Below, piece by piece: positions 1 through 64,000 of a DNA stretch of 64,000 nucleotides (position 1 is the stretch's first letter; each line of letters opens with the position of its first letter). The notes below the pieces were generated by a model. That model was not told the DNA's origin, made no database searches, and was given only the letters and a program-made list of their open reading frames with translations. The translations under genes and the position numbers were made by a program. This stretch comes from Dactylosporangium sp. AC04546 (GTDB taxonomy: Bacteria > Actinomycetota > Actinomycetes > Mycobacteriales > Micromonosporaceae): contig NZ_JAHYSG010000031.1 of assembly GCF_022095675.1 (NCBI RefSeq), forward strand, positions 1 to 64,000, in the 5' to 3' direction.

Positions 1-286
1 ACACCCGGGAGGGTGTGGCGGCGGTCGGGGGTGCTGCCCCGGCGCGGAGTGCGGGCGGTGGCTAGGGGACTGAGTTGCCGGGCGTGGCTCTGCGGGACAA
101 CAGCGCGGCGCGCGGGAGCTGTGGCGGTCCGGGCGAAGGAGCGGCCCGGCGCTGCTGGCCGTCGCCGACCGGGTCGTGGTCGTCGAGGCGTGGTGGGCTG
201 AGAAGGCGGTCGGTGGAGGGGCGCAACCTGAGTGGGGGCGTGGGACTCTTCTCTGTGCAGCAGCCGGGGCAGAAGGGGAGCCGCGC

Positions 287-1651
287 GTGCCCGAACCGAT
301 GATCGAGCTGGACCTCACCACGCCGTGGGAGCCGGTCGTCGAGGCCGGGGCCTCGCCCAACCGGCAGCGGAGGCGGCGGGCCGGAGCGGCCGTCCTGGTC
401 GGGGTCGTTGCCGCCGGGCTGCTCACCGCCGCGGCGCCCGCGCGGGCCTACGAACCCCTGTTCGCGCTCGACTACCAGGTTACCGGGGTGTACCTGGCCG
501 GCGGGCGGGTCTTTGCCGGGCGGTACAAGCGGGCCGGGGCCGGGCAGGAGCTCGAGGCGTTCGACGCGCGGAACGGGCGGCTGCTGTGGAGTCTGCAGAT
601 GGCGCAGAACCAGTATGTCCGCAGCGTCACCGCCGGCGTCGTCGTGCTGCTGCAGCAGCGCGGTGAACCCGACGACGCCGTCAGTGACGTCGCCGTGCAC
701 GATGCCGCCACCGGGGAGCGGCTGTGGCAGCGGGAGTCGGTGTGGGTCTTCGGGCGGTTCGGCGGGCGCATGCTCATCGACGAGATGGTCGACGGTGAAG
801 TACCGGAACGGCAGTTCGTCGTCGACGAGAATGACGACGGCGTGATCCGCAACCAGGCGCCCGAGCTGCGCGAGCAGCATCTCCTGGCGCTCGACGAGCG
901 GACCGGGACCGTCGAATGGCGGCTCGACGTGCCCAAGGGGAACCGGCTGTCGTTCGAGTTGGGCAGCGGCTGGGAGGACCTGACCGGCATGGTCGAGCTG
1001 ACGCCGGCCGGGGAGCTGCGCCGGCACGACCCGCGCGACGGCGTTGTCACGCGGACGGACCGGCTCGACTGGTCCGGGGCGGTCTCGTGGTTCGAGATGG
1101 ACGGCGCGGAGGTGGTGGTCTTTCGGGTCGGGGACGTCGGCGGCGACGTGTACGACCTCGCGTCCGGGCGGCGGCTGTGGCACTGGCAGGACCCGGAGCA
1201 CTACGGCGGGCTCGGCTCCTGCTGGCCAGGCCTGTACTGCGTGCAGGGCCAGAGCGGTACCACCGCCGTCGACCGGCGGACCGGGCGCACCGTGTGGCGG
1301 CTCCAGCAGTACAACAGCATCCTCGGACTGACGGCGGACGCCATGATCATGAGCGTGTGGGAGTCGCCCGACCTCGACCCCCGGTCGGTCGCCGCCGTCG
1401 ACCCGCGGACCGGGCAGGCGACGACCGTGCTGGAGGGGTGGAACGCGGTCCAGCTGGACGGGCCGCGGATCGTCGTCTGGAAGACCGTCGGGCAGCGCGA
1501 CGCGGTCCTCGCCGAGCTCGACCCGGCGACCGGGCGGGTGGCGGTGTTCGGCCGGGCGCACGACTGGTTCGGCCGGCCGTCGTGCGTGACCGAGCGGCGG
1601 ACCCTCGCCTGCGTCGTGGTCGGCGGGCTCACCGTCTGGCGGCTGCCATGA
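287..1651 (+). CDS. Membrane-anchored PQQ-like beta-propeller protein, paralog 1
   Basis: A 454-residue protein whose body is made of repeated outer-propeller strands of the type GERLWxxE and GRLLWSL, as in PQQ-like/quinoprotein repeat domains. The N-terminus is a short cytoplasmic tail beginning MPEPMIELDLTTPWEP, followed by an Arg cluster and one membrane segment at about residues 32-50, so the propeller should lie outside the cell. Two Cys pairs (CWPGLYC, and one in the C-terminal segment ending VWRLP) are conserved in the three following paralogs and could form disulfides. The GTG at 287 was chosen because AGAAGGGGAG ends 6 nt upstream; ATG 299 is too far from it. The stop overlaps the next start by ATGA. 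No enzymatic residues are recognised; a scaffold or sensor role is possible but unproven. Confidence 0.8.
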   Translation: MPEPMIELDLTTPWEPVVEAGASPNRQRRRRAGAAVLVGVVAAGLLTAAAPARAYEPLFALDYQVTGVYLAGGRVFAGRYKRAGAGQELEAFDARNGRLLWSLQMAQNQYVRSVTAGVVVLLQQRGEPDDAVSDVAVHDAATGERLWQRESVWVFGRFGGRMLIDEMVDGEVPERQFVVDENDDGVIRNQAPELREQHLLALDERTGTVEWRLDVPKGNRLSFELGSGWEDLTGMVELTPAGELRRHDPRDGVVTRTDRLDWSGAVSWFEMDGAEVVVFRVGDVGGDVYDLASGRRLWHWQDPEHYGGLGSCWPGLYCVQGQSGTTAVDRRTGRTVWRLQQYNSILGLTADAMIMSVWESPDLDPRSVAAVDPRTGQATTVLEGWNAVQLDGPRIVVWKTVGQRDAVLAELDPATGRVAVFGRAHDWFGRPSCVTERRTLACVVVGGLTVWRLP

Positions 1652-2991
1652 TGATCGAGCTCGACCTGAGCACGCCCTGGGAGCCGCCGGCGCCGCCCCG
1701 GCAGCGGCGGCGCTGGCCACTGGCGGTGCTGGTCGTCCTGGCCGCCTTCGCCTCTTTGGCGGCAGCGGTACCCCAGCAGGGCGCGACCCCGGCCTTCGAG
1801 GTCGAGCACAACGTGCTGAGCGTCGACGGGGCCGGCGGGCGGGTGTTCGCCGGGCGGTTCGGGTCGGTGGGCGGCGACCCGCGCCTGACCGCGTACCGGC
1901 TGCGGGACGGCGCCGAGCTGTGGACCGTGCCGATCTCGACCAGACAGCACTTCGCCTACGTCGATGCGGAGGTCGTCGCGCTCGACACCGCGTGGGAGGA
2001 GGGCGGCGGTCCCTCCAGCACCGTCGTCGTGCTCGACGCCGCCACCGGGGAGCGCCTCTGGGAACGCGACTTCGTGCAGGTCATCGGGCACTACGGCAGC
2101 CTTGTGATCATCGAGGACCTGGAGGAGGCGAAGGGCTTCCCGTGGCCGGGCTACGACCCCGACCAGGATCCGGCCGTCAACCCCACGCCGGCGGTGCGGC
2201 CGCTGCGGTACCGCGGCATCGATGAACGCACGGGCGGCGTGGCGTGGACCGTGGACGTGCCGGCCGGCTCGCTCGCCGAGATCGGCTGGGCCGGGGCGGG
2301 CTACCGGCTGGGCGGGTTCTCCGAGCTCGATCCGTCGGGGGTGCTGCGCCGGCGGGACCTCGCCACCGGGGCCGTGACCGACACCTATCAGCTGCGCTTC
2401 TCCGGCACGCTCTCGTCCTACACGGCCGGTGGAGAGCGGGTCGTGGTGTACCTCGCCGGGCGGCGCGGCGCCGACGTCTTCGACCGCACCTCGGGGGAGC
2501 GGCTGTGGCACTGGGAGGGCGACCAGTTCGACTGGCTCTTCGCCTGCGGGCCGGACCGTTTCTGCGCGGGCGGCGAGTCCGGGCTCGACATGCTCGAGGC
2601 CCGCACCGGCCGGCCGCTCTGGCACCTGGAGCGTTACGTGAACTTCCAGGGGTACGCCGGAGACAGCCTGCTCATGGGGACCTACCAGCAGCCGTCGCCC
2701 GACCATCCGGAGATCGTCGTCGTGGACCCGGACACCGGAACGGTGCAGCGCGCGATCGCGGGCTGGCGGGTGCTGCGCGCCGACGGCGACCGGCTCGTCG
2801 CCTGGCGGGCGATCGGCCCGTACCGCGCGCTGCTCGCCACGATCGACCCGGCGACCGGCGAGGTGACGATCTTCGGCCAGCCGGACGAGTGGTACGGCGA
2901 CCCGGACTGCATGGTCACCGACGGGAGCCTGGCCTGCGTCGTGGTCGGACGGCTGTCCGTCTGGAGACTGCCGCCGGAGCCCGCCGGTTAG
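1648..2991 (+). CDS. Membrane-anchored PQQ-like beta-propeller protein, paralog 2
   Basis: A 447-residue paralog of the preceding gene, translationally coupled to it by a 4-nt ATGA overlap. It has the same order: MMIELDLSTPWEP tail, an Arg-rich stop-transfer stretch, a membrane helix at about residues 24-40, then propeller repeats (GAELWTV, GERLWERD, GERLWHWE, GRPLWHLE). The CGPDRFC pair and the C-terminal Cys pair before VWRLPPEPAG match those of paralog 1. The similarity of the two N-terminal tails (IELDLxTPWEP) is striking for a cytoplasmic region and suggests a shared binding partner. Function is unknown. Fusion with the longer upstream open frame is rejected because that part lies in the wrong frame of paralog 1. 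Confidence 0.8.
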   Translation: MMIELDLSTPWEPPAPPRQRRRWPLAVLVVLAAFASLAAAVPQQGATPAFEVEHNVLSVDGAGGRVFAGRFGSVGGDPRLTAYRLRDGAELWTVPISTRQHFAYVDAEVVALDTAWEEGGGPSSTVVVLDAATGERLWERDFVQVIGHYGSLVIIEDLEEAKGFPWPGYDPDQDPAVNPTPAVRPLRYRGIDERTGGVAWTVDVPAGSLAEIGWAGAGYRLGGFSELDPSGVLRRRDLATGAVTDTYQLRFSGTLSSYTAGGERVVVYLAGRRGADVFDRTSGERLWHWEGDQFDWLFACGPDRFCAGGESGLDMLEARTGRPLWHLERYVNFQGYAGDSLLMGTYQQPSPDHPEIVVVDPDTGTVQRAIAGWRVLRADGDRLVAWRAIGPYRALLATIDPATGEVTIFGQPDEWYGDPDCMVTDGSLACVVVGRLSVWRLPPEPAG

Positions 2992-3003
2992 CACAATGGA
3001 ACC

Positions 3004-4284
3004 GTGCCGGTGAGCACGGTCACCATCGACCTGGGCGTGATCGACGACCGCTGGGCGGTCGACGCCGACCAGCGCCCCTCCGGCCTGCCCCGCGGCTGGG
3101 GGCTGTTCGGGGTGCTCGCGCTGCTGCTGTCGCTGGTCTCGGCGGTACCGGTGCCGGAGCGTCCGCACGAGGTGACCCGGCAGCCGCTGCGCAGCGGCGA
3201 GTTCCACCTGGCCGGCGGGGCGCTGTTCGTGCTGGAGAGCCACAAGACCCCGACCCCGGTGCAGGCGTTCGACGCCGGCGACGGCGAGTCCCGCTGGACG
3301 TACACGCCGCCCGGCCTATCCACGCTGTCCTACGTGAGCGCCGCCGGCGACCTCGTGGTGCTCTCGCCCGACCTGTGCCGGTCCGGGGTCACCGGCACGA
3401 CCGTCGCGCTCGACCTGCACACCGGCTGGGAGCGCTGGCGCTCGACCGGGGTGCCGGTCCGCACCGCGCCGGGCATCCCCGGCACCGTCGTGCTGCGCAG
3501 CCTGTGGTCCGACGGCTGCACGGCGCTGGGCGCCGGCACCCCGACCGGTGGGACGCTGCGCTGGCTGGCGATCGACGGCGCCGGCCGGACGCTGTGGGAG
3601 ACCGCGGTCGAGTCGGGCACGCGGGTCGCGGTCGACGGCGCCGAGGCGGGCGCCGGCTGGGCCGCGCTGCTCGACAAGCGTGGGACGGTCAGCATGGTGG
3701 ACTTCGCGACCGGGGCGCGCACGGCGACCGGGGTCACGGCCGGCCCCGAGGACCTCGTCGAGGCGGCCGGCGACCTGCTCGTCGTGGTGTCCGCGACGAC
3801 GCTCGCGGCGTACGACCAGCGCGCCGGCTTCGCGGTGCGCTGGACCGTGCCGCTGCCGGTCGAGCGCACCGACCACTTCGCCGTGCGCCCCTGCGCCCGG
3901 GCGCTCTGCGTCGTCGGCCGGCGCACGGTGGTCCTCGACCCGGCGACCGGAGCTCCGCTGTGGACGGTTCAGGGCCGGCCGCCGCTGACCCTGGTCCCGG
4001 GCGGGCTGCTGTCCGGCGCGGGCGCGTCGCTGCTCGACCCGGCCACCGGCGCTCCGCTCGCCGACCGCCCGGACTGGGCCGTGCTCGGCGTGGCCGGCCC
4101 GCGGCTGCTGCTCGGACTGGTGTCCGGCGAGGACGCGACGCTGCTCGCCTGGTCGACCGGCGGGGAGCCGGCGCCCTTCGCCACCGTCGGCGACGTCATC
4201 GGCGGCTGTGAGCTGGAGGGCGGGTACCTCGCCTGCCGCACGCCCGACGACGACGTCGTGCTGATCCGGTTGCCGGTCCACTGA
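3004..4284 (+). CDS. Membrane-anchored PQQ-like beta-propeller protein, paralog 3
   Basis: A 426-residue protein read from a GTG 12 nt after the previous stop, so probably in the same transcript. The cytoplasmic tail carries TIDLGVIDDRW, a diverged form of the IELDL motif. A membrane helix spans about residues 31-48. The exterior part has PQQ-like repeats (GESRWTY, GWERWRST, GAPLWTV). It keeps the two shared Cys pairs (CARALC, and GCELEGGYLAC near the end) and has extra Cys around the third blade (LCRSG, DGCTALG). It is more diverged than paralogs 1 and 2 but clearly related in architecture. The role is unknown. Confidence 0.75.
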   Translation: MPVSTVTIDLGVIDDRWAVDADQRPSGLPRGWGLFGVLALLLSLVSAVPVPERPHEVTRQPLRSGEFHLAGGALFVLESHKTPTPVQAFDAGDGESRWTYTPPGLSTLSYVSAAGDLVVLSPDLCRSGVTGTTVALDLHTGWERWRSTGVPVRTAPGIPGTVVLRSLWSDGCTALGAGTPTGGTLRWLAIDGAGRTLWETAVESGTRVAVDGAEAGAGWAALLDKRGTVSMVDFATGARTATGVTAGPEDLVEAAGDLLVVVSATTLAAYDQRAGFAVRWTVPLPVERTDHFAVRPCARALCVVGRRTVVLDPATGAPLWTVQGRPPLTLVPGGLLSGAGASLLDPATGAPLADRPDWAVLGVAGPRLLLGLVSGEDATLLAWSTGGEPAPFATVGDVIGGCELEGGYLACRTPDDDVVLIRLPVH

Positions 4285-4329
4285 TGCGCTCGACTGGCGA
4301 CCTTCGCGCGCAGCAGGGACATTGGAAGT

Positions 4330-5721
4330 GTGGGCGAGCCATTGATTGATCTCGGTGAATTGAAGCCGCGTCCGGCCGACGAGATCGACTTCGGGTTGCC
4401 ACCAGCCACCGCCGGTGACGCGAGCCGGCGCCAGTGGCCGATCGTCGCGGTCCTCTCGCTCGTCGTCGTGCTCGCCACCGGATCGCTGCCGGCGCGGCAG
4501 GTCGAGGAGATGGGCATGCTGGCCGACCACACCGTGGGGTTCGTCGCCGACCGGAGCTCGCTGTACGCGCTGCGGGAGGAGCCGGCACTGACCGCCTTCG
4601 ACTGGCGCACCGGGTCGGTCAAGTGGACCAAGTCGATGCCGCCCGACAGCGGGCAGGTGTACCTCGCCGCCGACCGCGCATACGTGCGCCACCGTCCCTG
4701 CACGAACACCGTCGGCTGGAGCCTGGAGCGGCTCGACCCGAAGACGGGGGAGCAGGCCTGGACGCGCTCCGGAGCGCCGGTGGCGGTCATCGGCGGTCCG
4801 CCCGGCCGGCCCCCGGGGCTGCTCGTCGTCGACGAGCGCTCGCCGAGCTGCCCGCCGGTCGTGCCGGCCCGCAACGCCCCGCAGACCTCGGTGCGGCTGG
4901 CCGGCCTCGACGCCGAGACCGGCGTGATCCGGTGGGCGTTCGAGATGCCGCAGGGCGGCCGGCTCGTCGCGCCGGAGGTGCCCGGCAGTCCGCGGTTCGT
5001 CATCTGGTACCCCGGAGGCCACACGGAGGTGCGCGACGCGACCACGGGGGCGGTCGTCAGCGGAGCCGACCTGTCCGAGCTGGCCGACGGGCCGCCGACG
5101 AGCGTGCGGATCGTGGGCGGGCTGCTCGTCATCGTCTCGGTGCGCAACGACGGGGCGCTCATCACGGCGTACGCGATGGAGGCGCTGCGGTACCAGTGGC
5201 ACCAGCTCTTCCGCTCGGCCGAGCCGGTCCCGATCGCCGAGCTCGCCTACGGCCCGGTCGTGGTCGCCTGCGGGCCGATGCTGTGCGTGCCGAACTGGCG
5301 GGACATCGCCGTGCTCGACCCGGCCACCGGCCAGCAGCGGTGGCGCCGCCCGATCCAGCTCGACGGCGTCGGCCCGGGCGTGCTCGTCGCCCGCGACCGC
5401 GGCGACTTCATGCGGATCCGGGTCGTCGACTGGCACACCGGCCAGGACCTGACCGACCTGCGCGGCTGGGGCGTGGTCCCGACCGCGACCGACGGCACCG
5501 ACGCCGAGGACATCACCGCCGCCGGGGCCGGGGCGTCGCACGTCATCGTGCAGAAGCCCGACGGCGACACCTCCCAGATCGCCAGGATCGACCTGCGCAC
5601 CGGAGAGGTCACGCCGCTGGGCACGGTGACGCCGGTCCCGTCGCGCTGCGCGATGCGCGGGCAGCGCCTGTCGTGCCTGGCCGACGGCGACTCCGTGCAC
5701 CTGTGGCGGCTTCCCGTCTGA
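4330..5721 (+). CDS. Membrane-anchored PQQ-like beta-propeller protein, paralog 4
   Basis: A 463-residue fourth member of the run, starting at GTG 4330 (MGEPLIDLGELKPRP). The tail again contains an (I/L)IDLG motif, then a membrane helix at about residues 36-53, then propeller repeats (GSVKWTK, GEQAWTR, GQQRWRR). Conserved Cys pairs occur at CGPMLC and RCAMRGQRLSC, with the chain ending in LWRLPV as in paralogs 1 and 2. A gap of 45 nt separates it from paralog 3. It lies 70 nt upstream of a two-component system on the same strand, so the propellers and the kinase may share regulation or signal; this is inference from position only. Confidence 0.75.
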   Translation: MGEPLIDLGELKPRPADEIDFGLPPATAGDASRRQWPIVAVLSLVVVLATGSLPARQVEEMGMLADHTVGFVADRSSLYALREEPALTAFDWRTGSVKWTKSMPPDSGQVYLAADRAYVRHRPCTNTVGWSLERLDPKTGEQAWTRSGAPVAVIGGPPGRPPGLLVVDERSPSCPPVVPARNAPQTSVRLAGLDAETGVIRWAFEMPQGGRLVAPEVPGSPRFVIWYPGGHTEVRDATTGAVVSGADLSELADGPPTSVRIVGGLLVIVSVRNDGALITAYAMEALRYQWHQLFRSAEPVPIAELAYGPVVVACGPMLCVPNWRDIAVLDPATGQQRWRRPIQLDGVGPGVLVARDRGDFMRIRVVDWHTGQDLTDLRGWGVVPTATDGTDAEDITAAGAGASHVIVQKPDGDTSQIARIDLRTGEVTPLGTVTPVPSRCAMRGQRLSCLADGDSVHLWRLPV

Positions 5722-5791
5722 CGTTACGGTTACTCACGCGGACTTCACAGCCGGTGGACGACACTGGCTCGATCCGGGTTGGGAGACTGAC

Positions 5792-6457
5792 GTGCGCGTG
5801 CTGGTGATCGAAGACGAGCGGAGCCTGGCCGACGCGATCGTTCGCGGTCTACGGCGGCAGGGCATGGCCGTCGACGTCGCCTACGACGGCGCCGACGGGC
5901 ACGAGATGGCCATGGTGACGCGGTACGACGTGGTCGTCCTCGACCGTGACCTGCCGAGCAAGCACGGCGACGAGATCTGCGCCGACCTGGTCGCCTCGGG
6001 CGCGCTGACCCGGGTGCTCATGCTCACGGCGAGCGGCAGCGTCGCCGACCGCGTGGAGGGCCTGCAGATCGGCGCCGACGACTACCTGCCCAAGCCGTTC
6101 GACTTCAGCGAGCTGGTCGCCCGCGTGCAGGCGCTCGGCCGCCGGGCGACCCCGGCCGCGCCGCCGGTGCTCACCATCGCCGACCTCGTCCTCGACCAGG
6201 CCAAGCGGACCGCCACGCGGGCCGGTCAGCCGCTCGACCTGACCCGCAAGGAGTTCGGCCTGCTGGAGGAGCTGCTCAAGGCCCGCGGGGCCGTGGTGTC
6301 CAGCGAGGAGCTGCTGGAGCGGGTCTGGGACGCCAACGCCGACCCGTTCACGACCACCGTCCGCGTGACGATGATGACCCTGCGCAAGAAGCTCGGCGAG
6401 CCGGCGCTGATCGAGACCGTCGTGGGTGCCGGCTACCGCACCCGGCTCCCGCAATGA
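5792..6457 (+). CDS. OmpR-family response regulator, CutR-like
   Basis: A 221-residue DNA-binding response regulator. Residues 1-115 form the receiver: acidic pocket in VIEDE, phospho-acceptor Asp51 in VVLDRDLPS, Thr in MLTAS and Lys in LPKPFD. Residues 130-221 form the winged-helix effector (LTRKEFGLLEELL, RVTMMTLRKKLGEP, GAGYR). The wording of the receiver (VDVAYDGADG, YDVVVLDRDLP) resembles CutR of Streptomyces. Start GTG 5792 follows GGGAGA with 5 nt spacing. The stop overlaps the kinase start (ATGA), so the pair is co-translated. Promoter and target genes cannot be fixed from sequence; the propeller genes just upstream are candidates. Confidence 0.93.
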   Translation: MRVLVIEDERSLADAIVRGLRRQGMAVDVAYDGADGHEMAMVTRYDVVVLDRDLPSKHGDEICADLVASGALTRVLMLTASGSVADRVEGLQIGADDYLPKPFDFSELVARVQALGRRATPAAPPVLTIADLVLDQAKRTATRAGQPLDLTRKEFGLLEELLKARGAVVSSEELLERVWDANADPFTTTVRVTMMTLRKKLGEPALIETVVGAGYRTRLPQ

Positions 6458-7662
6458 CCGTCTACGACGCCCGTCGCGCCGCCGTCTTCCGGCCCACCCT
6501 GCGCCTGCGCCTCACGCTGCTCAACGGCATCCTGCTGGTCGGCGCCGGCCTGGTGCTGGTCATCCTGGCCTACATCCTGGTCGACGGCGCGCTGAAGCCG
6601 GCCGACCAGCTCCAGCCGGGCACCCGCGTGGTGCTCGCGGACGGCTCCGAGCTCGACGCCCACCAGTGGCAGACCGAGCTGGTCGACAGCGCCGAGTGGG
6701 AGCTGCTCACGCGGGGCAGCCTGGCGCTGCTGCTCATCGGCATCGTCGGCGTCGCCGGCGCCTACGTCGTGGCCGGCCGGGCCCTGCGCCCGTTGCAGCG
6801 GGTCACCACCACCGCGCAGCGGCTCACCGGCGAGACGCTCGACGCGCGCATCAACTACGACGGGGCCGACGACGAGGTGTCGGAGCTCGCCAAGACCTTC
6901 GACGCGATGCTCGACCGCATCGGCGAGTCCTTCGAGACGCAGAAACGCTTCGTGGCCAACGCCTCGCACGAGCTGCGCACGCCGCTGGCGGTCATGCGCA
7001 CCGAGGTCGACGTCACGCTCGATGATCCGGAGGCCGACGTCGAGGAGTACCGCCGGATGGCCACCGTCGTCCGGGACGCCTCGATGCGGGCCAACGCGCT
7101 GGTCGAGTCGCTGCTGCTGCTCGCCCGGACCGAGGCGCAGGCCGGCCGCCGGCTGGGCCGGAAGGTCGGCGCCGACCTCGCGACGGGCGTCACGGTGGCG
7201 ATGTCGGCGATGGGCAAGGAGATCAAGCGCCTGAACCTCGCGGTGGACACCGACCTCAAGCCGGCCAATGTCGTGGGCGACCCGGGCCTGCTCGACCGGC
7301 TCGCGGGCAACCTGATCGAGAACGCGGTGCGGTACAACCACCTCGGCGGGCGGATCTGGGCGCGCACCGGCACCGACGACACACTGGCCTGGCTCGTGGT
7401 CGGCAACACGGGCTTCGAGGTGGCCCCGGCGGACGTCCCGGCCCTGTTCGAGCCGTTCCGCCGCGGCGGCCGCGAGCGCACCGGCGCCCGTGGCTCGGGC
7501 CTGGGCCTGTCGATCGTCCGCGCGGTCTGCGACGCCCACGGCGGCGGTGTGAGCGCGGTGGCCCTGGACGGCGGCGGCCTGGAGGTCACCGTCAGCCTCC
7601 CCGCGGCGGCCCTGACCCCGCTGCTGTCGGGGACCGCCACGGTGAAGCCGGCCGCCCGCTGA
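6454..7662 (+). CDS. Sensor histidine kinase, CutS-like
   Basis: A 402-residue membrane kinase partnered with the overlapping upstream regulator. Two membrane helices (about residues 26-47 and 89-110) bracket a very short external loop of some 40 residues that has no Cys. A HAMP-type linker follows, then the H-box FVANASHELRTPL with phospho-acceptor His172, the N-box NLIENAVRYN, and the glycine box TGARGSGLGLSIV. All catalytic elements are intact. The small sensor loop suggests sensing at or within the membrane, or through a partner; the external propeller proteins encoded just upstream are possible partners, but nothing in the sequence proves that. Confidence 0.93.
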   Translation: MTVYDARRAAVFRPTLRLRLTLLNGILLVGAGLVLVILAYILVDGALKPADQLQPGTRVVLADGSELDAHQWQTELVDSAEWELLTRGSLALLLIGIVGVAGAYVVAGRALRPLQRVTTTAQRLTGETLDARINYDGADDEVSELAKTFDAMLDRIGESFETQKRFVANASHELRTPLAVMRTEVDVTLDDPEADVEEYRRMATVVRDASMRANALVESLLLLARTEAQAGRRLGRKVGADLATGVTVAMSAMGKEIKRLNLAVDTDLKPANVVGDPGLLDRLAGNLIENAVRYNHLGGRIWARTGTDDTLAWLVVGNTGFEVAPADVPALFEPFRRGGRERTGARGSGLGLSIVRAVCDAHGGGVSAVALDGGGLEVTVSLPAAALTPLLSGTATVKPAAR

Positions 7663-8517
7663 TCAGTGCCGCAGCGCGTGGGCGGCGTGGGTGCGGCGGA
7701 GGCGGACGGCCAGGTCGACCAGCGATACCAGGATGAGCAGGGCGGTGATGCTCTTGAAGGTCTCGTCGGCCGCGGCGGTGGCGAAGATCGGGCCGCTGCC
7801 GATCAGCCACGTGAGGACCGCGCAGGTGACGGCGCCATGGAACAGCTGCGTGACCGGCCAGGGCTTCCAGATCGCCACCGCCTCGCCCACCAGGAGGGTG
7901 AGGAGCAGGGCGAACATCACCGGCCCGCGCACGTCGAGGAAGCGCTCGTCGTAGGTGAGCGCATCGATCGCCGGCTGGGGCAGGCCGGCCATCCTGCAGG
8001 CCGCCGCCGGGTCGATGAGGACGGCCGTGCCCGCCGTGTAGAAGGCCAGGGCGGCGGCGCGGCCGGCGCGGTTGACGTGCTTGTTGGGCGCCGGGCGGGG
8101 CCGCCACCGCGCGGGGCGCCGGCGGCGCTGCCAGGCCCGCAGGGCGAAGCCGACGAACAGCAGGCCGAGCCAGGCGAAGACCACCTGCCAGGCCGCGTCC
8201 GACGCCTGCTGGAAGTCGCGGACCGGCTTGATGAGCTCGCCGAGGACCGCGCCGAAGTGGATCAGCAGCACCCCGCCGATCGCCAGCGACAGGAAGTTGC
8301 GGGTGTCCACCGGGTCGATCAGGGTGACCGGCTGCCCATAGCGGGCGGCGACCTCGGCCGGATGCCCGAAGTCCGCGAGCAGGGTCTCGACGTCCCGGCC
8401 CTCCACCTCCTCCGTCAGCAGCTCGCGCAGCTCCCGGGCCACGTCGTGGCGCTGCCGGCGGGGCAGGAGCGCCACGACGTCGGCAACATACCGGTCGATC
8501 AGTTCGTCAGCGGTCAT
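7663..8517 (-). CDS. HAAS-domain multi-pass membrane protein
   Basis: A 284-residue protein. The first 75 residues (MTADELIDRYVADVVALLP, LREL, VETLLADFGHPAEVAARY) match the HAAS signalling domain that is commonly encoded beside PadR regulators. The remainder has about five or six hydrophobic segments (for example SLAIGGVLLIHFGAVLG, VVFAWLGLLFVGFAL, MFALLLTLLVGEAVAIW) separated by a basic loop rich in Arg and Pro. The ATG at 8517 overlaps the PadR stop (ATGA), so both are one transcript. HAAS domains are thought to interact with PadR proteins, which would let this protein hold the repressor at the membrane; that is family knowledge, not shown here. Confidence 0.8.
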   Translation of the reverse strand: MTADELIDRYVADVVALLPRRQRHDVARELRELLTEEVEGRDVETLLADFGHPAEVAARYGQPVTLIDPVDTRNFLSLAIGGVLLIHFGAVLGELIKPVRDFQQASDAAWQVVFAWLGLLFVGFALRAWQRRRRPARWRPRPAPNKHVNRAGRAAALAFYTAGTAVLIDPAAACRMAGLPQPAIDALTYDERFLDVRGPVMFALLLTLLVGEAVAIWKPWPVTQLFHGAVTCAVLTWLIGSGPIFATAAADETFKSITALLILVSLVDLAVRLRRTHAAHALRH

Positions 8518-8846
8518 GACGCCTCCAGAAGATTCCCCATCGCCTCGTTGAGGCCGCGCCAGGAGCCGGTCAGCCGCCGGAGCAGGCGTTCGCCCTCGTC
8601 GCTGAGCTTGTAGTAGCGCCGGGGCTTGCCGTCCGCGGTCCGCCACTCGCTGCTCAGCACGCCCTGCGCCTCCAGGCGGCGCAGCAGCGGATACAACGTG
8701 CCCTCCTCGATCGGCAGGCCCTTCTCGACGAGGGACTGCCGCAGCTCGTAGCCGTAACGCAGCTCGCGCAGCTGGGAGAGCACCGCCAGCACGACGACGC
8801 CCCGGCGCAGCTCCTGCTCAAGCTTCTCGAAGGCATCGCTTACCAT
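8514..8846 (-). CDS. PadR-family transcriptional regulator
   Basis: A 110-residue winged-helix regulator of the short PadR class. The sequence FEKLEQELRRGVVVLAVLSQLRELRYGYELRQSLVEKGLPIEEGTLYPLLRRLEAQGVLSSEW contains the PadR recognition helix (GTLYPLLRRLE) and wing (PRRYYKLSDEGERLL). ATG 8846 gives the usual N-terminus; a slightly longer form from upstream in-frame codons is possible. Two 17-bp direct repeats lie across the start codon and leader (8842-8875) and are plausible autoregulatory operator sites. It is co-translated with the HAAS membrane protein. Confidence 0.92.
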   Translation of the reverse strand: MVSDAFEKLEQELRRGVVVLAVLSQLRELRYGYELRQSLVEKGLPIEEGTLYPLLRRLEAQGVLSSEWRTADGKPRRYYKLSDEGERLLRRLTGSWRGLNEAMGNLLEAS

Positions 8847-8875
8847 GCGGCACACAGTACCATGTGGCACACAGC
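8842..8875. promoter_or_regulatory. Tandem 17-bp direct repeat at the padR start, candidate operator
   Basis: ACCATGCGGCACACAGT (8842-8858) is followed at once by ACCATGTGGCACACAGC (8859-8875), 15 of 17 identical. On the minus strand each copy reads TGTGTGCC-(A/G)CATGG; the second contains the perfect TGTGCCACA dyad. It covers the padR start codon and ends 3 nt before the stop of the upstream GGDEF gene. The position fits PadR autorepression, but binding is inferred. Confidence 0.5.
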
Positions 8876-8877
8876 TT

Positions 8878-10635
8878 TCAAGCGCGATGGCGGCCGGGGC
8901 GGGACGGGTCGCGCTTCACGGCGTACATGGCCTGGTCGGCCGTCCGGAGGACCTGGTCCGGGTGCTCGCCCGGGGCGGCCAGGTGCAGGCCGATGCTCGC
9001 GCCGATGCCGACCTCGTGGCCGTAGATCTCGAACGGCTCGCCGATCAGCGCGCGCAGCCGGTTGGCCAGGCCGCTCACGTCGTCGGGCGGGCCCACGCCC
9101 GGCAGCAGCAGGACGAACTCGTCGCCGCCGACGCGGGCGAGGACGTCGGCCGGGCGCAGGCACGAGCTCAGCCGAGCGCCCACCTGGCGCAGCAGCTCGT
9201 CGCCCGCCTCGTGGCCGAGCTCGTCGTTGACCGGCTTGAAGCCGTCGAGGTCCACGAACAGCACGCCGACCGGGCTGGCCTCCAGCGAGGCCGCGAGGCG
9301 CTCGTGCAGGCGGCGGCGGTTCGGCAGGCCGGTCAGCGGGTCGTGGTGGGCGTCGTGGGCGAGGCGGTCCTGCATCTCGCGGCTGTCGGTGATGTCGCGG
9401 GCATTGATGACGACGCCGTCGAGGGCGGCGTTGTGCAGCTGGTTCGAGGCGGTGAAGTCGAACCAGCGGTGCGTGCCGCCGGCCTGGAGCACCCGCACCT
9501 GCATGCGCTCCAGGCCGCCCTTCTCGCCGAGCAGCGCGGCGAAGCGCTCGCGGACGTGCGGGCGGTCGTCCTCGTGGAGGATGTCGAAGACCGAGCTGCC
9601 GACGGCCGCGAAGCCGAGGATGCGCATGCCGCTCGGGCTGGAGTACGCGACCCGGCCCTCGGCGTCGAGCACCGTGACGACGTCGGGCGCGTGCTCGACC
9701 AGGGCCGAGAAGCGCTCCTCGGCGCGCCGGCGCACCAGCTGCGAGCGGTACCCGAGCACGGCCAGGCCGCCGACGCCGACGAGCAGCATCGTGAGCAGCA
9801 TGACGTTGATGGTCAGGCTGCGGTTGCGGACCGGGCCGTCGAACGTGGCCGTGGACTGGGTGCGGACGTAGGCCCAGCCGCCCGGCAGGCCGCCCTTGAC
9901 GACGGCGACCATCGCCCGGCCGGAGCCGTCGCGGTAGTTGACGAACACCGACTCCTGCGAGTCGAGCTGGTCGATGACGGCCGAGTCGACCAGCGTGCCG
10001 ACCTCGCCGGGCACGCTGGAGGCGCCGACGGTGCCGGCCGAGTCGACGAGCATCGAGGTGTGTGCCTTGTCGCTGAGCTTCACCAGGTACTCCTGGAGCT
10101 GGCTCGTGGCGACCGGGATGTACCCGTAGAGCAGCGCCACCGGCTGCCCGGCGACCACGATGGGCACGGCGACGGCCTGCACGAACGTGTTCTTGATGTT
10201 CATGATCGACGAGAAGCCGGGCCGGCCGAGGGCCAGGGCCGAGATGACCGGCTTGTAGCCGATCGCCGCCATGTCGGGGAAGAAGTTGCGGGTGCGGGTG
10301 GAGTTCAGCGGATTGCCGGTCAGGTCGGTGAGCACGAAGCCGTACGTGAAGAACGTCGACTTCTCCGCGTACTCCGCGAGCGCCTCCAGGTCGCCCGGGT
10401 CGTCCGCGGTGAGCGACAGCGGGTGGCCGGCGACGAAGTCGGCGAGCTCCTTGGCGGAGACCCACAGCAACTGCTCGGCGAGCCCGCCGTTGTTGGTGGC
10501 CAGGGCGAGCGTGTCGGCCCGGTGCACGGTCTCCGCCGCGCGCAGGGCCGATCGGTTCACCGAGATGCCGACGGCCCCGACGGCCAGCAGCAGCGTCGCG
10601 CCGATGCCCACGACGAGCCAACTGCGCAGCCGCAT
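8878..10635 (-). CDS. Membrane-bound PAS-GGDEF diguanylate cyclase
   Basis: A 585-residue protein predicted to make cyclic di-GMP. Order: membrane helix (WLVVGIGATLLLAVGAVGI), an external region of about 250 residues resembling a Cache-type sensor, a second membrane helix (SLTINVMLLTMLLVGVGGLAVLGY), a PAS domain beginning RFSALVEHAPDVVTVLD, and a C-terminal GGDEF domain. The active-site motif VGGDEF is intact and an RPAD I-site lies five residues before it, so product inhibition is expected. No EAL domain is present. ATG 10635 was chosen because GGAGGT precedes it with 7 nt spacing; a TTG 21 nt further upstream is less likely. The stop lies 31 nt before padR on the same strand. Confidence 0.93.
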   Translation of the reverse strand: MRLRSWLVVGIGATLLLAVGAVGISVNRSALRAAETVHRADTLALATNNGGLAEQLLWVSAKELADFVAGHPLSLTADDPGDLEALAEYAEKSTFFTYGFVLTDLTGNPLNSTRTRNFFPDMAAIGYKPVISALALGRPGFSSIMNIKNTFVQAVAVPIVVAGQPVALLYGYIPVATSQLQEYLVKLSDKAHTSMLVDSAGTVGASSVPGEVGTLVDSAVIDQLDSQESVFVNYRDGSGRAMVAVVKGGLPGGWAYVRTQSTATFDGPVRNRSLTINVMLLTMLLVGVGGLAVLGYRSQLVRRRAEERFSALVEHAPDVVTVLDAEGRVAYSSPSGMRILGFAAVGSSVFDILHEDDRPHVRERFAALLGEKGGLERMQVRVLQAGGTHRWFDFTASNQLHNAALDGVVINARDITDSREMQDRLAHDAHHDPLTGLPNRRRLHERLAASLEASPVGVLFVDLDGFKPVNDELGHEAGDELLRQVGARLSSCLRPADVLARVGGDEFVLLLPGVGPPDDVSGLANRLRALIGEPFEIYGHEVGIGASIGLHLAAPGEHPDQVLRTADQAMYAVKRDPSRPGRHRA

Positions 10636-10709
10636 CCGTGGCACCTCCGTCGACAACCCGCTGATGGCGAGCGCCTCATCGGCGTCGGCGGCACCACCTT
10701 GAAGAAACT

Positions 10710-11246
10710 GTGTGGACCATCACCGCCCCCGCGCGGTGGGATGCGGTGGTGTTGTCGATGGAGCCGGTGGTCGAGCTGTCGTTCGGCTCCTGGCTGGCGC
10801 TGAGCGGCGAGTGCACCGGTGAGCAGGTCGAGCGGTTCCTGTCCACGCTGACCGACTACCTCCAGGTGGAGACGCTCGCCGAGGCGGACATGCTCATCGT
10901 GCACGGCGGCCTGCGGCTCGCCGACCGGCGCACCGGCGCGGTCGTCGTGCCCGGCTGCTGCGGCGGGCTGGAGGACTGGCGCGACTGGCTCGAGATCCTC
11001 GACGGCGGGTCGCCGTGGCTCGGGCACGACCCGTGGCCCAAGGTCGAGATCGACGGCGACCGCGCGCGGGTGTGGCAGGACAGCAGCCCGCTGCGCGGGC
11101 CGTATGTCGACGTTCCGCTCGGGGACCTGGCCGCGCTGCTGCTCGGGGTACAGCGGGATCTGACGGACTTCCTGGAACTCCTGGAGGTCCCCGTGGCGCG
11201 AATGGTGGACCGGGACTTCCGGGTCACCGCTGCGCTGTTCGGCTGA
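10710..11246 (+). CDS. Hypothetical protein
   Basis: A 178-residue soluble protein starting at GTG 10710, divergent from the GGDEF gene across 74 nt. The sequence is acidic and rich in Trp and Leu (ECTGEQVERFLSTLTDYLQ, CCGGLEDWRDWLEILDGGSPWLGHDPWPKVEID, LAALLLGVQRDLTDFLELLEVPVARMVD). No signal peptide, membrane segment or known catalytic motif is seen. It resembles small hypothetical proteins of actinomycetes that have no assigned role. Its 3' end overlaps by 23 nt the stop end of a hydrolase remnant on the other strand. Third-position GC supports coding. Confidence 0.6.
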   Translation: MWTITAPARWDAVVLSMEPVVELSFGSWLALSGECTGEQVERFLSTLTDYLQVETLAEADMLIVHGGLRLADRRTGAVVVPGCCGGLEDWRDWLEILDGGSPWLGHDPWPKVEIDGDRARVWQDSSPLRGPYVDVPLGDLAALLLGVQRDLTDFLELLEVPVARMVDRDFRVTAALFG

Positions 11247-11468
11247 CGAAGCCGGCCACGACGCGGGCGACCGCCGAAGGGGCGCTGAGGTTGGCGCCGT
11301 GGCCCTGGCCGGGCAGCGTGACGCGCTCCGCGTGCGGGATCGCCGCGGTCAGCGCGTCCAGGCGCTCCGCCAGGTGGGCCGGGCTGCGCTCGCCGCCCAG
11401 CAGCAGCACCGGGCTCGCGATCGTCGCGTACGCCCCGCGGCGGTCGCCCAGGGCGTCGATCGCGGCCG
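11224..11468 (-). pseudogene. C-terminal fragment of an alpha/beta hydrolase
   Basis: In the minus frame closing at 11224 the last 80 or so residues read as the end of an alpha/beta hydrolase: AIDALGDRRGAYATIASPVLLLGGERSP, then LDALTAAIPHAERVTLPGQGHGANLSAPSAVA. These are the strand before the acid residue and the GQGH catalytic-His region. Upstream of about 11468 the similarity stops and the frame runs antisense to the M23 peptidase, so the nucleophile half is missing. It abuts a TetR fragment of opposite strand. It is a remnant, not a functional enzyme. Confidence 0.7.
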
Positions 11469-11540
11469 GCGCTGTACTGGCACATCCGCACCAAGCAGGA
11501 GCTGCTCGACGGCACCGCGGCCGCCCTGGAGCGGTCAGCC
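11469..11540 (+). pseudogene. TetR-family helix-turn-helix fragment
   Basis: Plus-strand codons from 11469 read ALYWHIRTKQELLDG followed by TAAALERS. This is the end of the DNA-recognition helix and the next helix of a TetR-family regulator (usual wording LYWHVRNKQELLD). No start, no upstream HTH half and no ligand-binding domain are present. It joins directly to the hydrolase fragment and runs into the 3' end of the M23 gene. It marks a deletion or recombination scar where two divergent or adjacent genes were lost. Confidence 0.65.
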
Positions 11541-12641
11541 GATGGGGGCGCCGTGGGCGCGCATGAACGGTAGCGGGTCGACGGCGTTGTACGGGCCCGT
11601 CGGCGGGGCGTTGAGGTGCACCTCGAAGTGCAGGTGCGGTGCCGAGGAGTTGCCCGAGCTGCCGACGTAGCCGATGACCTGGCCGGCCGCGACCTTCTGG
11701 CCGGGCTGCACGATCGCGCGGCGGACCATGTGGCAGTACAGCGTGGCGACGCCGCCCGCGTGCTGGAGCTTCACGTACCAGCCGCAGCCGCCGACCGAGG
11801 CGCTGCCGGGCTTGTCGCAGGAATGGCCGGCCTCGATGTTGCACACCACCTCGACCACGGTGCCGGCCGAGGCCGCGCGGATCGGGGTGCCGGTGAAGGA
11901 CATGATGTCGACGCCGATGTGCTTCGGGTTGTTCGGCGTGCGGAAGCCTGGGCGGGCCGTGAAGCCGGGCAGCGGGCTGACCCAGCGTCCGGCGCCCGCC
12001 GCCGGAGCCGCGGGGGGAGCGGCGGGCGGCGCCGGTGCGGCGGCCGCGCACGGGGGCGGGGTCGCGCCGCGACGGACGTACGCGTCGGAGACGTAGGTAC
12101 CCGACGGCAGCCGGTTCCACATCGGGGTCGTGCGGACCGAGCCGGCGATGGTCTCGCCGCGCACCTGGCAGGCGAGGGTCAGGGTCGATCCGTTGGGGAA
12201 GGCGCCGACGAGCGTGGCGCCGTGCGCCGGGGCGGTCCGGGCCTTGAGCGCGGTGCCGCCCGACGCGACGGTGCCGGCGATCGACGCCGGAGCCGCGGCG
12301 GCCGCGGCGGCAGTGGCGGTCTCGCACGGCGGCACCTCTTGGGAGCGCTGGATCCATGCGTCGGAGACGTACGTGCCGTCGCCCAGCCGGTCCCACTGAT
12401 CGGTGACCCGGACCGTGCCCTGGTCGATGCGCTGGCCGCGGACCTGGCACACGATCGTGACCGAGCTGCCGTGCGCCAGGGTGCGCAGCTGCGGCGTCCA
12501 CACGGCCGAGCCGGCCCGGACGTTGAGCGGCCGCTTCGGCGAGACCACGATCGCGGTCTGTGTCGCCTGCGCGGCCTGCGCGTCCATCGCCGGCAGCAGG
12601 CCGCCGATCAGGACGGCAAGAAACAGGGCGGTTCTGCGCAT
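11535..12641 (-). CDS. Secreted M23 metallopeptidase with two SH3-like repeats
   Basis: A 368-residue exported protein. The signal peptide is MRRTALFLAVLIGGLLPAMDAQA. Two related modules of about 75 residues follow (VVSPKRPLNVRAG...GTYVSDAWIQ and ASGGTALKARTAP...GTYVSDAYVRR), each with a Cys pair, resembling bacterial SH3-like cell-wall binding domains. An Ala/Pro linker leads to the LytM/M23 domain with zinc ligands in KHIGVDIMSF and HLHFEVH. It should cleave peptidoglycan cross-bridge or stem peptides, or act as an inactive regulator of other hydrolases; the ligands look intact, so an active enzyme is favoured. Start ATG 12641 follows a GGGGGTG stretch. Confidence 0.9.
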   Translation of the reverse strand: MRRTALFLAVLIGGLLPAMDAQAAQATQTAIVVSPKRPLNVRAGSAVWTPQLRTLAHGSSVTIVCQVRGQRIDQGTVRVTDQWDRLGDGTYVSDAWIQRSQEVPPCETATAAAAAAAPASIAGTVASGGTALKARTAPAHGATLVGAFPNGSTLTLACQVRGETIAGSVRTTPMWNRLPSGTYVSDAYVRRGATPPPCAAAAPAPPAAPPAAPAAGAGRWVSPLPGFTARPGFRTPNNPKHIGVDIMSFTGTPIRAASAGTVVEVVCNIEAGHSCDKPGSASVGGCGWYVKLQHAGGVATLYCHMVRRAIVQPGQKVAAGQVIGYVGSSGNSSAPHLHFEVHLNAPPTGPYNAVDPLPFMRAHGAPIG

Positions 12642-12694
12642 GGTGCACCCCCGTGCCTGAAAGAACGTGGCGGCCGGGGGGACCGCGTGACGAA

Positions 12695-12721
12695 CCCCGC
12701 CAACGCTAGGCGCTGGCGGGG
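12695..12721 (-). terminator. Hairpin after the beta-oxidation operon
   Basis: Arms CCCCGCCAACG (12695-12705) and CGCTGGCGGGG (12711-12721) pair at 10 of 11 positions around a 5-nt loop. It sits 43 nt past the stop of the beta-oxidation alpha gene and upstream of the M23 gene on the same strand. No U-tract follows, as is usual in actinobacteria. It could alternatively act in the M23 leader. Confidence 0.55.
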
Positions 12722-12763
12722 TCGGTGTCCGGCGATCGGTAAATATTTCCCTCGGTAGCGGGG

Positions 12764-14833
12764 TTACGGCGCGTTCGCCACGCCCGGCGGGAGGAAGCGC
12801 GCTCCGGTGACCTTCTCGGAGATGCCCTCGCGGTCGAGGTACGGCGTGACCCCACCGAGGTGGAACGGCCAGCCGGCGCCCAGGATCATGCACAGGTCGA
12901 TGTCACGGGCGTCGGCCACGACGCCCTCGTCGAGCATCAGGCGGATCTCCTGGGCGAGGGCCGCGGTCGCCTGCTCGTGCAGCTGCTCGGCGGTGGCCGG
13001 CCGGTCGCCGGTCTCCAGGAGGGCGAGGACCTCCGGGTCGGGGTTGCCGTCGGCGTCGGTGAAGCCGCGCTTGCCGGCGGCGACCACCCGGCCCAGGTTC
13101 GCCGAGACGCCGAAGCGGTCCGGGAACGCGCCGTGCAGCGTCTCGGCCACGTGGTGCGCGACGGCGGGGCCGACCATCGTGAGCAGGGCCATCGGGCGCA
13201 TCGGCAGGCCGAGCGGGTCCAGGGCCGAGTCGGCGACGTCGATCGGGGTGCCGTCGTCGACGGACGCGGTGACGACGCCGAGGAAGCGGGTCAGCAGCCG
13301 GTTCACGACGAACGCCGGGGCGTCCTTCACGAGCACCGACGACTTCTTCAGCGCCTTGCCCACCGCGAACGCGGTCGCCAGGGTCACGTCGTCGGTCTGC
13401 GCCGCCCGCACGATCTCCAGCAGCGGCATCATCGCGACCGGGTTGAAGAAGTGCAGCCCGACCACGCGCTCGGGGTGGGCGAGATCGGCGGCCTGCTCGG
13501 TGACCGACAGCGACGAGGTGTTGGTGGCCAGCACGCAGTCGTCACGGACGATCTTCTCGACCTCGGCCCAGACCTGCTTCTTCACGCCGAGGTCCTCGAA
13601 CACGGCCTCGAGCACGAGGTCGGCGTCGGCGAAGGCGGCCTTGTCGACCGAGCCGCTGACGAGGCCCTTGAACTTGGCGGCCTTGCCGGCGTCGAGGCGC
13701 CGCTTCGCGACCAGCTTGTCGATCTCGGCGTGCACGTAGCCGACGCCCTTGTCCACGCGCTCCTGGTCGAGATCGGTCAGCACCACCGGTACCTCGAGCC
13801 GCCGCACGAACAGCAGGGCGAGCTGCGACGCCATGAGCCCGGCGCCGACGACGCCGACCTTGTTCACGTCGCGGGCCAGGCCCTTGTCCGGCGCGCCCGC
13901 CGGCCGCTTGGCCCGGCGCTGCACCAGGTCGAATGCGTAGAGGCTGGCCCGGGCCTGGTCGCCCATGATGAGGTCGGCGAGCGCCTCGTCCTCGAGCGCA
14001 GTTCCCTCGTCGAACGACACACTCTTGGCCGCAGCCAAGAGTGAGAGCGCCTGGTTCGCGGAGTTGACGGCGCCGTGGAGGCGCTCGTCGAGCTGGTGCT
14101 TGGCGAAGTACAGCACCCCGTCCCACATGTCGCGGTCGACCTCCGGCCGGGTCACCGTGACCGTGCCGTCGACGACGCCCTCGGCCCACGCCAGCGACCG
14201 CTCCAGGTAGTCGGCCGGGTCGAAGATCGCGTCAGCGATGCCCATCTCGTGGGCCTGGGCCGGCTTGAGCTGCTTCTGGGTGAGCGGGTTCTGGAGGATG
14301 ACCTGCGCGGCGGCGGCGATGCCGATGAGGTTCGGCAGCAGCTGCGTGCCGCCCCAGCCGGGCACCAGGCCGATCGCGACCTCGGGCAGCGCGAGCGCCG
14401 CGGCGCCGGAGGAGACGGTCCGGTAGTGGCAGTGCAGGGCGACCTCGAGGCCGCCGCCCATCGCGGCGCCGTTGACGAACGCGAACGTCGGCACCGCCGA
14501 GTCGCGCAGCTTGCGGAAGACCCGGTGCCCGTACCGCCCGAGCTCCACCGCCTGCTCGCGCGAGGTCAGCAGCGGCATGCCGGTGATGTCGGCGCCGACG
14601 CAGAAGATGTACGGCTTGCCGGTCAGCGCGATGAACTTCGGCTGCGCCGCGACCGCCTCGTCGATCGCCGCGTCGAGGCTGGCCAGCCCGCCGGGGCCGA
14701 AGGAGTTCGGCTTGGTGTGGTCGAAGCCGTTGTCGAGCGTGATGAGCGCGGCCCGCTCACGGCTCGGCAGGGTCACGAACCGCAGCAGGGCCTTGGTCAC
14801 GACCTCGTTCGGGTTGGTGATGGTCGCGGTCAC
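12764..14833 (-). CDS. fadB: Fatty acid oxidation complex alpha subunit (enoyl-CoA hydratase / 3-hydroxyacyl-CoA dehydrogenase)
   Basis: A 689-residue bifunctional beta-oxidation enzyme. The N-terminal third is an enoyl-CoA hydratase/isomerase fold (oxyanion segments FCVGADITGMP and AMGGGLEVALHCHYR, with EVAIGLVPGWGGTQLLP). The middle is the NAD-binding dehydrogenase domain (VGVVGAGLMASQLALLF, VLATNTSSLSVT, HFFNPVAMMPLLEIV, VVNRLLTRF), followed by the C-terminal dehydrogenase domains. It hydrates trans-2-enoyl-CoA and oxidises the resulting L-3-hydroxyacyl-CoA. Start GTG 14833 overlaps the thiolase stop by GTGA, so the two subunits are co-translated as in fadA-fadB operons. Length is normal for the family (about 700). 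Confidence 0.93.
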   Translation of the reverse strand: MTATITNPNEVVTKALLRFVTLPSRERAALITLDNGFDHTKPNSFGPGGLASLDAAIDEAVAAQPKFIALTGKPYIFCVGADITGMPLLTSREQAVELGRYGHRVFRKLRDSAVPTFAFVNGAAMGGGLEVALHCHYRTVSSGAAALALPEVAIGLVPGWGGTQLLPNLIGIAAAAQVILQNPLTQKQLKPAQAHEMGIADAIFDPADYLERSLAWAEGVVDGTVTVTRPEVDRDMWDGVLYFAKHQLDERLHGAVNSANQALSLLAAAKSVSFDEGTALEDEALADLIMGDQARASLYAFDLVQRRAKRPAGAPDKGLARDVNKVGVVGAGLMASQLALLFVRRLEVPVVLTDLDQERVDKGVGYVHAEIDKLVAKRRLDAGKAAKFKGLVSGSVDKAAFADADLVLEAVFEDLGVKKQVWAEVEKIVRDDCVLATNTSSLSVTEQAADLAHPERVVGLHFFNPVAMMPLLEIVRAAQTDDVTLATAFAVGKALKKSSVLVKDAPAFVVNRLLTRFLGVVTASVDDGTPIDVADSALDPLGLPMRPMALLTMVGPAVAHHVAETLHGAFPDRFGVSANLGRVVAAGKRGFTDADGNPDPEVLALLETGDRPATAEQLHEQATAALAQEIRLMLDEGVVADARDIDLCMILGAGWPFHLGGVTPYLDREGISEKVTGARFLPPGVANAP

Positions 14834-16023
14834 TTGTCGCCCTTCCAGTTCGGGTTCTCCCAGATCACGGACGCGCCCATGCCGATGCCGACGCACATGG
14901 CGGTGAGGCCGTAGCGCACCTCCGGGTGCTCGGCGAACTGCCGCGACAGCTGCGTCATGAGCCGCACGCCGGACGAGGCGAGCGGGTGCCCGACGGCGAT
15001 CGCGCCGCCCCACGGGTTGACCCGCGGGTCGTCGTCGGCGATGCCGAAGTGGTCGAGGAAGGCCAGCACCTGCACGGCGAACGCCTCGTTGAGCTCGAAC
15101 AGGCCGATGTCCCCGATGGTCAGGCCGGCCTGGCGCAGCGCCTTCTCGGTGGCGGGGATCGGGCCGACGCCCATGACCTCCGGCTCGACGCCGACGAACC
15201 CGTAGGCGACCAGGCGCATGCCGATCGGCAGGCCCAGCTCCCGGGCGACGTCCTCGGCCGCGATGATCGACGCGGTGGCGCCGTCGTTGAGGCCGGCCGC
15301 GTTGCCCGCGGTCACCTTGCCGTGCGGGCGGAACGGGGTCTTCAATGTGGCCAGCTTCTCCAGGCTGGTCTCGCGGGGCGCCTCGTCGACGGTGGCCAGG
15401 CCCCAGCCGGCCTCCGGGTCGCGGGTGGCCACGCTGACCAGGTCGGGCTGGAGCTTGCCGGCCTGGTACGCGGCGGCCGTCTTCACCTGCGACGCGTAGC
15501 CGAACCGGTCGGCCCGCTCCTTGGTGATGCCGGGCAGGCGGTCGTGGAGGTTCTCCGCGGTCGAGCCCATGACCAGCGCGGACGGGTCGACCAGCTTCTC
15601 GGCGAGGATGCGCGGGTTGGGGTCGACGCCCTCGCCCATCGGGTGGCGGCCCATGTGCTCGACGCCGCCGGCGATCGCCACGTCGTAGGCGCCGAACGCG
15701 ATGCCGCCGGCAACGGTGGTCACTGCGGTGAGGGCGCCGGCACACATGCGGTCGATGGCATATCCGGGCACCGACTTCGGCAGGCCGGCCAGCAGGGCCG
15801 CCGTGCGCCCGATGGTCAGGCCCTGGTCACCGATCTGCGTCGTGGCCGCGATGGCGACCTCGTCGACCCGCTCCGGCGGCAGCTGCGGGTTGCGTCGCAG
15901 GAGCTCGCGGATGCAGCGGATGACGAGATCGTCGGCGCGGGTGTTGGCATACATCCCACCGGCCTTGCCGAACGGGGTGCGCACGCCGTCGACGAAGACG
16001 ACGTCGCGGACGGTACGGGGCAC
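14830..16023 (-). CDS. fadA: Acetyl-CoA C-acyltransferase (thiolase)
   Basis: A 397-residue thiolase that catalyses the last step of beta-oxidation. The acyl-accepting Cys94 lies in DRMCAGALTAV, the catalytic His in AVGHPLASSGVR (about residue 347), and the second Cys377 in MCVGIGMGASVI. All are intact. The GTG start at 16023 is preceded by a strong AGGAGGAGG with 5 nt spacing. It is the first gene of a two-gene operon with fadB. A long operator-like dyad lies directly upstream (16036-16069), pointing to a lipid-responsive repressor encoded elsewhere. Confidence 0.95.
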   Translation of the reverse strand: MPRTVRDVVFVDGVRTPFGKAGGMYANTRADDLVIRCIRELLRRNPQLPPERVDEVAIAATTQIGDQGLTIGRTAALLAGLPKSVPGYAIDRMCAGALTAVTTVAGGIAFGAYDVAIAGGVEHMGRHPMGEGVDPNPRILAEKLVDPSALVMGSTAENLHDRLPGITKERADRFGYASQVKTAAAYQAGKLQPDLVSVATRDPEAGWGLATVDEAPRETSLEKLATLKTPFRPHGKVTAGNAAGLNDGATASIIAAEDVARELGLPIGMRLVAYGFVGVEPEVMGVGPIPATEKALRQAGLTIGDIGLFELNEAFAVQVLAFLDHFGIADDDPRVNPWGGAIAVGHPLASSGVRLMTQLSRQFAEHPEVRYGLTAMCVGIGMGASVIWENPNWKGDK

Positions 16024-16035
16024 GGAGTCCTCCTC

Positions 16036-16069
16036 CTGACGAGTTACCAGCTATGTTACTCGTCAGTAA
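16036..16069. promoter_or_regulatory. Long inverted repeat upstream of fadA, candidate operator
   Basis: CTGACGAGTTAC (16036-16047) and GTTACTCGTCAG (16055-16066) are inverted copies matching at 11 of 12 positions around a 7-nt spacer. The right arm itself overlaps a second dyad, TTACTCGTCAGTAA (16056-16069). The left arm begins 13 nt from the fadA start codon and overlaps its ribosome-binding region. Size and symmetry fit a TetR- or GntR-type fatty-acid regulator; which one is unknown. Confidence 0.6.
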
Positions 16070-16109
16070 GTCGGGCCGTGCTGTGGATCCGCCCACACCC
16101 GTCCGCGGG

Positions 16110-17405
16110 TCAGTCCGGCGTGTGCAGCGCCGCGGTCAGACCGGGCGCGACCAGGCCGACCTGCCAGGGCCGGGCCCCGTAGCCGGACAGCACCGCCGCC
16201 ACCGCGTCCTCCGCCAGGTCCTCCGGCGGCGACCAGGCCAACCGGCGCACCGAGTCCGGGGTGATCAGGTTCTCCGGCGGCAGGTTGTGGGCCGCGGCCA
16301 GGCCGGTGACCAGCTCCCGGCAGCGGGCCAGCCGGGCGGCCGCGACCGGGTCGCGCTCGGCCCAGCGGTGCGGCGGGGGCGGGCCCTCCGACGGCGGCGT
16401 GGTCGGCAGCTCCTTGTCGGACAGCGCGCGGGCGTCGGAGAGCGCGCCGAGCCAGGTCGGGGCCAGCCGGCGCACCGACCGCCCGCCGAAGCCGGCCAGC
16501 GCGAGCAGGCTGCGCTCGTCCTTCGGGTCGGCCTCGGCCGCGGCGATGATCGCGGCGTCGGCGAGGACCCGGCCGGGGCTAGCGTCGCGGCGCTGGGCGA
16601 TCTCGTCGCGGGCGGTCCACAGCGCGCGCACCCGGGCCAGGGCGCGGGCCCCGCGGACCCGGTGGATGCCCGACGTGCGCCGCCACGGGTCGGCCCGCAC
16701 GCGCGGCGGGTCGCCGGCCGAGGCGACCAGCGCGGCGAACTCCTGCTGGGCCCACTCGGTCTTGCCCTGCTTCTGCAGCTCCTCGACGAGATGGTCGCGC
16801 AGCTGGAGTAGCAGCTCGACGTCGAGCGCCGCGTAGGTCAGCCAGGAGGTGGGCAGCGGCCGGGTCGACCAGTCGGCGGCCGAGTGGTGCTTCTCCAGCG
16901 TGAAGCCCAGCAGCGACTCGGTCAGGGCAGCCAGCCCGACCCGCTCGAAGCCGCACAACCGGGCGGCCAGCTCGGTGTCGAACAGCCGGGTGGGGCGCAG
17001 GCCGAGCTCGGTGAGGCACGGCAGGTCCTGGCTCGCGGCGTGCAGCACCCACTCAGTGGGCGAGATCACTTCGTCGAGCTCGGGCAGCTGTCCGAACGGC
17101 AGCGGGTCGATGAGCACCGTGCCGGCGCCGGCACGGCGCAGCTGCACGAGGTAGGCCCGGTGGGTGTACCGGTAGCCGGAGGCGCGCTCGGCGTCGACCG
17201 CCACGGGGCCGGAGCCCGCGGCGAATCGTTCGACGGCGCGCGCCAGGTCGGCCCGGTCGACGATGGGCTCGGGTGTCCCGTCTCGGGGGGCGGTCAGCAG
17301 GACGGGCTCGGTCGTTTCGTCCGGTTTGCCCGGACTGTCTGGCTCCTCGTCCCGACGCCGCGCGGGGGGTTCGTCGGTCACGCGGACCACGGTACGTTGC
17401 GGCAC
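16110..17405 (-). CDS. rnd: Ribonuclease D
   Basis: A 431-residue 3'-5' exoribonuclease that trims stable RNA 3' ends. After about 55 disordered residues, the DEDD exonuclease domain shows motif I in VAVDAERASGYRY, motif II in LHAASQDLPCL and motif III in YAALDVELLLQL. An HRDC domain follows (ALARVRALWTARDEIAQRRDASPGRVLADAAI) and the C-terminal HRDC-like region is present. Start GTG 17405 gives the full frame; GTG codons a few residues on are alternatives. In actinobacteria rnd is often found near hemE and a DUF3000 gene, as here. It is upstream of fadA on the same strand but separated by the operator region. Confidence 0.93.
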   Translation of the reverse strand: MPQRTVVRVTDEPPARRRDEEPDSPGKPDETTEPVLLTAPRDGTPEPIVDRADLARAVERFAAGSGPVAVDAERASGYRYTHRAYLVQLRRAGAGTVLIDPLPFGQLPELDEVISPTEWVLHAASQDLPCLTELGLRPTRLFDTELAARLCGFERVGLAALTESLLGFTLEKHHSAADWSTRPLPTSWLTYAALDVELLLQLRDHLVEELQKQGKTEWAQQEFAALVASAGDPPRVRADPWRRTSGIHRVRGARALARVRALWTARDEIAQRRDASPGRVLADAAIIAAAEADPKDERSLLALAGFGGRSVRRLAPTWLGALSDARALSDKELPTTPPSEGPPPPHRWAERDPVAAARLARCRELVTGLAAAHNLPPENLITPDSVRRLAWSPPEDLAEDAVAAVLSGYGARPWQVGLVAPGLTAALHTPD

Positions 17406-17710
17406 AGGTAGCCCGTTGCAGCCGGTCCGGCGCGTCGGGTTCGAGACCCCTTACCGGCCCGCGTGAAGACGGCCGAAAAGGGTTGGGAAACGGGTCGGAC
17501 AGACGATGGTGGTTGCCGGTACGGTCGCGTGCGCAGGACATCCGGATCTGTCGGCAGGTTGCTTCTGTCCACAGGTTGCCTCGAAGGTCGCGGGGCTTGT
17601 GCAGGCCGTCTAGGGTGAGGCCGACCGGCGACGCCGCGACATGGCAGCCTGCTGGCGGGCATTTTGTCCGGCGAAACGGGCGGAAACGTGACAGGAAGGA
17701 AACGAGAAGC
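17406..17710. other. Divergent intergenic region between rnd and the S1C protease
   Basis: This 305-bp gap must hold promoters for both divergent genes. Seen in it: two copies of CAGGTTGC 21 nt apart (17554 and 17572) and a TAGGGT hexamer near 17612 that could serve as a -10 box for the protease. No coding frame with convincing codon use and no strong terminator were found. Confidence 0.4.
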
Positions 17711-18802
17711 ATGACGGCCGGGTATGACCCCTCCAACCCGGTGGCTTCCGGCACCTCCGACTCGTACGAACGGCCGCGACAAGCGGACCGTGCGGCTGAC
17801 GAGCCGGAGCGACTCGGTCCACTTCCCCCGCGCATGACGTCGACCGGCTCGTTCCAGGCGGTGTCCAACACCGGGTCGATGCCGACCGGTGCGCTGCCGA
17901 CGGGGCCGGTGCCGACCGTCACAGGCGCGATGCCGACCCAGCCGACCAGCGCATGGCCGGTCTCCGGGCCGGTCTCGGGGCCGGGCCACCCGCGACCGCA
18001 CAGCGGCCCGCCGCTCGCCCCGCCCGCCCGCCGCAGCGGCACCTCGGTGTTCGCCCTGGTGCTGGCGATCGTGCTGCTCATCGTGGCCGGCGTGCAGGCG
18101 GCGTTCATCGTCAACCTGCAGGGCCGCCTCGACAAGACCGAGGACAAGCTCGCCCAGGCGCAGCAGACGGACGAGTCGCGGCTGAAGGCCCTCGAGGGCC
18201 GGGCCGACAAGCTGGAGGCGAAGACCGGCGGCAGCCTCGACGCGGCCGAGGTCGCGGCGAGCGTGCGGCCGAGCGTCTTCCGGGTCTCCACCAAGTACGC
18301 GACGGGCACCGCCTTCGCCCTCGGCAAGGAGCCGGCGGGCGGCGGCACCAACCTCATCACCAACTACCACGTGGTGCAGGAGGCGTACGAGCGCAACGAG
18401 CGCAACGTCAGCCTCGAGCGCACCGACCAGCGCTTCGGCGCGACGATCGTCGAGGTTCACCCCGACAAGGACCTGGTCGTGCTGCACACCGACGAGGTGT
18501 TCACCCGGCTCAACCCGGCGCCGGAGGTCCCGAAGGTCGGTGAGCCGGTGCTCGTCGTGGGCTCCCCGCTCGGCCTCGAGGACACCGTGACGACGGGCGT
18601 GGTGAGCGCCTTCCGCACGTTGAGCGGCGAGCAGCTGATGCAGTTCGACGCTGCGATCAACCCCGGCAACTCCGGTGGCCCGGTGTTCAACGCCAAGAAG
18701 GAGGTGGTCGGCGTCGCGACGCTCAAGGCCCGTGAGGCTGAGGGCATCGGTCTCGCGATCCCGATCACGGTCGTCTGTCAGACGGTCAACAACGTCTGCT
18801 GA
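17711..18802 (+). CDS. Membrane-anchored trypsin-like (S1C) serine protease
   Basis: A 363-residue HtrA-related protease without a PDZ domain. Residues 1-110 are a disordered cytoplasmic Pro/Ser/Thr/Gly-rich tail, 111-134 a single membrane helix, and 138-172 a predicted short coiled coil (LQGRLDKTEDKLAQAQQTDESRLKALE). The protease domain follows, with His220 (ITNYHVV), Asp254 (PDKDLVVL) and Ser321 (INPGNSGGPVF), a complete triad. It should act outside the membrane on misfolded or surface proteins. ATG 17711 is the only start that fits; the open frame further upstream has poor codon use. The downstream gene has a similar Pro-rich tail, helix and coiled-coil layout. Confidence 0.88.
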   Translation: MTAGYDPSNPVASGTSDSYERPRQADRAADEPERLGPLPPRMTSTGSFQAVSNTGSMPTGALPTGPVPTVTGAMPTQPTSAWPVSGPVSGPGHPRPHSGPPLAPPARRSGTSVFALVLAIVLLIVAGVQAAFIVNLQGRLDKTEDKLAQAQQTDESRLKALEGRADKLEAKTGGSLDAAEVAASVRPSVFRVSTKYATGTAFALGKEPAGGGTNLITNYHVVQEAYERNERNVSLERTDQRFGATIVEVHPDKDLVVLHTDEVFTRLNPAPEVPKVGEPVLVVGSPLGLEDTVTTGVVSAFRTLSGEQLMQFDAAINPGNSGGPVFNAKKEVVGVATLKAREAEGIGLAIPITVVCQTVNNVC

Positions 18803-18858
18803 GCCGTAGTCCCCGAACCACCCGCCGTCGCGTCCCGGTCGCGGCGGTCGTACGAAGC

Positions 18859-18880
18859 CCGCCGGGGCGCTGCCCGGCGG
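18859..18880 (+). other. Leader hairpin just before a ribosome-binding site
   Basis: CCGCCGGG (18859-18866) and CCCGGCGG (18873-18880) are perfectly complementary around a 6-nt loop. The stem ends 6 nt before the AGGAGGA ribosome site of the next gene. A second G/C stem precedes it near 18820-18847. It could end the protease transcript or set translation of the next gene; the sequence does not decide. Confidence 0.4.
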
Positions 18881-18898
18881 ACCATCAGGAGGAAGCAG

Positions 18899-19783
18899 AT
18901 GTCATACCCCGGACCCCCCCAGGGGAACCCTAACGAGGGATACGGCTACCCCGACCCCAACGCGCCCGCCGGGGCCTACCCGCCCCCGCCGCAGCCGGGG
19001 TACCCGGCTCCGCCGCAGCCGGCATACCCGGCACCGCAGCAGCCGACGTACGACCAGCCGGCGTACCAGGCACCGCAGCAGCCGACGTACGACCAGCCGG
19101 TGTCGCCGTTCGGCGGCTCCGTGCCGCCGCAGGCCGCCCCGGTGCACGACCAGGGCACCGCGCAGCTGCCGCAGTACGGCGGCGAGGGCTCCTACAGCCT
19201 CGACCCGTCGGTCTCGGCCCCGCCGACCGCCCCGATGATGGGCCAGCCGCCGATGTCGGCCCCGCCGATGTCGGGCCCGCCCATGTCCGGGCCGCCGAAC
19301 ACGTTCGGCCCGGTCTCCGGCCCGCCCGGATACCCGGCGCAGCCGGTGTCGTACCCGCCGGTCGAGCCGCCGAAGAAGCGCGGCGTCGCCGTCCCGATCC
19401 TGGCCAGCCTGCTCGCGCTCGCCGTCATCGCGGCCGGCGTCTTCGTCGGCCTCTACGTCGACAAGAGCGGCAAGCTGGACAAGTCGGAGAAGCTCGCGGC
19501 CGACCGTCAGGTGACGATCGACAACACCAACAAGGAGCTCGACACCACGAAGGCCGACCTCAAGTCGAAGGCCGACGACCTCGCCAAGGCCCAGCAGGAC
19601 CTGCGCGGCACCCAGGCCGACAGCACCGAGGCCAAGCGCCAGCGTGACGTCATCGGCACCTGCCTGAAGCTGCTGCTCGAGGCGCTGGAGGCGGCCAACA
19701 AGGGCGACCAGACCACGATGCAGAACAAGCTCAACGAGATGGACAAGCCGTGCAACGAGGCTGAGGTCCTGCTCGGGATTTGA
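18899..19783 (+). CDS. Pro-rich, membrane-anchored coiled-coil protein of unknown function
   Basis: A 294-residue protein starting at ATG 18899 behind AGGAGGAAG. Residues 1-160 are rich in Pro, Gln, Tyr and Gly, with an internal 39-bp DNA repeat (APQQPTYDQPAYQ, then APQQPTYDQPV) and runs of PPMSGPPMSGPP. A membrane helix (VAVPILASLLALAVIAAGVFVGLYV) follows at about 162-187. A coiled coil comes next (KSEKLAADRQVTIDNTNKEL, then DLKSKADDLAKAQQDL) and a C-terminal helical part has two Cys. The layout parallels the upstream protease and suggests a shared cell-envelope role. No enzymatic signature is present. Confidence 0.75.
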   Translation: MSYPGPPQGNPNEGYGYPDPNAPAGAYPPPPQPGYPAPPQPAYPAPQQPTYDQPAYQAPQQPTYDQPVSPFGGSVPPQAAPVHDQGTAQLPQYGGEGSYSLDPSVSAPPTAPMMGQPPMSAPPMSGPPMSGPPNTFGPVSGPPGYPAQPVSYPPVEPPKKRGVAVPILASLLALAVIAAGVFVGLYVDKSGKLDKSEKLAADRQVTIDNTNKELDTTKADLKSKADDLAKAQQDLRGTQADSTEAKRQRDVIGTCLKLLLEALEAANKGDQTTMQNKLNEMDKPCNEAEVLLGI

Positions 19784-19798
19784 TCCCGCTCGTGACGA

Positions 19799-19823
19799 GG
19801 CCGGCACCCACCGGGTGCCGGCC
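19799..19823. terminator. Intrinsic terminator between convergent genes
   Basis: GGCCGGCACCC (19799-19809) and GGGTGCCGGCC (19813-19823) form a perfect 11-bp stem with a 3-nt loop, followed by TTTGT on the plus strand. It lies 16 nt after the coiled-coil gene stop and 5 nt before the stop of the convergent DUF3000 gene, so it can serve both. Confidence 0.85.
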
Positions 19824-19827
19824 TTTG

Positions 19828-20379
19828 TCATGCCCTGAGCGCGGTCACGCCCGGCGGTGGCAGGCCGGCCGTCGAGGCCAGCAGCGCGCACCAGGCGTGG
19901 ACGTGGGCCTGGAGGTCGTCGTCGGTCGGCGTCCACGAGGCCCGGATCTCGAGGTCGGCCGCGGCCGGCGGGCCGGCCAGGTCGCCGAAGCGGGTCGACA
20001 GGGTCTGCGTGATGGTCCCGCCGATCGCCGTGTAGGCGGCGTGGTGCCCCTCGAGCGCGTCGGTGAGCCAGCTCCAGCCGACGCCGGGCAGCAGCGGGTC
20101 GGCGGCGAGCTCCGCCTCGAGCTCGGCCGTCACATAGGTCACGAACCGCATCGTGCCGTCCCATGCGTCGTGGCCGGCCGGGTCGTGCAGCAGGATCAGC
20201 CGCCCGGTGGCCACCTCGTCCCCCTGGCGCAGCACCGTGCCGCCGAGCGCGTGCGCATAGGGCGCCAGGCGCTGGGGCGCCGGCACCTCCTCCAGGGTGA
20301 TCTCCGGCCGGGCGGTCACGGCACGCAGCTCCTCCACCGCCCGGGTGAACGTGGGGGGAGTCGCGGTCGATGGCGCCAT
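19828..20379 (-). CDS. DUF3000 family protein
   Basis: A 183-residue protein of the actinobacterial DUF3000 family, whose members are typically found beside hemE and rnd as here. Conserved stretches include PEITLEEVPAPQRLAPYAHAL, RLILLHDPAGHDAWDGTMRFVTYVTAELE and GGTITQTLSTRFGDL. No signal peptide, membrane segment or known catalytic site is visible. The gene is divergent from hemE across 80 nt. The biochemical role is unknown; the constant neighbourhood suggests a link to heme supply or RNA processing, which is inference. Confidence 0.85.
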   Translation of the reverse strand: MAPSTATPPTFTRAVEELRAVTARPEITLEEVPAPQRLAPYAHALGGTVLRQGDEVATGRLILLHDPAGHDAWDGTMRFVTYVTAELEAELAADPLLPGVGWSWLTDALEGHHAAYTAIGGTITQTLSTRFGDLAGPPAAADLEIRASWTPTDDDLQAHVHAWCALLASTAGLPPPGVTALRA

Positions 20380-20459
20380 AACGGAAGACTAAGAGAGAAA
20401 GTCGCGAAGGGGGTGCCGCCGCGCCGCCGCGCTGCGCCGAGTGAAACGATGGTCGCGCT

Positions 20460-21473
20460 ATGGATGACACGACGAAGGTCCTGCTGCGCGCCGCCCGAGG
20501 CGAGGCGGTGCCGCACACCCCGGTCTGGTTCATGCGTCAGGCGGGCCGGTCCCTGCCCGAGTATCGCGAGGTCCGGGCCGGGATCGGGATGCTGGAGTCC
20601 TGCCGCCGGCCCGATCTGGTCACCGAGATCACCCTCCAGCCGGTCCGCCGCCACGGCGTCGACGCGGCCATCCTGTTCAGCGACATCGTGGTGCCGCTGC
20701 AGGCCGCCGGTGTCGACCTCGACATCGTCGCCGGCACCGGCCCCGTCGTGGCGCGCCCGGTGCGCACCATGGCCGACGTCGAGGCGATCCGGCCGCTGGA
20801 GCCCGAGGCCGTCGAGTTCGTCGCCGAGGCCGTCCGCCAGCTCCAGCGCGAGCTCGGCCACACCGCGCTGATCGGCTTCGCGGGCGCGCCGTTCACCCTG
20901 GCCAGCTACCTCGTCGAGGGCGGGCCCTCGAAGCACCACGTGCTGACCAAGGCCCTCATGCTGGGTGCGCCCGACGTCTGGCACGCGCTGTGCACCCGCC
21001 TGGCCGACATCACCCGCACCTTCCTGCGGGTGCAGGTCGACGCGGGGGTCGACGCGATCCAGCTCTTCGACTCGTGGGCGGGGGCGCTGTCGGAGGCCGA
21101 CTATCGGCGCTCGGTCCTGCCCCACTCGGCGAGCGTGCTGCGGAGCCTGCCGGAGGTTCCCAAGATTCATTTCGGCGTGGGTACCGCGGAGCTGCTCGCC
21201 GCCATGGGCGAGGCGGGCGCCGACGTGGTGGGCGTCGACTGGCGCACGCCGCTCGACGTCGCTGCCGGCCGCGTGCCGGGCAAGGCCGTCCAGGGCAACC
21301 TCGACCCCGCGGTGCTCTTCGCCCCCTGGGAGGTCGTCGAGCAGGAGGCCCGCCGAGTGCTGGCGGAGGGGGCCAAGGCTCCCGGCCACATCTTCAACCT
21401 CGGCCACGGCGTGCTGCCCGAGACCGACCCGGACGTGCTGACCCGCCTGGTCGAGCTGATCCACACCGTCTAG
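20460..21473 (+). CDS. hemE: Uroporphyrinogen decarboxylase
   Basis: A 337-residue enzyme that removes four carboxyl groups from uroporphyrinogen III to give coproporphyrinogen III. The signature [13 protein letters not shown] is at residues 23-35; further conserved blocks are [13 protein letters not shown] (substrate-binding Asp), [28 protein letters not shown] and [13 protein letters not shown]. Length is close to the family norm of about 350. ATG 20460 is used; it is the last ATG before the conserved start. With cgoX and chdC nearby it supplies the coproporphyrin-dependent heme route. Confidence 0.97.
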
Positions 21474-21494
21474 CCGACCTGGTAGGGGCGCTTC

Positions 21495-22517
21495 CTAGCG
21501 GTCGGAGGGCACCCAGCGCGGCCAGCCGTGATCGCCGGCCAGCTGGGCCAGGCGCGAGGCGAGCATCAGGCCCGTGGCCGAGGCGTTGCCGAGCAGGCGG
21601 TCGTGCACCTGCTCGGCGACCTCGGGCGCCCGGTACTCGGCGTGTTCGAGCAGCTGGAGCGTCACCGACCACCAGTAGCGGTCCTCGTCGGTGGCGTGCG
21701 GCGCGCCGGCCCGGAACCAGTCGGCCAGGCCGTCGAGCAGGTCGTCGCCGATGCCGTCGGGGTCGGTGAGCCGCAGCGCCGCGCACACCCGGGCCACGAC
21801 GTCGTCGTCCCAGCCCGACAGGTGCCCGCGCACCAGCGTGTGCAGCGACGAGTGCCCGAGGGCGCCCGCGGCGTCGATCTCCAGCGAGTACACGTTGTCG
21901 CGGGCCAGCCGCTCGTACAGCACCGGCAGCACCCGCTCGTCACGCCGCCGGGCCAGCCCGAGCAGGGCCTCGCAGCGGGTGTCGTCGTGCGGGTCGTCGA
22001 GCCGGGCGACCAGCGCCTCGCGGACCTTCGGCTCGTCCACTTCGGACAGCTGGGTGCCGAGCGCGAAGCAGGCCCAGTCGCGCACGTCGTCGTCCAGGTC
22101 GCCACTCAGCGTGAGCAGCGCCGCCACGGTCTCGTCCGGCGTGGCCTCCCCGAGCACGCTCGGCAGGGCCTGGGCCACGGCCCGCCGCACGCGCGCGTCG
22201 GTGTGCCGCGCGAGCGGCAGCAGCAACGGCAACGCGGCGTCGTCGTAGCACCACGCTACGGCGTCGGCCAGCTCGGCCGGGGTTGTCGTAGGGGACTGCA
22301 GCAGGGCGGCGATGGTGCGGGCGGTCGGCTCGGCGTCGTCGACCGGGATCGCCCGTGCGCCCAGCCCGGAGACGTCCGCGAGCTCGCCGAGGTCGGCGAG
22401 GTCCGCGAGGCCGGCGATCACCTCGGCGAGCGGGTCGAGCCCATATGCATCGGCAAGATGCCGTTGCGGGTCGCCCGGCTCGTCGGGTGACGGTCTGGAG
22501 GACGCGAGGTCGCTCAT
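21495..22517 (-). CDS. HEAT-repeat protein
   Basis: A 340-residue acidic protein built of helical HEAT-like repeats: ARRAVAQALPSVLGEATPDETVAALLTLSGDLDDDVRDWACFALGTQL, then VREALVARLDDPHDDTRCEALLGLARRRDERVLPVL. Such repeats normally bind proteins. It starts at ATG 22517 (MSDLASSRPSPDEPGD); the longer open frame upstream is not supported by codon use. It converges with hemE across 21 nt with no obvious terminator. A 17-bp palindrome lies about 100 bp upstream of its start. Function unknown. Confidence 0.8.
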   Translation of the reverse strand: MSDLASSRPSPDEPGDPQRHLADAYGLDPLAEVIAGLADLADLGELADVSGLGARAIPVDDAEPTARTIAALLQSPTTTPAELADAVAWCYDDAALPLLLPLARHTDARVRRAVAQALPSVLGEATPDETVAALLTLSGDLDDDVRDWACFALGTQLSEVDEPKVREALVARLDDPHDDTRCEALLGLARRRDERVLPVLYERLARDNVYSLEIDAAGALGHSSLHTLVRGHLSGWDDDVVARVCAALRLTDPDGIGDDLLDGLADWFRAGAPHATDEDRYWWSVTLQLLEHAEYRAPEVAEQVHDRLLGNASATGLMLASRLAQLAGDHGWPRWVPSDR

Positions 22518-22617
22518 CCGTGAGAGTGTGCGCGCCTCGGGCGAGATCTTCCAGAGGGGTTCGCCCCACAGGTGGACATCGCCTCCCCCGGCATCACCCG
22601 AGTCGCCGACATATCGA

Positions 22618-22634
22618 CGCACATCGGATGTGCG
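22618..22634. promoter_or_regulatory. 17-bp palindrome upstream of the HEAT-repeat gene
   Basis: CGCACATCGGATGTGCG has perfect 7-bp arms around CGG. It is flanked by CATATCG on the left and CGACATG on the right, which extend the symmetry imperfectly. It lies between two minus-strand genes, after the SDR stop and 101 bp upstream of the HEAT-repeat start, a normal place for an operator. The binding protein is unknown. Confidence 0.45.
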
Positions 22635-22664
22635 ACATGCCACTCCCGGGGGATGCTCCCGCGC

Positions 22665-23423
22665 TCAGCGCCCCCGGCTCTCCAGGCGCAGCGACTGCCA
22701 CGAGCCGTCGGCCGCCCAGCCGCCGTCGACGGACAAGGTCGCGCCGTTGACGAAGCCGCTCTTCGCCGGGTCGGCCAGGAACGCCACGGCCCGCGCGATG
22801 TCGTCGGGCTGGGCGAACCGGCCCATCGGCACATGGTCGGTGATGTCGCCGTCACCATAGGCACCCGAGCTCTGCGACTCGTCGTCCATCTCGGTCTTCA
22901 CCCAGCCGGGGCACACCGCGTTGACCCGGACACCCCGCCCGCCCCACTCGACCGCGAGCGTGCGCGTGAGCCCGACCAGCCCGTGCTTGCTGGCGTTATA
23001 GGCCACCCGGTCGGCGACGCCGAACAGGCCCGCGACGGACGCGATGTTGACGATCGAGCCGGTGCCGCGCACCAGCATCCGCCGGCCGAACGCCTGGCAC
23101 AGCAGGAACGGCCCGGTCAGGTTGACCTCCAGCACCCGCCGCCACTGCGCCGCACCGGTGTCCTCCGCCGGCGCGATCGACGCGATGCCGGCGTTGTTGA
23201 CCAGCACGTCGGTGCGCCCGAACCGGGCCTCGACCTCGGCCACGAACTGCGCCACGTCGGCCTCGTCGGACACGTCGCCCACGAACGTCAGCCCGTCGAG
23301 CCCGAGGACCGGCTGCCGGTCGAACAGGGCCAGCGCATAGCCCTCCTCCGCCAGGACCTCGGCCGTCCGCCGCCCGATGCCCTGCGCCGCGCCGGTGACG
23401 ATTGCCACTCGCTCTTCCGTCAT
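22665..23423 (-). CDS. Short-chain dehydrogenase/reductase (SDR)
   Basis: A 252-residue classical SDR. Cofactor site TGAAQGIG at residues 10-17, NNAGIASI, the catalytic Ser region GSIVNIASVAGLFG, Tyr and Lys in YNASKHG, and VNAVCPGWVKTEM are all present. The C-terminus has the usual NGATLSVDGGW. Members interconvert alcohols and ketones; the substrate cannot be read from the sequence. ATG 23423 is 22 nt from the divergent protoporphyrinogen oxidase-type gene, so the two promoters overlap. Whether it has any link to heme synthesis is unknown. Confidence 0.9.
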   Translation of the reverse strand: MTEERVAIVTGAAQGIGRRTAEVLAEEGYALALFDRQPVLGLDGLTFVGDVSDEADVAQFVAEVEARFGRTDVLVNNAGIASIAPAEDTGAAQWRRVLEVNLTGPFLLCQAFGRRMLVRGTGSIVNIASVAGLFGVADRVAYNASKHGLVGLTRTLAVEWGGRGVRVNAVCPGWVKTEMDDESQSSGAYGDGDITDHVPMGRFAQPDDIARAVAFLADPAKSGFVNGATLSVDGGWAADGSWQSLRLESRGR

Positions 23424-23445
23424 GCCGCGACAATAGACTCGGGGT

Positions 23446-24777
23446 ATGACAAAGCGCGTCGTGGTCGTCGGCGGCGGCATCGCCGGCCTGGCCGCGGCGC
23501 AGCGCCTCCATGAGCGCGGCCTCGCCGTCGTCCTGGTCGACCGCGGTGAGCGCACGGGTGGCAAGCTGCGCACCGGCACCCTGGCCGGCGGCCCGGTCGA
23601 GCATGGCGCCGAGTCGTTCCTCATGGCCGCGCCCGAGGGCGGTCCCAGCGCCGCCGTCCGGCTGGCGGGCGCCGCCGGCCTGGCCGGCGCCGTGGTGCAT
23701 CCGACCCCCGCGCGCGCCGCGGTGGCCCTCGACGGCGGCCTGCGCGACCTGCCGACCGGCACCCTCATGGGCATTCCGTTGGATTCGGCGGCACCGGACG
23801 AGCCGTCCGCCGCCCCCCTGCTTCCGCCCGGCGGTGACGTCACCGTGGGTGAGCTGGTCCGGCCGCGCCGCGGCGACGCCGTCGTGGACCACTACGTCGA
23901 GCCGCTGCTGGGCGGGGTCTACGCCGGCCGGGCCGACCGTCTGTCGCTGCGCATGGCCCTGCCGAAGCTCGCCGCCGCGGCCGAGCGGTCCCACACGCTC
24001 ACCGACGCGCTGCGGTCCGCCGTGGCGGCGCCGTCCGGCGGGCCGGTCTTCGGGACCATCGACGGCGGCATGAGCCGGCTCACCGACGCCGTCACCGCCG
24101 CGCTGCCCGACGTGCGCCTCGGGTCGACCGTCCGCGACCTGCGCCGCCACGGCGCCGGCTGGCGGCTCACCGTCGGCTCGACCCACGACCCCGTCGCCGT
24201 CGACGCCGACGGCGTGGTGCTCGCCGTCCCGGCCGCGCCGGCCGCCCGCCTGCTGTCCACTGTGGATGGCCTGGCCGGGGTGCCGCTGGAGTACGCCTCG
24301 GTGGCGCTGGTCGCGCTCGCCCTGCCGGCGACGAAGCTGCCCGAGCTGTCGGGCTTCCTGGTGCCGGTGACCGAGGGGTTCGCCGTCAAGGCGGTTACGT
24401 TCTTCGACCAGAAGTGGGCCCACCTGCACCGCCCCGGCGTCACGCTGCTGCGGGCGTCGGTCGGCCGGCACGGCGACGAGCAGCAACTCCAGCGCACCGA
24501 CGACAACCTGGTCGCCCTGGTCCGCCATGAGCTGGCCGTGCTGCTCGGCGTCGACGCGCTGCCCGACCCCGTCGCCGGCGCGGTGTACCGGTGGGGTGGG
24601 GCGCTCCCGCAGTACACCCCGCACCATCAGGACCGCGTGCGGGCATTGCGCGAGGCATTGGGCCGCCACCCGGCGATCGCCGTGGCCGGTGCGGCGTACG
24701 ACGGTGTGGGCATTCCCGCCTGCATCACGTCCGGCTGGGCCGCCGCCGACGCGGTCCTCGAGGGGCTGGGAGAATAG
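23446..24777 (+). CDS. cgoX: Coproporphyrinogen III / protoporphyrinogen oxidase
   Basis: A 443-residue FAD enzyme of the HemY/HemG family. The dinucleotide motif [17 protein letters not shown] starts at residue 4, followed by the [13 protein letters not shown] strand and the C-terminal FAD contact near [20 protein letters not shown]. In actinobacteria this enzyme oxidises coproporphyrinogen III to coproporphyrin III, ahead of ferrochelatase and ChdC. Older annotations call it hemY or hemG. The stop is 4 nt before the chdC start, so they form an operon. Confidence 0.94.
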
Positions 24778-24781
24778 CCGC

Positions 24782-25483
24782 ATGACGACCACCAACGCCG
24801 CTCGCATCCGCGAGCTGAACGACTCCATCCGCTACACGATGTGGTCCGTCTTCCGCGCGTCGACCCCCGTCGATCCGGCCCGCCGCGACGAGATCGGCGC
24901 CGAGGCGACGGCGTTCTTCGCCGACCTGGCGGCCAAGGACGTGGTGGTCCGCGGCACGTACGACGTGGCCGGCCTGCGCGCCGACGCCGACCTGATGGTC
25001 TGGTGGCACGCGCCGAGCGCCGAGGCCCTCCAGGAGGCGTATGCGGCGCTGCGCCGCACCACGCTGGGCACCCTGTTGACGCCTGTGTGGTCGCAGATGG
25101 CCCTGCACCGCCCGGCCGAGTTCAACAAGAGCCACATCCCGGCCTTCCTGGCCGACGAGCACGCCCGCGCGTGGGTCTGCGTGTATCCGTTCGTGCGCTC
25201 CTACGAGTGGTACCTGCTGCCGGACGAGGAGCGCCGCGCGATGCTCGCTGAGCACGGCCAGCAGGCCCGCGGCTTCCCGGACGTCCGCGCGAACACGGTG
25301 GCGAGCTTCGCCCTGGGCGACTACGAGTGGATGCTGGCCTTCGAGGCGGACGACCTGCACCGCATCGTGGACCTGATGCGCGAGCTGCGCGCGTCGAGCG
25401 CCCGCCGCCACGTCCGCGAGGAGGTCCCGTTCTACACGGGCCGCCGCCGCGAGATCGCCGACCTGGTCGCCAACCTCCCGTAG
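24782..25483 (+). CDS. chdC: Hydrogen peroxide-dependent heme synthase (coproheme decarboxylase)
   Basis: A 233-residue protein of the chlorite dismutase-like HemQ/ChdC family that decarboxylates coproheme III to heme b with peroxide. Seen: [16 protein letters not shown] at the start, [29 protein letters not shown], and [29 protein letters not shown]; the MLAEHG His is in the position expected of the heme ligand. Length is typical for the actinobacterial form. ATG 24782 is 4 nt after the cgoX stop. Together with hemE this covers the late coproporphyrin-dependent steps except ferrochelatase (hemH), which is not in the window. Confidence 0.95.
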
Positions 25484-25487
25484 GCGC

Positions 25488-25919
25488 TCAGGCGGCGGGG
25501 CGGCGCATGTGGATGTGCTCGATGCCGTCCTCCAGGAACGGGGCGCCCTCCGCCGTGAAGCCGAAGCGTTCGTAGAGGCGCATCGCCTCCGTCTGGGCGT
25601 CCAGGACGACCTCGCGGCCCGGGCCGATGTGGGCCAGTGCCTCCGCCATGAGGCGGCCGGCCAGGCCCTGGCCCCGGGCGGCCTTCGCGGTCACGACGCG
25701 GCCGATGCGGGCCACGCCGCCCGGGTCGGCGAGGACCCGCAGGTACGCGGCCGGGGTGCCGTGCTCGTCGTCCAGCCACAGGTGCGCCGTGGTCGGCTCC
25801 AGGTCGCGGCCGTCCAGCTCCGGGTAGGCGCAGCGCTGCTCCACCACGAAGACGTCGCAGCGGAGCTTGAGCAGGGCATAGAGACGGTACGGGTCCAGGT
25901 CCGCGAAGTGTGCCAGCAC
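25488..25919 (-). CDS. ElaA-type GNAT acetyltransferase
   Basis: A 143-residue single-domain GNAT. LYALLKLRCDVFVVEQRCAYPELDGRD is typical of the ElaA subgroup, and the acetyl-CoA binding motif is RVVTAKAARGQGLAGRLM. The C-terminal strand reads YERFGFTAEGAPFLEDGIEHIHM. It should transfer an acyl group from acyl-CoA to a small amine or protein; the substrate is unknown. GTG 25919 is the start. Its stop is only 4 nt from the convergent chdC stop, leaving no room for a separate terminator. Confidence 0.88.
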   Translation of the reverse strand: MLAHFADLDPYRLYALLKLRCDVFVVEQRCAYPELDGRDLEPTTAHLWLDDEHGTPAAYLRVLADPGGVARIGRVVTAKAARGQGLAGRLMAEALAHIGPGREVVLDAQTEAMRLYERFGFTAEGAPFLEDGIEHIHMRRPAA

Positions 25920-25943
25920 GCGCGCGATCCTACCGATCCCCGG

Positions 25944-27305
25944 TCAGTCCCCGGCGAGCTTCTCGGCGGCCTTCCGAGCGGCGATCAGGATCGGGTCCCA
26001 GACCGGGGCGAACGGCGGGGCGTACGACAGGTCGAGGGCCGTCATCTCCTCGACCGTCATCCCGTGCCACAGGGCCACCGCCAAGGCGTCGATGCGCTTC
26101 GCGGCGCCCTCCTGGCCGACGATCTGGCCGCCCAGGAAGCGGCCCGTGGTGCGTTCGGCGATGATCTTCGTCTTGATGGTGCGGGCGCCCGGGAAGTAGC
26201 CGGCGCGGGTCGTCGACTCCGTCACCACGCTGAACGTGCTGAAGCCGGCCGCCTCCGCCTCGGCCGTGGTCAGGCCGGTGCGGGCCACCTCGTGCGAGCA
26301 CAGCTTCGACACGGCCGTGCCGACGACGCCGGGGAAGGTGGCGTAGCCGCCGCCGATGTTGATGCCGATCGCCCGGCCCTGCTTGTTCGCGTGGGTACCG
26401 AGCGCGACCGCCACCGGCCGCTGCGACACCAGGTGCAGCGTCTCCACGCAGTCGCCGCCCGCCCAGACTCCGGCCACGGACGTGCGCATGCGGCGGTCGA
26501 CCCGGATGCCGCCGGTGGAGCCCACGTCGATGCCGGCCGCGGCGGCGAGCCCGCTGTTCGGGCGGGTGCCCAGGCCGAGGATGACGATGTCGGCGGGGAT
26601 CTCGCCGGCCGTCGTGTGCACGGCGGTCACCCGGCCGCCGCTGCCGGCGAAGCCGGTGAGCCGCTCGCCGAGCCGCAGCCGGACGCCTTCGCGCTCCAGA
26701 GCAAGGGCCACCAGGGCGCCCATGTCCGGGTCGAGCGTGCGCATCGGCTGCTCCGCCGCGTCGACCAGCGTGACGTCGAGGCCGTGGCGCAGCATCGCCT
26801 CGGCCATCTCCAGCCCGATGTAGCCGCCGCCGACGACGACGGCGTGCCGGGGGGCGTGGCGTTCGAGGTACCCGAGGATCCGGATGCCGTCGTCGAGTGT
26901 CTGCACGCCGTGGATGCCGGCCAGCACCGCGCCCGGCACCTCGGGCCGAGCGGGCGTGCCGCCGGTCGCGATGACGAGCTGGTCGAAGGGCTCGCGGTAC
27001 TCGCGGGCGGCGTCGCGCACCACCACCTCGCGCCGGTCGGTGTCGATCGCCAGCACCTCGCTGCCGAGCCGCAGGTCGATCTGCTGGCGCTCGCGGAACT
27101 CCTCCGGCCGCCGGGCGATCAGCGCGTCCACGTCGTCGACGTCGCCGGCGACGAGGTACGGGATGCCGCAGGCCGAGTAGGACGCGTGCTGCCCGCGCTC
27201 GAACGCCACGATCGCCAGGTCGTCGGCCGGGCGTCGCCGGCGCGCCTGCGAGGCCGCGCTCATCCCTGCGGCGTCGCCGCCGATCACCACCAGTCGCTCG
27301 CTCAC
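25944..27305 (-). CDS. FAD-dependent pyridine nucleotide-disulfide oxidoreductase, CoA-disulfide-reductase-like
   Basis: A 453-residue flavoprotein. FAD motif VVIGGDAAGMSAASQ (residues 6-20); single redox Cys46 in YSACGIPYL as in CoA-disulfide reductases and NADH oxidases; NAD(P)H motif VVVGGGYIGLEMAEAM; second FAD contact VWAGGDCVETLHLV; and the dimerisation domain from about 330 with KTKIIAERTTGRFLGGQIVG. The one-Cys active site separates it from glutathione reductase types. Likely roles are low-molecular-weight thiol recycling or water-forming NADH oxidation. GTG 27305 is the start. Confidence 0.9.
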   Translation of the reverse strand: MSERLVVIGGDAAGMSAASQARRRRPADDLAIVAFERGQHASYSACGIPYLVAGDVDDVDALIARRPEEFRERQQIDLRLGSEVLAIDTDRREVVVRDAAREYREPFDQLVIATGGTPARPEVPGAVLAGIHGVQTLDDGIRILGYLERHAPRHAVVVGGGYIGLEMAEAMLRHGLDVTLVDAAEQPMRTLDPDMGALVALALEREGVRLRLGERLTGFAGSGGRVTAVHTTAGEIPADIVILGLGTRPNSGLAAAAGIDVGSTGGIRVDRRMRTSVAGVWAGGDCVETLHLVSQRPVAVALGTHANKQGRAIGINIGGGYATFPGVVGTAVSKLCSHEVARTGLTTAEAEAAGFSTFSVVTESTTRAGYFPGARTIKTKIIAERTTGRFLGGQIVGQEGAAKRIDALAVALWHGMTVEEMTALDLSYAPPFAPVWDPILIAARKAAEKLAGD

Positions 27306-27332
27306 CAGACCATTGTGATCAGTCGTGGGTGA

Positions 27333-28388
27333 TCAGTCGTGGCGGTCGGGGGCGGGTATCGGTGCGCCGGTGTCGTCCCAGACGTTGCCGCTGTTCTGGC
27401 TGAGCGTGGTCTGCGTGCTGACGAGAATGGGGCAGACGTACTTCGACGCTCGCCCGAAGCGGTTGTTCACGACCGCGATGCCGGTGAGCGTGGCCGCGCC
27501 GCCGCCGCGGTGGGCGAAGTTCAGCGTGCAGGCGCCGCCGTCGAGCCAGTTGCCCTCGACCCGCAGGTCGCCGCTCGCCCCGCCCTCCTGGGTCACCTGG
27601 AACGCCGAGTTGCCGTCGCGGCCCGCGTCGAGCACGTTGTGCCGCAGCGTGATCCGCCGCTTGCCGAACGCCTCCACCGCGTCCCGGATGGCCGGCCCGC
27701 CGCCGAGGTCGTGCACCCACGAGTCCTGGAGGACCACGTCGTTGCCGGTCGCCTTGACGCCGTTGACGACGTTGTGGATGTTGACGCGGGTCAGGTTGGT
27801 GGCGCTGGCCCAGACCCCGTCGAGGCAGTCGCCGGCGTCGGCGGGCACGATCTCGACGTCCTCCAGCGTGGCGCTGCCCTCGACGTGGACGACGCCGCCG
27901 CACTTCGGCGCGCCGCCGCGGATCACCGAGTTGCGGATGGTCACCTTCTTGCCGGTGATCCGCACGAAGCCGCGGATGTCGGCGTTCTCGACGACCTGGT
28001 TGTCGGTGCCGTACGTCTGGTCGCCCGTGATGATCGTGAGCCGCGTGCCGGCGATGACCCCGGTGTTGGCGGCCGAGGGCTTGCCGGTGCGCTCGACGGC
28101 CTTCGGGGTCGCCTTCGGCGAGGCCGACGCCGAGCCCGACGTCGAGGGCGAGGCGGCCGCGGCGGAGCCGGCGGTGCCGGGCAGGCCGGCCATGCCAGCC
28201 GAGCGGCGGCTCTCCGGGGCGTCGCCGAGCCCGCGCTCGTCGGCGCTGGGGACGATCACCGGATACAGCAGGACGGATGTGAGCGCGATGGTGACCACGC
28301 CGGCGGTGGCCACGCCGATCGGCGCCCACGGCAGAGCCCGCCAGTCGGTTTGGCGGGGAGTAGTCGGAAGATCACCTTCGGTGGTCAC
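27333..28388 (-). CDS. Secreted or anchored right-handed beta-helix protein
   Basis: A 351-residue protein with a cytoplasmic tail of about 23 residues, a membrane helix (APIGVATAGVVTIALTSVLLYPVIVP), and a Ser/Ala/Pro-rich linker to about residue 85. The exterior domain has the short coils of a parallel beta-helix: RLTIITGDQTYGTDNQVVENADI, KKVTIRNSVIRGGAPKCGG, SATLEDVEIVPADAGDCLDGV, NLTRVNIHNVVNGVKATG and DVVLQDSWVHDLGG. This fold occurs in pectate lyases and other polysaccharide-acting proteins, but no lyase or hydrolase catalytic set can be identified. A carbohydrate-binding surface role is possible. Confidence 0.78.
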   Translation of the reverse strand: MTTEGDLPTTPRQTDWRALPWAPIGVATAGVVTIALTSVLLYPVIVPSADERGLGDAPESRRSAGMAGLPGTAGSAAAASPSTSGSASASPKATPKAVERTGKPSAANTGVIAGTRLTIITGDQTYGTDNQVVENADIRGFVRITGKKVTIRNSVIRGGAPKCGGVVHVEGSATLEDVEIVPADAGDCLDGVWASATNLTRVNIHNVVNGVKATGNDVVLQDSWVHDLGGGPAIRDAVEAFGKRRITLRHNVLDAGRDGNSAFQVTQEGGASGDLRVEGNWLDGGACTLNFAHRGGGAATLTGIAVVNNRFGRASKYVCPILVSTQTTLSQNSGNVWDDTGAPIPAPDRHD

Positions 28389-28478
28389 CGACCATTTCTA
28401 GTGGTACCAGAGTGACAATGTCCAGCCAGTGATGCAGGTGTTTATCGAAGTGTTTCCGCCATCTGGAGAAACGCCACC

Positions 28479-29972
28479 TCACAGCACGAACGCGTCGGTC
28501 CACAGCTGGCGCGACCGGCCGGACAGCGCCTCCAGCAGACCGACCGCCTGCCCGTCGGTCAGCGCCGCGACGAAGTCGACGATCGCCCGCCCGCGCGCCA
28601 TGCCGGCGGTGTCCAGCGGCGTGCCCGGCGCGAGGCCGTAGTCGGCGCCGGTGAGCCCGGCGACCTCGGCCTGGGCCAGCTCGACCAGGTCGTGCAGCCG
28701 GCGGGGGAGGCGCGCCTCCTCGTCGGGGTCGACGAGCCACGCGTGCAGCGCCTCGACCAGCGCCGCCAGCAGCCGCGCCTGGCCGCGCTGGTGCAGCGCC
28801 AGGTCGGGCCGCTCCAGCACGAAGCGGTGGTGGATGAACTTGAGGACCTGCACCTCGTGCCACTGGGCGGCGCCGAGCCGGACGTGGCCGGAGCGCACCG
28901 GCGGGTCGGGCCGCACGTGGATGGCGTCGATCAGGCGGCGCGTCCAGCGGGAGGAGAACCCGGCCACGGTCTGCTCCGAGTCGATCGATCCATCGAACGG
29001 TACGGCGAGCAGCCCGTCGACGAGCTCCAGCCGCACGTGCTCGACGGCCGCCCGGAAGGCGTCGTCGTCGCAGATCCAGTCGTCCTTGCGGCGCAGGTCG
29101 CGCCAGAGCAGCTCGACCGAGCGCCCGGGCCGCCGGCTGGTCGCCCGCAGGGCCTCGACGCTCATCCCGCGCAGCTCGGCCGCCTCGCGCTGCCAGGCGA
29201 TGAGCTCGGTGGCGACCGCGCCCTGCTGGAGCACCCCGACCCGGTGGAAGTCCTCCAGGTCGTGGATCGCGTACGCGATGTCGTCGGCGGTGTCCATGAC
29301 CGACGCCTCGGGGGTCTGCTGCCAGTCGGCCAGCCGCCCGGTGAACGGCGCGCGGGCCTGGCGCAGGTCGGTCAGCTCGGTGACGTAGGCGCCGAACTTG
29401 GCCGAGCCGTCGAGCGGGTCGCCGGCGGCGCCGCGGGGCGTCGGCTTGAGGTGCCGCGGGTGCGGGTGCGGGTAGGTGCGGCGGGTCCATGGGTACTTCA
29501 GCAGGGCCGCCCGCACCGCCGCGGTGAGGGCCAGGCCGGTCACGATCCGGTACGACTGCGCGTTGCCCTCGAAGCCGTCGGGCAGTCCGAGCCGCTCCCG
29601 GGCCAGCCGGTCGAGCACGTGCTCGCCGAGGTGCCCGAACGGCGGGTGCCCGAGGTCGTGGGCGAGCGACGCCGCCTCGACGACGTCGGCGTCGCAGCCG
29701 CCGAGCTTGTCCAGCAGCTCCCGTTCGGCGGGGTCGGTGGTCAGCCGCTCCACGATGGCCCGGGCCACGCTCGCCACCTTGAGGCTGTGGGTGAGCCGGT
29801 TGTGCACGAGCAGGCCGGAGCCGCCGGGGCTGATCACCTGGGTCACGCCGCCGAGGCGGGCGAAGAAGGGCGACGCGACGATCCGGTCGCGGTCGGCGCG
29901 GAACGGGTTGGCCGTCAGGTCGCCTGCCTTCTCGCCCTTCTCGCCGGCGAGCCGTTCCTCACGAAGATCCAT
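28479..29972 (-). CDS. dgt: Deoxyguanosinetriphosphate triphosphohydrolase-like protein
   Basis: A 497-residue HD-domain dNTP triphosphohydrolase that converts dNTP to deoxynucleoside and triphosphate. Metal ligands are in NRLTHSLKVASVARAI and in the HD motif ASLAHDLGHPPFGHLGE; a later Asp is in SVMDTADDIAYAIHDLEDF. The family helps control dNTP pools. ATG 29972 (MDLREERLAGEKGEKAGD) was chosen over a longer form because the upstream codons overlap the end of the methyltransferase gene. It lies 10 nt after that stop on the same strand, suggesting co-transcription. Confidence 0.9.
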   Translation of the reverse strand: MDLREERLAGEKGEKAGDLTANPFRADRDRIVASPFFARLGGVTQVISPGGSGLLVHNRLTHSLKVASVARAIVERLTTDPAERELLDKLGGCDADVVEAASLAHDLGHPPFGHLGEHVLDRLARERLGLPDGFEGNAQSYRIVTGLALTAAVRAALLKYPWTRRTYPHPHPRHLKPTPRGAAGDPLDGSAKFGAYVTELTDLRQARAPFTGRLADWQQTPEASVMDTADDIAYAIHDLEDFHRVGVLQQGAVATELIAWQREAAELRGMSVEALRATSRRPGRSVELLWRDLRRKDDWICDDDAFRAAVEHVRLELVDGLLAVPFDGSIDSEQTVAGFSSRWTRRLIDAIHVRPDPPVRSGHVRLGAAQWHEVQVLKFIHHRFVLERPDLALHQRGQARLLAALVEALHAWLVDPDEEARLPRRLHDLVELAQAEVAGLTGADYGLAPGTPLDTAGMARGRAIVDFVAALTDGQAVGLLEALSGRSRQLWTDAFVL

Positions 29973-29982
29973 AGGCGTCAGG

Positions 29983-30876
29983 TTACGCGGGCTTGCGGAC
30001 CTCGATGACGAACCCACTCGCAACCTGGGCCGCCATCGGGTGGTGGATCATGACCAGGTCCAGCAGCTTCAGCGGCGAGAGGAGCCAGGTCAGCGGGAGG
30101 ACCAGGCGGTACAGCTTCGCCGAGCCGAACGACAGCAGCATCGCCAGCCACTCCTGCAACACCCAGACCATGCCCGACGTCGGGCCGGCTCCCGGCTTGA
30201 CGCTGAGCACCTCGAACTGCGGGAACTGCTCCTTCAGGCCCACCTCCGTGTACCGCTGGAAGTCGTACGGCGAGGCGTGGAACGGCTGCATGAACGGGAC
30301 GAACACCAGCATGCGGCCACCCGGCTTGAGTACCCGGTGCATCTCGGCGATGTGCGCGGCCGGGTCGGGCACGTGCTCCAGCACCGCGATGCTGACCCCA
30401 CCGGCCAGGCTGTTGTCGGCCAGTGGCAGCCTGCGCAGGTCGGTGACGATGTCGACGTTGCCGTACGACCCGCCGTCCATGCAGACGATGCGCTCGTCGC
30501 GGCGGTGGGTGCCGCAGCCGAAGTCGGCGACCACGTCGCGGTCGAGGTCGAAGCTCTTGAGGAAGCCCCTGACCGCCCCGGGCCGGTTCATGACCGGCGA
30601 GAGGAGCTTGATCGCGGTCGGGTAGAGCCGGTGGAACCGGGTCTTGACGAACTCCTTCACCCGGTTGAGCGCGTCGGCCTTGAGCTCCCCGGACTCGAAG
30701 CCGCCGAACCTCAGCTGGGCGCCGCTGCGCCGGCCGGCGGTGCCGCACGAGGGGCACACGACGGTGTCGCGCAGCGGGTGGTGGCAGCTCGGGCACGCCA
30801 GAACCTCGGCGAGGCGGGCGTGCCGGGCCTGCGCGGTCGGCGCGAGCACGGGCGTGTCGGCGATGGTGTCGTTCAT
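29983..30876 (-). CDS. Class I SAM-dependent methyltransferase with N-terminal zinc ribbon
   Basis: A 297-residue methyltransferase. An N-terminal ribbon with CPSCHHPL and CPSCGTAG (four Cys) resembles Trm112-like zinc modules. The SAM site is DRDVVADFGCGTHRRDE, then MDGGSYGNVDIVTDL and VSIAVLEHVPDPAAHIAEMHRVLKPGGRMLVFVPF, the Methyltransf_11 pattern. The C-terminal third has a hydrophobic region (SAKLYRLVLPLTWLLSPLKLLDLV) that could touch the membrane. The substrate is unknown; similar proteins occur in glycan and lipid modification clusters. Confidence 0.85.
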   Translation of the reverse strand: MNDTIADTPVLAPTAQARHARLAEVLACPSCHHPLRDTVVCPSCGTAGRRSGAQLRFGGFESGELKADALNRVKEFVKTRFHRLYPTAIKLLSPVMNRPGAVRGFLKSFDLDRDVVADFGCGTHRRDERIVCMDGGSYGNVDIVTDLRRLPLADNSLAGGVSIAVLEHVPDPAAHIAEMHRVLKPGGRMLVFVPFMQPFHASPYDFQRYTEVGLKEQFPQFEVLSVKPGAGPTSGMVWVLQEWLAMLLSFGSAKLYRLVLPLTWLLSPLKLLDLVMIHHPMAAQVASGFVIEVRKPA

Positions 30877-30888
30877 CAGTCCCGCACG

Positions 30889-31662
30889 CTAGCGGACTTG
30901 GCGGGCCGCACAGGTGGGGTCGGCCGCACGTCGCTCGATCAGTGCCTCGATCCCGTCGAGCAGGCGGTCGAGGCCGAACTCGAAGTCCTCGTCGGGGTCG
31001 CCCGGCGGCAGGTTCAGGATGCCCGACTTGATCAGCTCGCCGACTGCCGGGAACCGCGCGGGGTCCACCAGCCGGGTGAGCAGCCGGCCGTAGGTCTGGA
31101 TCGCCTCGTCGGGGGTGGTGCCCGCCGCCGTGGCCGAGGCGGTCATATCGGCGGTGAGCAGCGCCCAGTTCCGCACCAGGCCGGCCAGCGTCATGATCGC
31201 GGACAGCTTCTCGTACTCCTCGAGGCCGGTGTCGCGCAGCACGGTCAGCCCGTAGTTCATCCAGCTGATCTGGTTGGGCGTCAGCGGCGGGCCGGCGATC
31301 GGCACCCGGATCACCCAGGGCACGCTGCGCAGCAGGGCGAGGTGGTCGCGGGCGAACCGGACCAGCCCGGCGCGCCAGCCCTCGCCGTCGACCGGCTCCG
31401 GCGCGGGGCCGATCGCGGCGTCCACCATGAGGTCGAGCAGCTCCTGCTTGGCGGTCACGTAGCGGTACAGCGACATGGTCGCGGCCCCGAGCTCGGACGC
31501 CACCCGGCCCATCGACACCGCGGCGAGGCCCTCGTTCGTCGCCACCTTCACGCCCGCCGCGACGATCCCGTCCAGCGTGAGGCCGGGCTTCGGCCCCTTG
31601 CCGGGCCGGGCGCGCAGGCCCCAGGCCGCGGCCAGGTTGGTGGGGATCGTGTCGTCGGTCAT
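30889..31662 (-). CDS. TetR-family transcriptional regulator of the divergent ABC exporter
   Basis: A 257-residue regulator. The HTH spans about residues 30-75 (LDGIVAAGVKVATNEGLAAVSMGRVASELGAATMSLYRYVTAKQELLDL), followed by a helical ligand-binding domain of the TetR_C type with DLMVDAAIGPAPEPVDGEGW and VDPARFPAVGELIKSG. ATG 31662 is used. It is divergent from a DrrAB-like ABC exporter across 81 nt that carries two perfect inverted repeats, the standard layout of a drug-responsive repressor controlling itself and its exporter. The inducer is unknown. Confidence 0.92.
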   Translation of the reverse strand: MTDDTIPTNLAAAWGLRARPGKGPKPGLTLDGIVAAGVKVATNEGLAAVSMGRVASELGAATMSLYRYVTAKQELLDLMVDAAIGPAPEPVDGEGWRAGLVRFARDHLALLRSVPWVIRVPIAGPPLTPNQISWMNYGLTVLRDTGLEEYEKLSAIMTLAGLVRNWALLTADMTASATAAGTTPDEAIQTYGRLLTRLVDPARFPAVGELIKSGILNLPPGDPDEDFEFGLDRLLDGIEALIERRAADPTCAARQVR

Positions 31663-31691
31663 TGACTCAGCATTCTACTTCTGCGTATAAC
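31662..31691 (+). promoter_or_regulatory. Candidate promoter of the ABC exporter
   Basis: TTGACT (31662-31667) and TATAAC (31686-31691) are spaced by 18 nt. The -10 lies inside the first TetR palindrome, so repressor binding would block polymerase. On the other strand TAGAAT (complement of 31672-31677) could be the regulator's -10. Inferred from sequence only. Confidence 0.5.
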
Positions 31692-31719
31692 TTACGCAGT
31701 AGTGCGTATGGCATACGCA
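31681..31719. promoter_or_regulatory. Twin palindromic operators for the TetR regulator
   Basis: Site 1 CTGCGTATAACTTACGCAG (31681-31699) has perfect 7-bp arms; site 2 TGCGTATGGCATACGCA (31703-31719) has perfect 7-bp arms with a 3-nt centre. Both share the TGCGTA half-site. Their centres are 21 bp apart, two helical turns, so two dimers could bind the same face. They lie between the divergent TetR and ABC genes. Confidence 0.85.
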
Positions 31720-31743
31720 GTAATCTTACAGGGGGAGCCCGTC

Positions 31744-32697
31744 ATGGCAGACGACCTCGCGATCGAGGCCACCGGCCTCGCGAAGTCCTACGGCAAGCTC
31801 AAGGTCCTCACGGGAGTCGACCTGCGGGTCGCGCCGGGCACGGTGTTCTCGCTGCTCGGCCCGAACGGCGCCGGCAAGACCACGGTCGTGCGCATCCTGG
31901 CCACGCTCATGCGGCCGGACGGCGGGACCGCGCGGGTCGCCGGCCACGACGTCGTCGCGCGGCGCCACCTCGTCCGCCGGCGGATCAGCCTCACGGGGCA
32001 GTACGCGGCGGTGGACGGACTGCAGACCGGCTTCGAGAACCTGCGGATGATGGGCCGGCTCAGCGGCCTGTCGCGGGGCGCCGCGCGGCAGCGGGCGGTC
32101 GAGCTCATCGAGCGCTTCGACCTCACGGCCGCCGCCCACCGGCGGGTGGCGACCTACTCCGGCGGTATGCGACGCCGCCTCGACCTGGCCGCCGGCCTGG
32201 TCGGCCAGCCGGCCGTGATCTTCCTCGACGAGCCGACCACGGGCCTGGACCTGCCCAGCCGTCAGGCGATGTGGGAGGTCATCGGCGGGCTGGTGGACGC
32301 CGGGGTGACCGTCTTCCTGACCACGCAGTACCTCGAAGAAGCCGACCAGCTCGCCGACCGCATCGCCGTCGTGGACCACGGCCGAGTGGTCGCCGAGGGC
32401 AGCCCGGCCGAGCTCAAGCACCGCTTCGGCGACCAGCGCCTCGACCTCGACCTGGCCTCCGGCGACGCCTGGCGCGCCGCGCTCGACCTCCTCGGCGACC
32501 GGGTCGTGCAGCATGACGCCGAGCGCCTCACGCTGGGCGTCACCACGGACGGCAGCGCGGCCCACGTCCGCTCGGTCCTGGACGAGATCGACCCGCACCG
32601 CTCGGCGGTCCGCCGCTTCTCGCTGCACAGCGCGACCCTCGACGACGTCTTCCTGTCGCTCACCGCCACCCCCCGCAAGGAGACCGCCAATGTCTAG
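31744..32697 (+). CDS. ABC transporter ATP-binding protein, DrrA-type
   Basis: A 317-residue ATPase of the daunorubicin-resistance class of ABC exporters. Walker A GPNGAGKTT, Q-loop region RRISLTGQYAAVDG, signature YSGGMRRRLDLA, Walker B VIFLDEPTTGLDL and H-loop FLTTQYLEEAD are all intact. The C-terminal extension (RLDLDLASGDAWRAAL to SLHSATLDDVFLSLT) is typical of DrrA proteins. ATG 31744 follows AGGGGGAG; the earlier ATG at 31708 lies inside an operator. Its stop overlaps the permease start by 8 nt. Likely exports a hydrophobic drug or own metabolite. Confidence 0.95.
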   Translation: MADDLAIEATGLAKSYGKLKVLTGVDLRVAPGTVFSLLGPNGAGKTTVVRILATLMRPDGGTARVAGHDVVARRHLVRRRISLTGQYAAVDGLQTGFENLRMMGRLSGLSRGAARQRAVELIERFDLTAAAHRRVATYSGGMRRRLDLAAGLVGQPAVIFLDEPTTGLDLPSRQAMWEVIGGLVDAGVTVFLTTQYLEEADQLADRIAVVDHGRVVAEGSPAELKHRFGDQRLDLDLASGDAWRAALDLLGDRVVQHDAERLTLGVTTDGSAAHVRSVLDEIDPHRSAVRRFSLHSATLDDVFLSLTATPRKETANV

Positions 32698-33448
32698 CGC
32701 GACCGTTCAGTGGATCACCATGGGCGGCCGCTCGCTGCGGCTCGGCCGGCGCAACGTCGAGGCGCTGCTCATGTCGGTGGCGCTGCCGGTGATGCTGATG
32801 GTGGTTTTCGTGTACCTCTTCGGCGGCGCGATCCAGACCGGCACCGAGTACGTCACCTATGTCGTGCCGGGCGTCATGCTGCTGTGCGTCTCGTTCGGCT
32901 CGGCGATGACGGCGGTCTCGGTCGCCAGCGACATGTCCGAGGGCATCGTCGACCGCTTCCGCTCCCTCGACGTCGGCGGCGCGGCCGTGCTCGCCGGGCA
33001 CGTCACCGCGAGCCTGGCCCGCAACGTGGGGTCCAGCGCGCTGGTCTTCGGCGTGGCGTTCCTGCTCGGGTTCCGGCCCCACGCCGACGCCGGGCAGTGG
33101 CTCGCCGCGGCCGGCATCCTGGTGCTCGTCATCGCCGCGGTGTCGTGGCTGGCGGCCGCGCTGGGCCTGCTCGCCCGCACGCCCGAGGCGGCGAGCGGCT
33201 ACACCTTCTTCATCACCTTCCTGCCGTACGCCAGCAGTGCCTTCGTCCCGATCGACACCATGCCGTCCTGGTTGCGCGGCTTCGCGAGCCACCAGCCGGT
33301 CACCCCGATCACCGAGAGCCTGCGTGGCCTGCTGCTGGACCAGCCGGTCGGGGGCGCGCCGTGGCGGGCGATCGCCTGGTGCGTGGGCATCATGGCGGTC
33401 GCGATCGTGGCCGCCGCGCTGCTGTTCCGGGCCCGCACCCGCACGTAG
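32690..33448 (+). CDS. ABC-2 type permease, DrrB-type
   Basis: A 252-residue membrane partner of the preceding ATPase with six hydrophobic segments (ALLMSVALPVMLMVVFVYLF, TYVVPGVMLLCVSFGSAMT, SSALVFGVAFLLGF, LAAAGILVLVIAAVSWLAAALGLL, FITFLPYASSAFVP, AIAWCVGIMAVAIVAAALLF). It ends in a short basic tail (RARTRT). The ABC-2 signature region around TPEAASGYTFFITFLPYASSAF is present. Start ATG 32690 lies inside the end of the ATPase gene, ensuring coupled translation. Confidence 0.93.
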   Translation: MSSATVQWITMGGRSLRLGRRNVEALLMSVALPVMLMVVFVYLFGGAIQTGTEYVTYVVPGVMLLCVSFGSAMTAVSVASDMSEGIVDRFRSLDVGGAAVLAGHVTASLARNVGSSALVFGVAFLLGFRPHADAGQWLAAAGILVLVIAAVSWLAAALGLLARTPEAASGYTFFITFLPYASSAFVPIDTMPSWLRGFASHQPVTPITESLRGLLLDQPVGGAPWRAIAWCVGIMAVAIVAAALLFRARTRT

Positions 33449-33466
33449 CGCTCCGCGCGGGCCGGG

Positions 33467-33504
33467 CGGCGGCGTGACCCTGTGGGGAGGGGGTCACGCC
33501 GCCG
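33467..33504. terminator. Strong bidirectional terminator hairpin
   Basis: CGGCGGCGTGACCC (33467-33480) and GGGTCACGCCGCCG (33491-33504) form a perfect 14-bp stem with a 10-nt loop. It sits between the exporter permease stop and the convergent msrB stop, so it can end both transcripts. The plus-strand side is followed by TTCTCGTTCG rather than a pure T-run. Confidence 0.85.
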
Positions 33505-33515
33505 TTCTCGTTCGC

Positions 33516-33920
33516 CTAGCGGGGGTCGAGCCTGATCGACAGGCTGTTGACGCAGTGGCGGGTGTCCTTCTCGGTCATCCGCTCGCCGCGGAAGACGTGG
33601 CCCAGGTGCGAGTCGCAGCGGGCGCAGCGGATCTCGGTGCGGACCATGCCGTGGGAGCGGTCCTCGATCTCCTTGACGGTGCCGGGGATGGCATCGTCGA
33701 AGCTCGGCCAGCCGCAGTGCGAGTCGAACTTCGTCGTGCTGTCGAACAGCTGCGCGCCGCAGGCCCGGCAGCTGTAGACGCCGTCGGTCTTGGTGCTCAC
33801 GTACTCGCCGCTCCACGGCGCCTCGGTGCCGGCGCGGCGCAGCACCCGGAACTCCTCCGGGGACAGCCGCACCCGCCATTCCTCGTCGGTCGTGGGCAGG
33901 CTGACAAGTGGCTCGGTCAT
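33516..33920 (-). CDS. msrB: Peptide-methionine (R)-S-oxide reductase
   Basis: A 134-residue MsrB that repairs the R-epimer of methionine sulfoxide in proteins. The two zinc-binding pairs are CRAC and CARC, the substrate region is FDSHCGWPSFDDAIPG, and the catalytic Cys is in TRHCVNSLSI near the C-terminus. Length is normal for the single-domain enzyme, with no MsrA fusion. It has no signal peptide, so it is cytoplasmic. ATG 33920 is the start. Confidence 0.96.
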   Translation of the reverse strand: MTEPLVSLPTTDEEWRVRLSPEEFRVLRRAGTEAPWSGEYVSTKTDGVYSCRACGAQLFDSTTKFDSHCGWPSFDDAIPGTVKEIEDRSHGMVRTEIRCARCDSHLGHVFRGERMTEKDTRHCVNSLSIRLDPR

Positions 33921-34065
33921 GTCTCAACGGTAAGCCGGACCGGGTTCGGCGACCATTACGGCTCACGAACGCGCCGGCCGCCCCGTGACGTCCCTCCGGC
34001 CTGGCTCGTTGAGCCGCCCGAAAGCCGTAATTCGGACTTTTAGGAATTCTCGGGGTGGCGAGTCG

Positions 34066-34956
34066 ATGAGGTTGCTCTACAAGGCCGTGGCGGCCGGCGC
34101 CGTCGGCGCGGCCGGCCTGACCGCACTGGCGGCACCGGCATCGGCGGCCGCGGCGCATCGGGCCGACGGCTGCGACCTGCTCCAGGGGGCGTTGTCGCTG
34201 TGCGAGACCACGTTCCCCGGGCCGTCCTCGTACGGCGACGGCTACGGCGCCGCCCACCCCGTGACCCACACGTGGGGCGACTGGTCCCCGCCGGCCTCGG
34301 GCTCCACCTCCGGCTCCGACTCCGGTCAGGGTGGCCCTGCTCACGGCTCCGACCACGGTGGCGGTGGCTCTGGCAGCGGCGGCTATGGCGGGCCGTCGGG
34401 CCAGGGTGGCTCCGCTCACCGCTCCGGCCACGGCAGCGGTGGCTCTGGCAGCGGCGGCTACGGCGGGCCGTCCGGCCAGGGCGTTCCTGGCGGCGGCGGT
34501 GGTGCCGGCAACGGCACCCCGGGTGGCGGCTCCGGCGGCGACACGCCCGGCGGCGGGACCGGCAACGGCACGCCGGGCGGTGGTGGAAGTGGCGCGCCGG
34601 GCGGTGGTGGCGTGACCGGAGTGCCCGGTGGGGCCGGCGGCGTCGGTGGTCCTGGTGGTCCCGGTGGCTCGGGTGGCGTGACCGGGATGCCCGCCGGCGG
34701 CGTGGCCGGCTCGGCCTCGGGCGGCAGCGGCGCGGCGGCCACGTTCGGCGAGCTTCCGGTGACGGGCACGTCGTCGCCGCTGCTCACCACGGTAGGCTTC
34801 GCGCTCATCGTCGGCGGCGCCGGAATCCTCTATCTCACCCGCCTGGGCGACCGCGGCGAGGAGGGTGAGGCGCCACGGGTACCGTCGCCCCGTGACCGGC
34901 GACCCGCGCCGAACCGCCGCCGTCGCCCCCAGCCGCAGCCGACCCGCCGCGGCTGA
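34066..34956 (+). CDS. Gly-rich LPXTG-type surface protein
   Basis: A 296-residue exported protein. Signal peptide MRLLYKAVAAGAVGAAGLTALAAPASA; then a short domain with two Cys (DGCDLLQGALSLCETTFPGP) that recalls small hydrophobic chaplin-like or wall proteins only loosely; then 150 residues of Gly/Ser/Pro repeats (two copies of SGSGGYGGPSGQG). The sorting signal LPVTG is at residues 230-234, followed by a hydrophobic helix (LLTTVGFALIVGGAGILYLT). The tail after the helix is unusually long, about 43 residues, rich in Arg and Pro. A sortase would attach it to the wall; none is encoded in the window. Confidence 0.8.
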   Translation: MRLLYKAVAAGAVGAAGLTALAAPASAAAAHRADGCDLLQGALSLCETTFPGPSSYGDGYGAAHPVTHTWGDWSPPASGSTSGSDSGQGGPAHGSDHGGGGSGSGGYGGPSGQGGSAHRSGHGSGGSGSGGYGGPSGQGVPGGGGGAGNGTPGGGSGGDTPGGGTGNGTPGGGGSGAPGGGGVTGVPGGAGGVGGPGGPGGSGGVTGMPAGGVAGSASGGSGAAATFGELPVTGTSSPLLTTVGFALIVGGAGILYLTRLGDRGEEGEAPRVPSPRDRRPAPNRRRRPQPQPTRRG

Positions 34957-34995
34957 CACCCCGCCGGCCCGGCCGCCGCGGGTTAGAGTCCGAGC

Positions 34996-36018
34996 ATGGC
35001 CGATGCGCTGGAGATCGAGGTCGCGGGCAGGCCGGTCCGGCTGACCAGCCCCGACAAGGTGTACTTCCCGGAGCGTGGCTTCACCAAGCGGGACGTCTTC
35101 GAGTACTACCTGGCCGTCGGTGACGGCATCATGCGAGCCCTGAGCAGCCGCCCGACGACCCTGCAGCGGTTCCCCGAGGGCATCGGCGGCGAGATGTTCT
35201 TCCAGAAGCGCGTCCCGACCAGGGGCGTCCCGCCGTGGATCGAGACGGCCAACATCGCGTTCCCGAGCGGCCGCCGGGCCGACGAGCTCTGCCCCGCCGA
35301 CCTGGCCCACGTGGCCTGGGCGGCCCAGATGGGCACGATCGTCTTCCACCCGTGGCCGGTCCGCAGCGCTGCGGTGGACAACCCGGACGAGCTGCGCATC
35401 GACCTGGACCCGCAGCCGGGCACCGACTTCGCCGACGCGGCCGTGGTGGCCGAGGAGCTGAAGGCGATCCTGGACGAGCTGGGCTTCACCGGTTGGCCGA
35501 AGACCTCGGGCGGCCGCGGCGTCCACGTGTACGTCCGAATCCGTCCACAGTGGACCTTCGTGGAGGCGAGGCGAGCGGTGATCGCCCTGGCCCGCGAGCT
35601 GGAACGCCGCCGCCCCGACCTGGCCACGACCAGCTGGTGGAAGGAGGAGCGCGGCGAGCGCGTCTTCATCGACTTCAACCAGATGGCCCGCGACCGCACG
35701 ATCGCGTGCGCGTACTCGCTTCGCGCCAACCCCAGGGCGACGGCGTCGACCCCGCTGACCTGGGCCGAACTCCCGGACGTGGACCCGAACGACTTCGACC
35801 TGCGCACGGTCCCCGAACGCTTCGCCAAGCTGGGCGACCCGCACGCCGCGATCAACGACGAGGCGTACGACATCACCCCCCTGCTGGAGTGGGCCGAACG
35901 GGACGCGGCGAACGGTCAGGGCGACATGCCCTATCCGCCGGAGTACCCAAAGATGGAGGGCGAGCCGATGCGCGTCCAGCCCAGCCGCGCCCGCCGCCCC
36001 GCGGAGGACCCGTCCTGA
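34996..36018 (+). CDS. LigD-type DNA polymerase/primase domain protein
   Basis: A 340-residue stand-alone polymerase domain of the LigD (archaeo-eukaryotic primase) superfamily. Landmarks are SPDKVYFPERGFTKRDVFEYYLAV, QKRVPTRGVPPWIET, the catalytic acidic pair in LRIDLDPQPG, KTSGGRGVHVYVRI, and RVFIDFNQMARDRTIACAYSLRA. In bacterial end joining this domain fills gaps and adds nucleotides at double-strand breaks. It is not fused to a ligase or nuclease; an ATP-dependent ligase is encoded 2 kb away on the other strand. No Ku gene is in the window. ATG 34996 is the start. Confidence 0.93.
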   Translation: MADALEIEVAGRPVRLTSPDKVYFPERGFTKRDVFEYYLAVGDGIMRALSSRPTTLQRFPEGIGGEMFFQKRVPTRGVPPWIETANIAFPSGRRADELCPADLAHVAWAAQMGTIVFHPWPVRSAAVDNPDELRIDLDPQPGTDFADAAVVAEELKAILDELGFTGWPKTSGGRGVHVYVRIRPQWTFVEARRAVIALARELERRRPDLATTSWWKEERGERVFIDFNQMARDRTIACAYSLRANPRATASTPLTWAELPDVDPNDFDLRTVPERFAKLGDPHAAINDEAYDITPLLEWAERDAANGQGDMPYPPEYPKMEGEPMRVQPSRARRPAEDPS

Positions 36019-36047
36019 CCCCGCCACGGCAGAGGGGTTGTGTCGTC

Positions 36048-36095
36048 GGCGAGTATTCCTGTGGGGAATAAGTATTCCTGACAGGAATACTCGCC
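36048..36095. repeat. Nested inverted repeat with ATTCC/GGAAT cores
   Basis: GGCGAGTATTCCTGT (36048-36062) pairs perfectly with ACAGGAATACTCGCC (36081-36095), 15 bp with an 18-nt loop. Inside it AGTATTCCTG (36071-36080) also pairs with the right arm, and TATTCC/GGAATA (36054-36070) forms a third, smaller hairpin. At least three mutually exclusive stems are possible. It lies 29 nt after the LigD polymerase stop and may be a terminator or a site for a DNA-binding protein. Confidence 0.8.
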
Positions 36096-36202
36096 AGGAC
36101 GCCACATACCTGTGCCGGCTCAACCCGAGCCTCGGCAACACGCTCACCACAACTCCGGGTCGGCCACGCCTCACGCCCTCTGCCGCGGCGCGCCGAGAAC
36201 GC

Positions 36203-36328
36203 GGAGAACGGCGCGCGGAGAACGGCGCGCGGAGAACGGCGCGCGGAGAACGGCGCGCGGAGAACGGCGCGCGGAGAACGGCGCGCGGAGAACGGCGCGC
36301 GGAGAACGGCGCGCGGAGAACGGCGCGC
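36203..36328. repeat. 14-bp tandem repeat, nine perfect copies
   Basis: GGAGAACGGCGCGC is repeated nine times without any change (126 bp), with degenerate partial copies at each end (36189-36202 and 36329-36340). Because 14 is not a multiple of 3, all reading frames cycle, so the open frames across it are artefacts. Perfect identity of the copies indicates recent expansion or active homogenisation, as in variable-number tandem repeats. It fills most of the gap between two convergent genes. Confidence 0.95.
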
Positions 36329-36440
36329 GGAGAAGGCGGGTAGAAGGCCGCGCGGCGTGCCCGGCCTGACCGCGTGGGTGCTCGAAGCGGCCGGGGTCGC
36401 CGGGGCCGGGCGTCGGGGTTGGTTGGGCGTCGGCGTCGGG

Positions 36441-38018
36441 TTACTTGTCGCAGGTCAGGTTGGCGCCGGGGACGCGGAGGTCGATCAGGTAGCGGTTGAC
36501 GGCGTCGATGACGCAGCCGGTCTTCGGGTACGCGGTGTGGCCCTCGCCCTTCCAGGTGACCAGCGTGCCGACGCCGAGCATCCTGGCCAGAGCCGGGGCC
36601 TGCTCATACGGGGTCGCGGGGTCGCCCAGGGTGCCGATCACCACGATCGGCGCCGAGCCCGTCGCCGCGGCGGCCGGGTAGGGGTCGCGCTTGCCCGGCC
36701 ACTGGGCGCAGATCAGGTTCAGGGCCAGGGAGCCGCCGAACAGCGGGTACTTCTGGCGCCACTGGCCCTGCAGGGCGCGCGCCTGCTCGACCGTCGGGGT
36801 GTCGTCGCTGTCCGCGCAGCCCACGGCGGCGTTGGCGTCGAACATGTTGGTGTAGTCACCCGACGGGTCGCGCTCCGCGTAGGAGTCGGCCAGGGTGAAC
36901 AGGCGGTCGGACTTGCCGGAGCGGAGGTCCTGCATCGCCTGGGCGAGTTCGCGCCAGCTGGACTCGCTGTACAGCGAAGAGACCACGGCCGTGAACACCC
37001 AGCCGGCCGTCGCCTTGCGGCCGTCCTTGCCGGCGACCGGGGCCGTGCGGGCGTCCGCGATCGCCTTCATGACCACGGCCCGGGCGTCGGGGCCGATGGG
37101 GCAGGACGTGCCGTTGTTGCGGCACCAGGTGGCGAAGTTGGTGAAGGCCAGCTCGAAGCCGGCCGCCTGCTTCTCGGCCGAGTCCTGCGTCGACAGCGTC
37201 GGGTCGACCGCGCCGTCGAGGACCAGGGCGCGGACGTTCTTCGGGAACAGCTGGGCGTAGACGGCGCCGAGGAGGGTGCCGTAGCTATACCCCAGGTAGG
37301 TGAGCTGGGACTCGCCCACGGCGGCGCGCAGCGCGTCCATGTCGCGGGCGGTCTGCTTCGTCGAGTAGTAGCGCAGCGCGTCGCCATACTTGTCGCCGCA
37401 GCTCTGGGCCAGCTTGCGGGCCAGCGTGACGCTCTGCTGGAACTGCGCGTCGGAGACCGGGTCGGGGTCGATGCCGAAGTTGGCGTCGAGGTCGGCGTTG
37501 GAGAAGCACTTCACCGGCGACGACCGGCCGATGCCACGCGGGTCGAAGCCGACGACGTCGAAGCGCCGCAGGACCTCCGCCGGAAGATACACCGAGCGAT
37601 ACACCGCGTAGTCGAAGCCCGACGCTCCGGGGCCGCCCGGGTTGATGAACAGCGAGCCCACCCGGTCGCGCTGGGTCGTGGAGCGGCCGCGGACCAGGGC
37701 GATGTCGAACGTGCCCGAGTCCTTCGGGTGCTCCCAGTCCTGCGGCACCTTGACCGTGGCACAGCTGAACGTCACGTTCTGCGGCGGGCTCGGGAAGATC
37801 GCCTTGTAGGCGTCGGGGCACGGCTTCCAGTCGGCCGGCGCGATCGGCACGCCCGAGCTGGACGCCGACGGCCGGGCCGACGCGCCGGGCAGCGGCCGGC
37901 CGGCGGTCGGCACGGTCCACCGCGTGTCGGGCGAGATGCACCCGCCGAGCAGCGTGGCGACAACAAGGAGGGAAGCGACGCCGACGAGCCGCCGGCGAAG
38001 GAGGCGGTGGTGGCTCAA
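36441..38018 (-). CDS. Secreted alpha/beta hydrolase, S33 tripeptidyl aminopeptidase-like lipoprotein
   Basis: A 525-residue exported peptidase. The lipobox LLGGC places the lipidated Cys at residue 27. The hydrolase fold shows the oxyanion strand FINPGGPGASG, DVVGFDPRGIGRSSPV, the nucleophile Ser245 in YLGYSYGTLLG, and His494 in WKGEGHTAY; the C-terminal TAP-like domain is present with a late Cys pair. It matches Streptomyces tripeptidyl aminopeptidases that trim N-terminal peptides. The TTG start at 38018 overlaps the ligase stop by TTGA; no nearby ATG or GTG gives a full signal peptide. It may be co-transcribed with the repair genes, though its role is unrelated. Confidence 0.87.
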   Translation of the reverse strand: MSHHRLLRRRLVGVASLLVVATLLGGCISPDTRWTVPTAGRPLPGASARPSASSSGVPIAPADWKPCPDAYKAIFPSPPQNVTFSCATVKVPQDWEHPKDSGTFDIALVRGRSTTQRDRVGSLFINPGGPGASGFDYAVYRSVYLPAEVLRRFDVVGFDPRGIGRSSPVKCFSNADLDANFGIDPDPVSDAQFQQSVTLARKLAQSCGDKYGDALRYYSTKQTARDMDALRAAVGESQLTYLGYSYGTLLGAVYAQLFPKNVRALVLDGAVDPTLSTQDSAEKQAAGFELAFTNFATWCRNNGTSCPIGPDARAVVMKAIADARTAPVAGKDGRKATAGWVFTAVVSSLYSESSWRELAQAMQDLRSGKSDRLFTLADSYAERDPSGDYTNMFDANAAVGCADSDDTPTVEQARALQGQWRQKYPLFGGSLALNLICAQWPGKRDPYPAAAATGSAPIVVIGTLGDPATPYEQAPALARMLGVGTLVTWKGEGHTAYPKTGCVIDAVNRYLIDLRVPGANLTCDK

Positions 38019-39130
38019 GGACGCCCTGCCAGCACGGACTCCACGTCGAACCGCACGGGCCGGTCGAGCTGCTCATAGGTGCAGGAGGCCGGGTCGCGGT
38101 CGGGCCGCCAGCGCTTGAACTGCGCCGTGTGCCGGAACCGGTCGCCCTCCATCGCGTCGTAGCCCACCTCGACGACCAGCTCGGGCCGCAGGGGCACGAA
38201 CGACAGGTCCTTCTTGCCGGTCCAGCGGCTCACGCCGCCGGGCAGCCTGGTGCCGCCCTCGGCCGGGACCGACTCGATGCTCTCGGCGGCGCTGCCGGGC
38301 GCCAGGCCCGCCCAGTTCCAAGGGTGGTCGACCACATCCTCACGGTACTGCGCGAGCTCCTGCACCAGCTCGGCCCGCCGCTCCCGCGTGAAGGAGGCGG
38401 CCACCCCGACGTGGTGCAGGCGCCCCTCGTCGTCATAGAGCCCGAGCAGGAGCGACCCGACGATCGGCCCGTCCTTGTGCCAGCGGAAGCCGGCGACGAC
38501 CGTGTCCGCCGTGCGGGAGTGCTTGATCTTGAACATCGTGCGCTTCCCCGGCTCGTAGAGCCCCTCGGCCGGCTTCGCGATCACCCCGTCGAGCCCGGCA
38601 CCCTCGAAGCGCTCGAACCAGTCGCGGGCCGTCTCGACGTCGGTCGTCACCGGGGTGACGTGCATCGGCGGCTGCACGGTGGCCAACGCCTCGGCCAGGC
38701 GGGCCCGGCGCTCGGCATAGCCCTTGCCGGCGAGCGCCTCGTCGCCGAGCGCCAGCAGGTCGAACGCCACGAACGAGGCCGGCGTGGTCTCGGCGAGCAT
38801 CCTCACCCGGCTCGCGGCCGGGTGGATCCGCTGGCCGAGCAGCTCGAAGTCGAGCCGCGGCTCGCCCGTGTCGCGGCGGATGACGATGATCTCGCCGTCG
38901 ACCACGCAGCGCTCGGGCAGCTGGGCGCGGACCTGCTCGACCACCTCGGGGAAGTAGCGGGTCAGCGTCTTGCCGCCGCGGCTGGCCAGCTCGACCTCGT
39001 CGCCGTCGCGGAACACGATGCAGCGGAATCCGTCCCACTTCGGCTCGTAGCTCATGCCGGGCGCGGTTGGCAGGCTCGGAATGCTCTTGGCGAGCATCGG
39101 CTCGACCGGCGGGTTGACGGGCAGCTCCAC
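38015..39130 (-). CDS. ATP-dependent DNA ligase (LigC/LigD ligase-domain type)
   Basis: A 371-residue ligase. The adenylation motif I is YEPKWDGFRCIVFRDG, with Lys as the AMP acceptor. Further nucleotidyltransferase motifs are ELASRGGKTLTRYFPEV, VVDGEIIV, VAFDLLALGDEAL, GVIAKPAEGLYEPGKR and KIKHSRTADTVV. The OB-fold domain follows. It lacks the polymerase and nuclease domains of full LigD and is therefore a stand-alone repair ligase. GTG 39130 is the start; it lies 33 nt after the glycosylase stop on the same strand. Confidence 0.94.
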   Translation of the reverse strand: MELPVNPPVEPMLAKSIPSLPTAPGMSYEPKWDGFRCIVFRDGDEVELASRGGKTLTRYFPEVVEQVRAQLPERCVVDGEIIVIRRDTGEPRLDFELLGQRIHPAASRVRMLAETTPASFVAFDLLALGDEALAGKGYAERRARLAEALATVQPPMHVTPVTTDVETARDWFERFEGAGLDGVIAKPAEGLYEPGKRTMFKIKHSRTADTVVAGFRWHKDGPIVGSLLLGLYDDEGRLHHVGVAASFTRERRAELVQELAQYREDVVDHPWNWAGLAPGSAAESIESVPAEGGTRLPGGVSRWTGKKDLSFVPLRPELVVEVGYDAMEGDRFRHTAQFKRWRPDRDPASCTYEQLDRPVRFDVESVLAGRP

Positions 39131-39163
39131 GGGGACCAGTCAACCACAGAGGTACGACAACTT

Positions 39164-40069
39164 TCAGAATCGCGCGAAGGAGCGCAGCGGCATGCGCGGG
39201 CCGAACTTGGGCGCCGTGATGCCCGCCGCCGCGAGCAGGCCGCAGACCCGCCCGCGGTGCCCGGCGTAGGGGGCCAGCAGCTCCAGCATGTGCTCGTCGG
39301 TGCCGCGGGGCGCTCCGGTCAGTGCGAACGCCACGATGTTCTTGATGTGGTAGTCGCCCACCGAGACGGCGTCGGGGTCGCCGAACGCCGCCCGTGTCAC
39401 CTCGGCCGCCGTCCACGGCCCGATGCCGGGAATGCTCATCAGCCGCGCGGTCGCGGTGGCCGCGTCCGGGCAGCGCTCCAGGGCCGCCGCCTGCGCCGCG
39501 GCCCGGCGCAGCGTGTCGGCCCGCTTCTGTTCGACGCCGAACGGGTGGAACACCCAGTACGGCGTGGCGGCGACCGCCTCGGGCGGCGGGGGCAGTCGCA
39601 GCCGCGCCAGCGGCCCCGGAGCGGGCTCGGTGCTGAAGTGGCGCAGCATCCGCACGTACCCGTGATGCGCCTCCTTGCCGGTCACCTTCTGCCCGAGGAT
39701 CGCCGGCACCAGGTGGTGGAAGACCCGGCCGGTGGCGCCGAAGCGCAGCCCGGCGTGCTCACGGGCGAGCCGCGCGACGAGCGGGTGCTGCTTCGCGAGC
39801 TCGGCGAACCCGGTGACGTCGTCACGCAGGCCGGCCACCGCGTCGGCCCGGTCGAGCAGCCAGTCGGCTCCCGGCCCGTAGGCCTCCGCGGTCAGCTCGG
39901 CGGCCGCCGGAACGTACGACAGCCGCAGCGTGCCGGGCCCGTCCGGGGTGCGGGTCGCGAAGAACGCCTCCCGGCCGCCGATCGCGAGCGTCGGGTCGCC
40001 GTGGATCAGCGCCAGGCCGCGCATCGTGCCGGCCAGGTCGTAGCGCTCAGGGGTGGGGAACCGGATCAC
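39164..40069 (-). CDS. AlkA-like DNA-3-methyladenine glycosylase
   Basis: A 301-residue HhH-GPD DNA glycosylase that removes alkylated or otherwise damaged bases. The helix-hairpin-helix is LMSIPGIGPWTAAEVTRAAFG, followed by the catalytic Asp in DAVSVGDYHIKN. The N-terminal 100 residues form the AlkA-type beta domain. There is no Ada-like regulator fusion. GTG 40069 overlaps the upstream NurA-like stop by GTGA, so it is translated as part of the resection operon. Confidence 0.9.
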   Translation of the reverse strand: MIRFPTPERYDLAGTMRGLALIHGDPTLAIGGREAFFATRTPDGPGTLRLSYVPAAAELTAEAYGPGADWLLDRADAVAGLRDDVTGFAELAKQHPLVARLAREHAGLRFGATGRVFHHLVPAILGQKVTGKEAHHGYVRMLRHFSTEPAPGPLARLRLPPPPEAVAATPYWVFHPFGVEQKRADTLRRAAAQAAALERCPDAATATARLMSIPGIGPWTAAEVTRAAFGDPDAVSVGDYHIKNIVAFALTGAPRGTDEHMLELLAPYAGHRGRVCGLLAAAGITAPKFGPRMPLRSFARF

Positions 40070-41001
40070 GCCGCCACCCGGGAAAGCGCGCGGTGCAGCA
40101 GGCGGGCGTCGCCCAGCATGGCCCGCAGCTTACGCTCCAGACCCGCGATCGGGATCAGGTTCTGCGGCGCCCTGGGGTCCTTGTAGGCGGTCGAGGCGAA
40201 GCGCGGGAGCGTCACCGCCGACAGGTGGGCCAGGGCCACCGCGTCGGCCGGGAGCAGGTCGGCCGAGCACTCGGCGCGGACCAGCCCGGCCCACGGCGAG
40301 CCGGCCGGCCCGGGCAGCCGCAGGTACCACGAGAACCGGTGCCAGGAGGTGCCCAGCACGAACACCGGCGACCGCTGGCCCCCGCGCAGCGCGGTGACCA
40401 CAGCCGTCAGCTCGCTCGGGAGGTACTCCTTCTGATGGGTCTTGATATAGCCCAGCGTCCGGGGCAGGTGCGCCCGCTCCTGCAGCGGCCCGTCGACGAT
40501 GAGCAGGTCACCGTCGGTGCGCTCCTCGTTGGAGACGCCCACCTCGAGCGCCCGCATGTGCCGCTGGACGCCCAGGGCCAGGTCCTTCGGCTCGCCGCGG
40601 GCGACCCGCCGGGCCGGGTAGCGGATGCTGCCGGCCACGATCGGCGGCAGCGGGTCGAGCGGCGTGAACAGCCCCCGCTCGATCCGCGTGGTGGCCACCT
40701 GCGCCGCGCCCCGGTCGAGGTCGCAACGCACGACGCCGGCCGCGTACGACGCGGCGACCCCCGGATGCGTGACGCCCTCGTCGTCGGTCAGCCACACCCG
40801 GGCGTCGACCCGCTGGACCCCGTCGACGATGAGCACCGTGCCGGGCGGCCGGACGCCGGGCAGCGGGTCGATCGGGCGCCACGCCGCCGCCGGCAGTTCG
40901 ACGTCGGCCTGGATCTGCGCGCTGCTCTGCGCCTGCGGCCCGTCGGGAGCCTCGAACGCGATGCCGTACGCCGGGTCCCAGGCGTCGACGTGCAGCTTCA
41001 C
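40066..41001 (-). CDS. nurA: NurA-like 5'-3' nuclease
   Basis: A 311-residue protein that I assign to the NurA nuclease family from its motifs and position. Asp60 lies in VLIVDGVQRVDARVW (NurA motif I, hhxDG); Glu159/160 and Asp170 lie in NEERTDGDLLIVDGPLQERAH (motif with DGxL); GYIKTHQKEYLP follows, as is usual; and the C-terminus has TAYKDPRAPQNLIPI. NurA works with the HerA translocase in DNA-end resection. The gene overlaps sbcC by GTGA and the glycosylase by GTGA. Archaeal nurA has the same partners. Many databases will call it hypothetical; activity is inferred. Confidence 0.75.
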   Translation of the reverse strand: MKLHVDAWDPAYGIAFEAPDGPQAQSSAQIQADVELPAAAWRPIDPLPGVRPPGTVLIVDGVQRVDARVWLTDDEGVTHPGVAASYAAGVVRCDLDRGAAQVATTRIERGLFTPLDPLPPIVAGSIRYPARRVARGEPKDLALGVQRHMRALEVGVSNEERTDGDLLIVDGPLQERAHLPRTLGYIKTHQKEYLPSELTAVVTALRGGQRSPVFVLGTSWHRFSWYLRLPGPAGSPWAGLVRAECSADLLPADAVALAHLSAVTLPRFASTAYKDPRAPQNLIPIAGLERKLRAMLGDARLLHRALSRVAA

Positions 41002-43475
41002 AGGCCCACCCGCTCGATGCGCGCGGTCCGGGCGTCGCGCCGGACCTCGAACCGGACCGGGATCCGCTCGGCGAGCGCCCCGACGTGCGTGACGACGCCG
41101 ACCATGCGGTCGCCGCGGGCGGCCAGGTTCTCCAGCGTCGCCGCCACGGTGTCGAGCGTCGACGAGTCGAGGGTGCCGAAGCCCTCGTCGAGGACGATCG
41201 ACTCGAGGCTGGCCGCGGCCGTGGACATCCCGGCGAGCTGGTCGGACAGGGCCAGCGCGAGTGCGAGCGACGCCTGGAACGTCTCGCCGCCCGACAGCGT
41301 GCGCACCGCCCGGCGCAGGCCGGCGTCGTGGTGGTCGACGACGAAGAACTCGCCCTTCTCGTGGACCAGGTCGTACTGGCCGTTCGAGAGCTCCCGCAGC
41401 GTGCGGGACGCGCCGTCGACGAGCGTGTCGAGCGCCTCGGCGAGCAGCCAGCGCTCGAAGCGGTCGGCCCGCAGGTGCTGGGCGAGTGCCTTGGCGACCT
41501 GGCTCTCCTTCGCCACCTCGTCGCGCTGCTCGCGGATGCGCTCGGCGTCCTTGCGCTTCTCCTCGATCCGGCGGCGGGCCGCGTCGGCCCGCTCCAGCGC
41601 GACCGCCGCGTCGCGGGCCGGGTCGGCGCCGGGCAGCGGCAGGCCGGCGTCGCTGAACAGGGTGCGTAACTCGTCGCGGACCTCGGTGACCCGCCGCTCG
41701 GCGGCCCGCAGGTCGTCGACCGCGGCCTGCCGCCCGGCCCGCCGCCGGCCCGCCTCGCCGGTCGCCCAGGCCGCCAGCGTGCCCCACGCGTCGGCGAGGT
41801 CGTCGCGGTTGGCCGGCGGCGGCGCGAACGCGGCGAGGCCGTCGCGGGCGGTGTCGAACGCGCGCCACGCCGAGCGCAGCTTCTCCTCGGCCCGGTCGGC
41901 GGTCGCGGCCGCCTTGCGGTGCGCGTCGCGGGCCCGCCGCACGTCCAGGCCGGCCTTCTCGAGTCCACTCTGGAGGGTCGCGATCGCGTCGAGCTCGCGG
42001 CGTAACGCGTCGGGGGCCGGCGCGCCGTCGAGCGCGGTGTCCAGGGCCGTCAACCGGGCGTCGACCTGCTCCGCGTGCGCCTTGGCCGCGGCGAGCGCCC
42101 GGTCGGCGTCCCGCGCGGCGCGGTCCCGGTCCTCGGCTGTGGAAGCCGCGGCGTCGCTGCGCTTGCGGGCGGCGTCCCCGGCGACGCGTAACGCGGCGAC
42201 GGCCGAGTCGTGCGGCGCCTCGGGCACCGCGTGCACCGGCTGCTCGCACACCGGGCACGCCTCGCCGACCTTCAGGAACGGCCGCAGCGCCATCGCCCGG
42301 TCGACGGCCATCGCCGCCTGGTACGCCTCGCGGGCCGCCTCCAGCGCCGTGAGCGCGTCGGCGGCCTGAGTCCGGGCGAGTTCCAGAGCATCGACCGACG
42401 TCGAGTGTTGCCGTGCCGCCGCAGCGACCGTCGACCGCACGTCCGCGGCCTCACGAGCCAGTTCGGATCGCGAAGCATGCGTGTCGAGCAGCCGCCGCAG
42501 CGCCGTCGCGTCGCCGGCCGCCTGGAGCTCCCCGCGCAGCTTCTCCTCGGCCTCCTCGGCCGCGCGGGCCGCGTCGACCGCCCCGGTGACCGCCTCACGC
42601 GCGGCGGAGGCGGCCGCGGCGAGCGTCGCCGCCTCCGCGGGCATCGCGACCGCGCCGAGCCGCTCGATCTGGGTGTCGAGGTCGGCGAGCGCGTCGGCGG
42701 CCTGCCCGGCGAGCCGGCCCGCGTCGGCGAGCTGCGGCGCGATCCGGTCGACCGCGGTGCCGAGGTCGGTGAGCGCCGCGACCCGGGCGACGGCCGCGGC
42801 CAGGGCGTCGTCGCCGATGTCCGAGAGCGCCCGCAGCTGGTCGTCGAGGATCTTCAACTTCGCTTCAGCGGTGGTACCGAGGGAGGTCGCCCGCTCCCGG
42901 ATCTGCCCGTAGACGTCGAGGCCCAGCAGGTTGACCAGGATCTTCTGCCGCTCGGCCGGCTTGGCGTGCAGGAACGCGGCGAACTCGCCCTGCGGGAGCA
43001 CGACGCACTTGGTGAACTGCTCGTACGGCAGGCCGACGACGGTCTGCACCGCCTCGTCGACCTCGGTCGCGGTACCGGCGAGGACCGTCCCGATGTCGTC
43101 CCCGGTGAGTCCGGTGTCGAACTTGCCCAGGTCGAAGCCGTGGGGGAGGGCCTCGAGGCCGGCGTGCTTGGTGGTGACCGCGCCCTTGGCGTCGCGCCGG
43201 ACCACCCGGGCCAGCACGTACCGCACCCCGGCCGACTCGAACACCAGCCGCACCCGCGCCTCGGCCGCCGACGGGGCGAGCGCGTTGGCGATGGCCCGCC
43301 GGTCGCCCCACCTCGGTACCGTGCCGTACAGGGCGAAGCAGATCGCGTCGAGGACAGTCGACTTGCCGGAGCCGGTCGGGCCGACGAGCGCGAAGAAGTC
43401 GGTGTCGGTGAAGTCGACGGTCGTCGGCTCCCGGAAGACCGTGAAGCCGTCGAGGTCCAGCCGGATGGGCCTCAC
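40998..43475 (-). CDS. sbcC: SbcC/Rad50-type SMC-like ATPase
   Basis: An 825-residue ATPase that partners SbcD (Mre11) to open and process DNA ends. Walker A GPTGSGKSTVLDAI starts near residue 30. Long Ala-rich coiled coils flank a zinc hook CPVC at about residues 405-408. The signature LSGGETFQASLALALALSDQL, Walker B SIVLDEGFGTLD and D-loop are near the C-terminus. It is shorter than E. coli SbcC (1048), reflecting shorter coiled coils, which is common in actinobacteria. Start GTG 43475 overlaps the SbcD stop by GTGA. Confidence 0.96.
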   Translation of the reverse strand: MRPIRLDLDGFTVFREPTTVDFTDTDFFALVGPTGSGKSTVLDAICFALYGTVPRWGDRRAIANALAPSAAEARVRLVFESAGVRYVLARVVRRDAKGAVTTKHAGLEALPHGFDLGKFDTGLTGDDIGTVLAGTATEVDEAVQTVVGLPYEQFTKCVVLPQGEFAAFLHAKPAERQKILVNLLGLDVYGQIRERATSLGTTAEAKLKILDDQLRALSDIGDDALAAAVARVAALTDLGTAVDRIAPQLADAGRLAGQAADALADLDTQIERLGAVAMPAEAATLAAAASAAREAVTGAVDAARAAEEAEEKLRGELQAAGDATALRRLLDTHASRSELAREAADVRSTVAAAARQHSTSVDALELARTQAADALTALEAAREAYQAAMAVDRAMALRPFLKVGEACPVCEQPVHAVPEAPHDSAVAALRVAGDAARKRSDAAASTAEDRDRAARDADRALAAAKAHAEQVDARLTALDTALDGAPAPDALRRELDAIATLQSGLEKAGLDVRRARDAHRKAAATADRAEEKLRSAWRAFDTARDGLAAFAPPPANRDDLADAWGTLAAWATGEAGRRRAGRQAAVDDLRAAERRVTEVRDELRTLFSDAGLPLPGADPARDAAVALERADAARRRIEEKRKDAERIREQRDEVAKESQVAKALAQHLRADRFERWLLAEALDTLVDGASRTLRELSNGQYDLVHEKGEFFVVDHHDAGLRRAVRTLSGGETFQASLALALALSDQLAGMSTAAASLESIVLDEGFGTLDSSTLDTVAATLENLAARGDRMVGVVTHVGALAERIPVRFEVRRDARTARIERVGL

Positions 43476-44617
43476 TGGGACACCACCTCGTCGTGCAGCT
43501 GGTGGAACAGGGCCACGGTCGCCTCGTCGGCGTGCCCGCGCTGGGTCAGGTAGTCGGCGAACAGCTCCCCGGCCGAGCGGCCGGCCCGCGCCGATTCGGC
43601 GTCGCCGGCGGACTTCGGGCCGGGCAGCAGCTTCGGGTCGATGCGCACCTCGAGCGCCTTCGGCAGCAGCTCCTGCACGTCCTCGCGCAGGCCGGCCCGG
43701 GGCTTCTCCTGCACGTACACCCGCAGCCACGCCTCGCCCGTGTCCAGGGTCGCGAGCTGGTCCAGCGTGCCGCGCACCGTCCGCAGCGGGGTCTTGACCG
43801 GCAGCATGACCTCCCGCGCGTTCGCCGCGGTCGTCGCGGTGACGTCGACGACGACCGCGGTGGAGAGGTTCTCCTCCTCACCGAAGTCGATCGGGAGGGG
43901 GCTTCCGCTGTACCGGATGGGGCACGGGCCGTTGACGGACTGGGCGCGGTGCAGGTGGCCGAGCGCGACGTAGTGCGCCGACGTCGGGAACACGCTGGCC
44001 GGCACGGCGTAGCCCATGATGGTGTGCGCCTCGCGCTCGCCGCCGCCCATCGTGGCGCCGATGACGGTCAGGTGCGCGGTGACGAGGTTGACCGTGTCGG
44101 CGCCGAAGCCCTTGGTCAGCGCGCTGAGCAGGCCCCCGATGTGCTGCGGGTACGACTGGGCGTTCTCGGCGGCGGTGAGGTCGAACATCTCGGCGGCGCG
44201 GACCGCGTACCGCTGCGAGACGAACGGCAGCGCGACCAGCCGCCACTCCTCGCCGGCCGCGGTGCGGCCCGTGATCAGGTGATCCTCGGGCTTGCCGACC
44301 GCGCCCCGGATGGTGATGCCGGCCGCGTCGGCCCAGGGCCGCAGCGCGTCGAGGGCCGGGCCGTTGTCGTGGTTGCCGCCGATGACGACCACCTCGGCGC
44401 TCTTTCGCAGCGCCGAGAGGCCCCGCGTGACGATGCGTGTCGAGTCCGCCGTGGGTGTGGCCCCGTCGTACAGGTCGCCGGCGACGATCACCAGGTCGGG
44501 CTGCTCGGCCTTGGCGACCTCGACGAGCGCGTTGATCGCCGCGATGTGGTCGGCGGCCCTCGACTGTCCCTTGAGGACCTTGCCGACGTGCCAGTCCGAG
44601 GTGTGCAGGATCCGCAC
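43472..44617 (-). CDS. sbcD: SbcD/Mre11-type exonuclease
   Basis: A 381-residue metallophosphoesterase nuclease. All five metal motifs are visible: TSDWHVGK, VAGDLYDG, IGGNHDNGPAL, VTAHLTVI and ALGHLHRAQ. The C-terminal capping region follows. The GTG start at 44617 is preceded by AGAGGAGA at 4 nt. The gene is 38 nt after the HerA-like stop and overlaps sbcC. The complex cleaves hairpins and protein-blocked ends and starts resection. Confidence 0.96.
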   Translation of the reverse strand: MRILHTSDWHVGKVLKGQSRAADHIAAINALVEVAKAEQPDLVIVAGDLYDGATPTADSTRIVTRGLSALRKSAEVVVIGGNHDNGPALDALRPWADAAGITIRGAVGKPEDHLITGRTAAGEEWRLVALPFVSQRYAVRAAEMFDLTAAENAQSYPQHIGGLLSALTKGFGADTVNLVTAHLTVIGATMGGGEREAHTIMGYAVPASVFPTSAHYVALGHLHRAQSVNGPCPIRYSGSPLPIDFGEEENLSTAVVVDVTATTAANAREVMLPVKTPLRTVRGTLDQLATLDTGEAWLRVYVQEKPRAGLREDVQELLPKALEVRIDPKLLPGPKSAGDAESARAGRSAGELFADYLTQRGHADEATVALFHQLHDEVVSQ

Positions 44618-44655
44618 CCGGTCTCCTCTCGTCTTCCGGTCGTCTTCCGTTCGGG

Positions 44656-46425
44656 TCAGAACGGGATGTCGTCGTCGGAGATGCCGCCGGCGCCGACCCG
44701 GGCCACGACGGCGAACGGGTCGCCGCCCTGCACCAGCGAGCGCAGTGTCGAGGCCGGGGGAGCGCCCGCCTCGCCGGGCCGGGTGGCCCAGGACGGGAAC
44801 GGGAACTCGATGCACAGCGGCACCGGGATCTCCGGCTGCGAGACGAACATGGTGCCGGGCTTGGCCAGCAGGGCCCGCTGCCGCTGGGCGGGCGGGAGGA
44901 AGCCGTACTCCGGGCGCGAGGCCTCGGCCGGGTCGAGCCGCCCGACCACGCGGATCGCCGAGTTGGCCACGATCCGCCGCTCGACCTCGCTGGCGGTCTG
45001 CTGGGCGCCGACGAGCACGACGCCGAGGGACCGCCCGCGCTCGGCGATGTCGAGCAGCACCTCCTTGATCGGGCTGGTGCCCTCGCGCGGCGCGTACTTG
45101 TTCAGCTCGTCGAGCACCACGAACAGCAGCGGCTTGGCGGTGCCGGCCTTCTCCTTGCGCTCGAACTCGGTGCGCAGCGTCACGCCGACCACGAACCGCT
45201 GCGCGCGGTCGGGCAGGTTGTGCAGGTCGACCACGGTCACCTGGGCGCTCTCGGCGGTGTTGATCTGGTGCGGCTTGCGGGTCGCGAGGTCGCCGCGGAT
45301 CAGCCGGGACAGGTCCTTCTTGCTGCCGATGAGCCGGCGCGCGAACGCGTTGACGGTGCCGAGGCCGATGGAGCTGCCCGCCCACTGGCCGCGCGTGGAG
45401 TCGTCGTTGAGCTGTTCGACGACGAAGTCGACCAGGTCCGCGTACGAGTTGATGCGGGTGCCGTCGATCGCGACGCCGCCCTCGGCCGGCTGGGCGATGC
45501 GGGCGAGGTGCGCGGTGACCGAGTGGACGACCATCGTGTACTGCTGGCGCTCGTCGTCGGCGTCGGCGAACACGTACGGCAGCAGCCGGTCGGCGCAGAA
45601 CTCCTGGAGCGTCCAGTAGAAGGCGTCGACGCCCGAGAGCCGGCTGCTGACGTCGGGTGTACCGCTGGCGTCGCCCGCCCGCGGCGGCGCGTACACGCGC
45701 ACGTCCGGGAACGGCCCCGCGACCAGGCCGAGCCGCGCGTAGGCGGCCTCGGTCGACTGGTCCAGCCGCGCGTTGGGGTGGTCGAGGAACAGCAGGTCCT
45801 CACCCTTGACGTTGAAGATGAGCGCCCTGGTGTTGGCGGTCTCGCCGGCGCCGCCCAGCACGCCCGAGCGGAACACGGAGTACAGCAGGAAGGTCGCGAA
45901 GCTCGTCTTCGTGGCGACGCCGGAGATCCCCGAGATCGAGACGTGGGCGCCGCGCGTGCCGTCGAGGAAGTCGGCGTTGAGGAACATGGGCATGCCGTCG
46001 CGGCCGAAGCCCATCGGGATCGTGCGGTCCATGCGGTCGAAGTACAGGGCGCCGGCGCGCGCGTCACCGCGGGCCCGATGCACGAGCGCGCCCGGCGTCG
46101 GCGGCACGTAGACCTCCGGATCGACCCGCGTCGTGGTGATCTCGGCCGCCTCCTGGATGGTCGCGGGCAGCGTGCCGTCGGCGACGAGGAAGACGTCGGA
46201 GTCGAACACCACGCCCTCGTGCCGCGCGCGGACGGCGGTGACCACACCCGCGATCTTGACGGGGTCGTGCTCGGGGAGGTCACGCTCGGTGACGACGACG
46301 TCGTCGAGTTGCAGGTATGCCCCGTCCTCGACGGCCACCCAGAACGTCAGCGGGGTGGCGTCGGCGGTACCGAGGACACGCCCGACGATCGGACCGTCAC
46401 CCTCGGCTGCCGTCTCGTCCTCCAT
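44656..46425 (-). CDS. herA: HerA-like hexameric DNA translocase ATPase
   Basis: A 589-residue ATPase. A small beta-rich HAS-barrel-type N-terminal domain (GPIVGRVLGTADATPLTFWVAVEDGAYLQLDDVVVT, GVVTAV) precedes the HerA/FtsK core (DUF87). The P-loop reads SGISGVATKTSFATFLL, a degenerate Walker A without the usual Gly before Lys; Walker B is KPLLFVVLDELNKYAP; the arginine-finger region follows at RGRSLGVVLVGAQQTASEVERRIVANSAIRVVGRLD. It would pump DNA through a ring for the NurA nuclease. It is the first gene of the chain. ATG 46425 is used; ATG 46443 is an alternative. Confidence 0.85.
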   Translation of the reverse strand: MEDETAAEGDGPIVGRVLGTADATPLTFWVAVEDGAYLQLDDVVVTERDLPEHDPVKIAGVVTAVRARHEGVVFDSDVFLVADGTLPATIQEAAEITTTRVDPEVYVPPTPGALVHRARGDARAGALYFDRMDRTIPMGFGRDGMPMFLNADFLDGTRGAHVSISGISGVATKTSFATFLLYSVFRSGVLGGAGETANTRALIFNVKGEDLLFLDHPNARLDQSTEAAYARLGLVAGPFPDVRVYAPPRAGDASGTPDVSSRLSGVDAFYWTLQEFCADRLLPYVFADADDERQQYTMVVHSVTAHLARIAQPAEGGVAIDGTRINSYADLVDFVVEQLNDDSTRGQWAGSSIGLGTVNAFARRLIGSKKDLSRLIRGDLATRKPHQINTAESAQVTVVDLHNLPDRAQRFVVGVTLRTEFERKEKAGTAKPLLFVVLDELNKYAPREGTSPIKEVLLDIAERGRSLGVVLVGAQQTASEVERRIVANSAIRVVGRLDPAEASRPEYGFLPPAQRQRALLAKPGTMFVSQPEIPVPLCIEFPFPSWATRPGEAGAPPASTLRSLVQGGDPFAVVARVGAGGISDDDIPF

Positions 46426-46553
46426 GGTCGACCCCCAGTACATGTGTTCGCCTGTGCATCGTGCCTCAAGACCGCCAGCCGGTCGAAGCCACCACGCCAT
46501 CGGGGTGAGTATTCAGGTTCGGAAATACGGACAGAAGCGGACGCAACACGCCG

Positions 46554-46609
46554 CTGTCCACAGGGCTGTGGCATGTTGTCCACAGGCTTGTGGATACCGC
46601 TGTGGATGG
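46554..46609. promoter_or_regulatory. Cluster of four DnaA-box-like sites
   Basis: CTGTCCACAG (46554-46563), TTGTCCACAG (46576-46585, a perfect high-GC DnaA box TTGTCCACA), TTGTGGATA (46588-46596, reverse orientation) and CTGTGGATGG (46600-46609, reverse) lie within 56 bp. They fall between the RibD-like stop and the HerA-like start, about 130 bp upstream of the repair operon. No origin genes (dnaA, dnaN) are near. A DnaA-responsive promoter or titration site is possible. Confidence 0.5.
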
Positions 46610-46613
46610 CGGG

Positions 46614-47309
46614 CTATCTGCAGTACCGCAGCATCAGCTGGCCCTCGGCGAGCAGTGCGTGACGGAGCGTAAGCTCCTGAGGCGCCGGGACCGGGGGCCC
46701 GGCGGTGATCCGGCCGGCGCCCGGACCGGCGAGCAGCGGCGAGACGGTGAGGCACAGCTCGTCGACGAGCCCGGCTGCGGTGAGTGACCCGAACAGGTGC
46801 GGGCCGCCCTCGCTGAGGATGCTGCGCAGGCCGCGCGCGTGGAGCGTCGCGACGGTCGCCGGAAGGTCGTCGGCCGTGTCGATGACGTCGGCCACGTCGC
46901 TCAGGTGGGCGGCCTGCCCGCGGGTGATCACGATCGGGCGGACCGGGGCGTCGGCGAGGGCCGGGTGGGCCGGGTCGAGGTCGGCGCGGCCGGAGACGAC
47001 GGCGAGCACCGGGTACTCGCTCAGGCCGTGGTCGAGGCGCCACTTCCTGCGCTCGGGGTCGAGGCGCAGGGCGCGGTAGCCCTCGTCGCGCAGGGTGCCG
47101 GCGCCGACGAGGAGGGCGTCGCACAGCATGCGCAGGGTGCCGAAGACGCGCTTGTCGGCCGCTCCGGACAGCCCCGCCGACTTACCGTCGACGGTGCCGG
47201 CGCCGTCGAGGCTCGTCACGAAGTTCATCCGCAGCCACGGTGTGCGCGGCTCGGCGTAGAGCTGGACGAGGTCGGGCTGTTCCTGCTGTGTCGGCCAGAG
47301 TTGCTGCAC
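46614..47309 (-). CDS. RibD C-terminal-domain (dihydrofolate-reductase-fold) protein
   Basis: A 231-residue pyrimidine reductase-like protein. LRMNFVTSLDGAGTVDGKSAGLSGAADKRVFGTLRMLCDALLVGAGTLRDEGYRAL is the NADPH/substrate site of the RibD C-terminal family, and SILSEGGPHLFGSLTAAGLVDELCLTVSPLLAG completes it. The deaminase half of RibD is absent. Stand-alone members reduce 5-amino-6-ribosylaminouracil phosphates or unrelated pteridine-like compounds; which applies here is not clear, as other riboflavin genes are absent. Start GTG 47309. Confidence 0.88.
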   Translation of the reverse strand: MQQLWPTQQEQPDLVQLYAEPRTPWLRMNFVTSLDGAGTVDGKSAGLSGAADKRVFGTLRMLCDALLVGAGTLRDEGYRALRLDPERRKWRLDHGLSEYPVLAVVSGRADLDPAHPALADAPVRPIVITRGQAAHLSDVADVIDTADDLPATVATLHARGLRSILSEGGPHLFGSLTAAGLVDELCLTVSPLLAGPGAGRITAGPPVPAPQELTLRHALLAEGQLMLRYCR

Positions 47310-47314
47310 CCGGC

Positions 47315-47370
47315 GACTTTACTCGCCTGGCTCTATTCGCCCGGCTTTATTCGCCGGGCTTTATTCGCCG
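47315..47370. repeat. 14-bp tandem repeat, four copies
   Basis: GACTTTACTCGCCT, GGCTCTATTCGCCC, GGCTTTATTCGCCG and GGCTTTATTCGCCG follow one another from 47315 to 47370. The last two are identical and the first two diverged. The array begins 5 nt upstream of the RibD-like start codon in the divergent promoter region, so copy number could affect expression. The unit length equals that of the array at 36203 but the sequence is unrelated. Confidence 0.85.
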
Positions 47371-47529
47371 GGTGGTCCGGTCACCGGCGGCGTCGGCTGG
47401 GGTTCGCGGTGCTGGCAGTCGCAGTGGTTGCCGCCCGGGCACTCCTCGTGCCGTTTCTCCCGACAAGCTGGGCAGATCACGTCATTCAGGGTGCGCCGGA
47501 GGTTCCCGGCGGTCAAGAATGACTGCACC

Positions 47530-48075
47530 ATGGCCCGCTCGATCTACCAACTCCGGATCGCCCTCGACGGCGTGACCCCGCCGGTCTGGCGCCGGGTCCT
47601 CGTGCCCGGCGCCTTCACCCTCGACCGGGTGCATCGGGTGGTGCAGTTCGCGATGGGCTGGGGTGATCGACACCTGCACGTGTTCGACGTGGAGGGGGTC
47701 CAGTACGGCGTACCCGACCCCGACGGCCTCCTGGACGTGCGCGACGAGCTCGACGTGCGCCTGGACGCGGCGGCGCAGAAGGGTTCGCGGTTGCGCTACA
47801 CGTACGACTTCGGCGACTGGTGGGAGCACGACCTCGTGGTCGAGGACGTGATGCCGGCCGACCTCGACATCCGCTACCCCGTGTGCGTGGGCGGCGAGCA
47901 GGCCTGCCCGCCGGACGACGTGGGCGGCCCGGAGGGCTACCGCGACTTCCTCCGCGCATGCGCCGACCCGACGCACCCGGAACACGCCGCGATGCGCGAG
48001 TGGCTCCCGGGCGACTTCGACCCGACGGCGTTCGACGCGGCTCGTGCAACAGCCCTGCTCCGCCGCATGACCTGA
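47530..48075 (+). CDS. Plasmid pRiA4b ORF-3 family protein
   Basis: A 181-residue protein of the pRiA4b_ORF3 family: YQLRIALDGVTPPVWRRVLVPGAFTLDRVHRVVQFAMGWGDRHLHVFDVEG, then RLRYTYDFGDWWEHDLVVEDV and CVGGEQACPPDDVGGPEGYRDFL. All three family landmarks (PPVWRR, W-x-HLH-x-F, YDFGDxWEH) are kept. The biochemical role is unknown; members occur on plasmids, in mobile regions and in chromosomes. It lies immediately upstream of a 36-bp palindromic repeat array. ATG 47530 is the start. Confidence 0.92.
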   Translation: MARSIYQLRIALDGVTPPVWRRVLVPGAFTLDRVHRVVQFAMGWGDRHLHVFDVEGVQYGVPDPDGLLDVRDELDVRLDAAAQKGSRLRYTYDFGDWWEHDLVVEDVMPADLDIRYPVCVGGEQACPPDDVGGPEGYRDFLRACADPTHPEHAAMREWLPGDFDPTAFDAARATALLRRMT

Positions 48076-48092
48076 CCACCCGCACAGCCACT

Positions 48093-48324
48093 CGGTCGGT
48101 CGCCCGACCGGAGGAAAGCGCTTGGTCTCGGTCGGTCGACCGACCTGAGGCGGGCGCTTCCGTTCGGTCGGTCGACCGACCCTGGGAGGCGTTTGCGTTC
48201 GGTCGGTCGACCAACTTGAGGGATGTGCTTCGTTTCGGTCGGTCGACCGACTTGAGGGAGGCGTTTGCGTTCGGTCGGTCGACCGACCTGGGGGAAGCGC
48301 TTCCGTTCGGTCGGTCGACCGACC
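48093..48324. repeat. Seven-unit 36-bp array with a 16-bp palindromic core
   Basis: Units start at 48093, 48129, 48165, 48200, 48236, 48272 and 48308 (steps 36, 36, 35, 36, 36, 36; the last unit is partial). Each opens with CGGTCGGTCGACCGAC; in units 2, 3, 6 and 7 it extends to the perfect palindrome GGTCGGTCGACCGACC. The remaining 20 bp are similar but not identical between units (mostly TGRGGGARGCGYTTSCGTT-like), and unit 6 carries a second palindrome GGAAGCGCTTCC. The 35-bp step breaks any reading frame. The array could fold into serial hairpins or bind a protein cooperatively. Confidence 0.95.
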
Positions 48325-48378
48325 GAACGGTGTGCGCTCGGGCCGGGCGCGAGTTCCGTCCACGAGCCGATCCGCCAG

Positions 48379-48438
48379 CCCATGATCGTGGGAAACATCT
48401 GGTCGCCCTGGCAGCCAGATCCTTCCCATGATCATGGG
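48379..48438. repeat. Long imperfect inverted repeat
   Basis: The arms 48379-48402 (beginning CCCATGATCGTGGGAA and ending ATCTGG) and 48415-48438 (beginning CCAGATC and ending CCCATGATCATGGG) pair at about 21 of 24 positions around a 12-nt loop. No U-tract follows. It lies 54 bp after the 36-bp array. It could be a terminator for the pRiA4b ORF-3-like gene or part of the same repeat region. Confidence 0.8.
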
Positions 48439-48983
48439 GTGAAGGCCGTGATCCCGACCCGCCGGCCAGCCGCGGCCAAAGCGCGGCCCGCCGTGAGCGG
48501 CAGGAAGTGGGCTGCGAACGCCGCCCGGGGGGAGCGGTGGTCGTGAATCTTTCACGAGGGTACGAGGCTGGTTGCCTGGTGGTGCTCAGGATTCAGCGCC
48601 CGTTGACAGTGGGCGTGTTTCGCGACGCGTCGCCGGATTAACGTGGCGGTCGCCCCGGGGCTCCCGGGGGCTGGTCGAGGTTGCCGGGTGGCAGGTTGCC
48701 CGGTCGGCGTCGGTCGATGCACCCTGACCCCGCCGGCAGGTGATCCCCGGCGGCGCGGGTCGGTCGGAACGACGAGGTCGGTCGATGTGCACAGCGGCCG
48801 CCAAGAACGATGCTCATCGATGTGAAGACGCCAAGATGTAACGAGATCGGTCGATTTTCATAAAGCGGCCAACGTCGATATTAAGCCAGCAGACGCCCTG
48901 TAGGCCTAGGGCCATGACGACGACGGCGACATATCGCGGTAAAGCGGTACAAGCTCGGGCAACGAAATCTCGCGGTAACGAAA
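48439..48983. other. Gene-free stretch with scattered GTCGGTCGA motifs
   Basis: No frame with convincing codon use was found. GTCGGTCGA occurs at 48709-48717 and 48777-48785 and ATCGGTCGA at 48846-48854, each followed by T, echoing the core of the 36-bp array. From about 48800 the sequence is clearly less GC-rich than its surroundings, as expected for an upstream promoter region of the sugar operon. A CATCGATG palindrome lies near 48814. Confidence 0.5.
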
Positions 48984-49051
48984 TGGGAACGCTCCCATTG
49001 CCCCATTGACACGTCGGCGTTCGCAAGCCAGTCTCATGGGAGCGCTCCCGC
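48983..49051 (+). promoter_or_regulatory. Sugar-operon promoter flanked by two CebR-like LacI boxes
   Basis: Box 1 TGGGAACGCTCCCA (48984-48997) differs at one position from the CebR consensus TGGGAGCGCTCCCA; box 2 TGGGAGCGCTCCCG (49038-49051) also differs at one. Between them lie TTGACA (49006-49011) and CAGTCT (49030-49035), an 18-nt spaced -35/-10 pair. The boxes are 54 bp apart, about five helical turns, so a LacI dimer pair could loop or block polymerase. They fit regulation of the downstream genes by one or both LacI proteins of the cluster. Confidence 0.8.
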
Positions 49052-49197
49052 GGCTGTGGCCGGAACCACACCCCGCAGCCGTGGGGGGCATCAATTCGCA
49101 TGTCCGCCAGACCCCGACCGTGCCCGCACCCGGCCCGGTCGCCCAGCATCACACCCCCACACCCACACACCCATCACGACCTGAGAGAGGGGTCAGG

Positions 49198-50505
49198 ATG
49201 AGCGTCACCTCGCGCCGCATGCGTTCCATCGCCGCGGCCGCGCTCACCGTCGGGCTTGCCCTCGGTGCCGGCGCCTGCAGCGCCAAGGACGACGAGCCCA
49301 GTGCGGACAGCACCGGGCCGGTCACCATCTCGCTGTCCTACTTCGGCACGCCGGGCTTCACCCAGGCGGTCAAGGACTTCGAGGCCGCGAACCCGAACAT
49401 CAAGGTCGACGTGAAGAACGAAGGCCAGACCAAGGACTTCGTGCCGAAGCTGGCCCAGCAGATCTCCGCCGGCAGTGGCGCGAGTGACGTGGTCATGCTC
49501 GAAGAGGGCATGCTCCTGCAGTACCTGAAGGACAACAAGGGCTTCGCCAACCTGCTCGACCTGGGCGCCTCGTCGCTCGAGAGCGAGTACCTGTCCTTCA
49601 AGTGGAAGAACGCGTTCACCGCGGACGGCAAGAAGCTCGTCGGCCTCGGCACCGACGTCGGCCCGCTCGCCATGTGCTACCGCACCGACCTGTTCCAGAA
49701 GGCTGGCCTGCCCACCGCCCGCGACGAGGTCAGCAAGCTCTGGCCGACGTGGGAGGACTACATCAAGAAGGGCGAGGAGTTCAAGGCCAAGAACACCGGT
49801 GCCGCGTGGATCGACTCCGCCACGAGCATCATGCAGCCCTACATCATGCAGAACAGCGACACCTGGTTCTACGACAAGAGCGACAAGTACATCGGCGACA
49901 CCAACCCGGCCGTCAAGAAGGCGTACGACCTGGGCATGGACATGGCCTCCAAGGGCCTGACCTCCAAGCTCGCCCGCTGGCAGGCCGACTGGGACGCCGC
50001 CTTCAAGAACGCCGCGTTCGCGACCGTGCCGTGCCCGCCGTGGTACACCGGCGTGATCAAGGAGCGCGCCGGCGACGCCGGCAAGAACAAGTGGGACATC
50101 GCCACCATCCCCGGCAAGGGCGGTAACTGGGGCGGCTCCTACCTGGCGATCCCCGAGCAGAGCAAGAAGAAGGCTCAGGCGTTCGAGCTCATCAAGTACC
50201 TGACCGGCAAGCAGGGCGGCCTGGCCGCGTTCAAGGAGGCCGGCCCGCTGCCGTCTTCCGTCTCGGCCCTCGCCGACCCGTCGCTGACCGGTGCCACGAA
50301 CGACTACTTCAACAACGCCCCCGTCGGTCAGATCTACGCCGGTGCGGCCAAGGACCTCAAGCCGATCTACCTGGGCCCGAAGCACCAGGCCCTCTGGGAG
50401 AACGGTTTCGAGCCGGCCATGCAGGCTGCCGAGCAGGGCAAGTTGAGCGCGCAGGCGGGCTGGGACAAGGCCATCAAGGACAGCAAGGCGCTGGCCGAGG
50501 GCTGA
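49198..50505 (+). CDS. ABC transporter sugar-binding lipoprotein, CebE-like
   Basis: A 435-residue solute-binding protein. The lipobox LGAGAC puts the lipidated Cys at residue 27, after a basic N-region (MSVTSRRMRS). The mature protein has the family 1 sugar-binding pattern VTISLSYFGTPGFTQAVKDFEAANPNIKVDVKNEGQ, then ISAGSGASDVVMLEE and PPWYTGVIKERAG. The substrate is probably cellobiose or cello-oligosaccharides, judged from the downstream GH1 and GH94 genes and the CebR-type boxes. It is the first gene of the operon. A strong hairpin separates it from the permease genes. Confidence 0.88.
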   Translation: MSVTSRRMRSIAAAALTVGLALGAGACSAKDDEPSADSTGPVTISLSYFGTPGFTQAVKDFEAANPNIKVDVKNEGQTKDFVPKLAQQISAGSGASDVVMLEEGMLLQYLKDNKGFANLLDLGASSLESEYLSFKWKNAFTADGKKLVGLGTDVGPLAMCYRTDLFQKAGLPTARDEVSKLWPTWEDYIKKGEEFKAKNTGAAWIDSATSIMQPYIMQNSDTWFYDKSDKYIGDTNPAVKKAYDLGMDMASKGLTSKLARWQADWDAAFKNAAFATVPCPPWYTGVIKERAGDAGKNKWDIATIPGKGGNWGGSYLAIPEQSKKKAQAFELIKYLTGKQGGLAAFKEAGPLPSSVSALADPSLTGATNDYFNNAPVGQIYAGAAKDLKPIYLGPKHQALWENGFEPAMQAAEQGKLSAQAGWDKAIKDSKALAEG

Positions 50506-50525
50506 TCGGCCCCGCTTGAAGAGGG

Positions 50526-50570
50526 GGCGGAGGTGGCGTCCACGCAATCCCGGTGGGCGCCACCTCCGCC
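50526..50570 (+). terminator. Intra-operon hairpin between binding-protein and permease genes
   Basis: GGCGGAGGTGGCG (50526-50538) and CGCCACCTCCGCC (50558-50570) form a perfect 13-bp stem with a 19-nt loop. It lies 21 nt after the binding-protein stop and 28 nt before the permease start. Such structures often act as partial terminators or RNA stabilisers that keep binding-protein mRNA in excess over permease mRNA. Confidence 0.7.
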
Positions 50571-50597
50571 GCATGACCGGAGGAAGGACCGATCCCC

Positions 50598-51584
50598 ATG
50601 ACCACCAACGTCGGCGAGATCAGCGGGCCTCGCCACGGGCGTGCCGCACATCAGGCGCCCGACAAGCCGCCGCGGCGCTCCGGGCGCTTCGGGCGGTTTG
50701 ACCTCAAGTTCTCGCCGTACATCTTCGTCGCGCCGTTCTTCCTGCTGTTCGCGGTGTTCGGGGCCTACCCGCTGGTCTACACGGCCGTCCTGTCACTGCG
50801 GAAGAACACGCTGACGGGCGGCGACGCCGGCTTCGTCGGCTTCGAGAACTACACCAAGGTCCTCACCGACCAGCACTTCTGGGTCGTGCTGGGCAACACG
50901 TTCGGCCTGTTCATCGTCTCCACGGTCCCGCAGCTGATCTTCGCGCTCATGATCGCCAGCTGGCTGAACAAGAAGATGCGGGCTCGCACCGCGATCCGCA
51001 TGGGCGTGCTGATCCCCAACATCACGTCGGTCGCCGCGGTCGGCATCGTCTTCGGCCTGATCTTCGCCGACCGGTACGGCCTGGCGAACTGGGTGATCCA
51101 GAGCGTCGGCTTCGACCCGATCGAGTGGCGCAACCACCGCTGGTCGTCCTGGACCGCGATCGCGTTCATGGTCGACTGGCGCTGGACCGGCTACAACGCG
51201 CTCATCTACCTCGCCGCGATGCAGGCGATCCCGAAGGAGCTGTACGAGTCGGCCTCGCTCGACGGCGCCTCGGCCCTCCGCCGCTTCTGGCGGATCACGG
51301 TGCCGCTGATCCAGCCGACGATCCTCTTCACCGTGATCATCTCGACCATCGGCGGCATGCAGCTGTTCACCGAGCCGCTGCTGTTCAACTACGGGCGCAT
51401 CCAGGGTGGCTCGCTCAACGAGTTCCAGACCGTCGCGATGTACATCTACGAGACCACGTTCACGAACAACTTCAACGTGGGCCGAGGCGCGGCGATCTCC
51501 TGGCTGCTGTTCCTGATCATCCTGATCTTCGCGCTGGTCAACTTCGTGCTGGTGCGCAGGTCCGTGAAGGGGACGACCTCATGA
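50598..51584 (+). CDS. Sugar ABC transporter permease, CebF-like
   Basis: A 328-residue inner-membrane permease. After a 40-residue basic tail come six hydrophobic segments (YIFVAPFFLLFAVFGAYPLVYTAVL, FWVVLGNTFGLFIVSTVPQLIFALMIA, SVAAVGIVFGLIFAD and others). The ATPase-contact loop is ELYESASLDGASALRRFWRITVPLIQPT, the EAA motif of MalF-type permeases. ATG 50598 is used. It overlaps the next permease by ATGA. Confidence 0.92.
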   Translation: MTTNVGEISGPRHGRAAHQAPDKPPRRSGRFGRFDLKFSPYIFVAPFFLLFAVFGAYPLVYTAVLSLRKNTLTGGDAGFVGFENYTKVLTDQHFWVVLGNTFGLFIVSTVPQLIFALMIASWLNKKMRARTAIRMGVLIPNITSVAAVGIVFGLIFADRYGLANWVIQSVGFDPIEWRNHRWSSWTAIAFMVDWRWTGYNALIYLAAMQAIPKELYESASLDGASALRRFWRITVPLIQPTILFTVIISTIGGMQLFTEPLLFNYGRIQGGSLNEFQTVAMYIYETTFTNNFNVGRGAAISWLLFLIILIFALVNFVLVRRSVKGTTS

Positions 51585-52495
51585 GCACGCTGACCCGAGC
51601 CGCCGCGCCGAAGCCGGCCCCGGCGGCCCCGACGAAGCCCAAGGGCCGGGTCCGCAGCGCCTCGGCGGCGCTGTGGACGGCCAGCCCGCTCACCTACCTC
51701 GCGCTGATCATCACGATCGTGCTCTCGATCTTCCCGATCGTGTGGTCGTTCATCGTGGCGTCCCGCGACAACAGCGCGGTGACGGCCATCCCGCCGCCGC
51801 TCACGCCCGGGCCGAACTTCTTCTCCAACGCCCAGCGGGTGCTGGAGAACAGCGACGCCAACTTCATCTACGGTCTGATCAACTCGGCCGTGGTGTCGTC
51901 GGCCGTGACGATCTCGGTGGTGTTCTTCTCGACGCTGGCCGGCTTCGCGTTCGCCAAGCTCAAGTTCAAGGGCAAGAACGCGCTGCTGCTGATCATCATC
52001 ATGACGATGATGATCCCGACGCAGATCAACATCATCCCGCTGTACCTGCTGATGGTGAAGTTCGACTGGACCAACACCCTGCAGGCGGTCATCGTGCCGT
52101 TCCTCGTCCAAGGCTTCGGCGTGTTCATGATCCGGCAGTACGCCTCGTCCGCGATCAGCGACGAGCTGATCGAGGCGGCCCGCGTCGACGGTGCGTCGAC
52201 CTGGCGCACGTACTGGAGCGTCGTGCTCCCGGCGCTGCGCCCGGCGGCGGCCGTGCTCGGCCTGCTCACCTTCATGCAGACGTGGAACGACTTCCTCTGG
52301 CCCTACGTTGTGCTCAACGGTGACACCCCGACGGTGCAGGTTTCGCTGAACATTTTGGCGACCGGTTACTACAAGACCGACTACGTGCAAGTCTTTACCG
52401 GGACAGCCCTGGCGATTGTGCCGCTGCTCATCGTGTTCATCGTTTTCGGCCGTCAGATCATCGGCGGCATCATGGAAGGTTCGATCAAGGCGTGA
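51581..52495 (+). CDS. Sugar ABC transporter permease, CebG-like
   Basis: A 304-residue MalG-type permease that pairs with the preceding one. Six membrane segments are seen ([77 protein letters not shown] and others), with the EAA loop in [28 protein letters not shown]. The N-terminal 35 residues are Ala/Pro/Lys-rich and cytoplasmic. No ATPase gene occurs in the cluster, so a shared MsiK-type ATPase encoded elsewhere is expected. The stop overlaps the glycosidase start by GTGA. Confidence 0.92.
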
Positions 52496-53910
52496 CCAGC
52501 ATCGACCCGCTGCACTTCCCACCCGGTTTCCTCTGGGGGGCGGCGACCGCGTCGTACCAGATCGAGGGAGCGGCCACCGAAGGCGGCCGCACCCCCTCCA
52601 TCTGGGACACGTTCAGCCACACTCCCGGCAAGACACTCGGCGGGGACACCGGCGACGTGGCGTGTGACCACTACCACCGCTACCGCGAGGACGTCTCGCT
52701 GATGAAGGACCTGGGCCTCGGCGCCTACCGGTTCTCCATCGCGTGGCCCCGCGTGCAGCCGGGTGGCAGCGGGCCGATGAACGCAAAAGGACTGGACTTC
52801 TACCGCCGGCTCGTCGACGAGCTGCTGGAACGCGACATCCTCCCCTGGGTCACCCTGTACCACTGGGACCTCCCGCAGCAGCTCGAGGACGCGGGCGGCT
52901 GGCCCAACCGCGACACCGCCGCCCGGTTCGCCGAGTACGCCGTGCAGGTGCACGCCGCGCTCGGCGACCGGGTGCGCAACTGGACGACCTTCAACGAGCC
53001 GTGGTGCTCGGCGTTCCTCGGCTACGCGTCGGGCGTCCACGCGCCCGGCCGCCAGCACGCGCCCGACGCCCTGGCCGCCATGCACCACCTGCTGCTCGGC
53101 CACGGCGAGGCGGTCCGGGCGATCCGCGCCGCCGACCCGGAGGCGAAGCTCGGCATCACGCTGAACCTCTACGCGATCTCGCCGGCCGACCCGGCCAGCC
53201 CGGGCGACCTCGACGCCGCCCGGCGCATCGACGGCCTGGCCAACCGGATCTTCCTCGACCCGGTGCTGCTCGGCCGGTACCCCGCGGACGTCCGCAACGA
53301 CATCGAGAGCGCCGGGATCAGCGACTTCGGCTTCGTGCACGACGGCGACCTGGAGACCATCAAGGCGCCGCTCGACCTGCTCGGCATCAACTACTACAGC
53401 CGGCACGTCGTGGCCGCGCACGACCCGGACGTGCCCGCCGAGCCCTACTGGCGGGCCCCGACCTCCTGGCCGGGCAGCGAGGGCGTGCGGTTCCTCAAGC
53501 GCCCCGGCGTCCCGGTCACCGACATGGACTGGGAGGTCGACGCGCCCGGGCTCACCGAGACCCTGATGCGCGTGTCCAAGGAGTACCCACCGGTCCCGCT
53601 GTACATCACCGAGAACGGCGCGGCCTACGTCGACACGGTCGAGCCCGACGGCAGCGTGAACGACGCCGACCGGGTCGCCTACTTCGACGCGCACTTCCGC
53701 GCCTGCCACGACGCGATCGCCGCGGGCGCACCGCTGCACGGCTACTTCGCCTGGTCGCTGCTCGACAACTTCGAGTGGGCGTGGGGATACACGAAGCGGT
53801 TCGGCATGGTGCACGTGGACTACCAGACGCAGGAGCGCACGATCAAGGCCAGCGGTCACCGGTACCGCGAGGTCATCCAGCACAGCGGCTTCGAGAACTC
53901 GGCCGGGTAA
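52492..53910 (+). CDS. GH1 beta-glucosidase
   Basis: A 472-residue family 1 glycoside hydrolase. The N-terminus [19 protein letters not shown] is the GH1 signature; the acid/base Glu169 lies in TTFNEPW and the nucleophile Glu374 in YITENGAAY. There is no signal peptide, so it hydrolyses imported cellobiose or related beta-glucosides in the cytoplasm, the role of BglC in Streptomyces ceb clusters. GTG 52492 overlaps the permease stop. Confidence 0.95.
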
Positions 53911-53912
53911 CG

Positions 53913-54938
53913 TTGCGCCGCCCGACACTGGACGAGGTCGCAGCCCTGGCCGGCGTCGGGCGGGGCACCGTCTCGCGGGTCATCAACGGCTCGCCCCAGG
54001 TGAGCCCGGAGGCCCGCAAGGCCGTCGAGAAGGCCATCGACGAGCTGGGGTACGTGCCCAACCGGGCTGCCCGCGCGCTGGTGACCCGCCGCACCGACTC
54101 GGTGGCGCTCGTCGTCTCCGAGTCGGAGGAGCGGGTCTTCGGCGAGCCGTTCTTCGCCGGCATCGTCCGGGGCGTCAGCTCGCACCTCGCCGACACCGAG
54201 ATGCAGCTGTGGCTCGCGATGGCCCAGTCGAGCGCCGAGCGCTCGCTGGTCGAGCGGCATCTCAGCGACCAGCACGTCGACGGTGTGCTGCTGCTGTCCC
54301 TGCACGACGACGACCCGCTGCCGGAACTGCTCGTGCGGCGCGGGCTGCCGACCGTCCTCGGTGGACGGACGGCCCGGATGCTGGAGTCCGGACCCAACGG
54401 CCACGCGGGCGTCTCCTTTGTCGACAACGACAACGAGGGAGGCGCCTGTACGGCCGTCCAGCACCTGCTCCACCTGGGACGCCGCCGCGTCGCGGCGATC
54501 GCCGGCCCGCAGGACATGGGGGTGGGCAAGGCCCGCCTCCGTGGCTACCGGGAGGCGCTGCGCCTGGCGTCCCAGCCCTACGACGACCGGCTCGTCGCAT
54601 ATGGCGACTTCAGTGAGGCGAGCGGCGCCGACGCGATGCACCGCCTGCTCCATCTCAACCCGGCTCTCGACGCCGTCTTCGCCGCCTCCGACCTGATGGC
54701 CGCCGGCGCCATCCGCGCCCTGCGTGAGCTGGGCAAGCGGGTGCCCGGCGACGTCGCCGTGGTCGGCTTCGAGGACTCCGCCGTGGCCCGGCAGACCCAG
54801 CCGCCGCTCACCACCGTGCACCAGTCGGTGGAGGGCATGGGGCGCGAGATGGCGCGGCTTCTGCTGGCCCGCATCGCCGGCGGGCCGGCCCACTCGACTG
54901 TGCTCGACACCCATCTGGTGGTGCGCGAGTCAGCCTGA
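53913..54938 (+). CDS. LacI-family regulator, CebR-like, copy 1
   Basis: A 341-residue repressor. The HTH reads RPTLDEVAALAGVGRGTVSRVINGSPQVSPEARKAV with the hinge ELGYVPNRAARALV. The effector domain has SVALVVSESEERVFGEPFFAGIVRG, DVFAASDLMAAG-type strands and PPLTTVHQSVEGMG. No ATG or GTG lies in frame near the HTH; TTG 53913, 2 nt after the glycosidase stop, gives a proper N-terminus and is coupled to it. It likely binds the two boxes upstream of the operon, with a cello-oligosaccharide as inducer. A close paralog follows the GH94 gene. Confidence 0.9.
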   Translation: MRRPTLDEVAALAGVGRGTVSRVINGSPQVSPEARKAVEKAIDELGYVPNRAARALVTRRTDSVALVVSESEERVFGEPFFAGIVRGVSSHLADTEMQLWLAMAQSSAERSLVERHLSDQHVDGVLLLSLHDDDPLPELLVRRGLPTVLGGRTARMLESGPNGHAGVSFVDNDNEGGACTAVQHLLHLGRRRVAAIAGPQDMGVGKARLRGYREALRLASQPYDDRLVAYGDFSEASGADAMHRLLHLNPALDAVFAASDLMAAGAIRALRELGKRVPGDVAVVGFEDSAVARQTQPPLTTVHQSVEGMGREMARLLLARIAGGPAHSTVLDTHLVVRESA

Positions 54939-54961
54939 CCATCCCCCGCAGGAGGCACCCC

Positions 54962-57382
54962 GTGCGCTTCGGCCACTTCGACGACGAACGCCGCGAGTAC
55001 GTGATCAACCGGCCCGACACGCCGCTGCCCTGGATCAACTACCTGGGCACCGAGGCGTACTTCGGGATCATCTCGAACACGGCCGGCGGTTACTCGTTCT
55101 ACCGCGACGCCCGGCTGCGCCGGCTGACCCGGTACCGGTACAACAACGCGCCGTTCGACCTCGGCGGCCGCTACATCTACCTGCGCACGAGCGACGGCGA
55201 ATACTGGTCGCCGACGTGGCAGCCGACGCAGCGTGAGCTGACCGACTACGAGTGCCGTCATGGACTGTCCTACACCCGCATCTCCTCACGGTACAACGGG
55301 ATCAAGGCGGAGACCCTCTACTTCGTCCCGCTGGAGGAGACCCTCGAGGTCTGGCGGCTGACGGTCACCAACGAGCGCGACGAGGCGGTGGAGCTCTCGG
55401 CGTTCTCGTCGGTCGAGTTCTGCCTGTGGGACGCGCAGGACGACGCCACCAACTACCAGCGCAACTTCAACACCGGGCAGGTGGAGGTCGAGGACGGCGT
55501 CATCTACCACAAGACGGAGTACCGCGAGCGCCGCGACCACTTCGCCTACTTCGCCTGCAGCGAGCAGCTCGCCGGCTTCGACACGGCCCGCGAGGCGTTC
55601 CTCGGCCCGTACCGCTCGTGGGACCGCCCGGCGGTCGTCGAGCGCGGCGCGTCGACGGACTCCGTCGCGCACGGCTGGCAGCCGCACGGCTCGCACCACG
55701 TGCGGCTGACGCTGGCGCCGGGGGAGACCCGCGAGATCGGCTTCGTGCTCGGCTACTGGGAGAACCCGCGCGACGCGAAGTTCGACCCGCCCGGCTCGCA
55801 GACGATCAACAAGCGGCAGGTCAAGCCGGTGATCGAGCGCTGGCTGCGGCAGTCGACGGTGGACGAGGGCCTGGCCGCGCTGCGTACGCGCTGGGACGAG
55901 CTGCTCGGCACGCTCCAGGTGAGCACCCCCGACGGCGACACCGACCGCATGGTGAACATCTGGAACGCGTACCAGAACATGGTCACCTTCAACATGAGCC
56001 GGTCGACGTCGATGTACGAGTCGGGCATCGGCCGCGGGATGGGCTTCCGCGACTCGAACCAGGACCTGCTCGGCTTCGTCCACATGATCCCGGAGCGGGC
56101 GCGGGAGCGGATCCTCGACATCGCCGCCACGCAGCTGCCGACCGGCGGGGCGTACCACCAGTACCAGCCGCTCACCAAGCGCGGGAACAACGACATCGGC
56201 TCCGGCTTCAACGACGACCCGCTCTGGCTGATCCTGGGTGTTTCGGCGTACATCAAGGAGACCGGCGACCTCAGCATCCTCGACCAGCCGGTGCCGTTCG
56301 ACAACGCGCCCGGCAGCGAGCAGCCGCTCTACGAGCACCTGCTGCGCTCCCTGCGGTACACCCTGGATCGCCTCGGCCCCCACGGGCTGCCGCTCATCGG
56401 GCGGGCGGACTGGAACGACTGCCTCAACCTCAACTGCTTCTCCGACACGCCGGGCGAGGCGTTCCAGACGACCGAGAACCAGAGCGGCGGGGTGGCCGAG
56501 TCGGTCTTCATCGCCGGCCAGTTCGTGCTGGCCGCGAAGGAGCTCGCCGACCTGTCGGCCTTCTACGGGCGCCCCCATCAGGAGTACCGGGACGCCGCCG
56601 ACAAGATGGCCGGCACCATCGCCGAGCACGGGTGGGACGGGGCCTGGTTCCGCCGCGCGTACGACTTCTACGGCAACGTCATCGGCTCGGCGTCCAACGA
56701 CGAGGGCCAGATCTTCATCGAGCCGCAGGGCATGTGCATCATGGGCGGCGTCGGGGTCGACGACGGGACCGCGGCCACCGCGCTGGCGAGCGTCCGGGAG
56801 CGGCTGGCCACCCCGCACGGGATCATCCTGCAGCAGCCGGCGTACAGCTCGTACCGCCTGGAGCTGGGCGAGATCTCCTCGTACCCGCCGGGGTACAAGG
56901 AGAACGGCGGGATCTTCTGCCACACCAACCCGTGGCTGATGATCGCCGAGGCGATGGTCGGCAACGGCGACGGCGCGTTCGACTACTACAAGCGGATCAA
57001 CCCGTCGGCCCGCGAGGAGATCTCGGAGCAGCACCGCTGCGAGCCGTACGTCTACGCGCAGATGATCGCCGGCCGCGACGCGCCGACCCACGGCGAGGCC
57101 AAGAACTCGTGGCTGACCGGCACCGCGGCGTGGAACTACGCGGCGATCACGCAGTGGATCCTCGGCATCCGGCCGGAGCTGTCCGGCCTGCGCGTCGACC
57201 CGGTGGTGCCGGCGTCGTGGCCGGGCTTCACCGCGGTCCGCCGGTTCCGTGGCGCGACGTACCGTATCTCCGTCACGCGCGGTTCGTCCCGTTCGCTGGT
57301 GGTGGACGGTGTCACGGTCGACGGCCCGGTGCTCCCGCTCGCCCCCGAGGGCGCAACCGTTGATGTGGTTCTGACCGTCTGA
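54962..57382 (+). CDS. GH94 cellobiose phosphorylase
   Basis: An 806-residue inverting phosphorylase that converts cellobiose plus phosphate to glucose 1-phosphate and glucose. The N-terminal super-sandwich domain begins MRFGHFDDERREYVINRPDTPLPWINYLGTEAYFGIISNTAGGYSF. The (alpha/alpha)6 barrel has the catalytic Asp486 in RADWNDCLNLN, with MGFRDSNQDLLGF before it and YSSYR / GGIFCHTNPWLM after it. There is no signal peptide. Length matches known cellobiose phosphorylases (about 820). GTG 54962 has AGGAGG 7 nt upstream. Presence beside a GH1 enzyme gives two routes for cellobiose. Confidence 0.94.
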   Translation: MRFGHFDDERREYVINRPDTPLPWINYLGTEAYFGIISNTAGGYSFYRDARLRRLTRYRYNNAPFDLGGRYIYLRTSDGEYWSPTWQPTQRELTDYECRHGLSYTRISSRYNGIKAETLYFVPLEETLEVWRLTVTNERDEAVELSAFSSVEFCLWDAQDDATNYQRNFNTGQVEVEDGVIYHKTEYRERRDHFAYFACSEQLAGFDTAREAFLGPYRSWDRPAVVERGASTDSVAHGWQPHGSHHVRLTLAPGETREIGFVLGYWENPRDAKFDPPGSQTINKRQVKPVIERWLRQSTVDEGLAALRTRWDELLGTLQVSTPDGDTDRMVNIWNAYQNMVTFNMSRSTSMYESGIGRGMGFRDSNQDLLGFVHMIPERARERILDIAATQLPTGGAYHQYQPLTKRGNNDIGSGFNDDPLWLILGVSAYIKETGDLSILDQPVPFDNAPGSEQPLYEHLLRSLRYTLDRLGPHGLPLIGRADWNDCLNLNCFSDTPGEAFQTTENQSGGVAESVFIAGQFVLAAKELADLSAFYGRPHQEYRDAADKMAGTIAEHGWDGAWFRRAYDFYGNVIGSASNDEGQIFIEPQGMCIMGGVGVDDGTAATALASVRERLATPHGIILQQPAYSSYRLELGEISSYPPGYKENGGIFCHTNPWLMIAEAMVGNGDGAFDYYKRINPSAREEISEQHRCEPYVYAQMIAGRDAPTHGEAKNSWLTGTAAWNYAAITQWILGIRPELSGLRVDPVVPASWPGFTAVRRFRGATYRISVTRGSSRSLVVDGVTVDGPVLPLAPEGATVDVVLTV

Positions 57383-57392
57383 TCGTCTCGTT

Positions 57393-57445
57393 CTTGCAGC
57401 CGCGGCAGGCTTTTGTCCCCATTTGGGGGCTGTCGCGGCTGCAAG
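57393..57445 (+). terminator. Terminator after the GH94 gene
   Basis: CTTGCAGCCGCGGCAG (57393-57408) and CTGTCGCGGCTGCAAG (57430-57445) pair at 15 of 16 positions. The loop holds a smaller CCCC/GGGG stem (57417-57428). It starts 11 nt after the GH94 stop and separates it from the second LacI gene, which therefore probably has its own promoter. Confidence 0.75.
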
Positions 57446-57494
57446 ATCGGCGCAGCGTTGGACGCCGCTTCGAGCCGTGTGCGCACAATGAGGC

Positions 57495-58574
57495 GTGTCC
57501 CAGCAGAAGTCCCCCAACGGCCGGCCCCGCTCCGCCGGTCGCCCCACGCTCGACGAGGTCGCCTTACGGGCCGGTGTCGGGCGTGGCACCGTGTCGCGCG
57601 TGGTGAACGGCTCGCCGCAGGTGAGCCCCGAGGCCCGCGCCGCGGTGCAGAAGGCGATCGACGAGCTCGGCTACGTGCCGAACCGGGCCGCCCGCGCGCT
57701 CGTCACGCAGCGCACCGACTCGGTCGCGCTCGTCGTGTCGGAGTCGGGGGAGCGGGTCTTCGGTGAGCCGTTCTTCGCCGGCGTCGTGCGGGGCATCAGC
57801 TCGGCGCTCGCCGAGACCCAGCTCCAGCTGTGGCTCGCCATGGCCCAGACGCCCGCCGAGCGGCAGCGGGTCGAGCACCACCTCACCAACCAGCACGTCG
57901 ACGGCGTGATGCTGCTGTCGCTGCACGACGCCGACCCGCTGCCGGAGCTGCTGGAGCGGCGCGGGCTGCCGGTCGTGCTCGGCGGCCGGCCGGCCCAGAT
58001 GCTCGCCGACGACGAGCAGCTGAACTTCACCGCCCAGCTGTCGCAGCTGTCGTACGTCGACGCCGACAACGAGGGCGGCGCGCGGATCGCCGTCGGGCAC
58101 CTGCTCGACCGCCAGCGGCGCCGGATCGCGGCGATCGCCGGTCCGCAGGACATGGCGGTGGGCGTCTCCCGGCTCACCGGCTACCGCGAGGCGATCGAGC
58201 GCGCCGGGCTCCCGGTCGACGACCGGCTCATCGCGTACGGCGACTTCTCCGAGGTCAGCGGCGAGCTCGCGGTGCGCGAGCTGCTCGAGCGCAACCCCGA
58301 CGTCGACGCGGTGTTCGCCGCCTCGGACCTCATGGCGGTCGGCGCGCTGCGGGCGCTGCGCGAGCTCGGCAAGCGGGTGCCGGAGGACGTGGCCCTGGTC
58401 GGCTTCGACGACACGGCGATCGCCCGGCAGACCGACCCGCCGCTGACCACCGTCCACCAGCCGGTCGAGGCGATGGGCCGGGAGATGGCCCGGCTGCTCA
58501 TCGCCCGCATCGCCGGCGCGGCGTCGTCGTCGGTGATGGTCGAGACCCACCTGGTCCGGAGGGCGTCCGCTTAG
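57495..58574 (+). CDS. LacI-family regulator, CebR-like, copy 2
   Basis: A 359-residue repressor nearly parallel to the copy at 53913. The HTH (RPTLDEVALRAGVGRGTVSRVVNGSPQVSPEARAAVQ) is almost identical, including the recognition helix, so both should bind the same kind of box. It differs by a longer N-terminus (MSQQKSPNGRPRSAG) and an insertion near ADDEQLNFTAQLSQLSYVDADNEGG in the effector domain, where ligand or dimer contacts may differ. GTG 57495 is the start. No CebR-like box was seen directly upstream. It is probably a duplicate with a different inducer. Confidence 0.92.
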   Translation: MSQQKSPNGRPRSAGRPTLDEVALRAGVGRGTVSRVVNGSPQVSPEARAAVQKAIDELGYVPNRAARALVTQRTDSVALVVSESGERVFGEPFFAGVVRGISSALAETQLQLWLAMAQTPAERQRVEHHLTNQHVDGVMLLSLHDADPLPELLERRGLPVVLGGRPAQMLADDEQLNFTAQLSQLSYVDADNEGGARIAVGHLLDRQRRRIAAIAGPQDMAVGVSRLTGYREAIERAGLPVDDRLIAYGDFSEVSGELAVRELLERNPDVDAVFAASDLMAVGALRALRELGKRVPEDVALVGFDDTAIARQTDPPLTTVHQPVEAMGREMARLLIARIAGAASSSVMVETHLVRRASA

Positions 58575-58577
58575 CGG

Positions 58578-58664
58578 ATGGAGGATCGGGGCCGTCGGCA
58601 TGATCGCTTCGGCCCCGACACCCTGCTCCAGGCGCTCGGGGAGCTGCACGACGCGCTGCGCTGA
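58578..58664 (+). CDS. Possible very small open reading frame
   Basis: A 28-codon frame starts at ATG 58578, 3 nt after the LacI stop, and ends at 58664 (MEDRGRRHDRFGPDTLLQAL, ending in GELHDALR). The amphipathic end and G/C third positions are compatible with coding, and it may equally be a remnant of the C-terminus of a lost gene. There is no clear ribosome site. Low support. Confidence 0.2.
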   Translation: MEDRGRRHDRFGPDTLLQALGELHDALR

Positions 58665-58728
58665 GGGGTTGCTGAGGGGTTTGTGGATCTCCGTCGCCGG
58701 GCACCTCGGTTACCGGAGGAGGTGGCTC

Positions 58729-59172
58729 ATGAGCTCACAGTGGAAGAAGGGGCGGCAGCGCGCGGAGAGCGTGGCCGAGGACGCGTGGGACTATCTGCGC
58801 GCCGCGGTCGACTCCGCGTCCGACACCGCCCGCTCGGTCGGCGGCACGGTCCGGCATCGGGCGTCCGACCTCGCGGACGAGGCGTCGAGCCGGTACGGCG
58901 CGGCATCCGGCCGGGTCGGGTCGGCGGCGGACGAGGCCTGGCGGCGCGCGAACCTGGCGCTCGACGCGCTGTCGGGTCGCCGGCCGCGCAAGCCGTGGGG
59001 CTGGATCGCGGTCGCGGTCCTGGGCGGCGTCGCGGTCGGCTGGGCCGTGGCGGCCTCGGCCCCGAGGGCGATCAGCGCCGCGGCCGACCGGTTCGCGGCG
59101 GACGAGCCGGACGAGAACCCGACCGGCACGACGACGGTGTACGACGCCCCGGCGGGCCCGGGGCCGATCTGA
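58729..59172 (+). CDS. Small membrane-anchored helical protein
   Basis: A 147-residue protein starting at ATG 58729 behind GGAGGAGG. The first 85 residues are amphipathic helices with a repeating Ala/Ser/Asp/Arg pattern (AEDAWDYLRAAVDSASDTARSVGGTVRHRASDLADEASSRYG) like YtxH- or apolipoprotein-type envelope proteins. A membrane helix (WGWIAVAVLGGVAVGWAVAAS) lies at about residues 88-108, and the tail is acidic (ADEPDENPTGTTTV). No enzymatic motif is present. A stress- or envelope-related role is typical of such proteins but unproven. Confidence 0.75.
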   Translation: MSSQWKKGRQRAESVAEDAWDYLRAAVDSASDTARSVGGTVRHRASDLADEASSRYGAASGRVGSAADEAWRRANLALDALSGRRPRKPWGWIAVAVLGGVAVGWAVAASAPRAISAAADRFAADEPDENPTGTTTVYDAPAGPGPI

Positions 59173-59180
59173 GGACGTCC

Positions 59181-59228
59181 ACGTCGGTCGATCCACCCGC
59201 ACGAAACCGTGGGCGGATCGACCGACGT
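59181..59228. terminator. Bidirectional hairpin containing GTCGGTCGA
   Basis: ACGTCGGTCGATCCACCC (59181-59198) pairs with GGGCGGATCGACCGACGT (59211-59228) at 17 of 18 positions around a 12-nt loop. It lies between the small membrane protein stop and the convergent acyl-CoA dehydrogenase stop. Its arms contain the GTCGGTCGA core also found in the 36-bp array and nearby, which suggests a related repeat family. Confidence 0.8.
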
Positions 59229-59239
59229 CTGTGCCGAGG

Positions 59240-60451
59240 CTACGAGTACTTGCGCAGCTCGCGGCGGGCGAGCGACGCCTTGTGGACCTCGTCCGGGCCG
59301 TCGGCCAGGCGGAGCGTGCGGGCCTGGGACCACAGCGCGGCCAGCGGGGTGTCCTGGCTGACGCCGGCGGCGCCGTAGCTCTGGATGGCCTTGTCGATGA
59401 CCCACTCGGCCATCGACGGTACCGCGATCTTGATCGCCTGGATCTCGGTGTGGGCGCCCTTGTTGCCGACCTCGTCCATCAGCCAGGCGGTCTTGAGCAC
59501 CAGCAGGCGGGCCTGCTCGATGCGCACCCGGGACTCGGCGATCCACTCCTGGATCACGCCCTGCTCGGCGAGCGGCCGGCCGAACGCCACCCGCTGGCTG
59601 ACCCGCCCGCACAGCAGCTCCAGCGCCCGCTCGGCCATGCCGATGAGGCGCATGCAGTGGTGGATGCGGCCGGGGCCGAGCCGGGCCTGCGCGATCGCGA
59701 ACCCGGAGCCCTCGTCGGCGATCAGCGCGTCGGCGGGGACGCGGACGTCCTCGAACACGATCTCGGCGTGACCGCCGTGCGCGCCGTCGGTGTAGCCGAA
59801 GACGTGCATGCCGCGCCGGACCGTGATGCCCGGGGTATCGCGCGGGACGCAGATCATCGACTGCTGGCGGTGGCGCTCGGCCGCCGGGTCGGACTTGCCC
59901 ATGACGATGAACAGCACGCAGTTGGGGTTCATCGCGCCGGACGACCACCATTTGCGGCCGTTGATGACGTACTCGTCGCCGTCGCGCACTATGTTCGTCG
60001 AGATGTTCGTCGCGTCGGAGGAGGCGACGTCCGGCTCGGTCATGCAGAACGCGGAGCGGATCTGGCCCTCCAGCAGCGGCTTGAGCCAGCGGTCCTGCTG
60101 CTCCGGCGAGCCGAACTGGGCCAGCACCTCCATGTTGCCGGTGTCGGGCGCCGCGCAGTTGAGCGCCTCGGGCGCCAGGTGCGGGCTGTGGCCGGTGATC
60201 TCGGCCAGCGGCGCGTACTGCAGGTTCGTGAGGCCGGCACCATGGGTGGTGTCGGGCAGGAAGAGGTTCCAGAGGCCCCGGTCGCGCGCCGCGCGCTTGA
60301 GGTCCTCCATCACGGGCGGGCGGGCCCACGGGTCGTCCTGCGAGCGGAGCTGCTGCTCGAAGACGTGCTCGGCGGGGTACACCACCTCGTCCATGAAATC
60401 GGTGAGCTGCTCGTGGAGCTCGGCCGTGCGGGTGTCGAAGCGGAAATCCAT
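59240..60451 (-). CDS. Acyl-CoA dehydrogenase, ACAD10/11-like
   Basis: A 403-residue flavoenzyme. Key stretches are [93 protein letters not shown] and [24 protein letters not shown]. These match the ACAD10/11 subgroup and LvaC-type enzymes. Those act on 4-hydroxyacyl-CoA after phosphorylation by a partner kinase, here the adjacent phosphotransferase. ATG 60451 overlaps that gene's stop (ATGA). The substrate assignment is inferred from the pairing. Confidence 0.92.
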
Positions 60452-61473
60452 CAGCTCTCTCCGTTGATCGCTGCGATGCCCTGTTCCAGCAGGGGCGGGA
60501 CCAGCTCGCCGATCTGGTCGAAGCCGGCGCCCACCGTCTTGCCCTGCAGGAAGCGGAAGTGGATGCCTTCGAGCACGCCGGCCAGCTTGTAGCAGGCCAG
60601 CGCGACGTACCAGTGCAGGTCCTCGCCGATCGGGGCGCTCCGGGCGTACCGCTGGAGCAGCTCGTCGCCCGTCGGGAACCCGGCGTCGGCGCCCAGCCCG
60701 TCGGCGATCGGGTTCTGGGCGATCTTCAGTTCGTTGAGCACGGTCCAGTACGCGAGTAGCAGCCCGAGGTCGGTCAGCGGGTCGCCGATCGTCGCCATCT
60801 CCCAGTCGAGGACGGCGGCCACGCGCAGGGTGTCGGGGTCGACGATGAGGTTGTCGAGCCGGTAGTCGCCGTGCACGATGCCGGTCCGCGGGCTGGCCGG
60901 GATCGCGGCGACGAGCCGCTCGCGGAGCCGGTCGGCGTCGGGCAGCTCACGGCTGCGGGACTTCTCCAGCTGGCCGGTCCAGCGCCGGACCTGCCGCTCG
61001 AGGAAGCCCTCGGGCCGGCCGAACTCGCCCAGCCCGGCCGCCGCGTAGTCGACCCGGTGCAGCTCGGCGAGCGTGTCCATCATCGCGAAGGCGACCGTGC
61101 GGCGGTGCTCCTCGCCGAGCGCGTCGGTCTGCGAGCGGTGCCGCAGCACGACACCCGGCACGCGCGCCATCAGGTAGAACGGCGCGCCGAGCACGTCGGG
61201 GTCCTCACAGAACAGCAGCGCCTCCGGTACCGGCACCGCGGTCGGGCCGAGCGCCGAGATCACCCGGAACTCGCGCCCCATGTCGTGGGCGGTGGCGAGA
61301 ACATGGCCCAGCGGCGGACGGCGCAGGACGAAGACCTGGTTCAGGATGTACGTCAGGTTCGATCGCCCGCCGGCCACCAGCTCCGCGGTCAGCGGGGCGC
61401 TGACCAGGCCGGGAGCCTTGGCGTCGAGGAATTCCTGGAGGCGTTCGAGGTTGAGACCGGGCGGGGTGGTCAT
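60451..61473 (-). CDS. APH-type phosphotransferase, ACAD10/11 N-domain-like
   Basis: A 340-residue kinase-fold protein: [21 protein letters not shown] (nucleotide loop and Lys-equivalent region), [13 protein letters not shown] (hinge), the catalytic [12 protein letters not shown] and the metal-binding [15 protein letters not shown]. This subgroup is fused to, or encoded beside, ACAD10/11-type dehydrogenases and phosphorylates the 4-hydroxyl of 4-hydroxyacyl-CoA, as LvaA does in levulinate catabolism. ATG 61473 is chosen; the longer frame upstream has a different codon pattern. The two genes are co-translated. Confidence 0.9.
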
Positions 61474-61684
61474 CGGATCAGTCCATGGGTGAGACACATT
61501 CTCTGTCAAGCTTTCCCCACCCGTTTGTGAGGAAATGCCCGGCTCACCAAACGTTCCGGCATCGACACCACGGCGAAACGACGTGGAAACCCGCCGTCGG
61601 CAACCTGTTCGTGTACCGGAGAACAAGGCGTACACCAACGGCGGCGTACAACCTCAGGACCAGGACGAACGGGAGGTCGACTCG

Positions 61685-62458
61685 ATGCTGTTGCGGCTGA
61701 GGGTTGCACTGCCCGACCGTCCCGGCTCACTCGGGCAGGTTGCCCGGACGCTGGGCGTGGTCGGTGCCGACATCGTTTCGGTGGTAGTGCTGGAACGGGT
61801 CGGCGGCCGTGCGGTGGACGACTTCACCGTGGTGTGGCCGGCTTCGGCCCCCGTTGATCGTGTGCTCACCGGACTCGCGGCGATCCCAGGCGTTCGCGTT
61901 GACGGTGTGTGGCGCGGCACGGAGCTCTCGGAGCCGAGCAGCGGCCGCGAGGTCGCGCTCATCGGACAGGTGGCGGCGAACCCGCAGCACGGCCTGGCAA
62001 CGGTCGTGGACGCGGCTCCCGCGCTGTTCGGAGCGGACTGGGCGGTGGCGATCCAGGTCGGATCGGACTGGGCGGGCGGCGGCGCGCGCTCTCAGGCATG
62101 GTCCGAAACCTCGGTGATCTGCGCCAGTTGGCGCGCTCCGGATGTCCCCCCACCGGTGGACATCGCACCACTCCGGCCCCGCGCTATCAGTGCAGCTGAC
62201 GGCACTCATCTTGCTGTCGCGCCTTTTCAGCGTGGAGGGCTGGTCCTTGTCGTCGCCCGCGGCGGGGCGGACGGCGACGCTGGAGCACCACCGTTCCACG
62301 GTTCCGAGGTGGAACGGCTGGCGCAGTTGGTCGGTGCAACCGCATCGGTGTTGGGGGAACGGCTGGCGGGGCCTGGCTTGGCGGAGCCGGGTAAGGCGGG
62401 TGGCTCTGTTGCCGGAGCCCCCGCGCCCGCCGGCACAAGTCCCTCATGGGCGGCCTAG
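61685..62458 (+). CDS. ACT-domain protein, first of a pair
   Basis: A 257-residue protein with an N-terminal ACT domain (LLRLRVALPDRPGSLGQVARTLGVVGADIVSVVVLERVGGRAVDDFTVVWP). The C-terminal part from about residue 85 (ALIGQVAANPQHGLATVVDAAPALFGADWAVAI, then REVERLAQL-type GSEVERLAQLVGATASVLGERL) resembles a degenerate GAF-like sensory fold. It ends in an Ala/Gly/Pro tail. ATG 61685 follows GGGAGG. No catalytic site is seen, so an amino-acid- or ligand-sensing role is likely. The stop TAG abuts the next ATG with no gap. Confidence 0.8.
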   Translation: MLLRLRVALPDRPGSLGQVARTLGVVGADIVSVVVLERVGGRAVDDFTVVWPASAPVDRVLTGLAAIPGVRVDGVWRGTELSEPSSGREVALIGQVAANPQHGLATVVDAAPALFGADWAVAIQVGSDWAGGGARSQAWSETSVICASWRAPDVPPPVDIAPLRPRAISAADGTHLAVAPFQRGGLVLVVARGGADGDAGAPPFHGSEVERLAQLVGATASVLGERLAGPGLAEPGKAGGSVAGAPAPAGTSPSWAA

Positions 62459-62992
62459 ATGGCGCTCTGGCGGCTTCGGGCCACCGTAGACGACCGGCCC
62501 GGGTTCCTCTCCGTGCTCACCGCGAGCCTGGCGCTGCGGAAGATCAACATCCTCTCGGTGCAGGTCCACACGACCGAGGTCGGCGCCGTCGACGACTTCC
62601 TCGTCGAGGCCCCTGACGAACTGACCGCGGCCGACCTCGCCGGCGCGGTGCAGCGCGGCCGCGGCCGCGACCCGTGGATCGCCCGGGCCGACGTGCGCGG
62701 CCTGATCGACGAGCCCACGCGAGTGCTCGCGCTCGCGGCCAAGGTGCTGGACGAGTCGGCGACGCTGGAGGAGGCCATCGCGGCGCTGCTCGGCGACTGC
62801 GACATCTCCTGGCGCGCGGACACCTCCACCGGTGCCGCGGGCTTCACGGCGACCGGCATGCAGCTGGCGGATCCGGCGGGCGGCACGCTCTACGTGCGGC
62901 GGCTCGCCCCGGCCTTCACGCCGGCCGAGTACGCGCGGGCCCAGGCGCTGGTCGCCCTGGCCCAGGTGGCGGGCAAGCGCACCGCCGCCTGA
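62459..62992 (+). CDS. ACT-domain protein, second of a pair
   Basis: A 177-residue protein with an ACT domain at residues 3-75 (LWRLRATVDDRPGFLSVLTASLALRKINILSVQVHTTEVGAVDDFLVEAP) and a C-terminal alpha/beta part (VLALAAKVLDESATLEEAIAALLGDCDISWRAD, then LYVRRLAPAFTPAEYARAQALVALA) that again looks like half of a GAF-type or regulatory fold. It begins directly after the stop of its neighbour. The two ACT domains share wording (DRPG, VDDF), suggesting duplication and perhaps a heterodimer. A terminator follows. Confidence 0.85.
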   Translation: MALWRLRATVDDRPGFLSVLTASLALRKINILSVQVHTTEVGAVDDFLVEAPDELTAADLAGAVQRGRGRDPWIARADVRGLIDEPTRVLALAAKVLDESATLEEAIAALLGDCDISWRADTSTGAAGFTATGMQLADPAGGTLYVRRLAPAFTPAEYARAQALVALAQVAGKRTAA

Positions 62993-63005
62993 CGAAAGCT
63001 TCGAC

Positions 63006-63039
63006 AAAGGCCGCTCCCCGTGCCGGGGGAGCGGCCTTT
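63006..63039 (+). terminator. Intrinsic terminator after the ACT-domain genes
   Basis: AAAGGCCGCTCCCC (63006-63019) and GGGGAGCGGCCTTT (63026-63039) form a perfect 14-bp stem with a 6-nt loop, followed by CGTTCGTG. It lies 13 nt after the second ACT gene stop. Confidence 0.88.
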
Positions 63040-63054
63040 CGTTCGTGTGCGGCT

Positions 63055-63090
63055 ACATGTAGTCTGTCGACATGTTGGTTGGGTACATGT
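63055..63090 (+). promoter_or_regulatory. Three ACATGT sites at 15-bp steps upstream of cydA
   Basis: ACATGT occurs at 63055-63060, 63070-63075 and 63085-63090, exactly 15 bp apart, within the 50 bp before the cydA start. The first is part of CTACATGTAG. TAGTCT (63060-63065) could be a -10 element overlapped by the first site. The regular spacing of a self-complementary hexamer suggests a regulator binding site array; the protein is unknown. Confidence 0.6.
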
Positions 63091-63103
63091 CGGGGGCCGA
63101 CAC

Positions 63104-64000
63104 ATGAGCGCGTTGGAGTTCGCTCGGTTGCAGTTCGCGCTGACCGCCTCGCTGCACTTCCTGTTCGTCATGCTCACCCTCGGGCTCGTCGTGATGGTGG
63201 CGATGATGCAGACGCGCTACGTGCGCACGGGGGATCCGGTGTACGGGCGAATGACCCGCTTCTGGGGCCTGCTGTACGCGATCAACTACGCCGTCGGCAT
63301 CGCCACCGGGCTCGTCATGGAGTTCCAGATCGGGCTGAACTGGAGCGGTCTGTCCCGCCTGACCGGCGACGTCTTCGGCGCGCCGCTCGCCCTGGAGACG
63401 CTCATCGCCTTCGTGCTGGAGTCGACCCTGCTCGGCATGTGGATCTTCGGCTGGGGCCGGCTGGGCAAGCGGCTGCACCTGGCGCTGATCTGGGGCGTCG
63501 CCGCCACCGCCCTGCTGTCGGCGTTCTGGGTGATGGTCTCCAACGCCTTCCTCCAGCACCCGGTGGGATACGTTCTCGATGCCGGGGGTACCGCCCGGCT
63601 CACCGACTTCGGGGCGCTGCTCACCAACTCCGCCCTCTGGTTCTCCCTGGTGCACGCGGTGTTCGCGGCCATGCTCACCGGCGGTGTGTTCCTGGCCGGC
63701 GTCAGCGCCTGGCACCTGCGCCGCAAGCCGGTCGACGAGGTCTTCCGCCGCTCGCTGCGGCTCGGCCTGCGGGTCGCCGTCGTCGGCACGTTCTTCACGA
63801 TCGGCTTCGGCTACGCGCAGTTCGGCCCGATCGGGGCCAACCAGCCGACCAAGCTGGCCGGCGGCGAGGAGGCCCTGGCCAGGCAGGCCGAGTTCGTGGC
63901 CCGGTTCGGGCCCGGCGACTACCTGCCGGGCAATGCGGTCGGCGCCGCGCTCGGGCTGATGATCAACATCGCCAACCTGCTCTTCCTGGTACTGGTCGTC
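63104..64000 (+). CDS. cydA: Cytochrome bd ubiquinol oxidase subunit I, 3' end outside the window
   Basis: The first 299 codons of the quinol oxidase that reduces oxygen to water at low oxygen tension. It starts MSALEFARLQFALTASLHFLFVMLTLGLVVMVA, with His in the conserved heme-ligand position of the first helix. Later blocks are YAINYAVGIATGLVMEFQIGLNWSGLSRLTGDVFGAPLALETLIAFVLESTLLGMWIFGW and AFWVMVSNAFLQHPVGY. At least seven membrane helices are visible before the cut. The frame is open to the last base, so cydB and any cydDC genes lie beyond the window. Confidence 0.95.
   Translation, partial: MSALEFARLQFALTASLHFLFVMLTLGLVVMVAMMQTRYVRTGDPVYGRMTRFWGLLYAINYAVGIATGLVMEFQIGLNWSGLSRLTGDVFGAPLALETLIAFVLESTLLGMWIFGWGRLGKRLHLALIWGVAATALLSAFWVMVSNAFLQHPVGYVLDAGGTARLTDFGALLTNSALWFSLVHAVFAAMLTGGVFLAGVSAWHLRRKPVDEVFRRSLRLGLRVAVVGTFFTIGFGYAQFGPIGANQPTKLAGGEEALARQAEFVARFGPGDYLPGNAVGAALGLMINIANLLFLVLVV

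Follow-up and report, generated by a model that had tools for sequence, protein, structure and literature searches.

In Sulfolobus and other archaea, the genes herA, mre11, rad50 and nurA are linked in a cluster, which in S. acidocaldarius is co-transcribed (PMC2288612). Deinococcus differs in this respect; its herA and nurA genes are not clustered with those of Mre11-Rad50 (PMC8708640), and a link of HerA-NurA to sbcCD in D. radiodurans is presented as still to be found (PMC4663267). The same source reports reduced recombination when either gene is mutated in D. radiodurans, and only a small contribution of the two to radiation resistance. The role of HerA-NurA in resection has also been disputed, and an antiviral role was proposed in a 2026 paper (PMC12977600). 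Both the cooperation of HerA-NurA with SbcCD in bacteria and end resection itself therefore appear as open questions (PMC4663267, PMC12977600). Here we describe a locus, found in a 64,000-nucleotide window of the soil bacterium Dactylosporangium sp. AC04546, in which the same four functions are linked as in archaea, whereas HerA and NurA are not of the archaeal subtype.

Gene content and protein families of the locus

The original prediction placed seven minus-strand genes at 36441-46425, and all were present at these coordinates (Table 1); a LigD-type Prim-Pol gene that faces them was absent from its list. Its account of their spacing also held, as no gap exceeds 38 nt (38 nt at herA/sbcD and 33 nt at glycosylase/ligC) and there are four 4-nt overlaps, with GTGA at sbcD/sbcC, sbcC/nurA and nurA/glycosylase and TTGA at ligC/S33. 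The sbcD and sbcC starts were set at internal GTG codons (44617 and 43475), where the ORF listing had longer frames, and the sbcC start overlaps the sbcD stop; for herA, further in-frame ATGs occur at 46500 and 46443 besides 46425. A terminator scan of 36100-46900 yielded 2 sites against 2.0 expected, both on the plus strand, and a sigma-70 scan yielded 0 sites against 0.1 expected.

Table 1 Features of the locus and its immediate neighbour, by position in the window
Feature	Position	Strand	Description
herA	44656-46425	-	DNA-translocating ATPase of the bacterial (Deinococcus) HerA type; C-terminus ISDDDIPF
HerA C-terminal tip, SSB-like (DDDIPF + stop)	44656-44676	-	
sbcD	43472-44617	-	Mre11-like nuclease subunit; TIGR00619
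sbcC	40998-43475	-	Rad50-like ATPase subunit; TIGR00618, PF13558
nurA	40066-41001	-	NurA nuclease (putative), RNase H-like fold, bacterial type
AlkA-like DNA glycosylase	39164-40069	-	NF007641, 1diz; outside core
ligC	38015-39130	-	LigC-type ATP-dependent DNA ligase, NF006078; neighbour, outside core
S33/TAP-like lipoprotein peptidase	36441-38018	-	PF00561 and PF08386 over cut-off
LigD-type primase-polymerase (likely Prim-PolC)	34996-36018	+	PF21686; convergent with cluster, neighbour

The assignment of HerA was borne out by a profile match to D. radiodurans HerA (7f6d_B, E 1.5e-174) and by its Walker residues (K173/T174 in motif A, D439/E440 in motif B), which are invariant in an alignment of 21 rows; K173 and D439 align to K175 and D487 of the Deinococcus protein. 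The protein would be expected to form a hexameric ring; its AlphaFold model was poor (pLDDT 45.1) and was left out of the analysis. A Pfam search of HerA gave no HerA-type family at E values up to 1, and as precomputed Pfam domains are absent too from the 120 D. radiodurans HerA relatives listed, the Pfam HerA/DUF87 model evidently does not reach this group. NCBIfam models matched neither HerA nor NurA.

The nurA product is a putative nuclease of the bacterial NurA type, and here too the original call was upheld by sequence relation, fold and catalytic residues. It matches Deinococcus NurA (7f6d_H, E 9.8e-39) and 1zup (E 4.8e-6), and its D60, K187 and R277, invariant across 23 aligned rows, align to D53, K201 and R309 of D. 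radiodurans NurA, given a numbering offset of 20 that we infer. The fold is the RNase H-like fold of NurA and is nearest to the D. radiodurans type in a comparison against the VIA-align list, which does not exclude families absent from that list. The Pfam NurA model scored this protein at 15.2 bits, below its cut-off of 21, and found 0 matches in the genome itself and in 197 genomes of the class, whereas the window protein used as a query found matches in 15 of the 197. The Pfam model is thus too distant for this family, and NurA surveys that rely on it would miss the group.

SbcD exceeds the cut-off of TIGR00619 (173 bits versus 77.65). SbcC scores 279.7 bits with TIGR00618, under the curated cut-off of 478.5, and passes those of PF13558 (SbcC_Walker_B; 41.2 bits versus 27) and AAA_23. 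In the SbcD tree the SbcD of the cluster forms a separate lineage, although this tree carries long-branch warnings. The locus had been described as an archaeal-type operon; the four-gene grouping does resemble that of archaea (PMC2288612), but HerA and NurA are nearest by sequence to the D. radiodurans type, with which they share protein families and Walker and catalytic residues.

Conservation and distribution of the four-gene core

All 84 testable loci show the order herA-sbcD-sbcC-nurA, and the grouping is therefore not due to chance; these four genes are the conserved unit. Far from being peculiar to one genome, the core occurs widely across the phylum. Within the class it is patchy, with strong herA and nurA matches in the same 14 of 197 genomes. 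One further genome (G182) had a weak nurA match (E 1.7e-4) with no cluster gene in its stretch (L145) and was left uncounted. In Micromonosporaceae the gene order is kept at every testable locus, and three of the records (L023, L024 and L027) are titled as chromosomes.

The module is also found on plasmids. On a Streptomyces plasmid it lies beside TIGR02680, TIGR02678 and DUF2397 genes, which we take to be Wadjet-like, and a gene for an ImmA/IrrE protease; on a Chloroflexota plasmid its neighbours are TIR, HEPN and ImmA/IrrE genes, and two cyanobacterial plasmids bear it as well. Two plasmid proteins (L179 and L180) matched no solved NurA in phmmer searches and scored 44 and 61 bits with our own NurA profile; their status as NurA is weak. 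At two loci (L236 and L239) herA was found without sbcCD in the approximately 9 kb examined downstream. A search of the open-licence literature, which did not extend to older gene-context surveys, turned up no description of a herA-sbcDC-nurA cluster in bacteria.

An SSB-like tip at the C-terminus of HerA

HerA ends in DDDIPF, the same tip as that of E. coli SSB (PMC5872125). Searched across the genome, the pattern DD[DE]xPF plus TRR gave three matches, two of which end in a stop, namely HerA and SSB, and these are the only proteins of the genome with DD[DE]xPF as their ending; two SSB paralogues do not carry it. In 12 of 13 class genomes the HerA tip is preceded by a DPF or DPW element, and DPW is likewise present in the genome's own SSB and in the last 16 SSB residues of 8 of 13 other genomes. 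Like the SSB tip, that of HerA joins acidic residues to an xPF that closes the protein; it differs in being borne by an ATPase translocase rather than a single-strand-binding protein, and it may bind the pockets that receive the SSB tip.

All 84 HerA ORFs of the related loci have a terminal PF, which none of the SbcD, SbcC or NurA proteins from the same loci has. Elsewhere the tip is missing, from 31 of 37 phylum HerAs, from all three of family f50, from all three plasmid HerAs of other phyla and from all 120 Deinococcus HerAs listed, and it is thus a lineage trait. The C-terminal domain of RecJ binds both HerA in Deinococcus (PMC4663267) and the SSB tip (PMC4846377); an SSB-like tip was considered as the cause of the Deinococcus HerA-RecJ contact and rejected, given its absence from the Deinococcus HerAs listed. 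No SSB-like HerA tail was reported in the open-licence literature searched, and the tip is new here.

Possible roles of the cluster and its neighbours

One explanation for these results, which we consider probable, is that the core encodes a DNA-end-processing machine in which a bacterial-type HerA-NurA works with its own SbcCD and the HerA tips dock SSB partners. SbcCD (Mre11-Rad50) would prepare blocked ends by opening or cleaning them, after which the HerA ring would pump duplex into a NurA dimer whose cleavage of the 5' strand would leave a 3' tail on which RecA could act. Each HerA subunit of the Actinomycetes lineage would also use its tip to dock SSB-binding proteins (RecO, RecJ, RecQ, PriA and so on) at the processed end. 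The proposal builds on observed family identities, catalytic residues, gene linkage and a separate SbcD lineage, from which we infer that SbcCD and HerA-NurA act jointly, and in resection rather than another use; docking by the HerA tails is suggested by a tip that is near-unique in the genome. A bolder version, which we hold as a tentative possibility somewhat short of an even chance, is that an end-resecting motor in Actinomycetes took on an SSB recruitment signal, with up to six tips per ring summoning RecO, RecJ or PriA, and that this self-contained module is mobile between phyla and onto plasmids. If so, the maker of the 3' tail would itself do the recruiting, comparable to the loading of RecA by RecBCD. 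The tip suggests a way to join end trimming to partner recruitment, and the last Phe of HerA offers a concrete handle on this possible route from trimming to recombination. Actinobacteria in which the four genes lie together, culturable Micromonospora included, make both of the open questions testable. The genome also holds an AdnAB-like helicase-nuclease pair, so the cluster is not its sole candidate resection enzyme.

One may postulate instead that HerA-NurA-SbcCD is a nuclease that destroys phage or plasmid DNA, with repair at most a side role. The plasmid-borne copies, some with ImmA/IrrE, TIR or HEPN neighbours, and the patchiness in the class (14/197) would fit such a role, as would the antiviral systems in which HerA has Sir2 or DUF4297 as its partner, described alongside the proposed antiviral HerA-NurA (PMC12977600), and matches of SbcC to the PADLOC models mad3 (E 1.2e-26) and LmuB (E 8e-21). 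PADLOC matches were nevertheless only partial, to HerA and SMC-type models; that to mad3 spans residues 5-201 of the 825 of SbcC, and NurA matched no model at all. The constant gene order in Micromonosporaceae, with three records titled as chromosomes, and the reduced recombination of the D. radiodurans mutants (PMC4663267) further argue against defence as the main role, which we regard as unlikely. The patchy occurrence, the plasmid copies, the two loci without sbcCD and the unclustered Deinococcus genes nonetheless weigh against end processing as well. Somewhat less unlikely, though still doubtful, is that the PF tip is no SSB mimic and acts as HerA's private docking signal, addressed to SbcC or to the ring itself. 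Different short motifs close HerA elsewhere (a DPFEGL-like one in deep Actinomycetota; of the 120 Deinococcus relatives listed, 49 end in WLR and 31 in LGL), such that a C-terminal docking motif may predate the PF tip; however, the identity with the E. coli tip (PMC5872125), the restriction of the ending to SSB and HerA and the DPF/DPW element of HerA, with DPW recurring in SSB, speak for an SSB likeness.

Very improbable is the coupling of resection, base excision and ligation in one transcript, which the original prediction raised as an all-in-one repair unit. All seven genes are tightly spaced here, yet the glycosylase (NF007641, 35.1 bits, under the cut-off of 229; 1diz, E 2.6e-4) adjoins nurA in only 8 of the 79 loci that could be tested, and in the next closest case it is 1,004 nt away; one more adjacent case (L033, 71 nt) lies on a contig too short to count. 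The median distance is 3,528 nt over the 55 same-strand loci; in 3 more the best match lies on the opposite strand, and 21 gave no match. No glycosylase appeared in the examined stretch of 11 class genomes outside the family, only 7 of which had at least 4 kb downstream, and in D. siamense 594 nt separate the glycosylase and ligC matches. The glycosylase-LigC-S33 part is thus not core. The ligase belongs to the NF006078 family (549.9 bits versus 296), known as LigC. With the Prim-Pol (PF21686, E 5.5e-91) it and the glycosylase form a separate base-excision-repair set that here lies next door and is of a kind described in some mycobacteria, where LigC and Prim-PolC lie beside a glycosylase gene (PMC5663958). 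The two differ in the glycosylase, FPG in mycobacteria and AlkA-like in this locus, and in the Prim-Pol, which in this locus is on the facing strand. The Prim-Pol is on the opposite strand, 1.5-4.4 kb from ligC, in 8 of the 43 loci with ligC. The data here do not support a repair role for the S33/TAP-like lipoprotein peptidase, which follows ligC in relatives; all 43 loci that showed ligC have it on the same strand, with a spacing of -33 to 304 nt.

Gene order and distribution of the cluster

The seven genes match the original prediction in identity, strand, spacing and overlaps, and the closest named relatives of the window's NurA and HerA are Dactylosporangium proteins. Because the source genome (13.0 Mb) is split over 348 contigs and its contamination is estimated at 11.54%, whole-genome statements need caution.

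Features of the cluster and its flank in the window
Feature	Position	Strand	Remark
herA	44656-46425	-	core
sbcD	43472-44617	-	core
sbcC	40998-43475	-	core
nurA	40066-41001	-	core
AlkA-like glycosylase	39164-40069	-	extension
ligC	38015-39130	-	extension
S33 lipoprotein	36441-38018	-	extension
14-nt unit, head to tail	36200-36348		directly downstream of S33 gene; repeat finder: 11 overlapping registers, 14-nt steps
Inverted repeat, 23 nt	36048-36095		arms 2 nt apart; between convergent Prim-Pol and S33 genes
LigD-type Prim-Pol	34996-36018	+	faces cluster

We surveyed 93 loci. Of these, 80 are on contigs of the best 80 among 516 relatives, which are close and mainly Micromonosporaceae; the other 13 are from genomes of the class Actinomycetes. 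The order herA-sbcD-sbcC-nurA on one strand, proposed from this window, was testable in 84 of the 93, those with over 5.6 kb of sequence upstream of nurA, and recurs in 84 of these 84. Among 197 class genomes, nurA was matched in 15, 14 of them strongly (E 5.7e-24 or better), and herA in 42 at E up to 0.001, with 14 at E 7.5e-138 or lower, followed by a genome at only E 7.3e-7; the two sets of 14 are identical, and SbcD exceeded the cut-off in 113 genomes. Thus herA and nurA are rare in the class, co-occur, and flank sbcDC.

Across the phylum Actinomycetota, HerA was matched in 70 of 198 genomes, and loci were fetched from 40 of these (the best matches and a few weaker ones). All four genes lie on one strand in 32, as nurA-herA-sbcD-sbcC in 23 and herA-sbcD-sbcC-nurA in 9; nurA was undetected in 4 of the 40, of which three belong to a single family and the fourth sits at a contig end, and the remainder have herA alone (3) or herA-sbcD (1), two of these (L235, L244) at contig ends and two (L236, L239) with about 9 kb downstream. 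Family f50 (L272-L274) pairs a distant HerA with sbcD and sbcC, and the NurA profile found no NurA there.

That actinobacterial NurA and HerA homologues exist is already stated in PMC8708640 (section 8.2), which describes them as unstudied there; what this work adds is the clustered bacterial form and the HerA tip. The same section has Deinococcus nurA and herA not clustered with Mre11-Rad50 genes, PMC12977600 describes Deinococcus as without Mre11-Rad50, and PMC4663267 mentions sbcCD of Deinococcus; the three sources conflict here.

The SSB-like tip of HerA

The window's HerA ends in ISDDDIPF, and the SSB of its own genome ends in DDEPPF, two SSB paralogues being without the tip; in each of another 13 cluster genomes the best SSB has a PPF end. 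A PF end is present in 84 of 84 HerA ORFs of the 93 loci (66 DIPF, 6 EIPF, 12 others), in none of the accompanying SbcD (0/85), SbcC (0/93) or NurA (0/92) proteins, and in all 120 listed HerA relatives, which are the best 120 of 8,000 scored and hence close. Searching both genome strands for DD[DE]xPF followed by TRR returned three places: one in HerA, one on the SSB contig and a third with TGG, which is not a stop. The reversed control pattern gave zero matches. In E. coli, the partners bound by the SSB tip include RecO and PriA (PMC7145534); in the open-licence literature we found no paper on an SSB-like HerA tail.

HerA ends in PF in 13 of 13 class genomes versus 6 of 37 fetched phylum loci, the end being absent from all 23 nurA-first loci, all three f50 loci and all three plasmid copies from other phyla. 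The Streptomyces plasmid HerA ends in DEPPY, and among 120 listed Deinococcus-type HerAs none ends in PF, 2 in F, 49 in WLR and 31 in LGL. Given this distribution, the tip is a gain of one lineage. The motif [DN]P[FW] occurs within the last 40 HerA residues in 12 out of the 13 class genomes and 28 out of the 37 fetched phylum loci, and DPFEGL-like ends are found on many HerAs from deep Actinomycetota. These ends and the WLR and LGL ends are possible docking tails, and the lineage-specific tip was perhaps added onto an older short tail.

SbcD lineage, plasmid copies and the probable role of the core

A tree was built from 66 hand-chosen SbcD rows, of which 28 come from clusters, 35 are ordinary actinobacterial sequences and 3 were taken from plasmids of other phyla. 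A split with support 100/99 sets the 35 ordinary SbcDs apart, and the 28 cluster SbcDs group at 92/92; the SbcD of one cyanobacterial plasmid module joins the cluster side (96/85), and the two remaining plasmid rows stand apart. As judged from this tree, for which the tool warned of long branches, cluster SbcD is a separate lineage. Five of 14 cluster genomes (G100, G111, G131, G132, G190) have an extra SbcD above the cut-off elsewhere; the window's own genome has a single match.

Plasmid-borne modules were found in Streptomyces, two cyanobacteria and one Chloroflexota. The Streptomyces plasmid NurA matches the window's NurA (phmmer E 8.2e-78) and one cyanobacterial NurA matches that of D. radiodurans (E 2.5e-22), the other two being weak. 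In Streptomyces and Chloroflexota the module has ImmA/IrrE-type protease genes close by (L176, 1-8313; L179, 1-7550), and further off are genes we take to be Wadjet-like in Streptomyces and TIR and HEPN genes in Chloroflexota.

We consider joint processing of DNA ends the most likely role of the core, and a probable one, although several observations weigh against it: an AdnAB-like pair is present elsewhere in the same genome, HerA-NurA is currently doubted as a resection enzyme (PMC12977600), and the radiation-resistance effect in D. radiodurans is small (PMC4663267). The patchy spread of the module and its plasmid copies next to defence-type genes also count against end processing; they favour a defence role, which we regard as unlikely and retain on their account.

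Genes downstream of nurA

The original prediction had joined the glycosylase and ligase to the core as one repair unit, a reading the survey does not bear out: among the 79 loci whose sequence extends more than 4 kb past the downstream end of nurA, only 8 have a glycosylase within 200 nt (five Dactylosporangium, one Micromonosporaceae MAG, two Planosporangium). In another 47 it shares the strand but is farther away, in 3 its best match is on the opposite strand, and in 21 it was not found. Across the 55 same-strand loci the distance has a median of 3,528 nt, the closest non-adjacent copy lying at 1,004 nt; L033 has an additional adjacent glycosylase (71 nt) on a contig too short for the count. 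Glycosylase, ligC and S33 were absent from the examined stretch in 11 of 11 class genomes outside the family (7 with at least 4 kb downstream).

ligC and S33 are consecutive in 43 loci. A LigD-type Prim-Pol lies near ligC in 8 of the 43 loci with ligC and was not seen in the other 35, where more than 4.4 kb follows ligC in 5 and less in the remainder; the window's own Prim-Pol gene was missing from the original list. Mycobacterial LigC and Prim-PolC act in base excision repair, and some mycobacteria have operons common to LigC, Prim-PolC and the glycosylase FPG (PMC5663958). The glycosylase-LigC-S33 part, a neighbour of the core, is of a known kind. The inverted repeat beyond the S33 gene is perhaps a two-way terminator.
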